In this document: positions 1 through 64,000 of the stretch, one piece after another
Layout of the letters: the number at the start of each line of letters is the position of its first letter
Position numbering within the stretch: position 1 is the stretch's first letter
Source of the DNA: Bacteroidota bacterium
GTDB lineage: Bacteria > Bacteroidota > Bacteroidia > B-17B0 > Aurantibacillaceae
Direction of reading: 5' to 3'
NCBI GenBank assembly: GCA_020162035.1
Contig: JAIUNM010000005.1
Coordinates: 62,001-126,000 of the forward strand
DNA: 64,000 nt
Notes under the pieces: generated by a model
Told to the model about the DNA's origin: nothing
What the model saw: the letters and a program-made list of their open reading frames with translations, nothing else
Databases searched by the model: none
Made by a program: the position numbers and the translations under genes

Positions 1-2
1 GT

Positions 3-197
3 AAAACTAAAAGCATTAATTACATTACTGAAAATAAACAGAATTACAAGTTTACTTCAAGTTTTTTTAATGCGTTTGAAGAAATACTAATTGGCAAAAT
101 AACTGAAATTTTAAATTTTAATGGTTCATTTGAGCAAACTACAACCCTTGAAACATGTGCTTTTTGCTCTTATAATGGTATTTGTAATAAAATTTGA
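3..197 (+). CDS. C-terminal fragment of a PD-(D/E)XK/AddB-like Fe-S nuclease (5' truncated by window edge)
   Basis: An open frame enters from the left edge and stops with TGA at 195-197, leaving 64 residues. The tail reads ETCAFCSYNGICNKI. The spacing C-x2-C-x5-C is the Fe-S cluster signature that closes the nuclease domain of AddB-type and Cas4-type PD-(D/E)XK enzymes; the fourth cysteine and the active site would lie upstream. No start is visible. In this family the cluster staples the nuclease domain of helicase-nuclease recombination machinery. Assignment rests on the cysteine motif and its C-terminal position only, so AddB itself is an inference. Confidence 0.6.
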   Translation, partial: KTKSINYITENKQNYKFTSSFFNAFEEILIGKITEILNFNGSFEQTTTLETCAFCSYNGICNKI

Positions 198-224
198 AAT
201 ATAAATTTAAATTGCTTAAATTTG
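193..224 (+). promoter_or_regulatory. Bacteroidota-type promoter of the tRNA gene
   Basis: TTTG at 193-196 and TAAATTTG at 217-224 are separated by 20 nt, matching the Bacteroidota sigma consensus TTTG-N(about 19-20)-TAnnTTTG. Transcription would begin just before the mature tRNA 5' end at 235. The -33 element overlaps the stop codon of the upstream nuclease gene. Confidence 0.65.
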
Positions 225-234
225 CAATCCACTT

Positions 235-316
235 GCAGGTGTGGCGTAATTGGCAGCCGCGCCAGACTTAGGATCTGGTGCCGAAAGGCGTGGGGGTTCG
301 AGTCCCTTCACCTGTA
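235..316 (+). tRNA. tRNA-Leu (anticodon TAG)
   Basis: The acceptor stem GCAGGTG (235-241) pairs with CACCTGT (309-315), one G-T wobble, with A316 as discriminator. The anticodon arm is CCAGA-cttagga-TCTGG, giving anticodon TAG, which reads CTA and other CTN leucine codons. A long variable arm and a GGTTCGAGTCC T-arm fit a class II tRNA of 82 nt. CCA is not encoded. Confidence 0.95.
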
Positions 317-320
317 CAAA

Positions 321-350
321 AAAGCCGCTAAGTTTTTAGCGGCTTTTTTT
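321..350 (+). terminator. Rho-independent terminator after tRNA-Leu
   Basis: AGCCGCTAA (323-331) and TTAGCGGCT (336-344) form a 9-bp stem with a 4-nt loop, followed by a T run to 350. It lies 5 nt past the tRNA discriminator base. An A run precedes the stem, so it could work from both sides. Confidence 0.85.
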
Positions 351-354
351 AGGA

Positions 355-510
355 CTAGTCATCATCTTCTTTTTCAAGTTTTTTTATTTCATCTTTCGTT
401 TTTAACAAGTCGTCCCTCAAATAATCTGAAAGCATTGATATTAGAAAGCTTATTGAAAAAATAAGGTATAAAAATCTGCCGAAAAAGCAAAAAAGTCTTT
501 AGCTAAATTT
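355..510 (-). pseudogene. Possible small membrane protein or C-terminal gene remnant
   Basis: On the minus strand a frame of 51 codons is open from 510 to a TAG at 355-357. It encodes a hydrophobic stretch (about FYTLFFSISFLISMLSDYL) and then a charged tail rich in Lys, Glu and Asp (EIKKLEKEDDD). The only standard start is an ATG at 433-435, which gives just 26 residues and removes most of the hydrophobic part. This looks like the C-terminus of a membrane protein whose 5' end is gone, or a small protein with an unusual start. The family is not recognised. Confidence 0.25.
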
Positions 511-526
511 TATGAAGGCTTGATTT

Positions 527-575
527 CCTGCCTACAGCAGGCAGGTTTGGTTCTTTTGTATCAAGACAAAAGAAC
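527..575. repeat. Tandem pair of palindromes in intergenic DNA
   Basis: Two hairpins lie side by side. CCTGCCT (527-533) pairs with AGGCAGG (539-545) around a 5-nt loop. GTTCTTTTGT (550-559) pairs perfectly with ACAAAAGAAC (566-575) around a 6-nt loop. They sit between a tRNA and the 3' end of a minus-strand gene. Similar palindromes occur in intergenic DNA of many Bacteroidota, but whether this one is repeated in this genome cannot be seen here: there is no second copy in the window. Confidence 0.55.
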
Positions 576-642
576 GAAGACAATTTTAAAAATACTTTTT
601 GAGTGTCGTCAAACTATTCAGTTTCAAACAATAGAATATATT

Positions 643-1668
643 TTACATTAGCACACCATTTGTTGCTTTTATTGGCTGAGGTAAGTCTTTTTCTCCTATC
701 ATTTCTCGCAAATCAATTTCAATAGTTCTGCACATCGAAAGCATAGGTATTCCATGTGGCGTTCCCATAAAAGGGTTTTCGTGATAATCGCCAAGGTCTT
801 CCATAATAATATATATTAATCCTATTAACACAGAAATTGGTAAACTTAACCAATATAAACTAGGAGACGCTTTCATTAGCTCAGGAATTAAACTAAACGG
901 AAATAATGTGATAAAAGTGTACACAAAAAATTTACTCATACCTGAATAGTCTCTTGGAAATGGAAATTTTTTAATTCTTTCGTTTTGGCCTTGTAAGGTG
1001 TAAAAACTTTGAAGTGTTTCCTCAAGTTCGTTATGTTGTAATTGCGTTATGTATCCTTTATCATGCAGTTGAATCAAATCGCGCGACTGTTTATTAATTA
1101 GCTGAGTAGCTATATTTTTATAAGTAATCATTTCAGTATATTCATTCTCTGATAGAAATTTTTTTATGTCTTCAATATTTACGGCATCTGTTACTTGCCC
1201 TATTCCAAAATACTTTTGATACCTTCTGGCTGTTCTTCCTACTATTCCTTTATCGCCTAATTGTTCCCATGACATAGGTTCTAATAACTGTAATCTATGT
1301 ATATAAATCCATGCGAGGTGGCGATATATTAATTTTTGCTTCGTTTGTGCAACTTCATTCTCAGGCATACCCATATCTTTTCGTATATAAGAATCAATCA
1401 TCATGCCCCAACTACGACTGTCATTTATTATTCCACCCCAAATTTTTCTAGCTTCCCACATTCTATCGTAAGCTTGATTGTTTTTAAAACCAACAAAAAA
1501 AGCTACGGCTGTACCAACTATTGATACAGGCAACCAAGGCAAAGCTATATCTAAAAAACCGCGAGTGTATAGAAAAGCTATAGTGCCATGAACAGCAAAC
1601 AATGCCACAATGTATTTTGAAAGCCAACCAATTAATGATCTACGATTTAGGGTGCGTGTTACGAACAT
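643..1668 (-). CDS. Bestrophin-like / UPF0187 family membrane protein
   Basis: The 341-residue protein matches the bacterial bestrophin (UPF0187, YneE) family: start MFVTRTLNRRSLIGWL, a first transmembrane pair, then the typical FFVGFKNNQAYDRMWEARK segment, where bestrophins place their pore-lining helix and conserved NxAYxRWWEAR-type motif. A second hydrophobic pair follows near residues 245-290. Family members are pentameric inner-membrane ion channels; substrate ion is not predictable. The gene starts 20 nt after the stop of the antiporter gene, so it is probably the last gene of an operon with it. Confidence 0.88.
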   Translation of the reverse strand: MFVTRTLNRRSLIGWLSKYIVALFAVHGTIAFLYTRGFLDIALPWLPVSIVGTAVAFFVGFKNNQAYDRMWEARKIWGGIINDSRSWGMMIDSYIRKDMGMPENEVAQTKQKLIYRHLAWIYIHRLQLLEPMSWEQLGDKGIVGRTARRYQKYFGIGQVTDAVNIEDIKKFLSENEYTEMITYKNIATQLINKQSRDLIQLHDKGYITQLQHNELEETLQSFYTLQGQNERIKKFPFPRDYSGMSKFFVYTFITLFPFSLIPELMKASPSLYWLSLPISVLIGLIYIIMEDLGDYHENPFMGTPHGIPMLSMCRTIEIDLREMIGEKDLPQPIKATNGVLM

Positions 1669-1688
1669 TTTTATATTCTATGTTTTAT

Positions 1689-3272
1689 TTATAAATTAAA
1701 TCTAAGCCTTAATCGTTCTTCTTGATAATCTAAAATCATTAATTTTTTATGAATAATTTCTTCGTCGATTGAAGATTGCATTTTATTCATTTGAATTAAA
1801 TAATTTCTTTGTAAACTTATAAGCTTACAATAAATTTCTCCACCTGAAGCATCAATTTTAACTTCTTCCTCTTCGTATAATTGCTCTTTTAATGTTGTAA
1901 CAATGTTATGATACTTTCTTCTTTTTTGATCAGCTTCAGAAAAAATTTCATGAAGAAAATCTAACGAAACTTTAAGTAATTCTTTATCTATATCTAAAGC
2001 TACTTTATGTTCATGTTCTGGATAATCTAATTCAGGCAAATTGGCTTTTTTAATTAAAAAAGGCAGGGTTAACCCTTGTATAGTAAGTGTTAGAAGAATA
2101 ACAACAAACGTAATAAACAAAATTAAATTTCTTTGAGGAAATAATTCGCCATCATCTAAATAAATAGGTATAGATAAAGCAGCTGCAAGTGAAACCGCTC
2201 CGCGCATACCTGCCCAACCTAAAATTAAAGGGCCTTTTATGCCTGGATTATTGGGATCTGCAACATTTATAAATCTACGCATAATTAAAGTTGTTCCAAC
2301 GGCTCCAAAAGCACTAATAATTCTAATAAGAATTACAGCCGCTGTAATAATTACACTATAACCTATTGCAGTAGTTAATTTAATATCTCCTAAACCTTCA
2401 GTAATTTGCGGAAGATCAAGTCCAATAAGAATAAATACAATACCATTCAATAAAAAAATAAAACTTTGCCAAACATTAACTCCTCTTACCCTTGATGAAG
2501 AACTTAAAAACTCATATCGTTTTTGAGAAACAAATAAACCTCCAGCAACTACAGCCAAAACGCCCGAACCATGTATTTCTTCAGCTAAAATGTACATTAA
2601 ATAAGGCGTGATAAAAGTAATAATTACATCCATATTTGCATCAGTAGGTAAAATTTTGTGCAATTTGGTAAATAAAAACCCTAATAAAATTCCGCATCCT
2701 ACACCTCCAATAATCATCCATAAAAATTTTAAAGAAGCTTGCGCAACATCAAATTTACCTGTTGTAATTGCTAATACTGCAAATTGGATAATTATTAGAG
2801 AAGTAGCATCGTTAAGTAAGCTTTCTCCTTCTAAAATTGTTGACATACGTTTTGGTAATTTTACAAACTTTGTAATTGCGTTTACACTCACCGCATCGGG
2901 AGGAGAAATAATTCCTCCTAATAAAAAACCTAATGCTAATGTAAAACCAGGAATAAACCAATAAGCTGTATAAGCAACACTAAAAGCAGTAATAAAAACT
3001 ACAACAAAAGCAAAACTAAAAATTATTCTTCTCCATTTATACAATTCTCTTAATGAACAATACCATGCGGCTTCATAAAGTATTGGGGGCAAAAAAAGAA
3101 TAAAAATAATTTCAGGTTTTAAATTAATTTTTGGTAAACCAGGAATAAAACTAATTAGTAAACCTGCAAACACTAATAAAACAGGGTAAGCAACCATTAT
3201 TTTTTTTGCTATCATTATAACACCAATAATAATTAACAACAAGAATAATAATAACAAGAATCTTTCTTCCAT
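1689..3272 (-). CDS. CPA1-type Na+/H+ antiporter
   Basis: A 527-residue polytopic membrane protein with about 12 transmembrane segments in residues 1-420. It carries family signatures LGGIISPPDAVSV and LEGESLLNDATSLI, the paired Asp/Asn region of the ion-binding fold in NhaP/YjcE-type CPA1 exchangers, and GWAGMRGAVSLAAAL in a late helix. A charged cytoplasmic tail of about 100 residues follows and is predicted partly helical. It would exchange cytoplasmic Na+ (or K+) for protons. It lies 9 nt after the DUF1801 gene and 20 nt before the bestrophin gene, suggesting one ion-homeostasis operon. Confidence 0.9.
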   Translation of the reverse strand: MEERFLLLLFLLLIIIGVIMIAKKIMVAYPVLLVFAGLLISFIPGLPKINLKPEIIFILFLPPILYEAAWYCSLRELYKWRRIIFSFAFVVVFITAFSVAYTAYWFIPGFTLALGFLLGGIISPPDAVSVNAITKFVKLPKRMSTILEGESLLNDATSLIIIQFAVLAITTGKFDVAQASLKFLWMIIGGVGCGILLGFLFTKLHKILPTDANMDVIITFITPYLMYILAEEIHGSGVLAVVAGGLFVSQKRYEFLSSSSRVRGVNVWQSFIFLLNGIVFILIGLDLPQITEGLGDIKLTTAIGYSVIITAAVILIRIISAFGAVGTTLIMRRFINVADPNNPGIKGPLILGWAGMRGAVSLAAALSIPIYLDDGELFPQRNLILFITFVVILLTLTIQGLTLPFLIKKANLPELDYPEHEHKVALDIDKELLKVSLDFLHEIFSEADQKRRKYHNIVTTLKEQLYEEEEVKIDASGGEIYCKLISLQRNYLIQMNKMQSSIDEEIIHKKLMILDYQEERLRLRFNL

Positions 3273-3281
3273 ATTTAAATT

Positions 3282-3635
3282 TTAATAAAGCTCTATAGCT
3301 TTTTGCAATATGGCATTTATCTTTTTAATAGGCAAATCATTATTAGGGTCAAACAACATAATTTTAATATTTTTTCTTCCTTCGGCTAAAAGTAATTCAT
3401 CTTTTATTAACTTTCCTTTCATTATTGCAATATAAGGTTGTTTTAATTTTTTATGAAACCATAAATAACAAAACATTTTTCCTTTGAAATAAAAAAATGG
3501 GCAACCATATTTCCATTCTGGTGTAATTTGTTTATGTTGAGATAAAATAATATCTCGCAAAGCTAAATAACAACTTTTTAGTGACTCATTTTGTTGTATG
3601 TAAAAATTATCTAAAGGTGTTACTGAAAAACTCAT
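3282..3635 (-). CDS. DUF1801 domain protein
   Basis: A small cytoplasmic protein of 117 residues. The order PEWKYGCPFFYFKGKMFCYLWFHKK, then PYIAIMKG, then a C-terminal IKKINAILQKAI helix, is typical of DUF1801 (YdhG-like, iron-chaperone frataxin-like fold). Function in this family is poorly known; some members are annotated as iron chaperones by fold only. It is the first gene of a three-gene minus-strand run with the antiporter and bestrophin genes. No signal peptide or membrane segment. Confidence 0.8.
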   Translation of the reverse strand: MSFSVTPLDNFYIQQNESLKSCYLALRDIILSQHKQITPEWKYGCPFFYFKGKMFCYLWFHKKLKQPYIAIMKGKLIKDELLLAEGRKNIKIMLFDPNNDLPIKKINAILQKAIELY

Positions 3636-3690
3636 TTAAAAAATAAATAAAGATTTTTTTTATAAATTAAACACTTATTGCAAAACAAAA

Positions 3691-3716
3691 TCGCTAGCTA
3701 TTTAGCGGCTTTTTTA
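3691..3716 (-). terminator. Probable bidirectional terminator hairpin
   Basis: CGCTA (3692-3696) and TAGCG (3703-3707) form a short stem with a 6-nt loop. It is flanked by GC then a T run on the plus strand, and by ATTTTGTTTT on the minus strand. It lies right after the stop of the giant gene at 3720 and would end its transcript. The 5-bp stem is weak. Confidence 0.4.
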
Positions 3717-3719
3717 CTA

Positions 3720-6700
3720 TTATTCCTCTTCTGTTTCTTTCTTTTCTTCGTTGTTGTAAGCGCCTTTCATTTTTAATTCTCTTAAAAATTTATCTTTCCG
3801 CCCACGAGCATAATCAAATTTAAAACCAGGTCCTTTTTCAACATCCATTTTTTTAGCTTTGCTTTTCATTTCTTTTAATTCTTTATTAAAGCTTTCGTTA
3901 CTACTTTCAACTAACAACACGCCATTGTTGTATGTAAAAAAATACCAAGTTAAACCGTCAGGCTCTAAATAAATATTAAATATGTCTTTATCTTTTGCTC
4001 TACTTTTTTTAACTTCAACAATACTGTTAGGTAAAAATCTAAATATCTCTGTTTTACCAATATTGCCAACTCCTATGTTGCCATTTGATAAATAAGATTT
4101 TGTTTTTGAGTTAAATTCAAGTGATACATTATTTAATACTAATGGTTTTTCTAACTCGTCAGGAAATTTTTTAAAATTACCGTATAAATTTAATTCTGAT
4201 AGCGCTCTATCTCCGCGTTCTTTTCCTAATAATTCTATTAAACCGTGGTTAAACAAATCACCCTCAAACGGAGTTGGGGTAAGATTTCCTAAGTAAATTT
4301 CAAAATCTTTAGCCATCTTTTTTGTTAACCCATTATCAAAAAAGAAATCAAAAATCATCATTAAATTAAATGATGCGCTATCGTTAACTGTACTATGGGC
4401 TGCATTTCCTATACAATTTAGTTTTACTTGACCTAAATCTTTACTTAAATTGTATTTTCCTTCGGTATTTACAACACAATTTTCGGTATTTAAGCTCACA
4501 TAATTACCTGGCAAACTCATCTCGGCAAGTTTTTCTTTATTTGAGATTTCATACATTTGGTTTTCTTTATCGTAACTTAACACACCATCAGCTTCAATAA
4601 TATCTTTACTACTACGTGCGCCTTGTAAAGAAAGAAATACAGAAAACACTTTATTTGTATCTGGATTAAAAAACAATCCAGTTCCAACAGCTGCGCCATT
4701 AATATCTGCTGCGGCTTTATCTATTGGAATTAAAATATCTTTGGGGTTTATTTCGCCGCTAAATTTTAAATACGATTTGCCAATTTTATTACAATTGTGA
4801 ACAATTTTAGTTCCTCCATTAAAGGTTAAAAATTGTTGTGTTGCTTGTAAGTAAACTTTTCCGGCAAAACTAAAGTAATCGTTAAATTTAAAATTAGCTT
4901 TTTCTGATATTTCACCCTCACTAATTGTTTGGCCAGAAGTATCGGGTTTTATTGTTTTGAAATTAATTAAATACGGTTTTTCGTTTTCATCAATATATTG
5001 ATACTCTCCGCTTGCTAAATAACTTCTTCTGCCATAAATATTAGTTGTTGCATTTCTAATATTATGAAATTTAGTTACTGTATTTGCAAGGATTCCGGAT
5101 CTTCTCAAAGTATCCATAACAGCATTTTTAAATATTTTTACATCGCCATTATCAGGAAATACACGAGCATCGGCCACATCTATAAAAGGTACATTTTTAC
5201 ATTCAATAATATATTTTCGTAAATTATATTTTGCTCCAGGTGCAAAAAATCGTAACGAATCTTGCTTTGGATGCACACTTATAAATTGAGGTCCTTCTAA
5301 ATCTAACCCGCTTTCAGTAGATGCGTCAACATCTATTTTCTTTTGCGAATCACCTAACTCTATATCTTCGGCATCCATAAACCATTTAAATCTATCCATG
5401 TAGGCTATGTATTGATTTTTATCAAACTTAACGTAACTTCCCTTACCGTTAGATATAAATTCTCCTTCTCGTTTATCAAAATCTATTTTTGAGTTAACGT
5501 TTACTGTACTAAACGTAAAGCCCTCTTCATCAAATGCTTTTAAGTGAAAGTTAGAAGTATCGCTAAAAAAACGTCGTTTAACAAATAATATTTTACCAGC
5601 TGATAAATCCGCTTTTTCAAAATCTACTTTTCCGTTTCCGGTTAATTCTTTGTTTGTTAAATCGTACCTTCCTCTAAAACTTACTCGTTCTTTATAAGCT
5701 TTAAATGGTGTACGTGTATTATATGCTTGCAAAACCTCGTTGTAAGGCATAAAATGCAATCTAACAGTATCTGCGTGTACAACAGGAAATTCAGGTGAAT
5801 CACCCTCTTTAATATCATAAGTAGTTGCAACACCATTTGCACTATCAGGAAAAAATATTAAATCTGGAACAACCGAATGGCTACTGCTAAAATCTAACTC
5901 CCCGCCACCACGTAGGCCTTTATTACTTAATCGTATTTCATTATTGTATTTTGCTTTTCCACCATAAGCATCAAACCCTCCCGGAGGAGTTTGCCTAATA
6001 AACCCAAGCGAATAGTCTTTTTGCAAGGTTAACGTTTCTTTAAATGTTGGAAAAATTCCTGCTGATGAAAAATTACCTTCAAAACGCAAGCCTTCGTTTC
6101 TAAAATTATCTAAGCTATCAATGTTAAATGGGTCGAGCTTAAAATAAAATTTATCTCTATTGTAAACTCCTTTAAATATTGTTCGTTTATCGTAATAGGT
6201 ATAACTTTCTTTAAAGCTTGTAAAGCTTGGAAATGTAGGGGCTTTATTGTATCCGCTTTTGTTTTTTGGTGCATCTATTCTTAATTCTCCATTTACATTT
6301 TCAATTAAAGTTTGTACTTTTTTAAAAGGAATGTTGCCATTAATATCGGGTTCAAAAGCCTCAACATAAATTTTAATAGAATCAATGGTTTTCATGCTTA
6401 TTTTAAAAGCATCGTAATCAAAAATATAATCTTTACCCACAAATTCAAATTTACCAGATGCTACGGTACCACTAAAATCAAGCCTTCTGTTTTTCTTTAA
6501 AACAATTTCGCCATTTTTAGGAAATATAAAAACTTTTTGAGTATCGCTTAATAAAACAGATTTAACACCTCTTACAGTAATATCATAATTCATTAAATTC
6601 ATTGTGGCATTATCTTGCCCTGGTAATACAGAGTGTAAAGTGATAATGTCATAATCATGTTTATGTTTACCATTATCTGCAAATTCAAACAATTTATTTT

Positions 6701-8219
6701 TAACAGTAATAACATCGGTTTGTGGGTCGAAATAAATTAAACCAAAAATTGCCATTTTAAATATTACTGGCCTTAAATCGTTAGCTAACCATTTCATATA
6801 TTTTGCTAACTCAACAACAGTAAATTTTTGTGGTTTATTACTTGCATTATAATAATCTATTATTTTTAAAACCGGACTAACATTCTCCATGCCTTTAATT
6901 GCATCGGCTTTAGCCTTTGTGTAAAAATCTTGTGATTCAAAATAGGCTTCGCCTTGAAAATTAGTTGGTAAAAAATTAAATTGCATTAAAGGTTCGTCAA
7001 TATTCCATACTAATTGTTCAAAATGCATATCCATTTTATGAAATGTATTTGAAAAAGGTGTTTTTTGTAAACCATCATCGCCTCTTAAAATGGTAATTCT
7101 TCTTTTTTCTACTTGGTATAAAAAACTTAATCCAGAATGGTAAATTGAATCTTTTTCAAGGAAAAATTTAATAACGCCTGGGCTTGCAGCAATTTTTTCT
7201 TTACTCATTGAAAATGCGTTTGCGGCAACCTCTAAAAACTTAACGCCATTACGTTTAAAAATAATTTTTGCGGCATTTACGCCAGTTCCCGAACCCACAA
7301 ATTTATCGCCTCGCATGCCAAAACCGCCCTCATAATCAACATCTGGGTATATGTTTTTGCGTGTAATTCTTTTACTATATGAGTCAAATTGAGGGTATGT
7401 TCCTTCTTTATTTTGCGTAATAATTCTATCGCTTAATTTTCCTAACTCGGGTTTATCAAAATATTGTTTCCCTGTAAAAGTTGCACTATCACTAGTATAA
7501 TTTCCTGTTTTACAATCAATAGTATAGCGTTTTAATGTTGCAAAAACGTCGTCTGTTAATCCTGCTCGTTCCCAACTTACTTTACCAGTTTTCCCTACAA
7601 ATTTTCCATTAACCGGGTAGTAAATACCATTTGTAGATTCAATGGCAATACTATCTCCGCGAGGGTTAATCCCTACTAATGTTATATTATTAAAAACAAC
7701 TTTAGGTAAAGAATCGTATTCAAACTTATAATTAGCTTCTACAGAGTAATAAACATAACTTGATGTTTTATAAAACACATTATCTTTAAAAATGTTTTCA
7801 CTCATTTCAAAATATTCTTCTACTCCTCTAATGCTTTTAGCTTTTAAAAATTTATCAACGCAAACTTGCCAATTCTTAAAATTTTGCGCGTCTTGTTTTG
7901 TTTCTATGAAATTAACTAATGTGTTTAAATAACTTACAAAGTATGGATTAGGTTTCATGCGCTTTGCTAACATTGCATTTGCTGTATTAATTGCAACTTC
8001 TTTAAAATAACCAGCAATGTAATTTTCTTTCCAAAGCTCATCAAACTTTGTCATGTATTGCATGGCTTCTACTTTATTTACGGAATTATCCATAAAATAT
8101 GCGCCTAATTCTTTAATAAACTTTGTTGTATCATTTGCAAAGTGTGTAAATTTTTGCGCTTTAGAAAATAAACTTAAAAAAGTAAAAAGAATAACAAACT
8201 TATAATAACGTTTTAGCAT
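3720..8219 (-). CDS. Giant exported beta-rich protein, function unknown
   Basis: About 1,499 residues from ATG at 8219. The N-terminus MLKRYYKFVILFTFLSLFSKAQ is a clear signal peptide. An upstream in-frame TTG at 8240 is rejected because it lies inside the -7 promoter box. After a helical first 130 residues the rest is dominated by short alternating strands with recurrent segments such as FTGKQYFDKPELGKL, GELDFSSSH, GNGKVDFEKADLS and GRRSYLASGEYQYIDENEK. Such long strand arrays are seen in LptA/OstA-like and TamB-like envelope proteins, but I do not recognise the family. The tail (last 90 residues) is charged, with no T9SS sorting domain. It stands alone, next to radA in divergent orientation. 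A periplasmic or outer-membrane scaffold role is only an inference. Confidence 0.75.
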   Translation of the reverse strand: MLKRYYKFVILFTFLSLFSKAQKFTHFANDTTKFIKELGAYFMDNSVNKVEAMQYMTKFDELWKENYIAGYFKEVAINTANAMLAKRMKPNPYFVSYLNTLVNFIETKQDAQNFKNWQVCVDKFLKAKSIRGVEEYFEMSENIFKDNVFYKTSSYVYYSVEANYKFEYDSLPKVVFNNITLVGINPRGDSIAIESTNGIYYPVNGKFVGKTGKVSWERAGLTDDVFATLKRYTIDCKTGNYTSDSATFTGKQYFDKPELGKLSDRIITQNKEGTYPQFDSYSKRITRKNIYPDVDYEGGFGMRGDKFVGSGTGVNAAKIIFKRNGVKFLEVAANAFSMSKEKIAASPGVIKFFLEKDSIYHSGLSFLYQVEKRRITILRGDDGLQKTPFSNTFHKMDMHFEQLVWNIDEPLMQFNFLPTNFQGEAYFESQDFYTKAKADAIKGMENVSPVLKIIDYYNASNKPQKFTVVELAKYMKWLANDLRPVIFKMAIFGLIYFDPQTDVITVKNKLFEFADNGKHKHDYDIITLHSVLPGQDNATMNLMNYDITVRGVKSVLLSDTQKVFIFPKNGEIVLKKNRRLDFSGTVASGKFEFVGKDYIFDYDAFKISMKTIDSIKIYVEAFEPDINGNIPFKKVQTLIENVNGELRIDAPKNKSGYNKAPTFPSFTSFKESYTYYDKRTIFKGVYNRDKFYFKLDPFNIDSLDNFRNEGLRFEGNFSSAGIFPTFKETLTLQKDYSLGFIRQTPPGGFDAYGGKAKYNNEIRLSNKGLRGGGELDFSSSHSVVPDLIFFPDSANGVATTYDIKEGDSPEFPVVHADTVRLHFMPYNEVLQAYNTRTPFKAYKERVSFRGRYDLTNKELTGNGKVDFEKADLSAGKILFVKRRFFSDTSNFHLKAFDEEGFTFSTVNVNSKIDFDKREGEFISNGKGSYVKFDKNQYIAYMDRFKWFMDAEDIELGDSQKKIDVDASTESGLDLEGPQFISVHPKQDSLRFFAPGAKYNLRKYIIECKNVPFIDVADARVFPDNGDVKIFKNAVMDTLRRSGILANTVTKFHNIRNATTNIYGRRSYLASGEYQYIDENEKPYLINFKTIKPDTSGQTISEGEISEKANFKFNDYFSFAGKVYLQATQQFLTFNGGTKIVHNCNKIGKSYLKFSGEINPKDILIPIDKAAADINGAAVGTGLFFNPDTNKVFSVFLSLQGARSSKDIIEADGVLSYDKENQMYEISNKEKLAEMSLPGNYVSLNTENCVVNTEGKYNLSKDLGQVKLNCIGNAAHSTVNDSASFNLMMIFDFFFDNGLTKKMAKDFEIYLGNLTPTPFEGDLFNHGLIELLGKERGDRALSELNLYGNFKKFPDELEKPLVLNNVSLEFNSKTKSYLSNGNIGVGNIGKTEIFRFLPNSIVEVKKSRAKDKDIFNIYLEPDGLTWYFFTYNNGVLLVESSNESFNKELKEMKSKAKKMDVEKGPGFKFDYARGRKDKFLRELKMKGAYNNEEKKETEEE

Positions 8220-8237
8220 AAATAAATTTAATAAAAC

Positions 8238-8245
8238 CAAATATA
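8238..8245 (-). promoter_or_regulatory. -7 promoter box (TATATTTG) of the giant exported protein gene
   Basis: On the minus strand TATATTTG matches TAnnTTTG and lies 18 nt before the ATG at 8219. Its last three bases are the TTG that would otherwise be taken as an upstream start. Confidence 0.55.
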
Positions 8246-8355
8246 AGGTTTTGAAAACAAAACATAAAACAAAGCGTTGTTGATTAATTAAATTTAATTA
8301 ACCTTTTAAAAATACAATGCTACAATTTATAGCTACACACTACTATTTTAAAAAG

Positions 8356-8363
8356 TAACTTTG
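8356..8363 (+). promoter_or_regulatory. -7 promoter box (TAACTTTG) of radA
   Basis: TAACTTTG fits TAnnTTTG and ends only 4 nt before the radA ATG at 8368, implying a leaderless or very short-leader transcript. No clear -33 TTTG is seen at the usual distance. Confidence 0.5.
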
Positions 8364-8367
8364 TTTT

Positions 8368-9759
8368 ATGGCAGTAACAGCAAAAATTAAAAAAACGTTT
8401 TTTTGTCAAAGTTGTGGTTCGCAAAGCGATAAATGGCAAGGTAAATGTAACAGTTGTGGTGAGTGGAATACAATAGTTGAAGAGGTTGTAAAAAAAGAAT
8501 CAAAAAACGACAGATTACAATTATTTAGTGGCAACAAAAATGCAAATTTAAAAAGTAACCAACCTGTGTTATTACAAGATGTTGGCTTAATGGAATATCC
8601 TCGTATTGCTGTGCCAGGTAAAGAATTAACCCGCGTTTTAGGTGGTGGGGTTGTACCAGGCAGTTTAGTTTTGTTTGGTGGCGAACCAGGGATTGGTAAA
8701 TCTACCTTAATGCTACAACTTGCCTTACGCTTAAAAAATTTAAAAGTTTTATATGTAAGTGGCGAAGAAAGTGAACAACAAATAAAAATGCGTGCCGAGC
8801 GTATTGGTGTTACAACCGAAAGTTGTTTTATTTTACAAGAAACAAACACACAAAACATATTTCAACAAATTGTTGAGATTGAACCTCAATTAGTAATTAT
8901 AGATTCTATACAAACCTTGCATACCAGCTATGTTGATAGTAGCCCAGGAAGTGTTAGCCAAGTTAGGGAATGCGCTGCCGAATTTTTGCGTTTTGCTAAA
9001 GAAACTAACACCCCTGTTTTTATGATTGGCCATATTACAAAAGAAGGGAGTTTGGCTGGCCCAAAAGTGTTAGAACATATGGTTGATACGGTTTTGCAAT
9101 TTGAAGGGGATAGAAACCATGTTTATAGATTATTACGAGCAACTAAAAACAGGTTTGGCAGCACTAACGAAATGGGCATTTATGAAATGAATGGCGACGG
9201 ACTGCGTGAGGTTATTAATCCCAGTGAAATTTTAATAACTAATAGAGAGCAAGCTACTAGCGGTGTTGCAATTAGTGCAACCATGGAAGGCAACCGCCCT
9301 ATGCTAATTGAAACGCAAGCTCTTGTAAGCACAGCGGCATACGGCACACCACAGCGCAGTAGTACAGGATTTGATTTAAGAAGATTATCTATGTTATTAG
9401 CTGTTTTAGAAAAACGATGTGGCTTTAGGCTTGGTATAAAAGATGTTTTTATAAATATAGCCGGTGGTATTAGGGTTGAAGACCCCGGTATTGATTTAGC
9501 ATTAGTATGTGCCATTTTAAGCAGTAACGAAGATTTACCTATCCCGCAAAGCATTTGTTTTGCCGGCGAAGTTGGATTAACTGGCGAAATAAGACCTGTT
9601 AACCGTGTAGAACAACGCATAAGTGAAGCCGAAAAACTTGGTTTTGAAAAAATAATAATAAGTAGCTATAACTTAAAAGGAATTAATGTAAATTCATATA
9701 AAATTAAAATACTAAATGCCAGTAAAATGGAAGATGTATTTGGATTAATATTTGGATGA
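8368..9759 (+). CDS. radA: DNA repair ATPase RadA
   Basis: A 463-residue protein of normal length for RadA/Sms. The zinc finger has Cys13, Cys16, Cys27 and Cys30 (CQSCG, CNSCGEW). The RecA-like ATPase core carries Walker A GGEPGIGKST, Walker B LVIIDSIQT, and the RadA-specific KNRFG motif. The C-terminal Lon-protease-like domain (from about residue 285) lacks protease activity in the family. RadA is a cytosolic helicase that drives branch migration during homologous recombination. The stop overlaps the start of the next gene (ATGATGA), so the two are translationally coupled. Confidence 0.97.
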   Translation: MAVTAKIKKTFFCQSCGSQSDKWQGKCNSCGEWNTIVEEVVKKESKNDRLQLFSGNKNANLKSNQPVLLQDVGLMEYPRIAVPGKELTRVLGGGVVPGSLVLFGGEPGIGKSTLMLQLALRLKNLKVLYVSGEESEQQIKMRAERIGVTTESCFILQETNTQNIFQQIVEIEPQLVIIDSIQTLHTSYVDSSPGSVSQVRECAAEFLRFAKETNTPVFMIGHITKEGSLAGPKVLEHMVDTVLQFEGDRNHVYRLLRATKNRFGSTNEMGIYEMNGDGLREVINPSEILITNREQATSGVAISATMEGNRPMLIETQALVSTAAYGTPQRSSTGFDLRRLSMLLAVLEKRCGFRLGIKDVFINIAGGIRVEDPGIDLALVCAILSSNEDLPIPQSICFAGEVGLTGEIRPVNRVEQRISEAEKLGFEKIIISSYNLKGINVNSYKIKILNASKMEDVFGLIFG

Positions 9760-11306
9760 TGAAATATTTCATTAGTTTATTTTTTTTATTCTGCACTTCG
9801 CTGATTCTTGCTGAATCAAAGGTTGATAGTCTTAAAAAGATAATTAACGAGTCTAATAACGATTCACTAAAAATTGAGGCATTAAACCAGTTATCTATAC
9901 ATTACGAGTTTTCGTCCGATCTTGAAAATGCTGCTAAATACCACAACCAACGCGTTTTACTTTTGCAAAAATCACCAAATCCAAAAGGCTTGGGCGACAT
10001 TTACAATTACATTGGACGGCAATATTATTATAAACAAGTATATGATTCAGCCACATACTATTTTGAAAAAAGTGCAGGCTATTTTGAAAAAGCCAACTTT
10101 AAAAAAGGTATCATTAGTGCTAGAAACAACATTGCCGCTATTTACGGTGAACAAGGTAATTTTAAAAAAAGTATTTTTCAACACCACAAATTAATCTCGA
10201 TTAATAGTGGTAAATCATTTGATAAAGTGATGTTAGCATCTTCCTACTCAAATTTAGGATTTTGTTACATGGAAATATCTCGGAATGATAGTGCAATTTA
10301 TTACCTGACCAAAGCAGCTAAATTGAATAAAGAAAGTAATGCGCTTCCAAGTTTAGCCTCAAATTATTATAACTTGGCTGTAATTAATACCAATGCCGGA
10401 TTATATGATAAAGCGTTGTACTATTTAAACGAAATAGAGTTAAATAACTTACCACTAAAAAACAACACGGAAAATTTAATTCTTTGTCTAAAATCAACAA
10501 CATATCGGAATAAAGAAAAATGGGATTCAGTAGCTAAATATATATATATTGCCAAACAGAAATGTATTAGTTCAAACGATAACTTAACGCTGCTTTCGGT
10601 AATTGGAAATGAGGCAGCATACTTTATTAATCAAAAAAAATATTCAAAGGCAGAAGAATGTTTGATGGAGGGTCTAAAATTATCTGAAAAAATAGGTTCG
10701 GAATCATTTATTGGTAAATATTATACAGAAATTGGAAACCTTTACATGGATCAAAATAAAAATAAGGCTGCCATCAATTATTTTCAAAAAGCTATTAAAA
10801 TCGAAGTCTTAAACAATGCCTCAAAAAACATAATAAATAACCTTAAACACTTAGCGAAAGCACATTCTAAAATGGGTAATTTTGAAGAAGCTACTTTATT
10901 GTTAGACAGTATTGTGAAGTACAGTGAGTTTGTTAATTCAATAGTAAATTTTAAAGCAACCAAAGAACTAGAAGAACAATATCTATCTGAAAAAAAAGAT
11001 GCTCAAATTAAACAACAGGAGTTGGATATAAAACAACAACAACAAAACAATAAACTTCAAAAAACTATACTTATAATCGGATCTGTTTTTGTTGTTTTAA
11101 TAAGTTTATTGGCATTAATTGCTTTTAAAAATTACAAAAAGTCTAAGTCTCAAAACTTAATTATAGAAAAACAAAAAAGCGAAGTTGTAGAAAAACAAAA
11201 AGAAATTATTGCTTCAATTAATTACGCCAAAAGAATTCAAAATGCTCTTCTTCCTACAAAAACTCAAATAACAAAAATGATTAATTCACACGCTAAAAAC
11301 CTATAA
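9756..11306 (+). CDS. TPR sensor protein truncated before its SpoIIE phosphatase domain
   Basis: 516 residues: signal peptide (MMKYFISLFFLFCTSLILAES), about seven TPR-like helical repeats to residue 380, a Q/K-rich coiled coil, one transmembrane helix (TILIIGSVFVVLISLLALIAF, about 436-456) and a second coiled coil. It then reads SINYAKRIQNALLPTK. In Bacteroidota this linker is the start of a SpoIIE/PP2C phosphatase domain, and the receptor at 55100-58318 in this window continues from it into the full domain. Here the protein ends 12 residues later. The remainder up to the next gene (56 nt) holds no phosphatase remnant. It is therefore a periplasmic sensor without output domain. It overlaps radA by 4 nt. 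Confidence 0.85.
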   Translation: MMKYFISLFFLFCTSLILAESKVDSLKKIINESNNDSLKIEALNQLSIHYEFSSDLENAAKYHNQRVLLLQKSPNPKGLGDIYNYIGRQYYYKQVYDSATYYFEKSAGYFEKANFKKGIISARNNIAAIYGEQGNFKKSIFQHHKLISINSGKSFDKVMLASSYSNLGFCYMEISRNDSAIYYLTKAAKLNKESNALPSLASNYYNLAVINTNAGLYDKALYYLNEIELNNLPLKNNTENLILCLKSTTYRNKEKWDSVAKYIYIAKQKCISSNDNLTLLSVIGNEAAYFINQKKYSKAEECLMEGLKLSEKIGSESFIGKYYTEIGNLYMDQNKNKAAINYFQKAIKIEVLNNASKNIINNLKHLAKAHSKMGNFEEATLLLDSIVKYSEFVNSIVNFKATKELEEQYLSEKKDAQIKQQELDIKQQQQNNKLQKTILIIGSVFVVLISLLALIAFKNYKKSKSQNLIIEKQKSEVVEKQKEIIASINYAKRIQNALLPTKTQITKMINSHAKNL

Positions 11307-11349
11307 CAATTTTTAGGTATATATTAACGTTATTAAAGAATTAGTTTTT

Positions 11350-11357
11350 TAAATTTG
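11350..11357 (+). promoter_or_regulatory. -7 promoter box (TAAATTTG) of the T9SS plug gene
   Basis: TAAATTTG ends 4 nt before the ATG at 11362. It gives the plug gene its own near-leaderless transcript, separate from radA. Confidence 0.5.
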
Positions 11358-11361
11358 TATA

Positions 11362-12660
11362 ATGAGACGCCTCTTGTTTTTAATTTTAACCCTTATTTCA
11401 TTTTCTTTTTATTCACAAGAAGATGATTATGTAAACGACAATGTGCTTAGGTACGATGATTACTTATATAAACCAAATATTAAAACAGTACAAATTTATG
11501 AATCAAACTGGGAAGGTTCTCCGCCAATTTTAAATTTAAATTCTCAAGAACAATTAGTTTTAGAGTTTGATGATTTAGAAGGGGATAAAAAACAATACGC
11601 TATTTCTTTTATTCATTGTAACTACGATTGGACACCAAGCGATTTAATGGTTACTGAATACATTAATGGATTTGCAGATTTAAACATAATAAATTTTAAT
11701 TTTTCGGTTAACACCATTCAAAAATACACGCACTATAATGTAAAATTCCCAACACAAAATATACAATTTACAAAAAGCGGTAATTACATTGTGTATGTTT
11801 ATAATACAAATGATAAAAAAGACATTGTTTTAAGCAGAAGGTTTATGGTTTACGACTCGCAAGTAACCATAACTTCAACCATTAGGCAAAGCACCAGTGG
11901 CGACGAACAATTTAGCAAACAACAAATAGATTTTACAATTTACCCTGGTAATTACAATGTTACAAACCCTTTTGTAGATTTAAAAGTTGTAGTTGCTCAA
12001 AATAACAGATTTGATAATGCAGTTACCTCAATTAAACCAACTTTTATAGGAAACAATAATTTTAATTACTCCCTTGACCCCGCAACAAATTTTAATGGTG
12101 GAAATGAATTTAGACATTTTGATTTAAGAAGTTTACGTTTTGTTACTGAAAATGTAAAAGAAATTTATCGCGACCAAGAGTATAAAAACCACGCAACATT
12201 AAACCCAGAAAAAAACAGACGCGTTACACCTTATGTGTTTTACAATGATTTAAATGGTGGGTTTTTAATTAAAAATACAAACGCTTTAGGTAATGTAAAT
12301 ACAGATACCGATGCGGATTATGTTTATGTTGATTTTTTTCTGCCATACCAAACACCCGAAGCAAAAGGAAATTTTTATGTTATAGGTAAACTAACCGATT
12401 GGCGAATGAACAAAAATTCTAAACTTACTTATAATCCACAGCGGTTTGGATATGAATTACAACTGTATTTAAAACAAGGTTATTACAACTATATGTATGT
12501 ATTAAGTAACGATAAAAATAATTCTGGCGACGAAACATTAACCGAAGGAAACCATTGGGATACAGAAAATGATTATTACTTTTATATTTACCATCGTAAA
12601 ATTGGCACCTACTACGATGCTCTAATTGGTTATAAAAAATTTAATTCTTTAAAAAAATAA
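11362..12660 (+). CDS. Type IX secretion system plug protein (DUF5103)
   Basis: 432 residues with signal peptide MRRLLFLILTLISFSFYSQ. The mature protein shows the DUF5103 order: YEPNI-like KTVQIYESNWEGSPPILNL, LEFDDLEGDKKQYAISFIHCNYDW, then DYVYVDFFLPY and a C-terminal starch-binding-like beta domain with GNFYVIGKLTDWRMNKNSKL. In Flavobacterium johnsoniae the DUF5103 protein was found plugging the periplasmic face of the SprA translocon. It would thus regulate or seal the T9SS channel that exports the sorting-domain proteins encoded elsewhere in this window. It ends 2 nt from the convergent pfkA stop. Confidence 0.88.
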   Translation: MRRLLFLILTLISFSFYSQEDDYVNDNVLRYDDYLYKPNIKTVQIYESNWEGSPPILNLNSQEQLVLEFDDLEGDKKQYAISFIHCNYDWTPSDLMVTEYINGFADLNIINFNFSVNTIQKYTHYNVKFPTQNIQFTKSGNYIVYVYNTNDKKDIVLSRRFMVYDSQVTITSTIRQSTSGDEQFSKQQIDFTIYPGNYNVTNPFVDLKVVVAQNNRFDNAVTSIKPTFIGNNNFNYSLDPATNFNGGNEFRHFDLRSLRFVTENVKEIYRDQEYKNHATLNPEKNRRVTPYVFYNDLNGGFLIKNTNALGNVNTDTDADYVYVDFFLPYQTPEAKGNFYVIGKLTDWRMNKNSKLTYNPQRFGYELQLYLKQGYYNYMYVLSNDKNNSGDETLTEGNHWDTENDYYFYIYHRKIGTYYDALIGYKKFNSLKK

Positions 12661-12662
12661 GT

Positions 12663-13631
12663 TTAATTCGAAAGCACTTCTAAAACCTCTAATAAAACAG
12701 GATTTAATTCATCAATATGCTTAACAGCATCTTTAAAAGGTGTATAAGAAACTTTTTTGTTTATTAAACCAATCATTGAATTTGTTTTGCCTTCTAATAA
12801 AGCATTAACGGCATAAAAACCCATTAAACTTGCATTTACACGCTCCATACAGGTTGGGTTACCGCCTCTTTGTATATGTCCTAATATCGAAATTTTTACA
12901 TCAAAATTAGGAAACTCTCGTTTTATAGTATTAGCTACATTAACAGCTCCGCCAGACTCATCGCCTTCGGCAACCATAATTATTTTACTTGATTTAGTGT
13001 TGCGCCATGTTTTAATTTTATCAATTAATAATTCTAAGTCGCCTTGTCTTTCAGGAATTAATATGGCTTCGGCTCCGCTTCCAATTGCACTACGCAAGGC
13101 AATTAAACCAGCATCGCGCCCCATAACTTCAACTACAAAAATTCTATCATGGCTTTCGGCTGTATCTCTAATTTTATCAACTGCATCAACAACGGTATTA
13201 ATTGCTGTATCGTAACCAATGGTGTAATCTGTGCCAACCAAATCATTATCAATTGTTCCAGGGCAACCTATCACTTTTATTGGATATAAATCTGTTAAGG
13301 CAGATGCGCCTTTAAAACTTCCATCGCCACCTATTACAATTAAACCATCTAATAAATGTTGTTTAATGTGTTCAACAGCAAGCAATTTACCTTCTTTTGA
13401 TAAAAATCTTGGGCTTCTTGCACTCTTTAAAATAGTACCCCCTCTATGAATTATATTTGAAACGCTTTTTGCAGTTAATTCAACATAATCATTGTCTATT
13501 AAACCATCATAACCTCTGTAAAAACCAGTTACACAAAGTCCTTTTGATATTGCCGTTCTAACAACTGCTCTAATACAAGCATTCATCCCCGGTGAATCTC
13601 CGCCCGAAGTAATTAACCCAATTTTTTTCAT
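12663..13631 (-). CDS. pfkA: ATP-dependent 6-phosphofructokinase
   Basis: 322 residues from ATG at 13631; a TTG two codons upstream is possible. Starts MKKIGLITSGGDSPGMNACIRAVVR, with the nucleotide-binding GGD motif. The substrate loop PGTIDNDL with the catalytic TIDNDL Asp, the MGR motif (VVEVMGRDAGLIAL) and ILGHIQRGGNPTCMERV are all present. Glycine and acidic residues at the ATP site (GGDGSFKGA) indicate the ATP-dependent PfkA type rather than the PPi-dependent one. It phosphorylates fructose 6-phosphate in glycolysis. It is divergent from pepT. Confidence 0.96.
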   Translation of the reverse strand: MKKIGLITSGGDSPGMNACIRAVVRTAISKGLCVTGFYRGYDGLIDNDYVELTAKSVSNIIHRGGTILKSARSPRFLSKEGKLLAVEHIKQHLLDGLIVIGGDGSFKGASALTDLYPIKVIGCPGTIDNDLVGTDYTIGYDTAINTVVDAVDKIRDTAESHDRIFVVEVMGRDAGLIALRSAIGSGAEAILIPERQGDLELLIDKIKTWRNTKSSKIIMVAEGDESGGAVNVANTIKREFPNFDVKISILGHIQRGGNPTCMERVNASLMGFYAVNALLEGKTNSMIGLINKKVSYTPFKDAVKHIDELNPVLLEVLEVLSN

Positions 13632-13652
13632 ACTCAATCAAATTAGCTTATT

Positions 13653-13660
13653 CAAAATTA
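13653..13660 (-). promoter_or_regulatory. -7 promoter box (TAATTTTG) of pfkA
   Basis: TAATTTTG on the minus strand matches TAnnTTTG and lies 21 nt before the ATG of pfkA. It sits in the pfkA/pepT divergent intergenic region, which shows no equally good box for pepT. Confidence 0.45.
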
Positions 13661-13710
13661 GCCAATAAACCCGAATGTTTTTATTAAATTTAACCTTTAT
13701 TAAATTGTAT

Positions 13711-14961
13711 ATGGATTTTTTAAATTATAACTACACAGTTACCGATAGGTTTATACGTTATGCCAAAATAGATACGCAAAGCGATCCTAACTCAAACACT
13801 TGCCCAAGTACCGAAAAACAAAAAAATTTAGGGAATTTGTTAGTGAAAGAATTAAAAGAAATTGGCATAAGTGATGCTGAAATAGATGAGTTTGGTTACG
13901 TATATGCAACATTAAAATCAAACACAACTAAAAACGTACCAACAATTTGTTTTTGCAGCCATATGGATACTTCGCCCGATTGTAGTGGAACCAATGTAAA
14001 TCCTGTAATTCACAAAAACTATAATGGTAAGGATATTGTTTTACCAAATGATGTAAATCAAATAATTAAATTTATTGAACACCCTGCATTAGCTGAGCAA
14101 ATAGGCAACGATATAATTACAACAGATGGAACAACCCTTTTAGGAGCAGATAACAAAGCAGGCGTTGCAGAAATTATGGATGCGGTTAATTTTTTAATTT
14201 CAAACCCAACCATAAAACATGGCGATGTTAGAATTTTATTTACACCCGATGAAGAAATAGGAAGAGGAGCAGATAAAGTAAATATTAAAAAATTAAATGC
14301 TAAATATGGTTACACTATGGATGGGGAAACGTTAGGCCATATAGAAAATGAAACATTTAGCGCCGATGCAGTAAGCATTGTAATTAAAGGATTTCCAACA
14401 CATCCTGGTTTTGCAAAAAATAAAATGCAACACGCAATAAAAATATCAGCCGAAATAGTTAATCAGTTACCAAAACATAAAACTCCTGAAACTACAGAAA
14501 AAAAAGAACCATTTATACATCCAACTGCAATTAACGGAGGTTTAGAACAAGTAGAGATTAAGTTTATTATCAGAGCTTTTGATACACCAACATTATTACA
14601 GTTAGAAGAAGAGTTAAGACAAATAACAATTGATGTTTTAAAAAATTACGATAAGTGTAGTTACGAGTTTAAGGTAAGCGAGCAGTACCGTAACATGAAA
14701 GAAGTTTTAGATACATGCCCACATGTTGTTAATTTTGCTGTTGAAGCGGTTAAACGAACAGGTGTAACTCCAGTCTTGTCAAGCATTAGGGGAGGAACAG
14801 ATGGATCTAGATTATCATTTATGGGATTACCTTGTCCAAATATATTTGCTGGAGAACATGCTTTTCACAGTAAACAAGAATGGGTTAGCGTGCAAGATAT
14901 GCAAAAAGCAGTACAAACAATTGTACATTTAACAAGTATTTGGGAAGAAAATGCACAATGA
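13711..14961 (+). CDS. pepT: Peptidase T (tripeptide aminopeptidase)
   Basis: 416 residues from ATG at 13711; an ATG 36 nt upstream adds a tail not seen in the family. M20B metal-site motifs are all present: CFCSHMDTSPD (His and catalytic Asp), LGADNKAGVAEIM (bridging Asp), TPDEEIGRGAD (catalytic Glu pair), YTMDGETLG and AFHSKQEW (terminal His). It cleaves the N-terminal residue from tripeptides in the cytosol using two zinc ions. Its stop overlaps the next gene's ATG (ATGA), starting a long co-directional run of seemingly unrelated housekeeping genes. Confidence 0.95.
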   Translation: MDFLNYNYTVTDRFIRYAKIDTQSDPNSNTCPSTEKQKNLGNLLVKELKEIGISDAEIDEFGYVYATLKSNTTKNVPTICFCSHMDTSPDCSGTNVNPVIHKNYNGKDIVLPNDVNQIIKFIEHPALAEQIGNDIITTDGTTLLGADNKAGVAEIMDAVNFLISNPTIKHGDVRILFTPDEEIGRGADKVNIKKLNAKYGYTMDGETLGHIENETFSADAVSIVIKGFPTHPGFAKNKMQHAIKISAEIVNQLPKHKTPETTEKKEPFIHPTAINGGLEQVEIKFIIRAFDTPTLLQLEEELRQITIDVLKNYDKCSYEFKVSEQYRNMKEVLDTCPHVVNFAVEAVKRTGVTPVLSSIRGGTDGSRLSFMGLPCPNIFAGEHAFHSKQEWVSVQDMQKAVQTIVHLTSIWEENAQ

Positions 14962-16283
14962 GTTTTTCTGAATTAAACATAACAAAACAACTTTTAAGCG
15001 CATTAACCGATTTAGGGTTTACAAACGCTACTCCTATTCAATCGGCTGCATTTCCTGTAATAATGAGTGGCGCAGATGCTGTTGGCATAGCACAAACCGG
15101 AACTGGTAAAACATTTGCTTATTTGCTTCCTAGTTTAAGGCAATTAAATTTTTCGCAACAAAAAGCCCCACGTATAATAATTATTGTACCAACACGCGAA
15201 TTAGTTGTGCAAGTAATAAACGAATGCGAAAAACTATGTAAATACCAAACGGTTAGAGTTGGGGGGATTTATGGTGGAGCTAACATAAACACACAAAGGC
15301 AATTATTGTTTAACGGTTTAGATGTTTTAGTTGCAACACCTGGCAGACTGTTAGATATGATTTTAGACAGAGCATTAATTGTTACCTCATTACAAAAATT
15401 AATAATTGACGAAGTTGATGAAATGTTAAGCTTAGGCTTTAGGCCACAATTAATAAAAGTATTAGAGCTTTTACCATTAAAAAGACAAAACATACTTTTT
15501 TCAGCAACATTAACAGAAGAAATTGAAATTATAATAAATCAGTTTTTTAAATCGCCTAATTATATTGAAGTTAATAAAAGAGGAACACCAATTGATAAAA
15601 TAAAACAAGTTGTTTATACGGTTCCTAATTTTTACACAAAAGTAAATTTACTAGAGCATTTACTTTTAAACAATACGCAAATAAATAAATGTATTGTTTT
15701 TTGTAAAGACAAATTAATGGCAGATGAGGTTTACAAAGAGCTACAGCCTGTTTTACAAAATAAACTAGGCATTATTCACTCAAACAAATCACAACCACAA
15801 CGCTTTGAAGCAATTGCAAATTTTGAAAAAGGCATTCATCAAACTTTAATTGCAACCGATGTAATATCAAGAGGTTTAGATTTGGCTGAAGTTACACACG
15901 TTATAAACTTTGACACACCTTTTACTCCAGAAGATTATATACACAGAATTGGAAGAACAGGCAGAGCAGATAAATACGGAAACAGCATTACTTTTGTTTC
16001 AAAAGACGAAAAGGCAGCTTTAAAAAATATTGAAACATTAATGAAAAAGAAAATTGATGTTTTAGAAATACCTGAAAGCGTTGAAATAACGGAAGCTTTA
16101 GTTAAGTGGGAAAAAAAATCTAAGCCTGATAAAAATTTAAAAAAACTTCCAAAAGTTGAAATTAAAACTGGGGCCTTTCATGAAAAAAAGGCTAAAAATA
16201 AAAAAATACAGTTAGGTGGTAAACGCAAACAAGAGTCGTTAAGGCGCAAGCGCGAAATACAACGTAAAAAAAGAGGCATTTAG
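14958..16283 (+). CDS. DEAD-box RNA helicase (RhlE-like) with DEVD motif II
   Basis: 441 residues from the ATG at 14958 that overlaps the pepT stop. It has a Q motif (FSELNITKQLLSALTDLGF ... TPIQ), motif I AQTGTGKT, Ia PTRELVVQ, SAT, ARGLD-like SRGLD and HRIGRTGR. Motif II reads DEVDEML instead of DEADRML, so Ala is replaced by Val. The tail (residues 385-441) is very Lys/Arg-rich and suits RNA binding. It would unwind structured RNA, for example in ribosome assembly or mRNA decay in this low-GC organism. Confidence 0.93.
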   Translation: MSFSELNITKQLLSALTDLGFTNATPIQSAAFPVIMSGADAVGIAQTGTGKTFAYLLPSLRQLNFSQQKAPRIIIIVPTRELVVQVINECEKLCKYQTVRVGGIYGGANINTQRQLLFNGLDVLVATPGRLLDMILDRALIVTSLQKLIIDEVDEMLSLGFRPQLIKVLELLPLKRQNILFSATLTEEIEIIINQFFKSPNYIEVNKRGTPIDKIKQVVYTVPNFYTKVNLLEHLLLNNTQINKCIVFCKDKLMADEVYKELQPVLQNKLGIIHSNKSQPQRFEAIANFEKGIHQTLIATDVISRGLDLAEVTHVINFDTPFTPEDYIHRIGRTGRADKYGNSITFVSKDEKAALKNIETLMKKKIDVLEIPESVEITEALVKWEKKSKPDKNLKKLPKVEIKTGAFHEKKAKNKKIQLGGKRKQESLRRKREIQRKKRGI

Positions 16284-16285
16284 TT

Positions 16286-16990
16286 ATGATAAAAACAATT
16301 AATAAAATCGAAAATATTTTATTTTTAGATATTGAAACAATACCTGTTACTTATTTGTACAATAACTTAGATGAAATCTCTAAAGAACTTTGGAATAAAA
16401 AATGGGCTTATTCGAAAGAGCAATCGCCCGAACAACATTATGCAAAAGCAGGAATTTTTGCTGAGTTTGCACAAGTTTTAGTTATTGGTTTAGGTTTTTA
16501 CCATAACGGTAAATTTAGAGTTAAAGCAATTGCAAATCAAAATGAAAAAATTGTATTAACTGAGTTTTCCGAATTATTAGAAAAACATTTTTCTACACCA
16601 AATCATTTACTTTGTGCACATAACGGAAAAGAATTTGATTTTCCTTTTTTATGCAGGCGTTTTTTAATAAACAATATGCCTTTGCCTAAAGTGCTGCAAT
16701 TACAAGGCTTGAAACCATGGGATATAAAACATATAGACACGTTAGATTTGTGGAAATTTGGCGATGTTAAAAATTTCAGCTCTCTTAATTTATTAGCTCA
16801 TGTTTTAGGTATTCCATCGCCTAAAGATGATATAGATGGAAGCCAAGTTGCTAAAACATTTTATGAAGAAAAAAATTTAGATAAAATTGTAAACTATTGT
16901 AAAAAAGATGTTATAACCTTAGCACGTGTTTACAACCGCTTTATTGGCGCAGGCAATTTAATAGATGATGATATAACATTTGTAGATTAG
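16286..16990 (+). CDS. DEDDy-type 3'-5' exonuclease (PolB-like)
   Basis: 234 residues. ENILFLDIETIP gives exonuclease motif I (DxE), LLCAHNGKEFDFPFLCRRF is motif II with its N-x3-F-D pattern, and IVNYCKKDVITLARVYNRF is motif III of the Y-x3-D type. This is the arrangement of the predicted 3'-5' exonuclease related to B-family polymerase proofreading domains, found in many Bacteroidota as a stand-alone protein. It begins 2 nt after the helicase stop. A nucleic-acid repair or RNA-processing role is plausible; substrate is unknown. Confidence 0.85.
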   Translation: MIKTINKIENILFLDIETIPVTYLYNNLDEISKELWNKKWAYSKEQSPEQHYAKAGIFAEFAQVLVIGLGFYHNGKFRVKAIANQNEKIVLTEFSELLEKHFSTPNHLLCAHNGKEFDFPFLCRRFLINNMPLPKVLQLQGLKPWDIKHIDTLDLWKFGDVKNFSSLNLLAHVLGIPSPKDDIDGSQVAKTFYEEKNLDKIVNYCKKDVITLARVYNRFIGAGNLIDDDITFVD

Positions 16991-16997
16991 TTAAATT

Positions 16998-17993
16998 ATG
17001 AGTGAACCAAAAATAGCAATTATAGGAAGTGGAAGTTGGGCTACAGCTTTAGCTAAACTTTTTTTAAATAATTGCGCCCAAATAAATTGGTATATAAGAA
17101 ACCAAAACGATATTGATTTTTTAAAAACACAAAACACAAATCCAAAATATTTAAGTTCTGTTACTTTTAATACAACTAAAATTACATTTTTTAATAATGT
17201 TAATGCCTGCATTCAAAATTCTGACATTATAATTTTAGCAGTGCCATCGGCTTTTTTACACGATGAATTAAAACATTGCACAACTGATTTATTAAAAACT
17301 AAAATTATATTTTCGGCCATAAAAGGAATAGTGCCGCAACATAATTTAATTGTTGGCGATTATTTGCAAACTGTTTTTAATGTTCCAATTACTAATATAG
17401 GTGTAATTACAGGTCCGTGCCATGCAGAAGAAGTAGCGCTTGAAAAATTAAGTTACTTAACAATTGCTTGCCAAGAAATTAATTATGCCCAACAAGTAAG
17501 TAAATTAATTAATTGCCGATATTTATATTGTTCTACTAGCGATGATATATATGGTACTGAATATAGCGCTGTTTTAAAAAACGTAGTAGCAGTTGCAGGA
17601 GGTATTTGCCACGGATTAGGTTATGGCGATAATTTTTTAGCCGTTTTAGTAAGTAATGCCATACAAGAAATTGAACGTTTTGTGTATAAAGTGCATCCCA
17701 TAAATAGAGATATAAAAGATTCGGCTTATTTAGGTGATTTGTTAGTAACATCATATTCTCAATTTAGTAGAAACCGTATGTTTGGTACAATGTTAGGTAA
17801 AGGTTACGGTGTAAAACAAGCACAAGTTGAAATGAATATGATAGCCGAAGGATATTATGCGGTAAAATGTGTACACGAAATAAATGAAAAGTACAATGTA
17901 AATATGCCAATTACCGAGGCCGTATATAATATAATATATTTAAATAAATCCGCAAAACAACAAATGATTGAACTGTCTAAAAAACTATCTTAA
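16998..17993 (+). CDS. gpsA: NAD(P)H-dependent glycerol-3-phosphate dehydrogenase
   Basis: 331 residues with the N-terminal nucleotide-binding GSGSWATALAKLF motif, the central GVITGPCHAEEVAL segment, catalytic-Lys region EYSAVLKNVVAVAGGICHGL, and NRMFG followed by AEGYYAVK that bind substrate phosphate. It reduces dihydroxyacetone phosphate to sn-glycerol 3-phosphate, the backbone precursor of phospholipids. It lies 7 nt after the exonuclease gene and 4 nt before a membrane protein gene in the same run. Confidence 0.96.
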   Translation: MSEPKIAIIGSGSWATALAKLFLNNCAQINWYIRNQNDIDFLKTQNTNPKYLSSVTFNTTKITFFNNVNACIQNSDIIILAVPSAFLHDELKHCTTDLLKTKIIFSAIKGIVPQHNLIVGDYLQTVFNVPITNIGVITGPCHAEEVALEKLSYLTIACQEINYAQQVSKLINCRYLYCSTSDDIYGTEYSAVLKNVVAVAGGICHGLGYGDNFLAVLVSNAIQEIERFVYKVHPINRDIKDSAYLGDLLVTSYSQFSRNRMFGTMLGKGYGVKQAQVEMNMIAEGYYAVKCVHEINEKYNVNMPITEAVYNIIYLNKSAKQQMIELSKKLS

Positions 17994-17997
17994 TTAA

Positions 17998-18630
17998 TTG
18001 AAAACATTAGCTCAAATTATTTCGTTTATATTTCATCCTTGTTTTATTCCTTGTTATGCAACATTAATAATATTTTATGGACTTAACAATTCTGTTTATA
18101 ATTTACTTACACCGCAAGAAACAAAATGGAGAGTTGCAGTTTTAGTTTTATTATTTACGGGCATTTTTCCTGCTTTAAGTGTTGTTGGATTAGCTATGTA
18201 TAAAAAGGTAAGTAACTTGTATGTAACCGAACAAAGCGAAAGAACATTGCCTTACATTGCTGGGGCACTTTTTTATTTATTTTTCTTTTATTTTTTAAAT
18301 GATGTGCAAATTTGGGATAGCTTAAAATTATTTATTTTATCAGGTGGTATTACATTAACAATTGCAATTATTATAAATTTTAAAATTAAAATAAGCGCGC
18401 ATACACTTTCTATTGGTGGGTTGTTAGGTTTTATTTTAAGTATTTCTTATTTAATTCGGTTAGATGTTACTTTTGTTTATGTTGGTTTAATTTTTTTATT
18501 TGGAATTATAGCCTGGGCAAGGTTATATTTAAAAGCGCATCAACCAAAAGAAGTTTATTTAGGATTTTTTGTTGGTTTAGCCATTCAACTACTCTTGTTT
18601 TTTACGTTTCAAAAATCAACCTTTGCATAA
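17998..18630 (+). CDS. Multi-pass membrane protein, PAP2-like, function unknown
   Basis: 210 residues, start TTG at 17998, 4 nt after gpsA. It begins KTLAQIISFIFHPCFIPCYATLII and contains five to six hydrophobic helices. After helix 2 comes a short charged loop (VTEQSERTLPYI). This matches a common Bacteroidota family annotated as PAP2-like or hypothetical. The full phosphatase signature motifs (KxxxxxxRP, PSGH, SRxxxxxHxxxD) are not present, so lipid phosphatase activity is unsupported. Position next to gpsA suggests, but does not show, a lipid role. Confidence 0.7.
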   Translation: MKTLAQIISFIFHPCFIPCYATLIIFYGLNNSVYNLLTPQETKWRVAVLVLLFTGIFPALSVVGLAMYKKVSNLYVTEQSERTLPYIAGALFYLFFFYFLNDVQIWDSLKLFILSGGITLTIAIIINFKIKISAHTLSIGGLLGFILSISYLIRLDVTFVYVGLIFLFGIIAWARLYLKAHQPKEVYLGFFVGLAIQLLLFFTFQKSTFA

Positions 18631-18640
18631 ATAATTAAAA

Positions 18641-19666
18641 GTGAATTTAGTTACTGGAGCCACAGGCATATTAGGCGCAAATTTAATTTGGCAATTGTTA
18701 CTTCAAAACAAAACAGTTGTTGCGGTTAAACGTAAAAAAAGTAACTTAAATCAAGTATTAGAATTATTTAAAGCTAATGATAGTTTAAATTACAACACCT
18801 ATTTTGAAAAAATAAAATGGATAGAGTTAGATTTATTTGATGTTTATGGCATTGAAGACGCCTTAAATCAAAACAACATTAAAGTTGTATATCACTGTGC
18901 GGGTTTTGTTTCTTTTTTTGATAGCGATAAAGAAGAATTGTTTAAAGTTAATGAAGAGGCAACATTAAATTTGGTAAATGCTTGTTTAACTTTTCCTGAA
19001 ATTTATTTATGTCATGTAAGTTCAATTGCTACAATTAATAATTTAGATTATAAAATTGATTTAAATGAAGATGTGTTTTGGAAAACATCTGGCAAAGAAA
19101 GTTATTATGCAATAAGTAAATATAAAGGCGAAAATCAAGTTTGGAGAGGCATTGAAGAGGGTTTAAAAGCTGTAATAGTTAATCCTGGAGTAATTTTAAG
19201 TGCTGGGTTTAAAAACCAAAGCAGTAATAAAATTATAGATTATTGCCTTAAAAACGGAAAATTTTACACCACTGGCAAAAGTGCGTATGTGCTGGCTTCT
19301 GATGTTGCAAAATGTATGATTAATTTAATTGAAAATAAAGTTTTTAGTCAACGCTTTATTATATGTGAAAATAATTACTCACACAAAGAAATTTTTCACT
19401 TTATCCAAAGTCATCTTAATTTAAAAAAAGCTTCGCTTGAACTAAAATATTACCAAGTTTATTGTTTTTACTTGTTTGGTAAATTTTTAAAACTGTTTCG
19501 AATTAAAAAACAGGTGTTATCAAAATCCGCTACCGCTAGTATTTTTAATGTACAAAATTACAGTAATTCAAAAATCACAAACGAATTGAATTTTAAATTT
19601 ACTCCAATTAACGAGGCCCTAAAATTAATTTTAAATCAAATTTCGACTAAAACGAATAATTTTTAG
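18641..19666 (+). CDS. NAD-dependent epimerase/dehydratase (extended SDR)
   Basis: 341 residues starting with GTG at 18641. Rossmann motif LVTGATGILGANLIWQ, then HCAGFVSFFD, the SSIAT strand with catalytic Ser, and YAISKYKGENQ as the YxxxK catalytic pair; NPGVIL follows as in extended SDRs of the dihydroflavonol-reductase/3-beta-HSD type. Substrate is unknown; sugar nucleotide, sterol-like or polyketide substrates are possible in this family. It closes the pepT-led run; a 100-nt gap follows before the kinase gene. Confidence 0.85.
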   Translation: MNLVTGATGILGANLIWQLLLQNKTVVAVKRKKSNLNQVLELFKANDSLNYNTYFEKIKWIELDLFDVYGIEDALNQNNIKVVYHCAGFVSFFDSDKEELFKVNEEATLNLVNACLTFPEIYLCHVSSIATINNLDYKIDLNEDVFWKTSGKESYYAISKYKGENQVWRGIEEGLKAVIVNPGVILSAGFKNQSSNKIIDYCLKNGKFYTTGKSAYVLASDVAKCMINLIENKVFSQRFIICENNYSHKEIFHFIQSHLNLKKASLELKYYQVYCFYLFGKFLKLFRIKKQVLSKSATASIFNVQNYSNSKITNELNFKFTPINEALKLILNQISTKTNNF

Positions 19667-19767
19667 TTATTTCTTGCATTTTCGTCTATTATTTTCTACT
19701 TTTATCGATAAATATTTTTTTTTATAAGTAAAATACCTAAATTAGTCTATTATTTTAACGTATTAGT

Positions 19768-20382
19768 ATGCACATTGCGATAGCAGGAAACATTGGATCA
19801 GGAAAAACTACCCTTACTTCTTTATTAGCTAAACACTATAAATGGCATGCTCACTATGAAGACGCAGATGATAACCCTTATTTAAACGATTTTTATGAAG
19901 ATATGCAACGTTGGTCGTTTAATTTACAGGTATATTTTTTAAATAACAGATTTAGCCAAATCCTTAATATTCGTAAAGGCAAACACACAGTAGTACAAGA
20001 TAGAACTATATATGAAGATGCCTTTATATTTGCCCCCAACTTACATGCAATGGGTTTAATGACTACTCGCGATTACGATAATTACTTTAGTTTATTTAAA
20101 TTAATGGATGGTTTAGTTAAAGCGCCAGATTTAATTATCTATTTAAGAGCAAGTGTTCCTACCTTAGTTAAACAAATTCAAAAAAGAGGTAGAGATTACG
20201 AAAACAGCATAAGATTAGACTATTTAAAAAGATTAAACGAAAGATACGAAGCTTGGAGTTCATCTTACGAAGGTAAAATGTTAATTATTGATGTTGATGA
20301 TGTAAACTTTAGTGAAAGTAAAGAAGATTTAGGAAAAGTAATAAGATTAATTGATGGAGAATTAAACGGATTATTTAAATAA
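19768..20382 (+). CDS. Deoxynucleoside kinase
   Basis: 204 residues, dNK/TK2-like fold. P-loop AGNIGSGKTTL, a substrate-site stretch WSFNLQVYFL, the DRTIYED motif (catalytic base and Arg of the DRS-type motif) and a lid QIQKRGRDYE with the paired Arg residues. It phosphorylates deoxynucleosides in the salvage pathway; purine versus pyrimidine preference is not readable. The 19667-19767 gap upstream is AT-rich with no clear promoter box. The stop is followed after 1 nt by the SiaB-like gene. Confidence 0.92.
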   Translation: MHIAIAGNIGSGKTTLTSLLAKHYKWHAHYEDADDNPYLNDFYEDMQRWSFNLQVYFLNNRFSQILNIRKGKHTVVQDRTIYEDAFIFAPNLHAMGLMTTRDYDNYFSLFKLMDGLVKAPDLIIYLRASVPTLVKQIQKRGRDYENSIRLDYLKRLNERYEAWSSSYEGKMLIIDVDDVNFSESKEDLGKVIRLIDGELNGLFK

Positions 20383-20383
20383 C

Positions 20384-20956
20384 TTGAGCCATACTACAAA
20401 TATAATAGACGAATACTTTGATACTCAGTTTGAGCAAAAACTAGCTTCAACAAACCCTAATGAGCTAATTGTGGCCTATGATGGGGTTTTAAACTCCGAA
20501 ACTATTTCAAAACTTGAATCAGAAATTGAAGGTAAAATTTTAGAAAAAAATTTACCAAAAACCGTTGTAAGAAAAGTGTTTTTTATATGTGTAGAAACAC
20601 TGCAAAACATGCTAATACACGGTTTTAAAGATGATAATGGCGCACAACACAATTACATTATACTTTCCGTAACACCAACGCATATTATTCTTAAAACTGC
20701 TAATTTAGTGGGAAATAATGCGGTTCCTAAACTTTCAAATGACATTGAAAAAATAAATTCATTTGACGAACCATCAAAATTAAAAGAGTTTTATTTAGAA
20801 CATTTAGAAAATAACGAATTAAGCGAAAAAGGTGGTGCGGGCTTAGGTTTTATTACCATTGCGATGAAAAGCGGAAATAAACTAGGTGTACAATTTAACT
20901 CGTTAAACGATAAGTTTAGTCACTTTAGTGTTGAAGCAAAAGTTAATGTTGAGTAA
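20384..20956 (+). CDS. SiaB-family protein kinase (DUF6272)
   Basis: 190 residues starting with TTG, 1 nt after the kinase gene. It is a GHKL-like single domain: FICVETLQNMLIHGF resembles the N-box (Glu/Asn for Mg-ATP) and KGGAGLGFITIAMKSG is the glycine-rich G-box lid. This is the pattern of the SiaB family. In Pseudomonas, SiaB phosphorylates the anti-sigma-antagonist-like SiaC, and the phosphatase SiaA reverses this. Bacteroidota carry similar kinases with SpoIIE-type receptors; such a receptor is encoded at 55100-58318. No SiaC-like gene is adjacent here. Confidence 0.82.
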   Translation: MSHTTNIIDEYFDTQFEQKLASTNPNELIVAYDGVLNSETISKLESEIEGKILEKNLPKTVVRKVFFICVETLQNMLIHGFKDDNGAQHNYIILSVTPTHIILKTANLVGNNAVPKLSNDIEKINSFDEPSKLKEFYLEHLENNELSEKGGAGLGFITIAMKSGNKLGVQFNSLNDKFSHFSVEAKVNVE

Positions 20957-20971
20957 TAAACGCATTATATA

Positions 20972-22111
20972 ATGCACATTTTATTTATTTCTTCTTGGTA
21001 TCCAAACAAAACAAATCCTACACACGGAATTTTTAATAAAGATTTTGTTAAAGCTGCATCCCTAAATAACAACGTATCTGTAATACATGTTTGTTCCAAT
21101 GAAAATTTAATTAATGTTGATTATGAAACTGAATCTTTTTTTGATGAAAACATTTTTAACTATTTTGTTTATTACAAAAAAATTAAATCAAACTCATTAT
21201 TTTCAAACTATCTAAAACTTAAAAAAACAAAACAATATTTTGAGATTGGTTATAAAAAAATAACTGAACAATATGGCAAACCCGATATTATTCAGCTAAA
21301 CGTTGTGTTGCCCGCTGGTTTTGGAGCAATGCATTTATCAAAAAAATACAATATTCCATTAATTATAAATGAATGTTGGACTGGATATATGCCAAAAGAC
21401 GGGAGATATAAAGGTTTATTAATGAAATATTTTACTAAAAAAATAATAAACCATGCAAAAATTATATTACCTGTTAGCGAGTCGTTAAAAAAAGAAATGC
21501 AAAACCATAGTTTAGCTGCAAACTATAGTGTTGTTCCAAACATTATTAGTTTTAAATTAAAAACTAATACGGCTTCAAAAAATTCAAAAACATTTATACA
21601 TGTTTCAACATTAGATGACGAACAAAAAAATGTAAGTGGAATTTTAAAAGCGTTTGCTGTTTCGTATTATCAAAACTCTACAATACAATTAAACATAATT
21701 GGAGCTAAACCAAGTGAAAATTTATTATTATTAGTTAAACAACTAAAATTACAATCGTGTGTAAATTTTTTAGGTGTATTAACAAAAGAAGAATTAGCTA
21801 ATGAATTTGAAAATTGTTTAGGTTTAATTATGTTTAGTAATTACGAATCTTTTGGGGTTGTTATTGGCGAATCAATTTCGTTTTTAAAACCAGTTATTAC
21901 TAGCGTTTGTGGCGGAATTACCGAACGTATTACTGCTGAACTTGGTTATCAAATAAACCCTAAAAATGAAAAAGAGTTAAGTAATGCCATTAACCATATA
22001 ACTAACAATCCATGGCAAATTAATAAAGAAAATGCGATGCGATTTATTAATGAATTTAGTTTAAATTCAATTGCAGAAAAACTAAATACAATTTATAAGC
22101 AATTCGTTTAG
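20972..22111 (+). CDS. Glycosyltransferase family 4
   Basis: 379 residues with a two-lobed GT-B architecture. The N-terminal lobe starts MHILFISSWYPNKTNPTHGIF. The C-terminal nucleotide-sugar lobe has NYESFGVVIGESISFLKPVI, the E-x7-E motif of retaining GT4 enzymes, followed by GGITE. It probably adds a hexose to a surface polysaccharide or lipid-linked glycan in the cytoplasm. It ends 3 nt short of the convergent acyl-CoA synthetase stop. Confidence 0.92.
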   Translation: MHILFISSWYPNKTNPTHGIFNKDFVKAASLNNNVSVIHVCSNENLINVDYETESFFDENIFNYFVYYKKIKSNSLFSNYLKLKKTKQYFEIGYKKITEQYGKPDIIQLNVVLPAGFGAMHLSKKYNIPLIINECWTGYMPKDGRYKGLLMKYFTKKIINHAKIILPVSESLKKEMQNHSLAANYSVVPNIISFKLKTNTASKNSKTFIHVSTLDDEQKNVSGILKAFAVSYYQNSTIQLNIIGAKPSENLLLLVKQLKLQSCVNFLGVLTKEELANEFENCLGLIMFSNYESFGVVIGESISFLKPVITSVCGGITERITAELGYQINPKNEKELSNAINHITNNPWQINKENAMRFINEFSLNSIAEKLNTIYKQFV

Positions 22112-22114
22112 TCT

Positions 22115-23887
22115 TTAACTAACCGAAAATATTTTTTCAACTACTGTTTTATTTCGAGATAAAATTACTTTTCTTTTTAAACTTAATTTAGGGGTTATCT
22201 CTCCTCCATCAACTGTCCAACTTGCATTAATAATTTCGCAACGTTTTAATTGCTCAAAAGGTGCTAACGTTTTATTAATTTCTTTTATATGATTATTTAT
22301 TAAGTTTTTAAGTTCTGTTGAATTAACATACTCTGTTGTGTTTTCGTAATTAATATTGTTAGTTGAACAATATTCTTTAAAGTTTAAAACATTTGGTACA
22401 ATTAGTGCCGAAACAAATTTTTCGCCTTCTCCAACAACCATGCATTGTTCAACATATCTGCTTTCTTTTATTTTATTTTCTAATAATGCAGGTGCGATAT
22501 ATTTACCTGCACTATTTTTAAATATTTCTTTTTTACGATCGGTTATTTTCAAAAATTTACCTTCAACAAACTGCCCTATATCTCCTGTATGAAACCATCC
22601 TTCAGCATCAATTACTTCTTTAGTTGCTTCTTCATTTTTATAATAACCAAGCATTAAACTTGGTCCTTTCATTAATATTTCACCATCTTCTTCTGCAATT
22701 TTTACCTGAACATTTTCAACAGTTAAACCAACAGTGCCAAACATCATATCTCCTTTTGTTAAACGGTTAACCGACACCACAACACACGTTTCTGTTAAAC
22801 CATAACCTTGTAACATTTTAATTCCAGCGCAGGTAAAAATCCTTTCTAATCTGGGGTTAATTGCAGCTCCTCCGCTTATTATGCAACAAATGTTTCCTCC
22901 AATAGCTGCTCTCCATTTTGAGTAAACTAATTTATCAATTAAACTTCTTTTAAACTCATACCAAGCGCCGTTTTTTCCGTCTGGTTCATATTTTTCGGCA
23001 AGCGATACGCTTAAATCAAAAATTTTACGTTTAAAGCCTGTGAGTTTTTCGCCTGTTGCAGTTATTTTTTCGTAAACTTTTTCAAATATTCTTGGTACCG
23101 CAACAAATATTTGAGGATGAATTTCTCTGCAATTATCCCCAATGGTTTCTATACTTTCGGCGTAATAAACACTAACGCCATGGTAAAAATATAAGGTATT
23201 TAAAAACCTTTCGTACACATGGTTTAATGGTAAAAAACTTAAAGCTTTCCATGATTTGTGAAAAGGAGCATAATTTTGACAAGCAATTACATTGCTCATT
23301 AAATTTTTATGCGATAACATTACGCCTTTTGGCGAGCCTGTAGTGCCACTTGTGTACAAAATAGTAAGTAAATCGTCTTCCGCAATGTTTGCTTGTAAAG
23401 TATTTAATTTTTCAAAATTAATATTTTCCAGTTCGTTTTTAATAAAATCATTGTAGTGTTTTACGCCATTAACTTCATCAAAACTAATTACTGTTTTAAG
23501 GTGTGGTAAATCAGTTTCTATTGCTACTAATTTTTGATAAACACTTTTATCTGATATAAAAATCACTTTTGCTTGGCAATGGTTTAAAATAAATTTTAAA
23601 TCATCGTTACTTATGGTTGGAAAAATTGGAGCAGTTACTACTCCACATTTTTGTGCGCCGTAATCAACAAAATTCCATTCTGGTCTATTATTTGCCATTA
23701 TTGCAATAATATCTCCCTTATTTAAACCCATGTTTATTAAGGCAGTAGCAACTGCATTAGAATTTTTTATAAAATCATTAGTGCTGTATTTAACCCAAAC
23801 TTTATTTTGTTTACCAGCAATTAAATTCTCTTTATTTGCCGTTTTTTCTATTTTAGGTAATATGTCAAATACTCTTTTTATTTCCAT
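22115..23887 (-). CDS. Long-chain fatty acid-CoA ligase (AMP-forming)
   Basis: 590 residues, ANL superfamily, length typical of the FadD15/FAA1-type ligases. P-loop-like TILYTSGTTGSPKGVMLSH, A5 motif LQGYGLTETCVVV, A7 GWFHTGDIG, A8 KITDRKKEIFKNSAGKYI and a catalytic-Lys region near the C-terminus (GGEITPKLSLKRKVI). It activates fatty acids to acyl-CoA for degradation or lipid synthesis. It is divergent from hldD; a 75-nt AT-rich region separates the starts. Confidence 0.94.
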   Translation of the reverse strand: MEIKRVFDILPKIEKTANKENLIAGKQNKVWVKYSTNDFIKNSNAVATALINMGLNKGDIIAIMANNRPEWNFVDYGAQKCGVVTAPIFPTISNDDLKFILNHCQAKVIFISDKSVYQKLVAIETDLPHLKTVISFDEVNGVKHYNDFIKNELENINFEKLNTLQANIAEDDLLTILYTSGTTGSPKGVMLSHKNLMSNVIACQNYAPFHKSWKALSFLPLNHVYERFLNTLYFYHGVSVYYAESIETIGDNCREIHPQIFVAVPRIFEKVYEKITATGEKLTGFKRKIFDLSVSLAEKYEPDGKNGAWYEFKRSLIDKLVYSKWRAAIGGNICCIISGGAAINPRLERIFTCAGIKMLQGYGLTETCVVVSVNRLTKGDMMFGTVGLTVENVQVKIAEEDGEILMKGPSLMLGYYKNEEATKEVIDAEGWFHTGDIGQFVEGKFLKITDRKKEIFKNSAGKYIAPALLENKIKESRYVEQCMVVGEGEKFVSALIVPNVLNFKEYCSTNNINYENTTEYVNSTELKNLINNHIKEINKTLAPFEQLKRCEIINASWTVDGGEITPKLSLKRKVILSRNKTVVEKIFSVS

Positions 23888-23949
23888 AATTATTATTCTA
23901 ATATCTTAAATATTTTAATAGAAAACAATAAAAATCAATTCCTATTTAT

Positions 23950-23957
23950 TAATTTTG
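23950..23957 (+). promoter_or_regulatory. -7 promoter box (TAATTTTG) of hldD
   Basis: TAATTTTG fits TAnnTTTG and ends 5 nt before the hldD ATG at 23963, so the transcript would be nearly leaderless. Confidence 0.5.
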
Positions 23958-23962
23958 TTTAT

Positions 23963-24928
23963 ATGATTGTAATTTCAGGAGCCGCAGGATTTATAGCTAG
24001 TTGTTTAATTTCTAAATTAAACGAAAATAACTTAACAGACTTAATATTAGTAGATGATTTTAGTTTTGATTCAAAACGTAAAAATTATGAAACTAAAAAT
24101 TTTCTAAAAAAAATAGATAGGTTAGATTTTTTAAATTGGTTTAAAGAAAATTATACGCAAATAAAATATGTTTTTCATATTGGCGCAAGAACTGATACAA
24201 CAGAAAAAAGTCAAGCAGTTTTAAATGAACTTAATTTAAATTACACTAAAAGTATTTGGACAATTTGTTCTGAACACAGCATTCCTCTTATATATGCGTC
24301 TAGTGCGGCAACGTATGGTTTAGGAGAAAATGGTTACAACGATGATGAAACAAAATTAGACTTACTTAAACCATTAAACTTGTATGGTGAAAGCAAAAAT
24401 GATTTTGATAAATGGGCAATTAAACAAACCAGTCAACCAAAAAAATGGCATGGCTTAAAGTTTTTTAATGTATATGGCCCTAACGAATACCACAAAGGGC
24501 GTATGGCCTCTGTTATTTTTCATTCGTTTAATCAAATAAAAGAAAACAACAAAGTAAAACTATTCCGTTCACACAACCCAAATTATAAAGATGGCGGACA
24601 ACTTAGAGATTTTGTATATGTTAAAGATGTTATTAATGTAATTTGGTATTTGTTTAATACTGATGTAAAAAATGGCATTTATAATTTAGGAAGCGGTAAA
24701 GCAAGGTCGTTTTATGATTTAGCAACTGCAACTTTTAAAGCTTTAAATAAAGAGCCTATAATAGAGTTTATTGATACGCCAATAGACATTAGAGATAAAT
24801 ATCAATATTTTACCGAAGCTAATATGCGTAAATTAATAAACACAGGCTATAACCAAAAATTTACTAGTTTAGAAGAAGGAGTGTTTGATTATGTGACAAA
24901 TTATTTAAATAAAAATATTGTTTTGTAA
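23963..24928 (+). CDS. hldD: ADP-L-glycero-D-manno-heptose-6-epimerase
   Basis: 321 residues, extended SDR. NAD-binding GAAGFIASCLISKL, then HIGARTDTTE, YASSAATYG, catalytic YGESKNDFDKW (Tyr and Lys) and the family-typical FFNVYGPNEYHKGRMASV. HldD converts ADP-D-glycero- to ADP-L-glycero-manno-heptose for the inner core of lipopolysaccharide. It indicates a heptose-containing LPS. The aminopeptidase gene follows directly, with no intergenic base. Confidence 0.93.
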   Translation: MIVISGAAGFIASCLISKLNENNLTDLILVDDFSFDSKRKNYETKNFLKKIDRLDFLNWFKENYTQIKYVFHIGARTDTTEKSQAVLNELNLNYTKSIWTICSEHSIPLIYASSAATYGLGENGYNDDETKLDLLKPLNLYGESKNDFDKWAIKQTSQPKKWHGLKFFNVYGPNEYHKGRMASVIFHSFNQIKENNKVKLFRSHNPNYKDGGQLRDFVYVKDVINVIWYLFNTDVKNGIYNLGSGKARSFYDLATATFKALNKEPIIEFIDTPIDIRDKYQYFTEANMRKLINTGYNQKFTSLEEGVFDYVTNYLNKNIVL

Positions 24929-27346
24929 ATGAAAAAACTTAGCCTATTAATATTTGTTTTATTATTTAAATTTTATTCTGCTCAAGTAAATACTTGTCAG
25001 CACAATAAATTAGCGGCAGCATCGCCCAGTTTATATTATAGTATAGAGAACACAAGAAGTGATACTTTTAATATATTTAAATATACCATTGATGTTGAGC
25101 TTGGTACAACTTCAAATAAATTTATTGCAGGCAATACAACTATTAAATTTGCTCCTAAACTAAACAATACAAATTACATACGTTTTGATTTGTTAAAACT
25201 AATTGTTGATTCAATAAAAGAAGGAAATACAACTTTAACTTACACATACAACGATACTATTTTAAAAGTAAATTTTGCTTCGGTTAAAAATTTAAACGAC
25301 ACCAGTAACATTAAAATTTATTATCATGGCTTACCTCAAACAGATGCAAGTACGTTTGGTGGATTTTATTTTAACAACACACAAAGCGCTGAATATGCCT
25401 ATAATATTGGTGTAGGTTTTAATGCAAAACCACATAATTATGGTAGAGTTTGGTTTCCGTGTTTTGATAATTTTATTGAGCGCAGTTTGTTTGATTTTAA
25501 AATTACCAGCGATAGTGCAAGGCGAGCATTTTGTAATGGCGAACTCGTTTCAGATGTTACATTTACAAATAAACGAACAAGGCGTTGGTTTTTAAATAAA
25601 GAAATTCCAACTTATTTAGCTTGTGTAGCATTAGCCAAATATAACCAAGTAAACTGGAGTGTAAACACTTTAAGTGGCATAAAGCCCATTACTCTTGTAG
25701 CTGTTGGTTCAGATACATCAGCAATGAAAACAGGATTTGTAAACTTACCCAATTGTATTGCAGGATTTGAAAACTTCTTTGGGCCTTATGTTTGGAATAA
25801 AATCGGTTATTATTCTGTACCTTTTAATGCGGGAGCAATGGAACACGCAACTGCAATTGCATATCCAAAAGCGGCGCTAGGTAATTTAGGTTACGAAAGC
25901 GATTTAATGGCGCATGAATTGGGGCATCATTGGTGGGGAGATTTAATTACATGTGAAACTCAAGAAGACATGTGGATTAATGAAGGTATGGCAACTTATG
26001 CAAGTTATCTTTTTTTAGAATGGAAATATGGTAAAAATTCGTATTTAAATGCATATAAATCTACTCATGATGATTTAATTCATATCCTACATAAAAAAGA
26101 AAATTATTTTAGAGCTGTATCTGGGGTTCCACACAATTTAACTTATGGCGACCATGTTTACAAAAAAGGGGCCGATATTGCACACACTTTAAGAAGTTAC
26201 ATGGGCGATACTGCATTTTTTAATGCTTGTAAATATGTAATGACAAACAATGCTTATAAAAACATAAATAGTTTAGAGTTAAGAGATCAATTTCAAATAT
26301 CAAGCGGTCAAAATTTAATTCCGTTTTTTAATAATTGGGTGTTAAATGGGGGTTGGAGTCATTTTAGTATAGATAGTACTAAATATATACTTAACGGAAG
26401 TAATTATGATGCGACAGTTTATGTTAAACAAAAACTACTTGGCGCACCAGCATTACACACAAGCGTACCGTTAGAAATTAGTTTTTTTAAATCGGATTGG
26501 ACAAGAGTTGTTAAAAAAGTAATAGTGAATGGCGCTTCAACAACATTTACAACTTCATTAAATTTTTTACCAATATTTACTATTATAAATTTTGATTCTA
26601 AAATTGGCGATGCAACAACAACAGAGTATAAAACAATTAAAAATACAGGTTCAAATAGTTTTAGTTTGGCAAAGGTAACATTAAGTATTACTAATGTTGG
26701 TATTGATAGTAACTTTATTCATATTACGCATAATTATGTTAAACCAGATGCATTTGTTTCTAACCCTCAAGGTCATAAATTAAGTAACCAACATTATTGG
26801 AGTGTTGATGGAAAATTAGCTAACGGTTTTAGGAGTTACGCTACATTTTCTTTTGATGGCAATAAATCAACAGGTGGTGCAAATTCTTATATGGATACAT
26901 TAATTACTATTGTAAACTCAGATAGTGTTGCATTGTTTTACAGACCAGACACCAAATCAAACTGGGTGTGGCAAAAGCATGTTACTAAGATGATTGGTTC
27001 ATTAAGAACAGGTTATATAAAACTAGACACTTTAAAATTAGGACAATATTGTTTTGGAAATTTAGGGGATACCAATATCGTTTCAATTCAAAAATTAACA
27101 AAAACTAATGACATTCAAATTTATCCTAACCCTACTATTAAAACTGTAAATGTTTTAATTAATGATTTTGATTTATTGCCCCTAAGTTTAAAAATTAATA
27201 ATAGTGAAGGTAAATTAATTGATGTAGTTAATATTACATCTGAAAAACAAAAAATAAATCTGAAAGCAAATACTTCTGGAGTTTATTTATTGGAATTTAA
27301 AAACAAAAACGGTGTAATATTAACTAAAAAATTAATATTAGAATAA
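24929..27346 (+). CDS. Secreted M1 family aminopeptidase with T9SS type A sorting domain
   Basis: 805 residues: signal peptide (MKKLSLLIFVLLFKFYSAQ), an M1 beta-saddle domain, then the thermolysin-like domain with HELGHHWWGD (His329, Glu330, His333) and zinc ligand Glu352 in NEGMATY. The exopeptidase motif reads GAMEH rather than the common GAMEN. The C-terminal 80 residues start IYPNPTIKTVNV and end GVYLLEFKNKNGVILTKKLILE, a type A sorting domain. The enzyme should therefore be delivered to the cell surface by T9SS and remove N-terminal residues from external peptides. It faces the S46 peptidase gene with only 2 nt between stops. Confidence 0.93.
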   Translation: MKKLSLLIFVLLFKFYSAQVNTCQHNKLAAASPSLYYSIENTRSDTFNIFKYTIDVELGTTSNKFIAGNTTIKFAPKLNNTNYIRFDLLKLIVDSIKEGNTTLTYTYNDTILKVNFASVKNLNDTSNIKIYYHGLPQTDASTFGGFYFNNTQSAEYAYNIGVGFNAKPHNYGRVWFPCFDNFIERSLFDFKITSDSARRAFCNGELVSDVTFTNKRTRRWFLNKEIPTYLACVALAKYNQVNWSVNTLSGIKPITLVAVGSDTSAMKTGFVNLPNCIAGFENFFGPYVWNKIGYYSVPFNAGAMEHATAIAYPKAALGNLGYESDLMAHELGHHWWGDLITCETQEDMWINEGMATYASYLFLEWKYGKNSYLNAYKSTHDDLIHILHKKENYFRAVSGVPHNLTYGDHVYKKGADIAHTLRSYMGDTAFFNACKYVMTNNAYKNINSLELRDQFQISSGQNLIPFFNNWVLNGGWSHFSIDSTKYILNGSNYDATVYVKQKLLGAPALHTSVPLEISFFKSDWTRVVKKVIVNGASTTFTTSLNFLPIFTIINFDSKIGDATTTEYKTIKNTGSNSFSLAKVTLSITNVGIDSNFIHITHNYVKPDAFVSNPQGHKLSNQHYWSVDGKLANGFRSYATFSFDGNKSTGGANSYMDTLITIVNSDSVALFYRPDTKSNWVWQKHVTKMIGSLRTGYIKLDTLKLGQYCFGNLGDTNIVSIQKLTKTNDIQIYPNPTIKTVNVLINDFDLLPLSLKINNSEGKLIDVVNITSEKQKINLKANTSGVYLLEFKNKNGVILTKKLILE

Positions 27347-27348
27347 TT

Positions 27349-29505
27349 CTATTTTATTAATTTCATTTCGTTTAGTAAATAACCTGCGCCAGCATATTTA
27401 TCTACTATCCATAATGTAAACCTTACGTCTAAAATAATGTTTCTACAAAAATCTGGGTTGTACATTATATCACTCATAGTCCCTTCCCAATTTCTATCAA
27501 AATTTGTTCCTATCAACTCGCCATTTGCATTTAAAACCGGGCTTCCGCTATTGCCGCCAGTAGTATGGTTACTTGCAATAAACGCAACGTGTAATTTTCC
27601 GTCTTTATCAGCATAATTTCCAAAATCTTTTTTTGCATATAACTCTAATAATCTTGGTTTAACATAAAAATCTTCAGCGCCAGTTTTATTTTTTTCAACT
27701 ATTCCATCAATTGTTGTAAAGTGTAAGTTTTGCAAACCATCTTTAGGGCTGTAATCACTAACTTTTCCATAAGCAACTCTTAATGTTCCATTTGCGTCAG
27801 GATAAAATCTTTTGTTTTTCATTGTTTCTTTTAACCCTTTTACATATTCTTTTTGTAATTCGTTTATTTGAATATCGTAATAAGAAATTTGCGGGATAAC
27901 TGTTTTTTGATAATGTTTTAAAATATCAACTGCCACTAAATACAAAGGATCTCTTTGATACAACGAAGAATTTTTTTCATAATCGTTAAACATTTGCAAC
28001 GCTTTATCATTATCAACAAACGAAGTATTGTTGTATAAAAAATCTGCCATTGCTTTGTAATTATTTTTATAAGTATTGTATAACGAATCTAAAAGGCGTG
28101 GCCTTAAAGCAGACTCAATCTCTTTGTCATACATTTCTAACATTGCTACACATAATTCTTTATCAATTTCTTTTCTAAAATTTTTAAAAGGAATTGTTTT
28201 TTTAGTGTCTTTTAATAATGCATCAAAATTATTTGTAGCTCCTATTTCTTTTTTCTTTAATTCAGTTTGAAGCGCTAAACCCGTATTTGCCGCAAATTTA
28301 AATGCTTCTATGCCCCATAAACATTCAGTAAAATAATCTATTTGTTTACTTAAAGGCGCATAATCTAAATAAACTTCTTTAAATTCATTAAATAATTTAG
28401 TGTACTTCTCTTTGTTTGCCGGATTAGAATTTAAACTATTTAAAAAATCGTTTTCAAATTGTTTTTTCTTTTCTACTGCGTTTGATTTTTGTAAGCCTAA
28501 CATTTCTCCACTCCATTTTTTATAATAATTGGCAACGCCAGCATACTTTGCAGTGTACATTAAACGAATGGTATCGTTATTTTTCATGTAACGTTCCATT
28601 ATGTTTAAACGTTTTTCTCTTAAATTAACTTTTACAGGGTCTTGTTGTTTCATTAGTAATTCTACTGCATAAGAGGTTAAATACTCTTGTGTTCTTCCTG
28701 GAAAACCATAAACCATTGTAAAATCGCCTTTTTTAGTTCCTTTTAAATTTATAGGAAAAGAATATTTAGGCGTGTAAGGCACATTCTCTTCGCTATATTC
28801 GGCTGGTTTATTGTTTTTATCGGCATAAATTCTAAACATACTAAAATCTGCATTGTGTCGTGGCCACACCCAATTATCTGTTTCGTCGCCAAATTTTCCG
28901 ATACTTTCTGGCGGTGTTCCAACCAATCTAACATCTTTAAATGTTTCGGTAGTAAACATATAATAATCATTGCCATAAAAAAATGGTCTAATAAAAACAT
29001 CGTAACCTGAAGATTTTTTTGTTTCTGTTTCTAATAATTTAATTTGAGATTTAATTGCAGAATCGATTTGATTTTCATTAAAATTTGGTTTTAATGAAGA
29101 AGTAATTTTTGATGTAACATCATCTATTCTTTTAATAAACGTTACGGTTAATCCTTTACACATTAACTCTTCTTTATTATTCATTGCCCAATATCCGTTT
29201 TTTAAATAATCGTTTTGCACTGTGCTTAAAGCAGCAATGTTACTAAAACCACAATGGTGATTAGTTAAAATTAAACCTTTATTAGATATTATTTCCGCGG
29301 TACATCCACCTCCAAATAAAACTACAGCATCTTTCATGCTTGCTTTATTTATGTCGTAAATTTGTGTTGCCGTTAACTTAAATCCGTTTTTATTCATATC
29401 GGAAATGTTTAAAGCTTGTATTAATTGTGGCAACCACATTCCTTCATCAGCAATTGATTGTGTTGTTTTAATAAGTATAAAAAATACTAAAGCTAATTTT
29501 TTCAT
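27349..29505 (-). CDS. S46 family dipeptidyl peptidase (DPP11-like)
   Basis: 718 residues with signal peptide ending near residue 19 (SIADEGMW). Catalytic His84 lies in LILTNHHCGF and the nucleophile in GGNSGSPV near residues 651-656. The S1 pocket residue is Arg671 in NFDRNWEG; at this place DPP11 of Porphyromonas gingivalis has Arg673 (Asp/Glu specificity) whereas DPP7 has Gly. So acidic P1 preference is expected. S46 enzymes are periplasmic and release dipeptides from imported oligopeptides. It follows the AlgJ-like gene by 1 nt. Confidence 0.93.
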   Translation of the reverse strand: MKKLALVFFILIKTTQSIADEGMWLPQLIQALNISDMNKNGFKLTATQIYDINKASMKDAVVLFGGGCTAEIISNKGLILTNHHCGFSNIAALSTVQNDYLKNGYWAMNNKEELMCKGLTVTFIKRIDDVTSKITSSLKPNFNENQIDSAIKSQIKLLETETKKSSGYDVFIRPFFYGNDYYMFTTETFKDVRLVGTPPESIGKFGDETDNWVWPRHNADFSMFRIYADKNNKPAEYSEENVPYTPKYSFPINLKGTKKGDFTMVYGFPGRTQEYLTSYAVELLMKQQDPVKVNLREKRLNIMERYMKNNDTIRLMYTAKYAGVANYYKKWSGEMLGLQKSNAVEKKKQFENDFLNSLNSNPANKEKYTKLFNEFKEVYLDYAPLSKQIDYFTECLWGIEAFKFAANTGLALQTELKKKEIGATNNFDALLKDTKKTIPFKNFRKEIDKELCVAMLEMYDKEIESALRPRLLDSLYNTYKNNYKAMADFLYNNTSFVDNDKALQMFNDYEKNSSLYQRDPLYLVAVDILKHYQKTVIPQISYYDIQINELQKEYVKGLKETMKNKRFYPDANGTLRVAYGKVSDYSPKDGLQNLHFTTIDGIVEKNKTGAEDFYVKPRLLELYAKKDFGNYADKDGKLHVAFIASNHTTGGNSGSPVLNANGELIGTNFDRNWEGTMSDIMYNPDFCRNIILDVRFTLWIVDKYAGAGYLLNEMKLIK

Positions 29506-29506
29506 T

Positions 29507-30823
29507 TTATTTGTTTTTAATTAATCCGGCCAAAACCATTGCATTATTTTTTATTGCACTGTCTAAAGTTATTTTGTTTGTTTGACTAAAGACTGTTGCT
29601 TTTTTAAGTAATAAAGGATTTTCTCTAATTTGTTTAGCATATTCTTGAACTTGTTTAATATTTTTTATGCGATTATAATATGTGGTTGGCGATGTGTAAA
29701 GTTCATATGCATCTTGTATAAAATTATTTCCAAACTTAGGCAGGTTGCCATCGCTATACATTAACATAATAACTTGGTTACTTTCAATTTCACTTTTTAA
29801 ATCTAATTCCCATGTTTCAACCTTTTCGCCTTGTTTTGGCGAAGGAACAACTTTATTATTATAATACCAAAACTGCCCATTACCAAAACTATTTTGTAAA
29901 ATTTGCATATAAACTTGGTCGTAAAAATAACTATCAGAAATGGTTAAAACTCTTACATTATTTTTTGTGCTATCTTGCTCCCACTCTATTTGTGGGTATG
30001 CTAATTTCATTCCTTGTGGTGGATTAAATTTTAAATTCATGCTGTTTAAAACATCAGCGTCTCTGCTTCTCGACGAATCAACAACATCTATTGTTTTCCA
30101 AAAAATATGGGGCATTGGTTTTGCATGAAGTTTCTCAATATGTTTTATAAGAGTGTCTGTTGCAATGCATGCGCCATAATAACTCCAATGGTGTCCAAAT
30201 TTTGGAAACAAAGGATAAGGAGTTGATGGTTTTAATTTTTCAAAATATCCTAATAAATCTAAATAATTTACATTTTGTTGTTTGCTGTTTGATATAAATT
30301 GATTGTAATTAGTTGTTTTATATGGGTGCACATATTTATCTTGAATAAACTCTTTACAATATGATCCTTTGCCTGGCGCATAAACTAAAAGCAAATCAAT
30401 ATTTTTCTTTTTAAGTGTATCTTGTAAAACTTTTGCTTTTTTAAGTAGTTCTGAAATTTCAGTTTCAGGAATTAAATCATCGCCAAACGCAGAAAATATA
30501 TAAGATTCGCTGAATACATAATTTTCTTTACCCGATACAAAACTATTTACTCTTAGTTGATTAAAAAGTTTATAATAAACTTGATTGTTCCAACGAACCA
30601 TGCTTTCTTTAAATGCCCAATGATCTGCATTATAATCTTCACGTTCTTCTTGATATGAGGCATTAAGCCATGTTTCACGCGAAAGGATTGGCTTATTGTC
30701 ACTTATAACTATTCCAGTTAAGTTAGGTTTGTTTTCCTTTTTACTTATTGTTGCTAAAAATGGTAAAATTATTGCTGCAAAGGCAACTATAACAGGTAAT
30801 GAATATGTTTTTTGTTTACTAAT
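29507..30823 (-). CDS. AlgJ/DHHW-type SGNH acetyltransferase, apparent ATT start
   Basis: The frame stays open from 30823 to the stop at 29507, giving 438 codons. The first standard start (ATG 30601) would delete 74 residues that contain a transmembrane anchor (YSLPVIVAFAAIILPFLATI) and the conserved ISRETWL ... DYNADHWAFKESMVRWNN region typical of AlgJ/AlgX-like proteins. No ATG, GTG or TTG occurs before that; the best candidate is ATT at 30821-30823, 2 nt after the MBOAT stop. Catalytic segments include LLLVYAPGKGSYCKEF and FGHHWSYYGA (paired His). The protein would transfer acetyl groups, supplied by the neighbouring MBOAT protein, to an extracytoplasmic glycan. Confidence 0.85.
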   Translation of the reverse strand: MSKQKTYSLPVIVAFAAIILPFLATISKKENKPNLTGIVISDNKPILSRETWLNASYQEEREDYNADHWAFKESMVRWNNQVYYKLFNQLRVNSFVSGKENYVFSESYIFSAFGDDLIPETEISELLKKAKVLQDTLKKKNIDLLLVYAPGKGSYCKEFIQDKYVHPYKTTNYNQFISNSKQQNVNYLDLLGYFEKLKPSTPYPLFPKFGHHWSYYGACIATDTLIKHIEKLHAKPMPHIFWKTIDVVDSSRSRDADVLNSMNLKFNPPQGMKLAYPQIEWEQDSTKNNVRVLTISDSYFYDQVYMQILQNSFGNGQFWYYNNKVVPSPKQGEKVETWELDLKSEIESNQVIMLMYSDGNLPKFGNNFIQDAYELYTSPTTYYNRIKNIKQVQEYAKQIRENPLLLKKATVFSQTNKITLDSAIKNNAMVLAGLIKNK

Positions 30824-30825
30824 TT

Positions 30826-32238
30826 TTAAAACCTAAAATAAATAAATGGATTAAAGTTAAGAGCGCTTATAAAACTTAACGAAATATAATACAAGGCAAT
30901 TGCACTAATTACTAATGGCCAGGTGTATTTGTTGTTAAATGAAACATTGTAAAAAATATTTTGAATATTTTGAGTTTTGTTTGTGATAGCAAAGAATGAA
31001 AATATACTTGCTAAAACTACCATAAATATAAAGTCGTTGTTAAGTGCAAATTTTCCATCAATAAAATTAAATGCAAACATTTGTTTTAAACAATGTATAG
31101 CCGTTTCTAAATTTTCATTTCTAAATAAAACCCAACCACAAACCACTACAATAAAAGTAAAAGGTATTGCAATAATTTTAGATGATTTTTGTAATAAATT
31201 TAATAAAAATAATCTGTCTAAAATTAGAAATGCTCCATGAAAAACACCCCATAAAATAAAGTTCCAACTTGCGCCATGCCAAAAACCACTTAACACAAAA
31301 ACAATTGCCAAATTACGATATAACATACTATTTGAAACTTTATTTCCGCCAAGGGGAATGTATAAATAGTTTTTCATCCATGCGCCAAGTGTAATGTGCC
31401 AACGACGCCAAAATTCTGTTATACTTGCTGATGTGTAAGGGTTATTAAAATTCTCGGGTAAATTAAAACCGAATATTCTACCTAAACCAATTGCCATATC
31501 ACTATAACCACTAAAATCAAAATAAATTTGAAATGTGTAAGCTATTCCTCCAATCCACGCTGCAGCTGTATCAATTTCGTTTATGTTTAAGTTAAACACG
31601 GCATCGGCTTGCATGCCCAACGTATTGGCTAATATACATTTTTTAGCTAATCCTATACAAAACAAAACAAAACCACTTATTTTAAAATTGCTTGTATAGT
31701 TTGACTCTCTATTTGTAATTTGATTTGCTATATCATGATAGCGAACTATTGGACCAGCAATTAATTTTGGAAAAAATAAAATGTACGTTTGGTAATGCCA
31801 AAAGTTTTTTAATGGTGCGTGTATGCCTCTGTAAACATCAACAATGTATGTAATGCTTTCAAACGTATAAAATGAAATACCTACAGGTAAAACAATTGCC
31901 AACCATTTAATATTTGCGCCTGTAGCAGCATTAAAGTTTTCAATAAAAAAACCACAGTATTTAAAATAAAACAATAACCCTAAATTTATTAAAAGAGAAA
32001 TTACTAAAAATTTTGTTTTTTTCTTTTTTTCTTTTTGTTGATGCATAGCTTTTACAAGCAAAAAATCAACAATGGTAGTTGCAAGAATTACAAAAATAAA
32101 TTTTGGTCCACCCCAACTATAAAAATAAATACTTGTAAGTAATAATATTCCGTTTTTAAATTTATGAGGGACTAAATGATATAGTAAAATTATAACAGGT
32201 AAAAAATAAATTAAAAATGTAATACTGCTAAATACCAT
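30826..32238 (-). CDS. MBOAT family O-acyltransferase (AlgI-like)
   Basis: 470 residues with about 11 membrane segments. The start MVFSSITFLIYFLPVI is typical of AlgI. Signatures include IVRYHDIANQI, FDFSGYSDMAIGLGRIFGF, EFWRRWHITLGAWMKNYLYIPLGG and the catalytic-His motif FVLSGFWHGASWNFILWG. AlgI-type proteins move acetyl groups across the inner membrane for O-acetylation of exopolysaccharide. It is directly followed by the AlgJ-like gene; an associated glycan synthase is not present in the window. Confidence 0.94.
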   Translation of the reverse strand: MVFSSITFLIYFLPVIILLYHLVPHKFKNGILLLTSIYFYSWGGPKFIFVILATTIVDFLLVKAMHQQKEKKKKTKFLVISLLINLGLLFYFKYCGFFIENFNAATGANIKWLAIVLPVGISFYTFESITYIVDVYRGIHAPLKNFWHYQTYILFFPKLIAGPIVRYHDIANQITNRESNYTSNFKISGFVLFCIGLAKKCILANTLGMQADAVFNLNINEIDTAAAWIGGIAYTFQIYFDFSGYSDMAIGLGRIFGFNLPENFNNPYTSASITEFWRRWHITLGAWMKNYLYIPLGGNKVSNSMLYRNLAIVFVLSGFWHGASWNFILWGVFHGAFLILDRLFLLNLLQKSSKIIAIPFTFIVVVCGWVLFRNENLETAIHCLKQMFAFNFIDGKFALNNDFIFMVVLASIFSFFAITNKTQNIQNIFYNVSFNNKYTWPLVISAIALYYISLSFISALNFNPFIYFRF

Positions 32239-32279
32239 TTACTTTTATTGGGCTTACAAAAATAAAATTTTTAACCAAT

Positions 32280-33548
32280 TTAATCGAATTTTAATGTTTT
32301 TATTGGTGTTAATTTACTTATGATTATAGTTGGCAGTAATAACATTAACAAACACGTTAAAAAAGTTCCAATATTTAATATCAAAATTAAGCTCCAATTA
32401 AATTGAACAGCAACAAAATCAACATAATAAACATCGCTGTTTAATTTTATAAGTTTAAAATAATATTGTATAAAACAAAGGCCAAGCCCAATTAAATTGC
32501 CCCATAACATGCCTTTTAATGTAAGTTTTAAACTTACAATTATAAAAATTTTTCTTACACTTACATTGGGCATTCCAAGCGCTTTAATTAACCCAATCAT
32601 ATTTGTGCGTTCTAAAATTAATATAAGTAATGCGGTAATCATGTTTATTGTTGCAACTATTACCATTAATACTATAACAATAATTCCATTAACATCTAAC
32701 TTATCTAGCCAAATAAAAATATTAGCGTAAATTTGTGTTACATTGGCAACACTATAATTATATCCAAAAAATTCTTGTAAATTTTCGGTGTTTTGTGCTA
32801 AATTTTTATAATTATTTATTTTAATTTCATACGCCCCTACTTGTTTATTTGACCAATAATTTATTTTTTGAAGTTGTTTTAAGTCAGCAAAAATTAAACT
32901 TTCATCAAAGTCAGAAAAACTGTTTTTAAAAATTCCTACTGGTATAAAAACACGTGTTCTTTGTTCTGACTTTTGAATGTTTGCATTAACTGTACTATCA
33001 TAAACCAGTTTTTGAACAATAAAATAAACCGAAAATTTTTGATTTAATTTAATTTGTAATTTATTAGCTAACGATTCGCTTAACAACACTTCAGTACTTA
33101 ACGAATCTTGTGTATAAGTTGGTATTTTACCTTCAATTAAATTTGCATTAATAAACTTATAATCATAATTATTGTCAACTCCTTTAATAATAATGCCTTC
33201 GTTAGCATTTTTTGTTTTTAAAATAGCGTTTTTAATTGTAACAGCTTGAATGTGTTTAATGTATTGTAAGTTTTCTATTTTTTTTAAGGTATCGCTCGAA
33301 ATTGTAATTGGGTCTGGTTCGTTACTGGAATTAATATTAACATTGCTTATGATAATATGCGACGTTAAATCAGTAATTTTACTAATAATTTCATTTTTAA
33401 ATCCTAATACAATACCAAGCGTTAATACCATAACAGCCACACCAATAATAACTCCAATTACACCAATTTTAACTATTGGTTTACTTATGCTTTTGTTTAC
33501 TTTACTAGAATTGGTAATTTTATCTGCAATTATTTTTTCAATGCTCAA
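32280..33548 (-). CDS. ABC transporter permease, LolC/LolE (FtsX) family
   Basis: 422 residues starting with TTG (SIEKIIADKI, then SKPIVKIGVIGVIIGVAVMVLTLGIVLGF), with the N-terminal transmembrane helix, a large periplasmic MacB-like domain (residues 50-270) and three C-terminal helices, the last in LILNIGTFLTCLLMLLLPTIIISKL. The family releases lipoproteins from the inner membrane with the LolD ATPase. No ATPase gene is adjacent. The start codon is only 3 nt from that of the divergent muramidase gene. Confidence 0.88.
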   Translation of the reverse strand: MSIEKIIADKITNSSKVNKSISKPIVKIGVIGVIIGVAVMVLTLGIVLGFKNEIISKITDLTSHIIISNVNINSSNEPDPITISSDTLKKIENLQYIKHIQAVTIKNAILKTKNANEGIIIKGVDNNYDYKFINANLIEGKIPTYTQDSLSTEVLLSESLANKLQIKLNQKFSVYFIVQKLVYDSTVNANIQKSEQRTRVFIPVGIFKNSFSDFDESLIFADLKQLQKINYWSNKQVGAYEIKINNYKNLAQNTENLQEFFGYNYSVANVTQIYANIFIWLDKLDVNGIIVIVLMVIVATINMITALLILILERTNMIGLIKALGMPNVSVRKIFIIVSLKLTLKGMLWGNLIGLGLCFIQYYFKLIKLNSDVYYVDFVAVQFNWSLILILNIGTFLTCLLMLLLPTIIISKLTPIKTLKFD

Positions 33549-33551
33549 TTT

Positions 33552-34754
33552 ATGCCTATTTTAAAAAGTAAAAATACTAAAATGATTGCCTTGTATGTAT
33601 TAATTACATTAATATTTTATAAGTATAATGCACAAACATGTATTTTAAATTATAGTACTGTTACCTGCGGCGCGCAACAAATTGAAAACTATTTGCCATT
33701 ATTAAAAAATAAAAAAGTTGCTGTTTTAACTAATATAAGTGGAGTTGTAGGTAACACCACGCTTGTAGATACATTATTGACATTAAGAATAAATGTGGTA
33801 AAGGTTTTTGGCCCCGAACATGGATTTAGAGGTAAAACTGAGGCTGGTGATAAAGTTGCAAATACTATTGACACAAAAACTGGTTTACCAATAATATCTC
33901 TATATGGTAAAAACAAAAAACCAACACCCGAACAATTAAATAATGTTGATGTTGTTGTGTTTGATATACAAGATGTAGGTGTTAGATTTTACACATATAT
34001 TTCAACCATGTGTTATGCTATGGAAGCTTGCGCTGAATTAAATAAAGAATTTATTGTTTTAGATAGGCCTAACCCAAATGGTTTTTATGTTGATGGACCT
34101 TTATTACAAAATAAATACAAAGGATTTTTAGGCTTACATAATGTGCCCATTGTTTATGGCTTAACCATAGGCGAATATGCAAATATGGCTAACAATGAGG
34201 GTTGGTTAAAAAATAAAATCAAATGTAAATTAACTGTTATTCCTTTAATAAATTATAAGCGAAATTGCAGTTATGAATTACCAATTGCCCCATCTCCAAA
34301 TTTACCTAACATACAATCAATATTATTATACCCCTCATTAGGTTTGTTTGAAGGAACAAAAACTAGTATTGGACGTGGCACAAAACTTCCGTTTCAAATA
34401 GTTGGAGTAACAAAATTTGTTGCAAACAGTTATACTTTTATTCCTTTAGCAAACAAACTTACAAATAACCCTAAATATAATGGAATTACGTGTTATGGAT
34501 TAAATTTAAGTAATGATGTTTATCTTAAAAATCATCCAAAAACTATTGAATTAAAGTGGTTAATACAAATGGCTAAATACGATAATAGTAAAGATTTTTT
34601 TGATAAAAATTTTAATTATCATTCGGGCAATGATACTTTACAAAAACAAATAAGTTTAAATCAATCTGAAACTAAAATTAGGAAAAGCTGGGAAAAAGAT
34701 CTTAATAATTATAAAAAAATAAGAGTTAAATATTTATTGTATCCTGATTTTTGA
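33552..34754 (+). CDS. Exo-beta-N-acetylmuramidase NamZ-like (DUF1343)
   Basis: 400 residues. Starting at 33552 gives a signal peptide with a basic n-region (MPILKSKNTK) and hydrophobic core; a second ATG at 33582 would remove those charges. DUF1343 landmarks: VAVLTNISGVVGN, VFGPEHGFRG, VVFDIQDVGVRFYTYISTM, VLDRPNPNG and FEGTKTSIGRGTKLPFQIVG. NamZ of Bacillus and its Tannerella relative cleave terminal MurNAc from peptidoglycan fragments. It would act in the periplasm in wall turnover or scavenging. It ends 5 nt from the convergent HhH gene. Confidence 0.88.
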   Translation: MPILKSKNTKMIALYVLITLIFYKYNAQTCILNYSTVTCGAQQIENYLPLLKNKKVAVLTNISGVVGNTTLVDTLLTLRINVVKVFGPEHGFRGKTEAGDKVANTIDTKTGLPIISLYGKNKKPTPEQLNNVDVVVFDIQDVGVRFYTYISTMCYAMEACAELNKEFIVLDRPNPNGFYVDGPLLQNKYKGFLGLHNVPIVYGLTIGEYANMANNEGWLKNKIKCKLTVIPLINYKRNCSYELPIAPSPNLPNIQSILLYPSLGLFEGTKTSIGRGTKLPFQIVGVTKFVANSYTFIPLANKLTNNPKYNGITCYGLNLSNDVYLKNHPKTIELKWLIQMAKYDNSKDFFDKNFNYHSGNDTLQKQISLNQSETKIRKSWEKDLNNYKKIRVKYLLYPDF

Positions 34755-34759
34755 ATTCG

Positions 34760-35632
34760 TTACTCAAAATCTAAATAAGGCAGCAGTTTTACAAACAACT
34801 CTTCATCATTCAAAATTGTTTTAATGTTTTCTGCCGTTACGGTTGTTTTTCTTCTTAAATTCATTATTTCTTTTGTGTGTTCGTAAGTTATATAAGGGTG
34901 TTGGTTAATTACTTTAAAATCATCTTTGTTAATGTTTATTTTGATTATTGCTGTTGTTTTTATTTCAATATTACGTTCAATTGAGTTGTACATTTCTGTT
35001 GTAAAGCCATATACTTCTAATAATTGTTTTTTGTTTAAAAAGCCCCCAAGTAACGTGCGGTATTTAATAATTCTTTTAGCAAATGATGGGCCAATTCCTT
35101 TAAGCTCAATAAGTTTAACACTATCTGCAGTGTTTAAATCTATAATTTGAATTTCAACTACTTTATTGCTTACGTTTGCAGTGCTGCTATTATTTTTTAA
35201 TTTTTCTTCAATTAAAATATATTCTTCTAATTTGTTGTATAAAAAATCTGAGATACCATAAATTTTTTTTAAATCTTCTTTTTTCTTAAAAACAAATCCA
35301 CTCGCTCTATATTTAATAAATGTTTTAGCCGTTTTTTCTTTAAAACCTAATTTTAATAATTGTTCATGAGTTACAGTATTAGGATTAAACACAAACAAAG
35401 CTTGATTATTATAGTTTGTTGAATTATAATTTTTTTGTTTTGAATTATAATTTTCAGTTAGCTTGATTTCTATTTCAGGTAAGTTGCTAATTGCAATATC
35501 TGAGGGTTTTATAAAACAATTAATATTAACTCTAATAATAAATAAAATTACAATTATGCATAATAATACATATAAACCAATGCGTTGTTGTTTATTAAAT
35601 CCAAAATAATTAGTAAAAATTTTATACCACAC
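34760..35632 (-). CDS. ComEA-like helix-hairpin-helix protein
   Basis: 290 residues, start GTG overlapping the permease gene by 11 nt. An N-terminal transmembrane helix (RIGLYVLLCIIVILFIIRV) is followed by three helix-hairpin-helix units: FNPNTVTHEQLLKLGFKEKT, IDLNTADSVKLIELKGIGPSFAKRII and ININKDDFKVINQHPYI. The middle one is a canonical ComEA HhH with GIGPSFA. Anchored ComEA-like proteins bind DNA during natural transformation. Triple-HhH forms are common in Bacteroidota, where their function is not established. Confidence 0.88.
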   Translation of the reverse strand: MWYKIFTNYFGFNKQQRIGLYVLLCIIVILFIIRVNINCFIKPSDIAISNLPEIEIKLTENYNSKQKNYNSTNYNNQALFVFNPNTVTHEQLLKLGFKEKTAKTFIKYRASGFVFKKKEDLKKIYGISDFLYNKLEEYILIEEKLKNNSSTANVSNKVVEIQIIDLNTADSVKLIELKGIGPSFAKRIIKYRTLLGGFLNKKQLLEVYGFTTEMYNSIERNIEIKTTAIIKININKDDFKVINQHPYITYEHTKEIMNLRRKTTVTAENIKTILNDEELFVKLLPYLDFE

Positions 35633-37076
35633 TTTTGTTTCTCTTAAATAAATAATAAACAGGAATTCCTAAAACTATTATTAATAATCCTAGTCCACAA
35701 TTTAATGTTTTATACCACAACAAATCAACACAAATTAGTGTAGTTAAAATAATATAAATAACAGGAATTATAGGGTAGCCCCAAGCCTTGTATGGCCTAT
35801 TTAAATTTGGTAATTTTTTTCTTAATACAAATAATGCAATAATGGTAATAATATAAAATAGTAATGAAGAAAAAGTACAATAATCTAACAAACTGCCATA
35901 CGAACCACTTAAACAAAGTATAGATGCCCAAATACCTTGTAGTTTTATAGCATTAACGGGTACATTATGTTTGTTTTGTTTTTTACATGTTTTAAAAAAT
36001 AATTGATGATTGGCCATGCTTTCAAACAATCTTGCTCCCGCTAAAATTAAACCATTGTTACAACCAAAAGTAGATATCATTATAAGTGCGGCTAAAATAT
36101 ATTTTGCAGTATCGCCAAACAAAACAGATAAAGCTGCCGTTGCAACTCTGTCTTTATCAGCAAAAGCAATGCCCTGCTCTACAACTCCACTTGAATTAAA
36201 ATCACCAGCCACAGGTAACAAACACAAATATGCAAAGTTTGCAAGTACGTAAATTATTGTAACAATTAATACACCAAAAAATAAACCTAAAGGCAAATTA
36301 CGTTCTGGTTTTTTAATATCTCCTGCTATAAAAGTAACATTGTTCCATGCATCGCTACTAAACAATGAACCAATCATTGCTACACCAATTGCCGATGCTA
36401 AAGTTAAACCTGAAATGTTTTGTTTTTTCCAAAAGCTTTCTGTTCCTTCAATTGAAATGTCTTTCCATGTATAAGCATTCCACATATTTGTTAGGTTTTC
36501 TCTTAAAACATTACTATTAAATGCTGCGTAAATTCCAACTATAATTAATCCAAATAATGCAATTAATTTGGCTGAAGTAAATACTGTTTGTATTAATTTG
36601 CCTTTATTTATTCCTAATGTGTTTATATAACTCAATAAAAATATAATTGCAATTGCTAAAAGTTGCGATGATGATATGTTTAAAAATCCTATTTTTAAAA
36701 CAACATTTCCTTCTTCGAAAAAAGGAAAAAAAACCCCAGAAAATTTTGCAAAAGCCATTGCAACAGCAGCAATTACACCTGTTTGAATAACCATAAAAAC
36801 TGTCCAGCCATATAAAAACGCTAAAAAATCACCAAAGGCTTCTTTTATATACACAAATTGTCCGCCGGCTTTTGGTAACATTGCGGCCAACTCGCCATAA
36901 CTTAACGCCGCAAATAGTGTAATTAAGCCACTTAGCAACCAAACAACAATTAACCATCCAGCCGAACCAACAGTTCTGGCTATATCTGCGCTTACAATAA
37001 AAACACCAGAGCCAATCATACTACCAGACACTAACATTATAGTATGAAATAAATTAAAACTTGGTTTATTGCTCAT
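35622..37076 (-). CDS. APC family amino acid permease
   Basis: 484 residues with about 12 helices. LVSGSMIGSGVFIVSADIAR is the helix 1 substrate-binding signature (GSGIF type) of the APC superfamily, and helix 6 carries SLFSSDAWNNVTFIAGDIKKPERNLP, seen in LAT/SteT-like exchangers. It imports or exchanges amino acids across the inner membrane; substrate is unknown. The start faces the DUF4349 gene across 71 nt of AT-rich sequence. Confidence 0.93.
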   Translation of the reverse strand: MSNKPSFNLFHTIMLVSGSMIGSGVFIVSADIARTVGSAGWLIVVWLLSGLITLFAALSYGELAAMLPKAGGQFVYIKEAFGDFLAFLYGWTVFMVIQTGVIAAVAMAFAKFSGVFFPFFEEGNVVLKIGFLNISSSQLLAIAIIFLLSYINTLGINKGKLIQTVFTSAKLIALFGLIIVGIYAAFNSNVLRENLTNMWNAYTWKDISIEGTESFWKKQNISGLTLASAIGVAMIGSLFSSDAWNNVTFIAGDIKKPERNLPLGLFFGVLIVTIIYVLANFAYLCLLPVAGDFNSSGVVEQGIAFADKDRVATAALSVLFGDTAKYILAALIMISTFGCNNGLILAGARLFESMANHQLFFKTCKKQNKHNVPVNAIKLQGIWASILCLSGSYGSLLDYCTFSSLLFYIITIIALFVLRKKLPNLNRPYKAWGYPIIPVIYIILTTLICVDLLWYKTLNCGLGLLIIVLGIPVYYLFKRNKSVV

Positions 37077-37147
37077 GGCATTATTTACAAATTAAAAATA
37101 CAAACTTTATTTAATTGTAAAACTTTTAGGTTACCTTTTTTTAATTG

Positions 37148-38161
37148 ATGTATAAATTAAAAAAATCAATTACCATGAGCAGTTTATTAAATTGTTCTAA
37201 TGAACCTAAGAGGTTTATTAGACGCAACCTTGTATTAACTTTAATTACATTAATGCTTAGTTTAATTTATAGTTGTAGCGATGCAAGTAAAAATAATATT
37301 TTATTTAACGAAAAAAACAAAGAAGAGGCTAAGGCTCTTTCTGGCTTAATTTCAGAAGAAGAACGAACTCCAATAACTGACTCTATTAATGGTATAGGGT
37401 ATAATTTTGTAAAAACAGCAAGTATGAAATGTAAAGTAAGTAATGTGCTTAAAACCGTTCAAACTGTTGAGGACATAGTTTCTTTAAATGGTGGGTATTT
37501 AATTAAAAACGAATACACAACCATTAATAATTTTGAAAACGAGATTTTATTTAAAAAAGACAGTATTTTAAAATCTATAAATTTTACCCCTCAATGTATT
37601 TTATCAGCTAAAGTACCAACTCAACAATTAGATTCTGTTTTAAGAAAAATAATTCCTCTTTCTGAATTTGTGGAGTATAAAAAATCTAATGCCAACAATG
37701 TAAAGTTACAGTTATTGGCTAATAAATTGGTGGTTAAACGCTCGCAAGAGGCAATTATTGAAACTAAAACAAACACTAAGCACAACGAACAAAAACCAAA
37801 AGAACAAATAAATTCAGCTGAGTATAAATACGAAAAACAAACACTGTCTGATGAAACGCAACTTTCTATTTTAGATTTAATAGATAAAATAAATTATTGC
37901 CAAATAGATTTAGAGTTTTATCAAGATGCGAGTACAATTACTAAAGCAGTTGCAATAACCCCAACTGTTATGCCTTACAAACCTAATTTTGGTTTAAGAC
38001 TTATAAATGCCTTTGTAAATGGCATAAAAATATTTGGCGAAATTATAATTGGACTGGTAAATTGTTGGGGGATTTTTGCAATACTTTTTATATGTTTTTA
38101 TGTTTCAAAATATTTTTATAAAAAGTACTCTAAAAAACAAAGAGCAACCGTAATTAACTAA
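37148..38161 (+). CDS. DUF4349 domain envelope protein
   Basis: 337 residues from ATG 37148. A membrane or signal segment (LVLTLITLMLSLIYSCSDAS) has a Cys that could be lipidated. The DUF4349 core runs from KTASMKCKVSNVLKTVQTVEDIV through ILSAKVPTQQLDSVLRKI, contains a coiled-coil-like stretch, and ends with LSILDLIDKINYCQIDLEFYQD. A C-terminal transmembrane helix (IGLVNCWGIFAILFICFYVSKYF) follows with a basic tail. The family is membrane-anchored; its function is unknown. Confidence 0.8.
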   Translation: MYKLKKSITMSSLLNCSNEPKRFIRRNLVLTLITLMLSLIYSCSDASKNNILFNEKNKEEAKALSGLISEEERTPITDSINGIGYNFVKTASMKCKVSNVLKTVQTVEDIVSLNGGYLIKNEYTTINNFENEILFKKDSILKSINFTPQCILSAKVPTQQLDSVLRKIIPLSEFVEYKKSNANNVKLQLLANKLVVKRSQEAIIETKTNTKHNEQKPKEQINSAEYKYEKQTLSDETQLSILDLIDKINYCQIDLEFYQDASTITKAVAITPTVMPYKPNFGLRLINAFVNGIKIFGEIIIGLVNCWGIFAILFICFYVSKYFYKKYSKKQRATVIN

Positions 38162-38179
38162 TTCTATTTAAAGGAAATA

Positions 38180-39322
38180 TTACTTAAGTTTAGAAACAAG
38201 TTTTAAATTATTATTCTTAAACTCTAAAACATTAAACGAAGTAATGTTTCCTTTTATGCTCCCAAAATTATCATCAATTTGCAAAGCCACTGCGCCGTTA
38301 TAAGTGGCGGCTTGAAGTAATTGCTCTAATGTAAAAACAGTTGAGTGATTTAAAATTGTGTTTATTTCTGAACAAATGTCCAAACTAAAGTTACTTGCTA
38401 AACTATCTGTTCCAATACATATACTATTTATTTTATTCTGAAATAATTTATAATTAGGTAAACAATTTTCGATATATAAATTAGCATTAGGGCAAAAACA
38501 CCAAAAAACAAAATCATTAGTAAACTCAACATCTGTGATCTCTGTAAATGTATTATGAACTAATATGTTTTTTTTTGAATTAAAATACGGCAAGTAATTT
38601 TTTAAGCTTGATGTTTTAGGTGGGCTAAAAAAAGTTATTGGAATGTTTAAATAGTCATATAAATCGTTCACTTTACTTTTTTCTCCTTCAAAAAAATAAG
38701 TTTCTTCTATGCTTTCTTGATTGTGTATTGTGCTAATATTTAATGCGTTTTGTTTTTCAATTAATTTAATTAATTGCAACGATGTGCTATATGGTGCGTG
38801 TGGAGCTAAAGTTGCTTTTTGCCCATTGCTTAAAAATAAATTATATAATTTAAGTCCTTCATTAAAATTATGTTCGGCATGTTTAGGATTTAACCCTATC
38901 AACTCAATAAAATTGTGGTAGTAAATTTTACTGTTTTTTTTTACAGGTAAACTATGGTTTGTGTTGCAAATATCTCCAACAGCAACAATACCATTTTTAA
39001 ACATTAATTCATCAGCCGCTTGTGTATGAGTTTCAATTTCGTTTAATGATAAATCATTTCGTTTATTTACAATGTTTTTAGCAAATTCTATTAAACCTAT
39101 ATGTGTATTAATTTTTCCTTTTAAATGGCTAAGTTCTGTATGGCAATGTGTATTAACAAACCCTGGAGTAATTATCCCATCAATAAATTCAATTTTATCT
39201 ATAGAAACATCGTTTTTAGTAGTAATTTCTTTAACCTTATCAAATTCAACAACAAGCACGGTATCTTGCTCAAGAAACTTTGTTTGATTAAATATTTGTT
39301 TTGCGCTTAAAAACCTCAACAT
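38180..39322 (-). CDS. Amidohydrolase family protein (chlorohydrolase/deaminase type)
   Basis: 380 residues. The metal-site motif is GFVNTHCHTELSHL, followed by TLAPHAPYSTS, LVHNTF and IGTDSLASNFSLD, in the order of the TrzN/SsnA/aminodeoxyfutalosine deaminase clan. It should be a cytosolic metal-dependent deaminase or hydrolase. An aminofutalosine deaminase role in menaquinone synthesis is possible but has no supporting neighbours. It is divergent from rlmN. Confidence 0.86.
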   Translation of the reverse strand: MLRFLSAKQIFNQTKFLEQDTVLVVEFDKVKEITTKNDVSIDKIEFIDGIITPGFVNTHCHTELSHLKGKINTHIGLIEFAKNIVNKRNDLSLNEIETHTQAADELMFKNGIVAVGDICNTNHSLPVKKNSKIYYHNFIELIGLNPKHAEHNFNEGLKLYNLFLSNGQKATLAPHAPYSTSLQLIKLIEKQNALNISTIHNQESIEETYFFEGEKSKVNDLYDYLNIPITFFSPPKTSSLKNYLPYFNSKKNILVHNTFTEITDVEFTNDFVFWCFCPNANLYIENCLPNYKLFQNKINSICIGTDSLASNFSLDICSEINTILNHSTVFTLEQLLQAATYNGAVALQIDDNFGSIKGNITSFNVLEFKNNNLKLVSKLK

Positions 39323-39380
39323 TATTGCTATAAAAATACGTTTTTACATTAAAATAATTAATATTTTGCTTTAGTTTTGG

Positions 39381-39388
39381 TAAATTTG
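39381..39388 (+). promoter_or_regulatory. -7 promoter box (TAAATTTG) of rlmN
   Basis: TAAATTTG ends 10 nt before the TTG start at 39399, leaving a leader of only a few bases. It supports the TTG as the true start since no ATG lies between. Confidence 0.5.
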
Positions 39389-39398
39389 TACTCTTAAC

Positions 39399-40460
39399 TT
39401 GAGTATTAAAAAAGACATACGATCATTATCTTTAATAGAATTAGAACAACTATTTAAGCAACTTCATCAACCCTCGTTTAGAGCAAAACAAATATATGAT
39501 TGGCTTTGGGCTAAACGAGCCACTTCTTTTGATGAAATGAGTAACCTATCTAAAGAACTTAGAACTTTACTTGAAGAGCAATTTACATTTAATCCTGTAA
39601 CCGTATCAGAAACCCAATTAAGTAACGACGGAACGGTTAAATGCGCCATGAAGTTGCACGATAATTATGTGGTTGAAAGCGTTTTAATTCCTAAAGAAAG
39701 CAGAATGACCGCTTGTATTAGTAGCCAAGTTGGTTGTAGTTTAACATGTAAGTTTTGCGCTACAGGCAAATTAAAACGTATGCGTAATTTAAATGCCGAT
39801 GAAATTTTTGACCAAGTAGTTTTAGTTAATGAAATTGCAAAAAAACAGCACCAAAAACCACTATCCAATATAGTTTACATGGGTATGGGCGAGCCTTTAT
39901 TAAATTATCAAGAAGTTTTAAGTTCAATTGATAAAATAACTTCGCCTAGTGGACTTGGAATGTCGCCAAAACGCATAACATTAAGTACTGCGGGTGTTGC
40001 AAAAATGATTACTAGATTAGGCGATGATAAAGTAAAATTTAATTTAGCGCTGAGTTTACATGCTGCAAACGATGAAAAACGCAATCAAATTATGCCAATA
40101 AACGAAACAAATAATTTAAATGTTTTGGCAGAAGCAATTACTCACTTTTATAATAAAACAGGTACGCGCACAACTTTTGAATACATTGTATTTAAAGATT
40201 TTAACGATAGTTTAAAAGATGCCGAAGAATTAGCAAACTATTGTAAAAAATTAAAAAGTAAAGTTAATATTATTGAATATAACCCAATTGATGATGGCGA
40301 ATTTCAACAAACTACAGGCTCGCGCTTACGTGCCTTTACCGATTATTTAACCTCAAATGGTATTATTTGTAATGTAAGAAAAAGTAGAGGAAAAGATATT
40401 GATGCCGCATGTGGGCAATTAGCCAATAAAAACAAATTAGCACAAGTAAATTTAAAATAG
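39399..40460 (+). CDS. rlmN: 23S rRNA/tRNA adenine-C2 methyltransferase RlmN
   Basis: 353 residues, TTG start. The radical-SAM cluster cysteines are Cys113, Cys117 and Cys120 (GCSLTCKFCATG). YMGMGEPLLN is the SAM-binding GEP motif, LSLHAAND follows, and the C-terminal catalytic Cys is in DIDAACGQLAN. RlmN methylates A2503 of 23S rRNA and A37 of some tRNAs. It is followed by the polyprenyl synthase gene after 15 nt. Confidence 0.96.
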   Translation: MSIKKDIRSLSLIELEQLFKQLHQPSFRAKQIYDWLWAKRATSFDEMSNLSKELRTLLEEQFTFNPVTVSETQLSNDGTVKCAMKLHDNYVVESVLIPKESRMTACISSQVGCSLTCKFCATGKLKRMRNLNADEIFDQVVLVNEIAKKQHQKPLSNIVYMGMGEPLLNYQEVLSSIDKITSPSGLGMSPKRITLSTAGVAKMITRLGDDKVKFNLALSLHAANDEKRNQIMPINETNNLNVLAEAITHFYNKTGTRTTFEYIVFKDFNDSLKDAEELANYCKKLKSKVNIIEYNPIDDGEFQQTTGSRLRAFTDYLTSNGIICNVRKSRGKDIDAACGQLANKNKLAQVNLK

Positions 40461-40475
40461 TAATTTAAACACACT

Positions 40476-41453
40476 TTGAGTAAAGCCGTTGATAAAATAA
40501 AAGAACCTGTTGCCCTGCACATGGACGAGTTTGAAAACAAATTTAAACACGCCATGAAAAGTAGTGTGCCCCTACTTGATAAAATTACAGCATACATTGT
40601 AAAGCGAAAGGGCAAACAAATACGCCCTATGTTTACCTTTTTAAGTGCAAAGTGTTTTGGCGAAATTAACGAAAGTACTTACAGGGCCGCAGCCTTAATT
40701 GAATTACTTCATACCGCAACGTTAGTGCATGATGATGTAGTTGATGATAGTAACGAACGCCGTGGTTTTTTTAGCGTAAATGCATTATGGAAAAATAAAA
40801 TAGCTGTGCTAATTGGCGATTTTTTATTATCTAAAGGCTTATTGCTTTCGTTAGAAAACGATGATTTTCATTTGCTAAAAATAGTTACAACAGCCGTTAG
40901 AGAAATGAGCGAAGGCGAACTATTACAAATTGAAAAAGCAAGACGACTAGATATTAGTGAAGAAATTTATTTTGAAATTATTACTAAAAAAACAGCTACC
41001 TTAATTGCTGCTTGTTGCGCCGCTGGTACAGCCTCTGTATGCGAAAACCAAAGCCAAATAAAATTAGCTAAAGAGTTTGGCACACTTACTGGTATTGCTT
41101 TTCAAATAAAAGACGATTTGTTTGATTTTGGATCAGATGATGGAATAGGGAAACCAACAGGTATAGATATTAAAGAGAAAAAAATGACCTTACCTTTAAT
41201 TTATGCTTTAAATAATTCAACCTGGTTAGAAAAAAGAAAAATAATAAACATTATAAAAAATCATAACGAAGAAAGTGAAAAAGTTAACGAAGTAATAAAT
41301 TTTGTAATTAAAAAAGGTGGGGTTGATTACACTAAAAAAGTAATGAATGATTACAAATTAAAAGCGTTAAATGTATTAAAACAATTTCCTAATTGTGATG
41401 CAAAAAACAGTTTAGAACAATTATTAATTTATGCCATTGAACGTAAAAAATAG
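40476..41453 (+). CDS. Polyprenyl diphosphate synthase
   Basis: 325 residues, TTG start. First aspartate-rich motif HDDVVDD (Asp86, Asp87, Asp90) and second FQIKDDLFDFG, with KGKQIRPMF upstream for diphosphate binding. Small alanines and leucines before the first motif suggest a long-chain product, consistent with the quinone side-chain synthase of Bacteroidota. It condenses isopentenyl diphosphate in the cytosol. Its 3' end overlaps the MORN lipoprotein gene by 23 nt. Confidence 0.94.
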   Translation: MSKAVDKIKEPVALHMDEFENKFKHAMKSSVPLLDKITAYIVKRKGKQIRPMFTFLSAKCFGEINESTYRAAALIELLHTATLVHDDVVDDSNERRGFFSVNALWKNKIAVLIGDFLLSKGLLLSLENDDFHLLKIVTTAVREMSEGELLQIEKARRLDISEEIYFEIITKKTATLIAACCAAGTASVCENQSQIKLAKEFGTLTGIAFQIKDDLFDFGSDDGIGKPTGIDIKEKKMTLPLIYALNNSTWLEKRKIINIIKNHNEESEKVNEVINFVIKKGGVDYTKKVMNDYKLKALNVLKQFPNCDAKNSLEQLLIYAIERKK

Positions 41454-41931
41454 TATTGTATTTGTTTGTATAATGTTTGCGGCTTGCCAAACTAATACTA
41501 CCAAAGAAAAAGAATTAAGTCTTGCTGAAAAAGCAATAGCTGATTCCGTTTCTAAAACTAACCAAAAAAGAGTTGTTGATTCTTTAAAAAAATTAAACCC
41601 CTTGCTAATTTTACCGCCAGACTCTGAATACACTGGCTCTTATGAAGATAAATACAAAAGCGGTTTAACTAAGTTTAAAGGCCAGTACCGTTTTGGAAAA
41701 AGACATGGTATGTGGTTAAGTTTTTTTGGTAATGGTTTTAAATGGAGCGAACTAGAGTATGATAAAGGCATACGTAATGGCATTAACACTGTTTATTATA
41801 ATAATGGAAAAATGCGTTACCAAGGTTATTATAAAAACGATTTACGCGATAGCATTTGGTCTTTTTACGACTCAACCGGTAAGCTAGTAAACCAGTTAAA
41901 ATACATTAAAGACGTTGAGGTTAAAAAATAA
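41431..41931 (+). CDS. MORN-repeat lipoprotein
   Basis: 166 residues. The start MPLNVKNSIVFVCIMFAACQT ends in a lipobox-like MFAAC. The mature part has three YwqK-type MORN variants (YRFGKRHGMWLSFFGNG, YDKGIRNGINTVYYNNG, YYKNDLRDSIWSFYDSTG). Such lipoproteins are common in Bacteroidota and have no established role; the toxin-antitoxin label sometimes attached to YwqK is not supported here. It overlaps the polyprenyl synthase gene by 23 nt. Confidence 0.82.
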   Translation: MPLNVKNSIVFVCIMFAACQTNTTKEKELSLAEKAIADSVSKTNQKRVVDSLKKLNPLLILPPDSEYTGSYEDKYKSGLTKFKGQYRFGKRHGMWLSFFGNGFKWSELEYDKGIRNGINTVYYNNGKMRYQGYYKNDLRDSIWSFYDSTGKLVNQLKYIKDVEVKK

Positions 41932-41950
41932 ACTCTCGGTGGGGTTCTAA

Positions 41951-42121
41951 TTAAAAATTGTTATTTGCGATGTGTTGGGCAAAGTTGTGTACAAAACAAA
42001 AAAATTAAAATCTAATACTGCTCAAATCAACCTTAATGGTTTAAGTAGCGGTGTTTACCTTTTTAATGCTTATACAAATACTAAACTTGTTTACCGCAGT
42101 AAATTTGTAAAAGTGAATTAA
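41951..42121 (+). pseudogene. Orphan T9SS type A sorting-domain remnant
   Basis: A frame open between TAA at 41948-41950 and TAA at 42119-42121 encodes 56 residues. It reads KIVICDVLGKVVYKT, then INLNGLSSGVYLF and ends RSKFVKVN. This is the second half of a type A sorting domain (xxDxLGKxV ... LxSGVYxxK). The usual PNP start of the domain and the whole cargo are missing, and there is no start codon at the break. It is the 3' scrap of a lost surface-protein gene, next to an intact cargo gene of the same kind. Confidence 0.7.
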
Positions 42122-42144
42122 TTTTAGTAATTTAGATGTATATA

Positions 42145-43710
42145 ATGCGTTTTTCTAAATCTATTTTTATCATCTATTTAATGCTGCTTAACTTAACGCT
42201 AAGCAGCCAGGGTGGTTTTAGAAAACGCATTAATTTATCTGGTTCATATGGTACAGCGGCCATTGCAGCTTTTGAAACAAGTCCAGATAATTATTTAATT
42301 CTATCTAAAACAAAAGCCATTTCCGGTAATAGTTGGGATTATAAATTAGACATTCTTAAATACAATGCCATTAGTAATGTTTATACCTATAAACAAATTG
42401 GTGATACCAATTTTGGCTACCCGTTTGGATTTAATTGGATTAGGAATATAGGCAGAAAAATCGATAACAATATTTACATATCTAATTTTGCTAAAGCTAA
42501 AATTAATCAATATTGGTGTGGTGTATTTATTAAGTTAGATTTTAATGGCGACACCATTTGGCAAAAAAAATATACATCTATAAACGAACATATTTATTTA
42601 TTTCAGTCTAATAAAAGTATAGATGGAGGATTCCTTCTATCCGGTTGTTGTTTTGATAGTGCACTCACAATCAGTAGACTTTTATTGATTAAAACAGATG
42701 CCAATGGCAATGAATTGTGGCGAAAAAAATACAATAATGCGGCACCAAATTATGCTGAGGGTAGGGATGTTATACAAGATAGTGCAACTAAAAATATATT
42801 AATTACCGGCATGCGTTTTAAAGGTTTTTCTAATGGTTCACAAATAGAAGAAAAATTAGTTTTTTTAACTGATAGCTTAGGCACATTGTTATATGATTTA
42901 CCTAGTTCTCAGCTTATGGATAATGCCTCAGCTGGAATTTTAAGAGATCAAGATAACAACTATTATATTTATGGATATAAAAACAAAACTTATATTGCAC
43001 CACACTATACTGTTAAGCCATATTTATTAAAATTTAAAATTCAAGGTAACAATTTGTCTACAATTTTTGATAAAGAATACAACCAAGAATATGTATCAAA
43101 TTCATTCTTTGATGCTGAGTTTGATAAGAATAAGCATATTAATCTTATAGGTCATATAGATACTAATACAATAAATAATTTACCTGCGAATGGTATGGTC
43201 TCTAAGTTTAAAATTAATTCTGATGGTGAATTAATTTCAAAAAAATATTACAATTATACCTACAACCTAAATTGGAACTTCGGTGTGGTAGCAAATGGGA
43301 TAGGATTAACAAGTGACGGCGGAATTATCGTTCCGGTTGAAAGACTTTTAAATTCTAGTAACAATTACGCACCAATATTTTTTGTAAAATACGATAGTCT
43401 TGGTTGCGATACCACAGCAGCTTATTGTGCCACTGTTGGGTTTAAAGAACAAAACTACCAAACAATAGATGTAAGCATTTACCCGCAACCTGCAAAGCAA
43501 TTTTTAAATTTACAAAGCACATTGTTTGCCAATAAAAAAGCGCAAGTTTATATTAACAATGCCATAGGCCAAATTTGTTATAATGCAAGCGTACAATTTA
43601 ACAATGGCACCACACAATTAAACCTTGCTAATTTACCCAAAGGCATTTACTTTTTAAAGTTGGTTGATGAGGATTTGAGAAGCTTTACCAGTAAAATTGT
43701 GTTGGAGTAA
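42145..43710 (+). CDS. Secreted T9SS type A cargo, beta-propeller-like
   Basis: 521 residues from the ATG at 42145 (RFSKSIFIIYLMLLNLTLSSQ signal peptide); an ATG 9 nt upstream is also possible. The body has recurring strand motifs such as GFLLSGCCFDS, LLIKTDANGNELWRKKY and GGIIVPVERLL, typical of delta-60/WG-like propeller repeats. The end is a type A sorting domain: IYPQPAKQFLNL, then LANLPKGIYFLKLVDED and SKIVLE. It is probably a surface or released protein of unknown ligand. A TAAATTTG box at 42100-42107 may be its promoter. Confidence 0.82.
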   Translation: MRFSKSIFIIYLMLLNLTLSSQGGFRKRINLSGSYGTAAIAAFETSPDNYLILSKTKAISGNSWDYKLDILKYNAISNVYTYKQIGDTNFGYPFGFNWIRNIGRKIDNNIYISNFAKAKINQYWCGVFIKLDFNGDTIWQKKYTSINEHIYLFQSNKSIDGGFLLSGCCFDSALTISRLLLIKTDANGNELWRKKYNNAAPNYAEGRDVIQDSATKNILITGMRFKGFSNGSQIEEKLVFLTDSLGTLLYDLPSSQLMDNASAGILRDQDNNYYIYGYKNKTYIAPHYTVKPYLLKFKIQGNNLSTIFDKEYNQEYVSNSFFDAEFDKNKHINLIGHIDTNTINNLPANGMVSKFKINSDGELISKKYYNYTYNLNWNFGVVANGIGLTSDGGIIVPVERLLNSSNNYAPIFFVKYDSLGCDTTAAYCATVGFKEQNYQTIDVSIYPQPAKQFLNLQSTLFANKKAQVYINNAIGQICYNASVQFNNGTTQLNLANLPKGIYFLKLVDEDLRSFTSKIVLE

Positions 43711-43738
43711 TCTCTAATTTAAATTAAAAAACTGCTTT

Positions 43739-45007
43739 TTACTCTACCAATAATTTAAAATTGCTTGTTTTATTGGTGTTGTCATTAATTTTTACAAAAT
43801 AAATACCACTTAATAAAGCTGGGTTTATTTTAATAACTGCACCATCTAATTTTTCGCTAAAAACTAATTTACCACTAGTTGTGTAAATGTTTATTTGGTA
43901 TGTATTAAACTCTGTAAATTTAAAATTTAACTCGCCATTTGTTGGATTTGGGTAAGCAACAAAATTTAAATGGTTTGCAATTTCTTTAATTGATGAAGGT
44001 GTACATGGTGTATATGAATACGCATTTACAGTACCGGCTGGCGTGTTTGGCAATAAAGTTGCAGTATTGCTACAATTTACATAAGGCAATAAAAAATCGC
44101 GCACAAAACTAATTGTACTATCCATATACGCGGCGTTACTGCCGTATGGCACATGCCCTGCGCCATACCAAGTATAAAATTTATGGGGTACATTTGAAAT
44201 TTGTGTGCCTGCATATAACATTCTGCTTCCATCTAAATATAAAGTTTGAAAACCAGGGTTTGCTTTACCTTGTCCGTAAAGCACAGTTGCATCTGCTGTT
44301 CCGTGTAACGAACACAAAGGAACATCGCCAGTTTTCATCCACCAATATTTTCCTAAAGCACCACAAATATTAATTACACCTTTAATTTTAGATGGATACC
44401 CAGGGTTACCACTATTTCCTTCAATTCCTCCTAATGCATTAATTGCAGTAGTGCTCATATACGGTTCCATTTCGCATTGTTCGTTTAAGTATGCAACATG
44501 TAGCGCTGTTATTGCGCCTGCAGAACTTCCACCAATAAAAACAAAATTTGTATCTACTTTATAAAGATTTGCTGTTCGTGCATCTTTATAAAAAAAACGT
44601 ATTGCTGCTTTCATATCATGATATGCTCTAACTAGGGCAGGAACAATGTTAGCAGAATCAAAAGGAAAAAAGCCTGTTCTATAATCAATTGAAGCTGTAA
44701 CATAACCTTTTTTAGCAAATGCATTGCATAATGCAACTTGGTCGGCATCAGTTCGTGTGCCCCCTAAAAAGCTTCCACCGTGTGCAAAAATTATTAATGG
44801 TCTTAACGCTTGTGCATCGCCCGAAGGTTGATAAAAATCTAACATTAAATTTGTAGTGCCACTTCCGTTCCAGCTTGTGTTAGAACCAAACTGTATAGCA
44901 GAACTAGTGGTAACGGTTGAAAAAACATCGCTGTAATAACGCGTACATGTTTGTGAATTTGCGTTTATTGCAAAAATTGATAAAAGAGTAAGGTATATTT
45001 TTTTCAT
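43739..45007 (-). CDS. Secreted alpha/beta-hydrolase esterase with T9SS sorting domain
   Basis: 422 residues: signal peptide MKKIYLTLLSIFAINANSQ; hydrolase domain with oxyanion motif FAHGGSFLGGTR, nucleophile elbow FIGGSSAGAIT, an acid in HGTADATVLYG and His in GAGHVPYG; a Cys-rich linker; then a type A sorting domain (YPNPTNGELNFKF ... LLSGIYFVKIND). Best read as a surface-exposed carboxylesterase or feruloyl-esterase-like enzyme of unknown substrate. It is the last gene of a minus-strand trio with the SGNH lipoprotein and FadL genes. Confidence 0.88.
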   Translation of the reverse strand: MKKIYLTLLSIFAINANSQTCTRYYSDVFSTVTTSSAIQFGSNTSWNGSGTTNLMLDFYQPSGDAQALRPLIIFAHGGSFLGGTRTDADQVALCNAFAKKGYVTASIDYRTGFFPFDSANIVPALVRAYHDMKAAIRFFYKDARTANLYKVDTNFVFIGGSSAGAITALHVAYLNEQCEMEPYMSTTAINALGGIEGNSGNPGYPSKIKGVINICGALGKYWWMKTGDVPLCSLHGTADATVLYGQGKANPGFQTLYLDGSRMLYAGTQISNVPHKFYTWYGAGHVPYGSNAAYMDSTISFVRDFLLPYVNCSNTATLLPNTPAGTVNAYSYTPCTPSSIKEIANHLNFVAYPNPTNGELNFKFTEFNTYQINIYTTSGKLVFSEKLDGAVIKINPALLSGIYFVKINDNTNKTSNFKLLVE

Positions 45008-45045
45008 TTTTTAAATTTAATTATTTAGTAATACTACAAAAAATA

Positions 45046-46380
45046 TTATGGAAACACAACTCCTCTATAAAGATTTGCATTAAGTTGTGGGATTTTACTT
45101 TTATATTGAGTATTAATTGCTTTTATACATTCATTAGTTAAAAGGGCATTACCTAAAGGGTTTAAGTTAGTACCATCTAACGAAAACGCGCCCCCTTTTA
45201 CAAATTGAGCATTAACTGTTACTCCATTGTAAACAATGCCTGTAAAAATTGAGTTATAAAAAGCATATGCATCTACATAAGCTAAATTTTTTAGTTGGCA
45301 AACCGATTTTAATTTGTTATTAAAAACAGTAATAGCCGTTTTAATTGTAGCAATTTCGTTTAATGTTAAAGTCATTCTGTTTTCAAAAGGATTTAACGAG
45401 CCTAAATAATTACATTTAACCGAATCTAACGGTGCGCTAAGTAACACTAACTCTCCTGCTTTTAATTGTCTTGCGCCAATTGGTGCTGTGGGGTCAGAAA
45501 CAACAAAAGCATTAGAACCAACACTAAACGAAATTGCACCATTTGAAATTACATTATAAACTAAATTTAAATCTTTTGCTTTTTGATCGTCTAATGTTAG
45601 CCCATTATATGGTATTGTATTAAAATACGGAAAAGTAGTTACATCTGGCACATTTAAAACAACACCTTTAGCGCCATTAATTGTTAGTTTATTTATAATA
45701 TTATCTATTGCTAAATTAAATCTAGCTTCAGAAGTTATGCTATCTGAAGCCGCACCATTTAAAGCATATTGCAACACATCGTGTAAGGCGGGTTGCAATA
45801 CAAAAAAAGTTGGATTTAAAGTTTCTACATCGCTTATAATTGAAGAGGTCGTTTTATTTTTAGCAATACGTTCAAAAAAAGGATTGTAATACGCATTACC
45901 TAAATTTCCTAAACCTGCTTGCAAAAACTGATACGATTTTACATAAGGAATAGTATAATCGTTGTAAAAGTTAGTTGATGTGCTAGCTCTTAAATCATTA
46001 AAAGTACAATTAGATGTTGGTTTTATTGGCGATAATGAAACAACTCCTTTACAATCTGTTTTATTTCCTAAAAAGCTGTTTGCAGTAACAAGAGTTGCAT
46101 TTATACTACTTAAACCAAAGCCATTAAATTGTGGTGGCACTAATGGTTGTATTAATTCATTTGCATCAATAAGTTCAAGTTGTTGAGATAATAGTTTGGC
46201 AACACTATTTTTTTGTGCATCAACATGTAAGGCACCATCTGCGTATCCACCAATACCACTACCTCCAATGGCTACAAAATTTTTCGGATTAATATCGCCA
46301 CTGGATAATTTATCGTATTTTAATTTTGGTTTACATGAAAACCAAAACATTAAAATAATTATATAAATAAAATTTTTCAT
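45046..46380 (-). CDS. SGNH/GDSL-type lipolytic lipoprotein
   Basis: 444 residues. The N-terminus MKNFIYIIILMFWFSCKPK has a lipobox-like FSC, so the mature protein is probably a lipoprotein. Block I reads AIGGSGIGGYADGALH, with the Ser of SGNH enzymes; block V likely lies near SLDGTNLNPLGNALL (Asp, with Asn/His-like context). FadL and GDSL-lipoprotein gene pairs are common in Bacteroidota, which suggests lipid hydrolysis coupled to uptake. It begins 2 nt after the FadL stop. Confidence 0.82.
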   Translation of the reverse strand: MKNFIYIIILMFWFSCKPKLKYDKLSSGDINPKNFVAIGGSGIGGYADGALHVDAQKNSVAKLLSQQLELIDANELIQPLVPPQFNGFGLSSINATLVTANSFLGNKTDCKGVVSLSPIKPTSNCTFNDLRASTSTNFYNDYTIPYVKSYQFLQAGLGNLGNAYYNPFFERIAKNKTTSSIISDVETLNPTFFVLQPALHDVLQYALNGAASDSITSEARFNLAIDNIINKLTINGAKGVVLNVPDVTTFPYFNTIPYNGLTLDDQKAKDLNLVYNVISNGAISFSVGSNAFVVSDPTAPIGARQLKAGELVLLSAPLDSVKCNYLGSLNPFENRMTLTLNEIATIKTAITVFNNKLKSVCQLKNLAYVDAYAFYNSIFTGIVYNGVTVNAQFVKGGAFSLDGTNLNPLGNALLTNECIKAINTQYKSKIPQLNANLYRGVVFP

Positions 46381-46382
46381 AT

Positions 46383-47609
46383 TTAAAATTGATATCTAAT
46401 GCTTAAACCTGGAGCAACCACTGCGGTTTTAAATGTTCCTTTTAAATTAGTTTCGTAATTAACTGCTGCTCTTTTAAATTCTGTAAAATATAAAGATGCG
46501 TCTATTTGCAAATGTGTTGTAACAAAATAACTTGCGCCTGTTGTAAAAATCCAACGGTTTGCATCTGGTGTTTCGGGTGTTACATAACCTTGCTGTACAG
46601 GAGTTATACCATAAGCAATTCCGCCTCTTAATTGTGTTTTTTCATTTAATAAATATTGGCAGCCTGTTCTAAAAGCAAATGTGTTTTTGTATAAGCGTGG
46701 CGATTTTGTATCCAATAAACTTGCAGTATTGTTTTCATAATCAAAAGCTAAAGTATCGTAAGCTTTCCAGCCAACATAATTTACATCAGCAACCAAATCA
46801 ATTTTTTCATTTAGTTTATAATGTGTGCCTAAAGTTACTACTTGTGGCAATGGTAATGATGATGTAAATTTCCCATTAGGAAAATTTACTGCAACACCTT
46901 CTGGCACAACAAACACAGCGTTTCCATCTTTTACTTTCATGTTAATTTGAGAGCGATAAGATATTGCAAACGCCAATTTATTAGAAGCTTTTGTGTACAA
47001 ACCAATATTAAAACCATATCCGCTTGCTTTGCCATTAAGTTCAGCTGTTCCGTAATTGCGAGAGGAATTAATTAATGGAATATCTTTTTTTAAATTTACA
47101 TTGCCTGTTGCTAATACAAACCCTGCGCCAATGCCTATTTTGTTAGTTATTTGATAACTTACAGTTGGTTGAAAAAAAATAGTTTGTAATTGTAATTTTG
47201 TAATTGCAAAACGCCCAATCCATTCGCTAGGCCATTGAACGGTGCTGCCAAAAGGGGTATAAACAGCTAAACCCATTTTAATTTTACTACTATCTTTTAT
47301 AGAGTATAAAGCATAAGCAGCAAACGGTGTGCTTACTGGCGACTCAGTTCTACTAATGGTTTGAGATGTGCTATCTAAATAAACAGTGTTTGGAATTGTT
47401 GGTGTTACTCCTAAATTTATTCCTGTTTTTTTTACAAATGCAGCAGAGCCCGGATTATAAAACAATAAACTTTCATCTTGTACAAAGGCAGAACCAGAAC
47501 TTGCCATACCTTGTTGTTTTTGCCCTTGTAAGTTAACCTGAAAGCCTTGCGACAATAACAAGTTTACACTTAAAAAAATTAAACCAAATAAATAATATTT
47601 TATTTTCAT
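46383..47609 (-). CDS. OmpP1/FadL family outer-membrane transporter
   Basis: 408 residues with signal peptide (MKIKYYLFGLIFLSVNLLLSQ). The N-terminal plug shows GFQVNLQGQKQQGMASSGSAFVQDESLLFYNPGS, the NPA-like FadL signature region; the rest is a beta-barrel with alternating strands and a terminal aromatic (SIRYQF). FadL-type barrels admit hydrophobic compounds through the outer membrane. It is first in the FadL-SGNH-esterase run, and the upstream region carries TATATTTA, one mismatch from a -7 box. Confidence 0.92.
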   Translation of the reverse strand: MKIKYYLFGLIFLSVNLLLSQGFQVNLQGQKQQGMASSGSAFVQDESLLFYNPGSAAFVKKTGINLGVTPTIPNTVYLDSTSQTISRTESPVSTPFAAYALYSIKDSSKIKMGLAVYTPFGSTVQWPSEWIGRFAITKLQLQTIFFQPTVSYQITNKIGIGAGFVLATGNVNLKKDIPLINSSRNYGTAELNGKASGYGFNIGLYTKASNKLAFAISYRSQINMKVKDGNAVFVVPEGVAVNFPNGKFTSSLPLPQVVTLGTHYKLNEKIDLVADVNYVGWKAYDTLAFDYENNTASLLDTKSPRLYKNTFAFRTGCQYLLNEKTQLRGGIAYGITPVQQGYVTPETPDANRWIFTTGASYFVTTHLQIDASLYFTEFKRAAVNYETNLKGTFKTAVVAPGLSIRYQF

Positions 47610-48054
47610 TAAAGTATAAATATAATAAATTGTTTAGTTTAAATTTTAAAATAAATTATTGTTAGGGATTTTGATTAAATAAAAAGCTAATAAGCCTGCT
47701 GCGTTGTTGCTAAGTAAATGATATAATTTAAATAATAATATGTTTTAAAAAAATAGTTTAAAGGGTAAATTAAGGTTTTGCACAGAAAGTTGGCAGCCTT
47801 GCGTGCACTTTTCAAGCAAACAGTGTATATATAATTAAAAGGTTACACAACTTGCAAGACTATCACTATGTATTTTGCAATCAATCGAACCGAAAATTTG
47901 GATTATGTACCCTTTATCAACAACACAAATAAATTTTTAATTCCAGAAAATAAAGGGTCAATGGTGGGAAAATTAATGTCAAACCAAATACTAAAAACAA
48001 GAAAAAAATAAAACACGAAACATTTAAAATTTTAAAACAAACTATATCGAGCGT
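47610..48054. other. Gene-poor gap at the left edge of the accessory locus
   Basis: About 445 nt with no convincing long gene. It contains a short frame (47868-48011) listed separately, and a locally GC-richer stretch with TGCAC and GTGCA (about 47779-47804) as imperfect inverted repeats around GTTGGCAGCC. Just before the YidD-like gene the text is CGAGCGTGTGTTGG. These resemble non-coding repeats of Bacteroidota cassette or repeat regions, but I see no second copy in the window. Confidence 0.35.
47868..48011 (+). CDS. Possible 47-residue ORF or gene scrap
   Basis: ATG at 47868, TAA at 48009-48011. It encodes MYFAINRTENLDYVPF, a middle with FLIPENKG, and a basic end LKTRKK. Composition is protein-like but no family is recognised, no promoter box lies close upstream, and no Shine-Dalgarno is visible. 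It may be a remnant of an older gene in the gap. Confidence 0.2.
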   Translation: MYFAINRTENLDYVPFINNTNKFLIPENKGSMVGKLMSNQILKTRKK

Positions 48055-48057
48055 GTG

Positions 48058-48086
48058 TTGGTAACAAATAATATTTATTACATTTG
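48058..48086 (+). promoter_or_regulatory. Promoter of the YidD-like locus
   Basis: TTG at 48058-48060 and TACATTTG at 48079-48086 are 18 nt apart, matching the Bacteroidota promoter pattern. The box ends 4 nt before GTG at 48091, so this GTG is the likely start and upstream in-frame GTG/TTG codons (48055, 48058) fall inside the promoter. Confidence 0.6.
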
Positions 48087-48090
48087 TGTA

Positions 48091-48474
48091 GTGATAAAAA
48101 AAATCATATTTACTTTATTCTGCTTTAGTTTCTATTGTTTTTTTGCTCAAAATTCAAGCTTACTAACTTTAAAGAGGGAAAAATTACAGAACGAGTTAAC
48201 TACAATGAAAACTGATGCTGTTGTAAAAAAGAAAAGAGGAATAGGTAATGCTTTGTTAAATGTATATCAAAAACATATATCAGTGCTTATCTCGGCGGAA
48301 TGCTTGTATTCTCTTTCTTGCTCTCGTTATTCGCGTGAGGCGCTTAATAAGTACGGATTTTTTCCAGGAATATTATTAAGTGCAGATAGAATTACTCGTT
48401 GTTCTTTTTTTTGTAGCAAAGACATTCCAGATAGTAAATTTAACGATGATGGTCTCGTGCAAGATAATCCATAG
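48091..48474 (+). CDS. YidD-like protein with a signal peptide
   Basis: 127 residues from GTG 48091. The N-terminus IKKIIFTLFCFSFYCFFAQ is a signal peptide. The core from residue 56 matches YidD: LNVYQKHISVLISAECLYSLSCSRYSREALNKYGFF, then RITRC. The conserved Cys, Ser and Tyr of the CxxxPTCSxY motif are kept (Cys71, Cys77), and a further Cys pair at 104 and 108 is present. Classic YidD is cytosolic-side and assists YidC; an exported form should act in the periplasm. The next gene begins inside its 3' end. Confidence 0.8.
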   Translation: MIKKIIFTLFCFSFYCFFAQNSSLLTLKREKLQNELTTMKTDAVVKKKRGIGNALLNVYQKHISVLISAECLYSLSCSRYSREALNKYGFFPGILLSADRITRCSFFCSKDIPDSKFNDDGLVQDNP

Positions 48475-49813
48475 GTTGATATTTTTTATATCTTTTTTTT
48501 ATTATTCAAGCATCGCTAATTGCAAATTAGAATTTAATGATTCACTTTTAATAAATATTATAAATAAGAGCATTAATTATTTGCATGTTACTCAAATTAA
48601 AGACAATAATCAACCAAATACTTTTGTTGGCGAATGGCCATCATATATATATAATTGTGCCAACATACCTTTTCTAGGTAAAAAAGGGAAATCTGCCTAT
48701 GATTCAAATGTTTTTAATACTTTGTTTATTCATAATGCAATGGCTGAGTTGTATCTTACATTTAATAAAAATTCGCAAATACTTGAACTGCTTAGTTTGG
48801 CGCAAAAAAATTTCAAATATTTTAAAAACGAATCTTCATTTAATTTTTGGCCTGAATTGCTTCGTCCCAGTCACTTAAAATGCAAACATAAAAACTGCAA
48901 ACAACGTCGCCCTGTTAATTTTAATTATCATTATGGCTTTATTAACAATTATGCTAATATATATGATGATGCAGATGACACTTCTGCAGGATATTTGGCT
49001 TATTATTTAAGTAATAAAGTGAAAGACAGTTCGGGAACAAACCAGCTTGATTATTTCAATACCGATTCATACTTTAAAAATTTTGTGTTATATCGCGATA
49101 CTGGTATTAGAAAAACAAATTGGTATAATAAAAAAAACGGATTTAAGTATAGAACAGGAGCATTTTTTACATGGTTTGGCCCTGACAGAAAACCATCTCA
49201 TTTTTTTACATGGTTTTTTCCATATCATCATAAACAAAATATATTATATGGTAGAAACGAAGTAGATTGTGTAGTTAATGCGAACATTTTAAAAACCCTT
49301 TATACATTGGGAGATACAACAATTTCAGGTGTAAAAGAATCAAAAGAGTTTTTACGGAAAGTAATCGCAAAAAACAAATGCCAAACTTGTGGCGTTTATT
49401 ATCCTACAGAGTTTAGTTTTCATTATGCTTTAGCAAAAGCTATTAGTGCTGGTTTAACCGGATTTAATGACCTGAAGGAAGTTTTAATTAGCGAAATATT
49501 AAAACAAAAAAACCAACAAGGGTTTTGGGAATCTCAAATTGAAGGAAATGATGTTCAGTGTACTTTGTATGCATTAAATGCAATTATGATGTTATCATCT
49601 GATAAAAAAATATTAAATGAAATTGAACCTGGTATAAATTTTTTACTTGAAAAAAGAATTAACGACCAAACTCTTACACATTGGAATGGCGGCGTGTTTT
49701 TTTCAGGAGGTAGCGCAATTAGATATGAGCATGTGTGGATATCTGATGCTTATACAACTTGCTTAGCAATAGAAACCTTAACTAACTATTTAAATTTTAA
49801 AAAACAATTATGA
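48446..49813 (+). CDS. Exported alpha/alpha-toroid protein with a DxDDT motif (terpene cyclase/prenyltransferase-like)
   Basis: 455 residues if started at the ATG pair 48446/48449, which gives a basic n-region (CKIIHR) and a signal-like core (LIFFISFFYYSSIANC); it then overlaps the YidD-like gene by 29 nt. A TTG at 48476 is an alternative. Residues 174-180 read DDADDTS, equal to the DxDDT(A/S) motif that protonates substrate in squalene-hopene and class II diterpene cyclases. A QW-like motif (QKNQQGFWE, about 354-362) and helical repeats such as VQCTLYALNAIMMLS and HVWISDAYTTCLAIETL support a toroid fold. Length is about two thirds of a hopene cyclase and export is unusual for one. Catalysis is unproven. 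Confidence 0.6.
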   Translation: MMVSCKIIHRLIFFISFFYYSSIANCKLEFNDSLLINIINKSINYLHVTQIKDNNQPNTFVGEWPSYIYNCANIPFLGKKGKSAYDSNVFNTLFIHNAMAELYLTFNKNSQILELLSLAQKNFKYFKNESSFNFWPELLRPSHLKCKHKNCKQRRPVNFNYHYGFINNYANIYDDADDTSAGYLAYYLSNKVKDSSGTNQLDYFNTDSYFKNFVLYRDTGIRKTNWYNKKNGFKYRTGAFFTWFGPDRKPSHFFTWFFPYHHKQNILYGRNEVDCVVNANILKTLYTLGDTTISGVKESKEFLRKVIAKNKCQTCGVYYPTEFSFHYALAKAISAGLTGFNDLKEVLISEILKQKNQQGFWESQIEGNDVQCTLYALNAIMMLSSDKKILNEIEPGINFLLEKRINDQTLTHWNGGVFFSGGSAIRYEHVWISDAYTTCLAIETLTNYLNFKKQL

Positions 49814-50655
49814 GGTTAATATTGTTATTCCTATTTACCACATCACTCTATGGTCAATACTTTGACACAATTTCGATAGAAAAAAAAATAACTTTTGTTA
49901 ATTATCTTAAACAAAACAAACAACATGAAGATGCGCTTTATATTTTAAACCATTTCAATTCTAGAGAGCAAATAGACTCTTTAATACTAATGGAGGTAAA
50001 ATTACTTTTAGAGTTGCATAGAGAAAAACTTGCCGACTCACTTTTAAAATCAAGTTTAAATTTATTTTCAGATTCATCAAAGTTAAACTGTAGTTACACA
50101 CTTTTACAAAATCATGTTAATATTTTAATATCAAAGTTAGATGATTTAAAAAAACCTAATTACACAACCAATCTAATTCATTATGAGACATGGCGAATAC
50201 AACAATTGGCTACTGCTATTTTAAAAAACGATTTTGGTGGTTTTGAAGAAATATTTAACTCAGGTAAATGCACCAATCCAAACACTTCCATGATTGAGTT
50301 TTCTTTGTATGTTCAAAAAACGGAAATGTTTCGAAGGAGGAAAAAAAGTGGATTTTTAGCTGGTTTATTTTCAACTATTATTCCAGGATCAGGAAAAATT
50401 TATGCTGGTAAACCCCACGAAGCATTAACATCCTTTGTACCTGTTGTGTTTAACTTAGCACAAGCTGGAGAAGGGTACTATTACAAAAAATTTGAAAGCC
50501 CACATTTATATGTGTTTGGCTCCATTGGCACCGTTTTTTACGCATCTAATATTTATGGAAGTTTTAAAGCGGCAAAAAGAAAAAACGCAGAGTTTAATAA
50601 TAAGGTTAAAAATAACATTGAGTATGAAATCACAAAACTTATCAGTTATTATTAA
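49810..50655 (+). CDS. Exported helical-repeat/membrane protein A of a tandem pair
   Basis: 281 residues overlapping the toroid gene by 4 nt. Signal peptide MRLILLFLFTTSLYGQ, a TPR-like helical half, then a membrane half with FSTIIPGSGKIYAGKPHEALTSFVPVVF and GSIGTVFYASNIYGSFKAAKR. The GSGKxYAGK hairpin resembles DUF5683/TM2-like PGxGqxYxGk segments. The next gene has the same plan, so the two look like diverged paralogues. Likely an inner-membrane protein with its TPR part in the periplasm. Confidence 0.7.
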   Translation: MRLILLFLFTTSLYGQYFDTISIEKKITFVNYLKQNKQHEDALYILNHFNSREQIDSLILMEVKLLLELHREKLADSLLKSSLNLFSDSSKLNCSYTLLQNHVNILISKLDDLKKPNYTTNLIHYETWRIQQLATAILKNDFGGFEEIFNSGKCTNPNTSMIEFSLYVQKTEMFRRRKKSGFLAGLFSTIIPGSGKIYAGKPHEALTSFVPVVFNLAQAGEGYYYKKFESPHLYVFGSIGTVFYASNIYGSFKAAKRKNAEFNNKVKNNIEYEITKLISYY

Positions 50656-51439
50656 AATACAGCTGTTGTTTTTAATAATACAGACTTGTGGTTACTCACA
50701 AAGTCAAAAAATGGAACGACTTATTCTACAATATAATTATACTCAAGCTACTTCTGATTCAGTAAAAGAGATTATCAATTTTCAAATTATAGACAAGTAT
50801 TTAAATGAAGGAGATTATGATAAAGCAATTAGCGTAATTACTAAAATAAATGATAGTGAAAAAAACAAAGATTTAAAATTATTGCTTTCAGGAAAAGCCG
50901 AGTTTTTAATTGATAATTATCAACAAAGCCTCAATTATTTGAATGTTGTAGATGAAAAAAAACTTAATAGCTTTTATTTTAAGGAATTGCAATTATTTAA
51001 AATCCTTAACTATAATCATTTAATGTATTTAGATTCGACTTATTTTAAACTTACATCACTATATGTAGGTAAAGGGAAAGACACTACGGGTTTTTATGCC
51101 GAAATGAATAAATTTTCTAATTTAAAATTATATAATTTACACAAGGCGAAAAGAAGGTCTGTATTATTTCCTGGTGCTGGACTTTGGTATGTAGGAGAAA
51201 AAAAAAGGGCATTTACTAGTGCACTAATTAGCTTTGGTTTTGTGGGTTATACTGCTTATAGTATCTACACAAAATATTATATTACTGCATTATTAACTGG
51301 AACATCGCAGTTTTTACGTTTTTTCAATGGCGGAAAACGTGCTGCGTTAAAAATAGGGGTACAAAAGAATAAAAAAGCTTATATTAATTATATTTTGCCA
51401 TTAAATGAATTTATTGAATGTAAAATTTTGGAATTATAA
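50624..51439 (+). CDS. Exported helical-repeat/membrane protein B of a tandem pair
   Basis: 271 residues from ATG 50624, which begins 32 nt before the stop of protein A; an ATG further upstream (50492) would overlap 164 nt and spoil the signal peptide (IKIQLLFLIIQTCGYSQ), so it is rejected. The helical half (EGDYDKAISVITKIND, KNKDLKLLLSGKAEFLIDNY) is followed by VLFPGAGLWYVGEKKRAFTSALISF and a late NGGKRAALKI segment. The PGxGxxYxG(k) hairpin and the basic tail align with protein A. Last gene of the overlapping four-gene set. Confidence 0.7.
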   Translation: MKSQNLSVIIKIQLLFLIIQTCGYSQSQKMERLILQYNYTQATSDSVKEIINFQIIDKYLNEGDYDKAISVITKINDSEKNKDLKLLLSGKAEFLIDNYQQSLNYLNVVDEKKLNSFYFKELQLFKILNYNHLMYLDSTYFKLTSLYVGKGKDTTGFYAEMNKFSNLKLYNLHKAKRRSVLFPGAGLWYVGEKKRAFTSALISFGFVGYTAYSIYTKYYITALLTGTSQFLRFFNGGKRAALKIGVQKNKKAYINYILPLNEFIECKILEL

Positions 51440-51477
51440 ATAATTTAGATTATTATTGCGCTTTAAAATTTAAATTT

Positions 51478-52107
51478 ATGATTAAAAAAACACATTTCTT
51501 AGCTTTTGTAACTGTTGTAATGCTATTGTCTTCTTGCGCAAAGAGAATTGCTGTTCCATACTCAACTGTAGAAAAAATAGTTAAAGTTGCTCCTGGCATG
51601 ACAACATCAGACGTGTCAAGTACTTTGGGTATCCCTCCTTATGATGTGTATCACATGGCTGGCGATGGAAGTACAGTTTTGATTTTTAATTATAAATTAA
51701 AACAAAGAAAAAACACTGGTTGTGGTGCTCTTGAAAAAATGGGTTTTGCCGATCCTTTTTATTCTAAAGAAGAGAATTTAGCAATTGGTAGTTCGTACTA
51801 TGTTGAAGAAAGCAAAGTTTATATTTTGTTTCAAAACGGAAAAGTTTCTTCTTTAGTTACTGACGCAGGACGCGAAGATTCAGAAGATCTTTTAATTCAA
51901 AACAATACCATTCAATTTATTTCAAAATCTAACCGTCATTCATTCAATTACTATAATTACGAAAAACTTGAGTTAGGTCAACAATTAATTAGATTAGATA
52001 GCAAAGGTAATATTGTTAAAAACAAAGGTGGTTTATTTGGTGGGAGTACAACTGGGCCAACTAAGAAGAAAAAAGGATGCATGTCTAAAGGTTGTTTCGG
52101 TAAATAA
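51478..52107 (+). CDS. BamE/SmpA-like lipoprotein with Cys-rich tail
   Basis: 209 residues. VVMLLSSCAKR is a clear lipobox (LSSC). The following VEKIVKVAPGMTTSDVSSTLGIPPYDVYHM resembles the Gm(t/s)xxxVxxxLGxP helix-turn of BamE/SmpA/OmlA folds. The end is KKKKGCMSKGCFGK, two Cys in a basic tail of unknown use. A further Cys (TGCGAL) lies mid-protein. It starts 38 nt after the paralogue pair, in the same orientation, with an imperfect TATTATTG box at 51451-51458. Confidence 0.72.
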   Translation: MIKKTHFLAFVTVVMLLSSCAKRIAVPYSTVEKIVKVAPGMTTSDVSSTLGIPPYDVYHMAGDGSTVLIFNYKLKQRKNTGCGALEKMGFADPFYSKEENLAIGSSYYVEESKVYILFQNGKVSSLVTDAGREDSEDLLIQNNTIQFISKSNRHSFNYYNYEKLELGQQLIRLDSKGNIVKNKGGLFGGSTTGPTKKKKGCMSKGCFGK

Positions 52108-52168
52108 AAAATTATTTGGCTAATAATAGTCAGATTGATGTAACTACTTTATTCATTTTTTTAAATAA

Positions 52169-53419
52169 TTGTTGAAAAAAATAATATACATAGCAATTTC
52201 CTTCGTTTTTACATTTGCTTTACAAGCGCAAAGTAAAAAAGGCAAAACTAAAGTTGTTGATCCTCCAGATGTTAAACCTATAACTTCCGAAAAAGAGTTA
52301 AGTGAACATTTGATTACGAAATTTAGTAAAGCTGATAGGGTAGAATATGATGACCTTATTTCAGCTAAATTAGATCCTACAATTGTTACATCATTAAAAT
52401 TACGTAAACAAGGCTTAACCGAAATTCCTTCCGATTTATCAAAATTTGTAAACCTTATAGAATTAGATTTATCTGACAACGAAATAACAGATTTTACTTC
52501 AAAATTAAATGGTTTGCCTAATTTACAAGTAATTAACTTAAGTGGGAATAAATTAACCACAATACCAACTGATATTTGTAATTTAAAAGGTTTAAAAACA
52601 CTTAATCTAAGTAGCAACAAAATAACCTCTGGTTCAATTTCATGCTTAACTGAGTTAGAACGATTGTATTTGAATAATAATTTATTTGAAACTTTACCTA
52701 CTGGTATAACAGAGATACAATCATTAAAATCAATTTATTTACATTCTAATAAACTAACTGCACTTGATGAAGGACTACTTAAACTTAATAATCTTCAGGT
52801 TTTGTTTGTACAATTAAATAAAATAGCAATAGAACCAAACTCGTTTAAACATAACTTAATTTTAAATTATATGTTTATTCCTCAAAACATAAATAATACA
52901 CAATTATATAAATATATAAAAGAAACAGATTACACCAATGTTTTAAATAACAATTTACCTGAAACAAATGAGTTAAATAATTTTATAACCAATAGTAATG
53001 ATTTAGATGGTTTAAAAAAAAAAACTTATCAAGAGATAACTAAATATTTTGCTTTACGTTCTAGCTTTGGAGCAGGTGGATACATTGATCATCTAATTGA
53101 CTATGCTTCACCTGACGCCGGATTAAATTTTGAACTAGAATATTGTAAAAACAAAAACGCATTTGGTACTGGATTTGGATTAGTTAATTGGGAAGAACCA
53201 GTTATTGGATTTTATTACAAAAGACACTTTAGGCATATTGAAAGAAAGTTTAGACCATATGTAAAACTAGGTTTGCAAAATGACTTTGACTCTATGAGTT
53301 TAATAACGAAACTTGGCACAGACTTTTACCCATCAAAATTTATTGGCTTTTTTACCGAAGTTGGAATAGAATACACAGGCCATATTAATGCGGGATTAAT
53401 TTTTCGTTTCCCTAGGTAA
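52169..53419 (+). CDS. LRR protein with a C-terminal outer-membrane-barrel-like domain
   Basis: 416 residues starting with tandem TTG codons (52169 or 52172), signal peptide LKKIIYIAISFVFTFALQAQ. About six leucine-rich repeats lie at residues 70-215, for example LIELDLSDNEITDF, LQVINLSGNKLTTIP, LKTLNLSSNKITSG, LERLYLNNNLFETLP. From about 290 the sequence switches to amphipathic strands (SSFGAGGYIDHL, FELEYCKN, VIGFYYKRHFRHI, PYVKLGLQND, FFTEVGIEYTGHINAGLIFRFPR) ending in an aromatic-basic strand. It may be a small barrel with an LRR binding domain. LRRs bind partners; the target is unknown. Confidence 0.75.
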   Translation: MLKKIIYIAISFVFTFALQAQSKKGKTKVVDPPDVKPITSEKELSEHLITKFSKADRVEYDDLISAKLDPTIVTSLKLRKQGLTEIPSDLSKFVNLIELDLSDNEITDFTSKLNGLPNLQVINLSGNKLTTIPTDICNLKGLKTLNLSSNKITSGSISCLTELERLYLNNNLFETLPTGITEIQSLKSIYLHSNKLTALDEGLLKLNNLQVLFVQLNKIAIEPNSFKHNLILNYMFIPQNINNTQLYKYIKETDYTNVLNNNLPETNELNNFITNSNDLDGLKKKTYQEITKYFALRSSFGAGGYIDHLIDYASPDAGLNFELEYCKNKNAFGTGFGLVNWEEPVIGFYYKRHFRHIERKFRPYVKLGLQNDFDSMSLITKLGTDFYPSKFIGFFTEVGIEYTGHINAGLIFRFPR

Positions 53420-53426
53420 TTTTACG

Positions 53427-53434
53427 TATATTTG
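53427..53434 (+). promoter_or_regulatory. -7 promoter box (TATATTTG) of the caspase-like gene
   Basis: TATATTTG matches TAnnTTTG and lies 62 nt before the ATG at 53497, giving a leader of about 55 nt, longer than at most boxes in this window. Confidence 0.45.
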
Positions 53435-53496
53435 TTAGTACAATAGTAGTTCTATGTAATTATTAGTTAGTTACTTTATTAATAAATAGTTTAAAA

Positions 53497-55098
53497 ATGA
53501 GTAAATCTTTAAAGTACAAAATAATATTATTTTATTTAGCAATTTTTTATGCAAACTATGGCTTTACGCAAGAGTATTCTACACTTTTTATTTATAGTAA
53601 GAAAAAGTTTGTAGCATCAGGTATTAGCTATAAAATTTATGTGAATAAATTAGAAATTGGTCAAATTGCAACTGGTGGCAGACTTGAATATCGGTATTAT
53701 AAAACAGGTAGGCTAGACATAATGTGTGGAGTTTTTTCTGAATATGGAGGTAGTGATAAATACTCTGATAATATTACGATTGAAATAGAAAAGGGGAAAA
53801 CATATTATTTTAAAGGAGAAGGAAAAAATTTATACTTAGTAAGTAATGAAGTTGGTAAAGCTGAATTTGATAAGAATAGTGACTTTAAAGGCGGCATAGC
53901 CTTAAATGATGATAAACCATGGATTACTTCTTTAAGTAATCCGAAACAGCAAGAACCCGTTACAAATAATCCAATAGAAACTGAAAATAAAATTAGTGAA
54001 CCTGAAATTGTATTAACTACACCTAAAATAAGTGATGAAGAATTTAAAACGACCCAAACAAGTTTAAAAATAGCCGGTTATGTTGTTTCAAAATCTAATG
54101 TAAAAAGTGTAAAATTAAATGGAGAAGTACTACCATCAGATGATGTTGGAAATTTTTCGACAAATTTAAAATTGAAAGATGGATTGAATAGAGTTACAAT
54201 AGTAGTATTAAACGAAAAAAAACAAAACGTTGAAAAAACTTTTAATATAATTAAGGAGCTAAAAGAGGAGCCTGTAGCTGTAAATGATGACAATAAAACA
54301 GAAGAGTATGGCTATAGAGGTAGCGACCCCTTTAAAGGCACGAATGTTGCTAATGCAGCCAAAGAAATTAAAGCGGGTAAATATTATGCATTATTTATTG
54401 GCATAGACACATATTCTGGTACCTGGAAACCATTAAAAAACGCAGTTAACGATGCTAAAGCAATTGAAACGTTTGTAAAAGGAAACTACAAATTTGATGT
54501 TGTAAAAAATTTATATAACGCACAGGCAACACGTTCGAATATTATTGATCAGCTAGATTGGTTAGTGGAGAATGTTAAAGAAAATGACAATGTGATGATT
54601 TATTATTCTGGACACGGAGAATTTAAGAAAGAATTGAACAAAGGTTTTTGGGTTCCTGTAGATGCAAAAACTAATTCAACTTCAAATTATATTTCTAATT
54701 CTGATATTCAAACGTTTTTAGCGAGCATACCTTCAAAACATACATTGTTGGTTTCTGATGCATGTTTTAGTGGAGATATTTTTAGAGGTTCAACTACAAG
54801 TTTACCTTTTGAAAATTCTGAAAAATATTACACAAAAACATACGATCTTAAGTCACGCCAGGCAATATCTTCGGGTGGTTTAGAGCCTGTTATGGATGGT
54901 GGAAAAGAAGGGCATTCTATTTTTGCTTATTATTTATTACAAGCCCTAAAGAATAACAATGGCAAATACTTTGATGCGTCTCAACTTTATAGTAAAATTA
55001 AAATACCAGTTACAAATAATTCTGATCAATCGCCCGAATTTAATCCTATATCAAAAGCAGGAGATGAAGGAGGAAATTTTATTTTTATTAAAAAGTAA
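53497..55098 (+). CDS. Secreted caspase-like (C14) peptidase with N-terminal beta domains
   Basis: 533 residues: signal peptide (SLKYKIILFYLAIFYANYGFTQ), a beta domain, a low-complexity Pro/Glu linker, an Ig-like/Big-type domain (SLKIAGYVVSKSNVKSVKLNGEV ... LKDGLNRVTIVV), then a caspase p20-like domain from about residue 293 (YYALFIGIDTYSG). The dyad is His373 in MIYYSGHGE and Cys423 in LLVSDACFSGD. A metacaspase or gingipain-clan arginine/lysine preference cannot be read. It is extracytoplasmic. It ends 1 nt from the convergent sensor gene. Confidence 0.9.
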   Translation: MSKSLKYKIILFYLAIFYANYGFTQEYSTLFIYSKKKFVASGISYKIYVNKLEIGQIATGGRLEYRYYKTGRLDIMCGVFSEYGGSDKYSDNITIEIEKGKTYYFKGEGKNLYLVSNEVGKAEFDKNSDFKGGIALNDDKPWITSLSNPKQQEPVTNNPIETENKISEPEIVLTTPKISDEEFKTTQTSLKIAGYVVSKSNVKSVKLNGEVLPSDDVGNFSTNLKLKDGLNRVTIVVLNEKKQNVEKTFNIIKELKEEPVAVNDDNKTEEYGYRGSDPFKGTNVANAAKEIKAGKYYALFIGIDTYSGTWKPLKNAVNDAKAIETFVKGNYKFDVVKNLYNAQATRSNIIDQLDWLVENVKENDNVMIYYSGHGEFKKELNKGFWVPVDAKTNSTSNYISNSDIQTFLASIPSKHTLLVSDACFSGDIFRGSTTSLPFENSEKYYTKTYDLKSRQAISSGGLEPVMDGGKEGHSIFAYYLLQALKNNNGKYFDASQLYSKIKIPVTNNSDQSPEFNPISKAGDEGGNFIFIKK

Positions 55099-55099
55099 A

Positions 55100-58000
55100 T
55101 TATACTCTAATTCCAATTATTAAAACATCATCAACTTGCTCATTAGTAGCCCCCCTCCATTTATTGAAATAATCAAAAAGCATAGTGCCTTGATTTTTCA
55201 TGGCTAAGTGAGAGTTTTCGATTAACAATTCCTTAAATCTTTTTGTCATCATTTTTTTTCCTGATTCCCCTCCAAATTGATCTGCAAATCCATCTGAAAA
55301 AATATAAATACTATCTCCTTTTTCAATTACAAGTTCATGTTGCGCAAAAATTTGATCATCTAAAGTGTAACCACCAATAGCACTTTTGGTAGCTTTTATT
55401 TCCAGTATTTCAGTGGTATTTTTTTTCAAAAGCCACAATGGCCTATTTGCACCTGAATAGATAATGTTTAGTTTTTCATTTTTTATACTTGTATTTATTG
55501 ATAAAAATGCAATGTCCATCCCATCTTTAATTCCTATTTCAAGATTACCTTGTTTTAATGTTTTTCTAATACCTATATTTAAGCCGCTTAAAATATCTGC
55601 AGGTTGCTGTTTTGTTTTTATTACTTCTGTTAATTCCTTACTTCCAATCATGCTCATAAATGCACCCGGAACGCCATGACCCGTACAATCTGCAACTGCA
55701 ACGTAAAAATCATCATTTTCTCCATTTGCAAGAAAATAAAAATCTCCACTTACAATATCTTTTGGCTCATAAAGTATAAAACTTTGTTCAAACTTTTCAA
55801 ACAGCAAACTTTGTTCTGGAAGAATTGCATTTTGTATTCGCTTTGAGTAATTTATTGAATCAGTAATTTCATGCTTTTGGATTTCAAGTTGGTCTTTTTG
55901 TGTTTCAATTTCCTTTTTACTTGCAACTACTTCTGCTGTTCTTTCCGACACAATTGTTTCTAATTTTTCTTTTTCTTTTATTAAAATTTTTTCGCGGTAT
56001 TTAAAGAAAAAATAAACAATAGTAATTAAAATTACAATTGTACTTATAATGAACCAACTTGTTTTATAATAAGGTTGTGCAATATGAATATTAATAGATG
56101 ATATTTCTGACTCAACTCCATCATTATTTTTTGATTTAAGTAAAAGTTGATAATTTCCAGGTTGTAATTTTTTATATTCTGCATAAACAAAATCATTACT
56201 ATTTTCTTTATCCATTAACAACTTGTTCCAACTTGTGTCTAATCCTGATAGTTTTGCATAATACATGTTTGAGGAAGGACTTGTAAGGCTTATTGAAACG
56301 AAACTTACTTTAATTGAATTTTCATTGTGACCTAGCTTTAAATTATCTAAAACTGTTGTACTTGTTCCGTTTACTTTTATATCTGTAATTCTAATTTTTG
56401 GTTGTACATTGTTTATTTTATCGTTATTTGCATGATATATTGTAACCCCTTTTGTTGTGCCAAACCAAAAATCACCAACATTATCTTTAATAACTGAATT
56501 AAGACTATTTTCAATATTTACAAAGCCTTCTAATTTACCAACAAAAGTTATGTGTTTTATTTTATACTCTTTATTAAAATATATCTTATTCAATCCTAAA
56601 TTTGTACCCACAATTAATATGCTGTCGTTTAGAAATGTAAGTGAGGTTATGTTTCCAGATATTAATTGATTTTCAGGACATAAGTGTTGAATGTTTTTTT
56701 TACTCCCAGATAATAAATCTAATTCATAAATACCTCCGCCAAAAGTACCAATATATAAATTTCCTTTTTTGTTTTGAACTATACAATTTACTTTTTTTTC
56801 ATCGAGGCCATTTTTTTCATCGAATGAACTTAATTTTTCTCCATCAAATTTCATTAACCCACCATAAGTACCAATCCAAATATTATTATTAACTGATTCA
56901 AACAAACAAGTTACTTCGTTATTTATCAATCCATTTGCTTCGGACATAGTTGTTAATTTTTTTTCTTCATTCAATAAGCTTAACCCCCCCGAAGTGCCAA
57001 TCCATACTCTATCTTTGCTATCATTAAAAATATAATTTGAAAACGAAGCGCCGAGTCCATCTGTTTCAAAATAATTTTTAAATGATTTGCCGTTAAAATT
57101 TGAAATACCGTTTTGAGTAGATATCCAAATTGAATTATTCTTAGCAAGACTCATGTGAGTTATTTCATTTGATGGCAATCCATCACTTGTGGTGAAATGA
57201 TTTAAAATTTTAGATTTGCGATTTTTGTATTCTATTTGGTAGATCCCTGTGTTACTTCCTATCCAATACAGTCCTGTTTTATCTTGTATAATAGAAGATG
57301 CTTCAAATAACCCAGGCAGTTCTTCAACTGTAATATATGTATATTTATCTCCTGAATATTTTACCATACCTTTATCTGTTCCTATCCATAAATTATTTTC
57401 TTTATCAACTAGTAGTTTAAAAATTTTATTGCTTTTTAAACCAACAGCTGTGTTAAGTGTAAAGTTTTTTTCATAAGCAACGGCACCAAACTTATCAGTT
57501 GCAACCCAATAATTTTTAGAGTTTTTAATTGAAAAACTCCAAACTTGATTATTTTCTGTGCCTGGAATTATTTTATAAATTGGTTTGGTGTTAACATTTG
57601 TATTAACAAAGTAGGCTCCTGCAGACTTTGTACCAAAAGCCATATAATCCTTGTCAACTTTTTTTAAACTAATAACTTCATTTACTTCTTTTGATTCGTG
57701 TTGAATGTTTATAAAAATTCCTGCTTTTTCATCAAAAACATCAATTCCGGTAACAAATGACGCAATCCAAAGTCTGTTTTTTTCATCTTCACAAATATCA
57801 AAAAGATGATCATCACTTAATCCATCAGAAGTGGTGTAATTTTTAACGACATATTTTCCATCTTTATAAGTTATTTTAAATAATCCATTATTAGTGCTAG
57901 TGGCCCAAATATTTTGTTTACTATCAATAAATACCGACGAAAAATAAATAGAGGCGTTGTTTGGTAAATTGCTTAATAAATAAATAGAATCATTTTTATA

Positions 58001-58318
58001 ATAATATAAACCATTGTTTGAAGCTATCCATAAATTGTTTTGATTATCCTGCGCAATTTTTCTGATAACATTACCGTTTAATCCATTTTTTTTGCCATAA
58101 TACTTAAATCTGAATCCATCATATCTACATAAACCTCCACCATCAGTCCCAATCCATAAATAATTGTCCTTATCTTGAAAAATTTCATATACGGTTGATT
58201 GCGGCAAGCCATCATCAACATTAAATGTTGTAAAATTAAATTTTTGAGAAAAGCCAAAAGAGATGTGTAAATAATAGAAAAGTAATGTTATAAAGTATTT
58301 TCTTTTAAAAACAACCAT
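55100..58318 (-). CDS. Two-component-type beta-propeller receptor with SpoIIE phosphatase output
   Basis: 1072 residues: signal peptide, long beta-propeller region (about 25-640) with many DNNLWIGTDGG-like repeats, a Y_Y_Y domain (about 650-745), a transmembrane helix (754-773), coiled coil, the SINYSKRIQNAILP linker and a SpoIIE/PP2C domain (about 850-1072). Metal-site residues are GDFYF (Asp859), DCTGHGVPGAF (Asp877), FSDGFAD and QVDDVLI. It senses an unknown periplasmic ligand and dephosphorylates a partner, perhaps a SiaC-like protein phosphorylated by the kinase at 20384. A real Shine-Dalgarno precedes the start. Confidence 0.92.
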   Translation of the reverse strand: MVVFKRKYFITLLFYYLHISFGFSQKFNFTTFNVDDGLPQSTVYEIFQDKDNYLWIGTDGGGLCRYDGFRFKYYGKKNGLNGNVIRKIAQDNQNNLWIASNNGLYYYKNDSIYLLSNLPNNASIYFSSVFIDSKQNIWATSTNNGLFKITYKDGKYVVKNYTTSDGLSDDHLFDICEDEKNRLWIASFVTGIDVFDEKAGIFINIQHESKEVNEVISLKKVDKDYMAFGTKSAGAYFVNTNVNTKPIYKIIPGTENNQVWSFSIKNSKNYWVATDKFGAVAYEKNFTLNTAVGLKSNKIFKLLVDKENNLWIGTDKGMVKYSGDKYTYITVEELPGLFEASSIIQDKTGLYWIGSNTGIYQIEYKNRKSKILNHFTTSDGLPSNEITHMSLAKNNSIWISTQNGISNFNGKSFKNYFETDGLGASFSNYIFNDSKDRVWIGTSGGLSLLNEEKKLTTMSEANGLINNEVTCLFESVNNNIWIGTYGGLMKFDGEKLSSFDEKNGLDEKKVNCIVQNKKGNLYIGTFGGGIYELDLLSGSKKNIQHLCPENQLISGNITSLTFLNDSILIVGTNLGLNKIYFNKEYKIKHITFVGKLEGFVNIENSLNSVIKDNVGDFWFGTTKGVTIYHANNDKINNVQPKIRITDIKVNGTSTTVLDNLKLGHNENSIKVSFVSISLTSPSSNMYYAKLSGLDTSWNKLLMDKENSNDFVYAEYKKLQPGNYQLLLKSKNNDGVESEISSINIHIAQPYYKTSWFIISTIVILITIVYFFFKYREKILIKEKEKLETIVSERTAEVVASKKEIETQKDQLEIQKHEITDSINYSKRIQNAILPEQSLLFEKFEQSFILYEPKDIVSGDFYFLANGENDDFYVAVADCTGHGVPGAFMSMIGSKELTEVIKTKQQPADILSGLNIGIRKTLKQGNLEIGIKDGMDIAFLSINTSIKNEKLNIIYSGANRPLWLLKKNTTEILEIKATKSAIGGYTLDDQIFAQHELVIEKGDSIYIFSDGFADQFGGESGKKMMTKRFKELLIENSHLAMKNQGTMLFDYFNKWRGATNEQVDDVLIIGIRV

Positions 58319-58326
58319 AAGTTTAA

Positions 58327-58361
58327 CTCCTTTAATATAAAGCGCAATTGTAACAAATATA
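58327..58361 (-). promoter_or_regulatory. -7 box and Shine-Dalgarno of the SpoIIE receptor gene
   Basis: On the minus strand TATATTTG (58354-58361) is followed by AAAGGAG (58327-58333), 8 nt before the ATG. A full AAGGAG is unusual in this window, where genes otherwise lack clear Shine-Dalgarno sequences. Confidence 0.6.
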
Positions 58362-58507
58362 GAAAAACTTTTGATATTAAAACTTCTATGAAAGCTCGCA
58401 ATAAACTAGTACGGTTTAAAAGTAGGCAAAAAGTTTAATTTTAAAACGTAAAAAAAAGGAACATTTAATATAGAACAAATTTCAAAAATTTAAAGCTAGT
58501 AATAGAA

Positions 58508-58624
58508 ATGGTTAGAGAGTTCCATAATAATGAATCCGCCTACTTTGCTGATAATATTAGACAAATCGAAATTGAAAAAATATTTCCATTCTTGATAGGT
58601 TGTTTTTTAATTTTAAACTGCTAG
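58508..58624 (+). CDS. Possible 38-residue ORF in an otherwise empty 468-nt gap
   Basis: The region 58319-58786 between the receptor and fabI has no clear gene. A frame from ATG 58508 to TAG 58622-58624 encodes MVREFHNNESAYFADNIRQI and ends in a hydrophobic stretch (PFLIGCFLILNC). It reads like protein but no family is recognised and no promoter box precedes it. It may be a gene scrap. Confidence 0.2.
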   Translation: MVREFHNNESAYFADNIRQIEIEKIFPFLIGCFLILNC

Positions 58625-58760
58625 TCTCAAAAAGTTTATAAATGAAGTGAGCGCTCAAATAGTATGTTTTTAAAATAATCTATATTTTTTGCCTTGATGA
58701 AATTAAAAACCTAAAATAATTTGTTTAGCAATCCCATTCTATTAATTTATTTTAAAACCT

Positions 58761-58768
58761 TATATTTG
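58761..58768 (+). promoter_or_regulatory. -7 promoter box (TATATTTG) of fabI
   Basis: TATATTTG fits TAnnTTTG and lies 18 nt before the ATG at 58787. Confidence 0.5.
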
Positions 58769-58786
58769 CGTTTATAATTTATTAAT

Positions 58787-59599
58787 ATGTCAACTAATTT
58801 ATTAAAAGGTAAGCGTGGTATAATTACTGGTGCTTTAGATGAAAATTCAATTGCTTGGAAAGTAGCTCAAAAGGCGCACGAACAAGGTGCAACATTTGTA
58901 TTAACCAATGCGCCAATTGCAATGCGTATGGGCGAAATTAACAAATTAGCCGATGCTACAAAATCTAAAATTATTCCTGCCGATGCAACAGTTGTTACTG
59001 ATATTGAAAATTTATATACAGAAAGTATGCAACACTTAGGTGGTAAAATAGATTTTGTTTTACACTCTATTGGTATGAGCGTAAACATTAGAAAAAACAT
59101 TCCCTACACCGAATTAAATTACGAATTTTTTAATAAAGGTATTGATGTTTCTGCAATGTCTTTCCATAAAATGTTAGCTGTTGCGCACAAATTAGATGCT
59201 ATTAATGATTGGGGAAGTGTGGTAGCTTTAACTTATATTGCTGCACAACGCGCATATCCATTTTACACTGATATGGCTGATATTAAAGCTATGCTTGAAA
59301 GTATCGCGCGTACATTTGGATACCATTACGGTATGCAAAAAAAAGTAAGAATTAATACGGTTTCTCAATCGCCTACACGCACAACTGCTGGCGGAGGAAT
59401 TAAAGGCTTTAATGAGTTTTTTGAATTTGCAGAAAAACAATCGCCTTTAGGTAACGCTTCTGCCGAAGATTGCGCAAATTATTGTATAAGTTTGTTTAGT
59501 GATTTAACTAAAATGGTTACTATGCAAAATTTAATGCACGACGGTGGATACTCTTCTACAGGCGTAAGCCAAGCACAATTAGATGCTCTAATGAAATAA
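58787..59599 (+). CDS. fabI: Enoyl-[acyl-carrier-protein] reductase (FabI-type)
   Basis: 270 residues, divergent SDR. It starts with GKRGIITGALDENSIAWKVAQ, as in FabI where the usual GxGxxG is replaced. HSIGMS and ALTYIAAQRAYPFYTDMADIKAMLES give the FabI Tyr-x6-(M)-Lys arrangement, aligned with Tyr156 and Lys163 of the Escherichia coli enzyme; SQSPTRTTAGGGIKGF is the substrate-binding loop. It catalyses the last step of each fatty-acid elongation cycle and is the target of triclosan in sensitive organisms. DUF420 follows after 5 nt. Confidence 0.94.
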   Translation: MSTNLLKGKRGIITGALDENSIAWKVAQKAHEQGATFVLTNAPIAMRMGEINKLADATKSKIIPADATVVTDIENLYTESMQHLGGKIDFVLHSIGMSVNIRKNIPYTELNYEFFNKGIDVSAMSFHKMLAVAHKLDAINDWGSVVALTYIAAQRAYPFYTDMADIKAMLESIARTFGYHYGMQKKVRINTVSQSPTRTTAGGGIKGFNEFFEFAEKQSPLGNASAEDCANYCISLFSDLTKMVTMQNLMHDGGYSSTGVSQAQLDALMK

Positions 59600-59604
59600 T
59601 TAAA

Positions 59605-60195
59605 ATGAATTTACTTCATAAGCAAAACGAAAAAACAGTAAAACTTGTTGTTTATGGTGCATCTATTTTAGTTAGTATTGTGGTGGTAGCATTAAATCAA
59701 AAATTAATTGCTCCTCCTAAAGATTTTCCGAGTTTTATTTACAAATTACCTGCTTTAAATGCCTTTATTAATGGTACATGTAGCGTTTTGCTTATTGCAT
59801 CTTTAATTGCAATTAAATCAAAAAATATTGCCTTACATAAAAAATTAAATTTAACAGCTTTTGTTTTAAGCGCTTTGTTTTTAATAAGCTACGTTACTGC
59901 TCATTTTTTTATTCCTGATACAAAATATGGAGATATTAACCATGATGGTATAATGAGCTTACAAGAAAAAGAAATAGTTAGTGGAATTAAACCCGTTTAC
60001 CTAATAATTTTGCTAACCCATATTTTATTCGCTGTTATTATATTGCCACTTATTCTTATGTCTTTTTATTATGGATTAACAGACCAAAGAACAAAACACA
60101 AAAAATTAACCAGATGGAGTTACCCCATATGGCTATATGTTACAATAAGCGGTGTAATTGTTTATTTAATGATTAATAAGTACTACGGATATTAA
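59605..60195 (+). CDS. DUF420 membrane protein with an EF-hand-like loop
   Basis: 196 residues with about five helices. DUF420 features: LPALNAFINGTCSVLLIASLIAIK, ALHKKLNLTAFVLSALFLISYVTAH and the C-terminal KHKKLTRWSYPIWLYVTISGVIVYL. Between helices 3 and 4 there is a loop DINHDGIMSLQE (Asp110-Glu121) that matches the 12-position EF-hand calcium loop exactly. DUF420 is often linked to cytochrome oxidase loci; none is visible here. Its stop overlaps that of the convergent PKD gene. Confidence 0.88.
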   Translation: MNLLHKQNEKTVKLVVYGASILVSIVVVALNQKLIAPPKDFPSFIYKLPALNAFINGTCSVLLIASLIAIKSKNIALHKKLNLTAFVLSALFLISYVTAHFFIPDTKYGDINHDGIMSLQEKEIVSGIKPVYLIILLTHILFAVIILPLILMSFYYGLTDQRTKHKKLTRWSYPIWLYVTISGVIVYLMINKYYGY

Positions 60196-62414
60196 AGGTC
60201 TTTAATCAATGTTACATGTCCATACTTAACTTCTTTTCGTTTAGTAACTGCGTTTATGTATTCCGCTCTCCACACATAAATATCTTGTTTGCATAATTCT
60301 CCTTTAAACTTTCCATTCCAGCCTTGTTTGTAATCTTTGGTTTCGAAAAGCTTTTCACCCCATCTGTCAAAAATTTGAAAAACATATTCTTCTGTTCCAA
60401 CGCATATTGGCAAAAAAACATCGTTTAAACCATTATTATCTGTAGTAAACGCATTTGGTACCCAAAATCTAAATTCTGGGTTAATAATTACAGGCTCTGT
60501 TACTGCACTTGAGCAACCATAATTATTACTTACGGTTAATGTAACATAATAGGTTCCATACGTTTCGTATATATGATTACAATAAGGATTTGTATTTTCA
60601 TTTCCATCATCAAATTTGTAATTAAAATAAATTGCATCAGTTGTAGATTTATTTTCAAAATAAATATTAGGGTCAAAAATGGTTGTAACACTTGGTGTGG
60701 CTTTAAACCCAGCGGTAGGGCTAGGCACAACATTAACTAAGTATATTGCATTTGACGTATCTGCACAAATTGAAGTTGTTGTTACTGTGAGTTTTACAGT
60801 GTAAGTACCAACGCCATTAAATTCCATTATTGGATTTTCTAACTGGCTTGATTGTTCGTTTGAAAAACTCCAGTCGTATTTTACCGGCAACTCGCTTTTA
60901 CTACCATTACTAAAAAATACTTTACCCGGATTACAAATACTATTAGGTAAATTTTGAATTATTGCTTTAGGCCTTTGGTAAACCCTTATGGTATCAATTA
61001 CAGAGTCTTTGCACCCAAATTGACTTCCTTTTAACTCAACCAAATAAACACCTGCATTTGAATAAGTTACACTACTAACGGTTTTGGAAGTTGCACTAAT
61101 TGGTGTAGCTGATGGTGTAAAATTCCATAAAAAAGTGGCTTGTGGCATAATAGTGCCTGTTACTGCAAAACTAAAACTGTTGTTTACTAAACATTGGTTT
61201 TTGCTTTTAATTAATTCTAAATCAAAAGGAGGGTATATTTTTATTTGTTTTTTAATTGTATCCGTACAAAATTTACCCGGATTAACAATTAAAGTTACTT
61301 CATAACTACCCGTATCTTGATAAACGTAGGTTGGCGCAAACACATTGCTAGTATCATTTGTAGCGCTACCAACGCCAAAATCCCAAAAATAACTTTGCGA
61401 GTTAGAAGTGTTGGTACTTTGATTTATAAAGTTAGCTGTATTTCCAAAGCATTGCGTTGCAAAATCACCAATTGCGGCAACAACAGATATTTGGCAAGTT
61501 AAAATCTGGAGTTGATACTCTCTATAATGGACATCTATTAAAACACCGTTTCTATATTCTTTAACTGCAATAGAAACCAAGTAAACTCCCAAAGCGTTAG
61601 GCGTACCCGTTAAAAAACCTGTTGAATTATTTACTGCAAATGCAGGGTTTCCGGGTAAAGGATTTAAAGCAGAAAAAGTAGAAGTAAAAATAGTAGATTG
61701 GTAAGGCGGGCTAGGAGCTAAAGTAGGGCAACTAGCTGGTGGCGACACGCAATTTTGCGGCGAAGAGTTTAAAGCAGGGCAGCAATTATCTAAACCATTA
61801 TATGAGTCGTAAAAACTATAAACTAATGAGTCGCCATCGGGGTCTGTTGCTGAATGATTAAAGTTTACATTTACCTTATTACATAAAAATAATGGTGGCA
61901 AATTTGTAAACCTTGGCGAACTGTTAGGCCCAAAAGTTGAAAGTTTAGGCACCATACAATAGTATGTAGAACCTGTTTGATCAGGATTTAAAACATTTGT
62001 AATTACACTATTTCTACAACAGCGTTGGTAAACTAAATAATAGCTATACAAATTAGTGTTAAGTGTAATTGTGTTGGTGTAAATCCCCTCTTGAATGCAT
62101 TTATTTGGGGCAGTAATACAGGGGTTATTAATAGATGATGGCACTTGTGTAACAACTGGTATGCCCATTGTTACAGTTGTATCTAACAATGGGTTAGTAA
62201 TATTTTTAATTGATAAATAGCACGGCCCTCCATTTCCCAGCCCATCAAAATCAGCACCATTACCACTGCAATCTCTATAAATTTTTAATGTAATTCTATA
62301 TTGACTATTGCCTAAATAATCGTAAATAATTTCGCCTCCAACTATATGAAATGCTTTTGCAGTAAAACAACAAATAGCAAAAAAAACAATAAAATATACT
62401 TTTTTAATTGGCAC
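60192..62414 (-). CDS. PKD-repeat T9SS type B (gliding-associated C-terminal) protein
   Basis: 740 residues, start GTG, signal peptide PIKKVYFIVFFAICCFTAKAF. The N-terminal part (HIVGGEIIYDYLGNSQYRITLKIYRD) is typical of large Bacteroidota adhesin-like proteins with Cys-rich strands. Four PKD-like domains follow (FWDFGVGS, FLWNFTPS, YDWSFSNE, FNYKFDDGN). The end, FRFWVPNAFTTDNNGLNDVF ... FQIFDRWGEKLFETKDYKQGWNG, is a type B sorting domain for T9SS export. A surface adhesion role is inferred. It shares its stop bases with DUF420 (TTAA). Confidence 0.92.
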   Translation of the reverse strand: MPIKKVYFIVFFAICCFTAKAFHIVGGEIIYDYLGNSQYRITLKIYRDCSGNGADFDGLGNGGPCYLSIKNITNPLLDTTVTMGIPVVTQVPSSINNPCITAPNKCIQEGIYTNTITLNTNLYSYYLVYQRCCRNSVITNVLNPDQTGSTYYCMVPKLSTFGPNSSPRFTNLPPLFLCNKVNVNFNHSATDPDGDSLVYSFYDSYNGLDNCCPALNSSPQNCVSPPASCPTLAPSPPYQSTIFTSTFSALNPLPGNPAFAVNNSTGFLTGTPNALGVYLVSIAVKEYRNGVLIDVHYREYQLQILTCQISVVAAIGDFATQCFGNTANFINQSTNTSNSQSYFWDFGVGSATNDTSNVFAPTYVYQDTGSYEVTLIVNPGKFCTDTIKKQIKIYPPFDLELIKSKNQCLVNNSFSFAVTGTIMPQATFLWNFTPSATPISATSKTVSSVTYSNAGVYLVELKGSQFGCKDSVIDTIRVYQRPKAIIQNLPNSICNPGKVFFSNGSKSELPVKYDWSFSNEQSSQLENPIMEFNGVGTYTVKLTVTTTSICADTSNAIYLVNVVPSPTAGFKATPSVTTIFDPNIYFENKSTTDAIYFNYKFDDGNENTNPYCNHIYETYGTYYVTLTVSNNYGCSSAVTEPVIINPEFRFWVPNAFTTDNNGLNDVFLPICVGTEEYVFQIFDRWGEKLFETKDYKQGWNGKFKGELCKQDIYVWRAEYINAVTKRKEVKYGHVTLIKDL

Positions 62415-62520
62415 GAACTACTAAGGTAATAAAACTAAACACATTGAGCAAATTGTTAAATAACTGGTTTAATTAGTTTTATAAGTGGGTTGTTTTACAA
62501 AAAAATGACTAATTATTTAG

Positions 62521-62528
62521 TAAATTTG
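62521..62528 (+). promoter_or_regulatory. -7 promoter box (TAAATTTG) of the VCBS protein gene
   Basis: TAAATTTG ends 5 nt before the ATG at 62534, again a nearly leaderless arrangement. The 119-nt divergent gap to the PKD gene holds no other clear element. Confidence 0.5.
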
Positions 62529-62533
62529 TAAAT

Positions 62534-64000
62534 ATGCGTTATTACTTTATTCTTTTTTGTTTATTCCTGTTTAAAGGTTTTGCACAATTGTCTGTTGCTT
62601 TTGATACAATTAACGTAATAGAAAATGGCAAATCATTAAAATTAAGTTGGGCAGGAGGAATTAACTATTCTAATATTTCTAACATTGACTTAAATTTTGA
62701 TGGTAAAAAAGATATTGTGGTATTTGACAGGAGCAACCAATTTGGATCGGCAATTTTTAAATGCTTTATTAATACTGGAAATGCGGGTGAAGTAAAATAC
62801 ACACACGATATGTCGTTAAGTGGTAAATTCCCTTCTGCAAAAGATTGGGCTATACTATTAGATTATAACAACGATGGGAAAGAAGATGTTTTTACAAGCA
62901 CAACTGGAGGAATAAAAGTATTTAAAAACACAAGCACAATTTCAGGAGGGATATCATTTACTCTTGCTAAAACAATGTTGGTGTCTGATTATAATCCAAG
63001 TGGCTCCCCAAGTATTTCGAATTTATATGCAAGTAATGTTGGTGTGCCCGGTTTAGGAGATATTGATAACGATAACGATATTGATGTTTTAACTTTTTCG
63101 CCTGCTGGTTTTTTAGTTGAATTTCACAAAAATATGAGCATGGAAACTTATGGCCATGCCGATTCATTAAATAAATATATTATTGGCGATTTGTGTTGGG
63201 GTAAAATGCAGGAAAGTAGTTGTGTGGTTTCATTTAGCCAATGCCCGCTTTTTAAACAATTAAATTTAAACATAAATGTAAATCAACAACCTTTGCATGC
63301 GGGCTCTTGTTTAACTTGTGTAGATATTGATGGTGATAATGATAAAGATTTAATTATGGGTGATATTTCTTGTGATGTTGTTCAGCTTGCTAAAAATAAC
63401 GGAACCTCATCAGTTGCACTTGTAACTGATACAACAAAGTTATTTCCAAATGCGGCTAATCAAATTAAATTTAATATTTTTCCATGCACCTATATTGTTG
63501 ATGTAAATGGCGATGGAAAAAAAGATTTATTAGCTACTCCAAATGCTTATGGTAGCGAAAATGTTAATTCAGTTTGGTATTACGAAAATGTAAGTTCTAC
63601 GCCAACCATGAGTTTTAATTTTAAACAAAAAAATTTATTTCAAGATGAAATGATTGATGTTGGACAAAACTCATTTCCTGTTTTGTTTGATTATAACGCT
63701 GATGGTGTTAAAGATTTGTTAATTGGAACTTACGGTTACTACAATGGAACAATGCTAAAATCTCAACTCACCTTATATAAAAATATTGGTTCTCAAACAG
63801 CACCAAGTTTTTCATTAATAACCAGAGATTATGCAGGAATAAGTTCATATTCTTTTACAAACATTGTTCCTACTGTTGGAGATATTGACGGTGATGGAGA
63901 TATTGATATTTTAGTTGGCACTTCATTTGGACAAATTCATTGGTTAAAAAACTCAGCAGGAAGTGGCTCACCCGCAACGTTTACTCAAGTTGCAATTAAT
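62534..64000 (+). CDS. Secreted VCBS/FG-GAP repeat protein (3' truncated by window edge)
   Basis: The frame is open from ATG 62534 to the right edge, 489 codons with no stop. Signal peptide MRYYFILFCLFLFKGFAQ. At least six FG-GAP/VCBS repeats with calcium-type loops are visible: LNFDGKKDIVVFD, DYNNDGKEDVFTS, DIDNDNDIDVLTF, DIDGDNDKDLIMG, DVNGDGKKDLLAT, DYNADGVKDLLIG and DIDGDGDIDILVG. Such proteins form beta-propellers and in Bacteroidota commonly end in a T9SS sorting domain, which would lie beyond the window. Confidence 0.85.
   Translation, partial: MRYYFILFCLFLFKGFAQLSVAFDTINVIENGKSLKLSWAGGINYSNISNIDLNFDGKKDIVVFDRSNQFGSAIFKCFINTGNAGEVKYTHDMSLSGKFPSAKDWAILLDYNNDGKEDVFTSTTGGIKVFKNTSTISGGISFTLAKTMLVSDYNPSGSPSISNLYASNVGVPGLGDIDNDNDIDVLTFSPAGFLVEFHKNMSMETYGHADSLNKYIIGDLCWGKMQESSCVVSFSQCPLFKQLNLNINVNQQPLHAGSCLTCVDIDGDNDKDLIMGDISCDVVQLAKNNGTSSVALVTDTTKLFPNAANQIKFNIFPCTYIVDVNGDGKKDLLATPNAYGSENVNSVWYYENVSSTPTMSFNFKQKNLFQDEMIDVGQNSFPVLFDYNADGVKDLLIGTYGYYNGTMLKSQLTLYKNIGSQTAPSFSLITRDYAGISSYSFTNIVPTVGDIDGDGDIDILVGTSFGQIHWLKNSAGSGSPATFTQVAIN

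Follow-up and report, generated by a model that had tools for sequence, protein, structure and literature searches.

A conserved gene unit of an exported YidD paralogue and two TPR-like paralogues in Bacteroidota, accompanied in one genome by a predicted terpene-cyclase-like toroid protein

We describe a three-gene unit, encoding an exported paralogue of YidD followed by two paralogous proteins that we call A and B, whose gene order recurs throughout the order of the genome studied and again in families of other classes. The evidence supports YidD-A-B as a real conserved envelope unit. In the window, by which we mean the whole stretch of 64,000 nucleotides analysed, a fourth gene lies between those for YidD and A, and its product is predicted to be a toroid protein resembling single-domain class II terpene cyclases. 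The sequence-only reading of this DNA had taken all four genes as one undescribed envelope system. That the system is undescribed is largely right and YidD, A and B are indeed conserved and overlapping, but the composition differs, since the toroid protein is the one that does not belong, and the LolA-like protein encoded upstream in many other copies is missing here.

Organisation of the locus

Four co-directional open reading frames were confirmed in the window (Table 1), and the overlaps claimed earlier at the successive YidD/toroid, toroid/A and A/B junctions are present, at 29, 4 and 32 nt. These overlaps are not due to chance, because the YidD-A-B order with overlapping junctions repeats in dozens of other genomes. 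The start of the YidD-like gene was taken as GTG 48091, the alternative in-frame starts being GTG 48055 and TTG 48058. The proposed promoter, TTG-N18-TAnnTTTG, is a Bacteroidota-type consensus and the sequence is present where it had been reported, where it would leave GTG 48091 essentially leaderless; however, the window contains 13 matches to it against approximately 19 expected by chance, and it was therefore rejected as strong evidence. Signal peptides, which had been ascribed to all four products, were called from N-terminal hydropathy only; the hydropathy is clear in YidD, the toroid protein and B, but the segment is short in A.

Table 1. Features of the locus, in window positions
Feature	Position	Strand	Basis
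YidD-like gene (exported paralogue, 127 aa)	48091..48474	+	PF01809, TIGR00278
Toroid gene (455 aa), single-domain class II terpene-cyclase-like	48446..49813	+	fold + profile match
DADDT (DxDDT) motif in toroid gene	48968..48982	+	profile alignment
Gene A (281 aa), TPR-like + TM2/DUF5683-like	49810..50655	+	
Gene B (271 aa), A paralogue	50624..51439	+	
Promoter-like TTG-N18-TAnnTTTG	48058..48086	+	weak

A small lipoprotein-like reading frame with a weak BamE match (51478-52107) lies 38 nt past B; none was seen beside the other YidD-A-B copies. Elsewhere in the window, an exported caspase-like protein (peptidase C14-type, by eye) is encoded at 53497-55098, downstream of an LRR protein.

Conservation of the YidD-A-B unit

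We searched 87 genomes of the window's order with PF01809 and read the exported-YidD loci. The canonical gene is present in nearly all of these genomes and a longer second one in many. Downstream of the exported YidD, A and then B follow on the same strand in 30 of the 31 other loci of this kind in the order, the YidD and A genes overlapping by 0-41 nt and the A and B genes by at least 23 nt when the longest reading frame is taken. One such copy (L049) belongs to the window genome itself and is without the toroid gene. The same order of genes was seen in loci from families of other classes.

Across the phylum, strong A matches (E at or below 2e-15) were obtained in 44 of 395 sampled genomes. 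All 44 carry at least two YidD genes, as compared to 11 of the remaining 351 (Fisher p 2e-48, a value which overstates independence since the genomes are related). YidD itself is widespread in bacteria, and 10 of 14 control genomes had it. Neither a description of YidD-A-B nor a paper linking YidD with TPR, TM2 or LolA genes was found in the open-licence literature; the earlier reading likewise knew of no described system with such a composition.

The exported YidD paralogue

The YidD-like protein passed both family profiles, PF01809 (58 bits, E 8e-16, curated cut-off 27) and TIGR00278 (58.4 versus a cut-off of 40, E 5e-16). It retains the core YQ..IS..C..SCS.Y..G..G..RitrC, whose residues align with the canonical copy of the same genome, and Y59, Q60, S64, C71, C77, S78, G93 and C104 are invariant across 21 exported members. 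Together with a hydrophobic, signal-peptide-like N-terminus as judged from hydropathy, this bears out the claim that the Cys/Ser/Tyr core of YidD is kept in a protein that is predicted to be exported. The NP motif ahead of the core is missing from the window copy, and the features by which canonical YidD is recognised (approximately 70-85 aa, no signal peptide, a GGxDPVP tail) do not describe it. The window genome encodes, besides this protein, a canonical YidD of 70 aa and the second exported YidD of L049. No solved structure of any YidD relative was found by sequence search, and to our knowledge little is known of YidD beyond its help to YidC.

Proteins A and B

Protein A begins with a hydrophobic segment, continues in predicted TPR-like hairpins and ends in a TM2/DUF5683-like hairpin (PGSGKIYAGK ... 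FYASNIYGS), the hydrophobicity of which is modest in the window copy. The layout of B is the same, with the hairpin motif PGAGLWYVGE, and a PGxG..Y.G hairpin is found near the C-terminus in each of the two families. The two had been described as tandem TPR/membrane paralogues, and profile-profile comparison confirms the paralogy (98.3%, E 2e-14); the direct match between the window's own A and B covers 21 residues only. In the model of A, helix hairpins span residues 23-150 and match TPR chains at Z ~11, a range common for helical repeats, while a Foldseek search with A returned nothing below E 0.01. Of 28 A members, 10 matched TM2 (PF05154) weakly (best E 0.0019) and short of the family cut-off, and DUF5683 (PF18935) also matched weakly among A members. 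The best match to either domain in the A and B families lies at E about 0.002-0.003, and none was obtained for the window's own A or B.

The toroid protein

The motif of the toroid protein is D175-A-D-D-T179, and a cyclase-type fold is predicted for it, as expected from the DxDDT assignment made earlier. Its AlphaFold model (pTM 0.78, with low-confidence insertions at residues 127-173 and 244-270) superposes on drimenol synthase (9mhs; VIA Z 29.5, rmsd 2.7, 291 residues) and on MstE (6sbg; VIA Z 28.3, rmsd 3.0, 310 residues), and Z is 27-29.5 over the class II cyclases drimenol synthase, MstE and SHC. Foldseek with the model likewise retrieved class II terpene cyclases (E 4.5e-7). The matched structures include both single-domain enzymes and the cyclase domains of larger proteins. 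Sugar epimerases and GH105 proteins have a toroid too and match at Z ~22, and therefore the fold alone is not decisive. A profile built from seven toroid relatives matches drimenol synthase at 9e-15, aligning the DxDDT with DLDTT of that enzyme and with DVDDT of SHC, and it places the middle aspartate, D177, at the residue mutated in AsDMS D333N. By predicted fold and motif this is a single-domain class II terpene-cyclase-like protein, probably with a signal peptide.

No Pfam family matched the protein, SQHop_cyclase included. A squalene-hopene cyclase proper, with two barrels and ~630 aa, was ruled out, as the protein has 455 aa, a single modelled barrel and no Pfam match. A lipoprotein reading (IANC) was set aside, the cysteine concerned being absent from the relatives. 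No recognisable terpene pathway genes adjoin the toroid gene in the window. The class II cyclases known to us are intracellular or work on the inner face of the membrane.

Distribution of the toroid gene

The toroid gene is absent from the operon in all 30 other copies of the order, the second copy of its own genome included, and from every YidD-A-B copy that was read outside the order. The protein was undetected in the remaining 86 genomes of the order. Its presence in the operon of this genome only, among the genomes sampled, contradicts the earlier assignment of the toroid as a member of the unit, which was to fall if conserved copies lacked it. In a tree of concatenated YidD, A and B the window copy stands alone on a very long branch whose position is not settled, while L049 groups with the ordinary copies. 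Since the window copy is such a solitary long branch, the toroid appears to have been gained on a branch without a sampled close relative.

Full-length relatives were found in Jiulongibacter sediminis, in a single genus of Cytophagales (three genomes) and in one further family. In Jiulongibacter, in two of the three genomes of the genus and in the further family they adjoin a propeller-like gene and not YidD. At every Cytophagales locus read (L005, L071, L113 and L112) the neighbour is an exported propeller-like protein of ~333 aa, so that toroid and propeller make up a second uncharacterised pair. No match to this partner was obtained in the window genome, an empty result which by itself is little evidence. 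YidD-A-B is nevertheless present in three of the four toroid lineages (the window, the Cytophagales genus and Jiulongibacter, where the two appear on one contig ~210 kb apart), against a base rate of strong A matches of 19 in 194 Cytophagales genomes (~10%). This co-occurrence hints at a functional link, on the strength of four lineages that are not fully independent.

It is quite possible that the toroid is a passive passenger, which landed at a point where a conserved operon tolerates an extra gene and is co-expressed with it while having an unrelated role of its own. Its occurrence in a single genome of the order fits such a status, as does the pairing of its Cytophagales relatives with a propeller-like gene not found in the window genome. 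The tight overlaps on either side of it (29 and 4 nt) speak against it, as do the recurrence of YidD-A-B in toroid lineages and the VTT/DedA gene that fills the same slot, between YidD and A, in L136 (3657-4256).

Short DxDDT toroids also occur in other settings, where the neighbouring genes were named by eye. At L075:1803-4603 one stands beside several NHLP-type leader peptide genes, which suggests that a cyclase-like protein belongs to a RiPP cluster, and at L072:3165-5608 and L074:3425-6654 they adjoin UbiA-like prenyltransferase and glycosyltransferase genes. These NHLP-, UbiA- and glycosyltransferase-associated toroids are more distant, single-barrel relatives.

Genes adjoining the unit in other genomes

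An exported protein of ~240 aa is encoded upstream of YidD in most Cytophagales loci, in L096 of another class, in the Jiulongibacter locus and in eight loci of the order. Among 13 aligned upstream proteins, 10 match LolA_like (PF17131) at E < 0.1 (best 2e-5), an assignment that is weak for single members. The corresponding profile found only QdtA and marginal matches in the PDB, none of them clear, and an early version of it found no relative in the window genome. A VTT/DedA gene lies immediately upstream of YidD in L037-L039 and L041; Pfam was run on L041 and L136 only and matched in both. DedA family members are lipid transporters, including of undecaprenyl phosphate. A lipid or otherwise hydrophobic cargo is suggested chiefly because the LolA-like gene recurs, with the toroid and VTT genes as supporting hints only; the lipid- or isoprenoid-handling role proposed earlier is plausible, on indirect grounds. 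In Ignavibacteria-like loci such as L079 (228-653), the end of B is overlapped by the gene for an ACT-domain protein of 141 aa.

An exported TM2-domain protein of ~140 aa often flanks the operon, in many Cytophagales loci and in loci of the order. It could be the substrate if the module were a helper for the membrane insertion of TM2-type hairpin proteins, a role which would be in keeping with the TM2-like ends of A and B, with the weak TM2 and DUF5683 matches among A members and with the assistance that canonical YidD gives to membrane insertion (Yu et al. 2011, as cited in PMC8082313). We regard this as rather unlikely, as no TM2 gene is adjacent in the window or in the Ignavibacteria-like loci, and the single TM2 protein of the window genome, which has a hydrophobic N-terminus, is encoded on another contig.

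Proposed function

We tentatively favour, without calling it probable, a periplasm-facing module for hydrophobic cargo, formed by YidD-A-B, which in this lineage took in an exported cyclase-like protein as well. The core is an ancient three-gene unit of an exported YidD paralogue with the paralogous A and B; the wider cassette also has a LolA-like protein of the periplasm and, in many loci, a small exported protein with a TM2 domain. A and B may reside in the inner membrane, their predicted TPR-like domains in the periplasm holding hydrophobic or membrane-protein cargo, possibly as parts of a complex with YidD. The exported YidD might act on the periplasmic face, by analogy with cytoplasmic YidD beside YidC, and the LolA-like protein, where present, could pass the cargo onward. 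In this lineage the toroid, inserted between YidD and A, may take an isoprenoid lipid as its ligand or as a substrate for cyclisation. The more specific version, in which the cargo of the machine is an isoprenoid-linked lipid and one of its working parts, on the periplasmic side, is an exported class II cyclase, is unlikely, and we know of no class II cyclase on that side of the membrane.

It is very unlikely that the copy in the window has diverged or decayed as a duplicate and lost its function: its very long branch, its missing NP motif and the ordinary second copy in the same genome would be in line with decay, but four open frames, the core motifs and the overlaps have all been preserved. 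Highly improbable is a single dedicated four-part system, as first put forward from the contiguous, overlapping genes of the window; the absence of the toroid from all the other YidD-A-B copies read speaks against it.

The long-term tie of an exported YidD to A and B, and often to a LolA-like protein, offers a genetic handle on the function of the YidD fold. It also leads one to expect, in Bacteroidota and the classes near them, an envelope pathway that has not yet been studied. A signal peptide on a cyclase-like protein, if true, would be unusual.

Comparison with known systems

Canonical YidD, encoded in the rnpA-yidD-yidC context, has the core YQ..I...C...SCS.Y...G..G...R..RC in common with the exported protein. 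The latter differs in its signal-peptide-like N-terminus, in ~55 additional residues, in lacking the GGxDPVP tail and in having A and B as neighbours instead of rnpA and yidC. LolA-like proteins (PF17131) match ten of the 13 proteins upstream of YidD in related loci, and no relative was found in the window genome. TM2 (PF05154) and DUF5683 (PF18935) proteins share a PGxGxxYxG hairpin with the C-termini of A and B, which have a TPR-like domain in addition. In comparison to the single-domain class II cyclases (MstE, the small SHC-like proteins of Cystobacter/Archangium and the cyclase domain of drimenol synthase), the toroid protein has only ~13-16% identity, a signal-peptide-like N-terminus and the long insertions of low confidence at 127-173 and 244-270, whereas the predicted fold is the same (Z 28-29.5) and the DxDDT is shared with its catalytic aspartate aligned.
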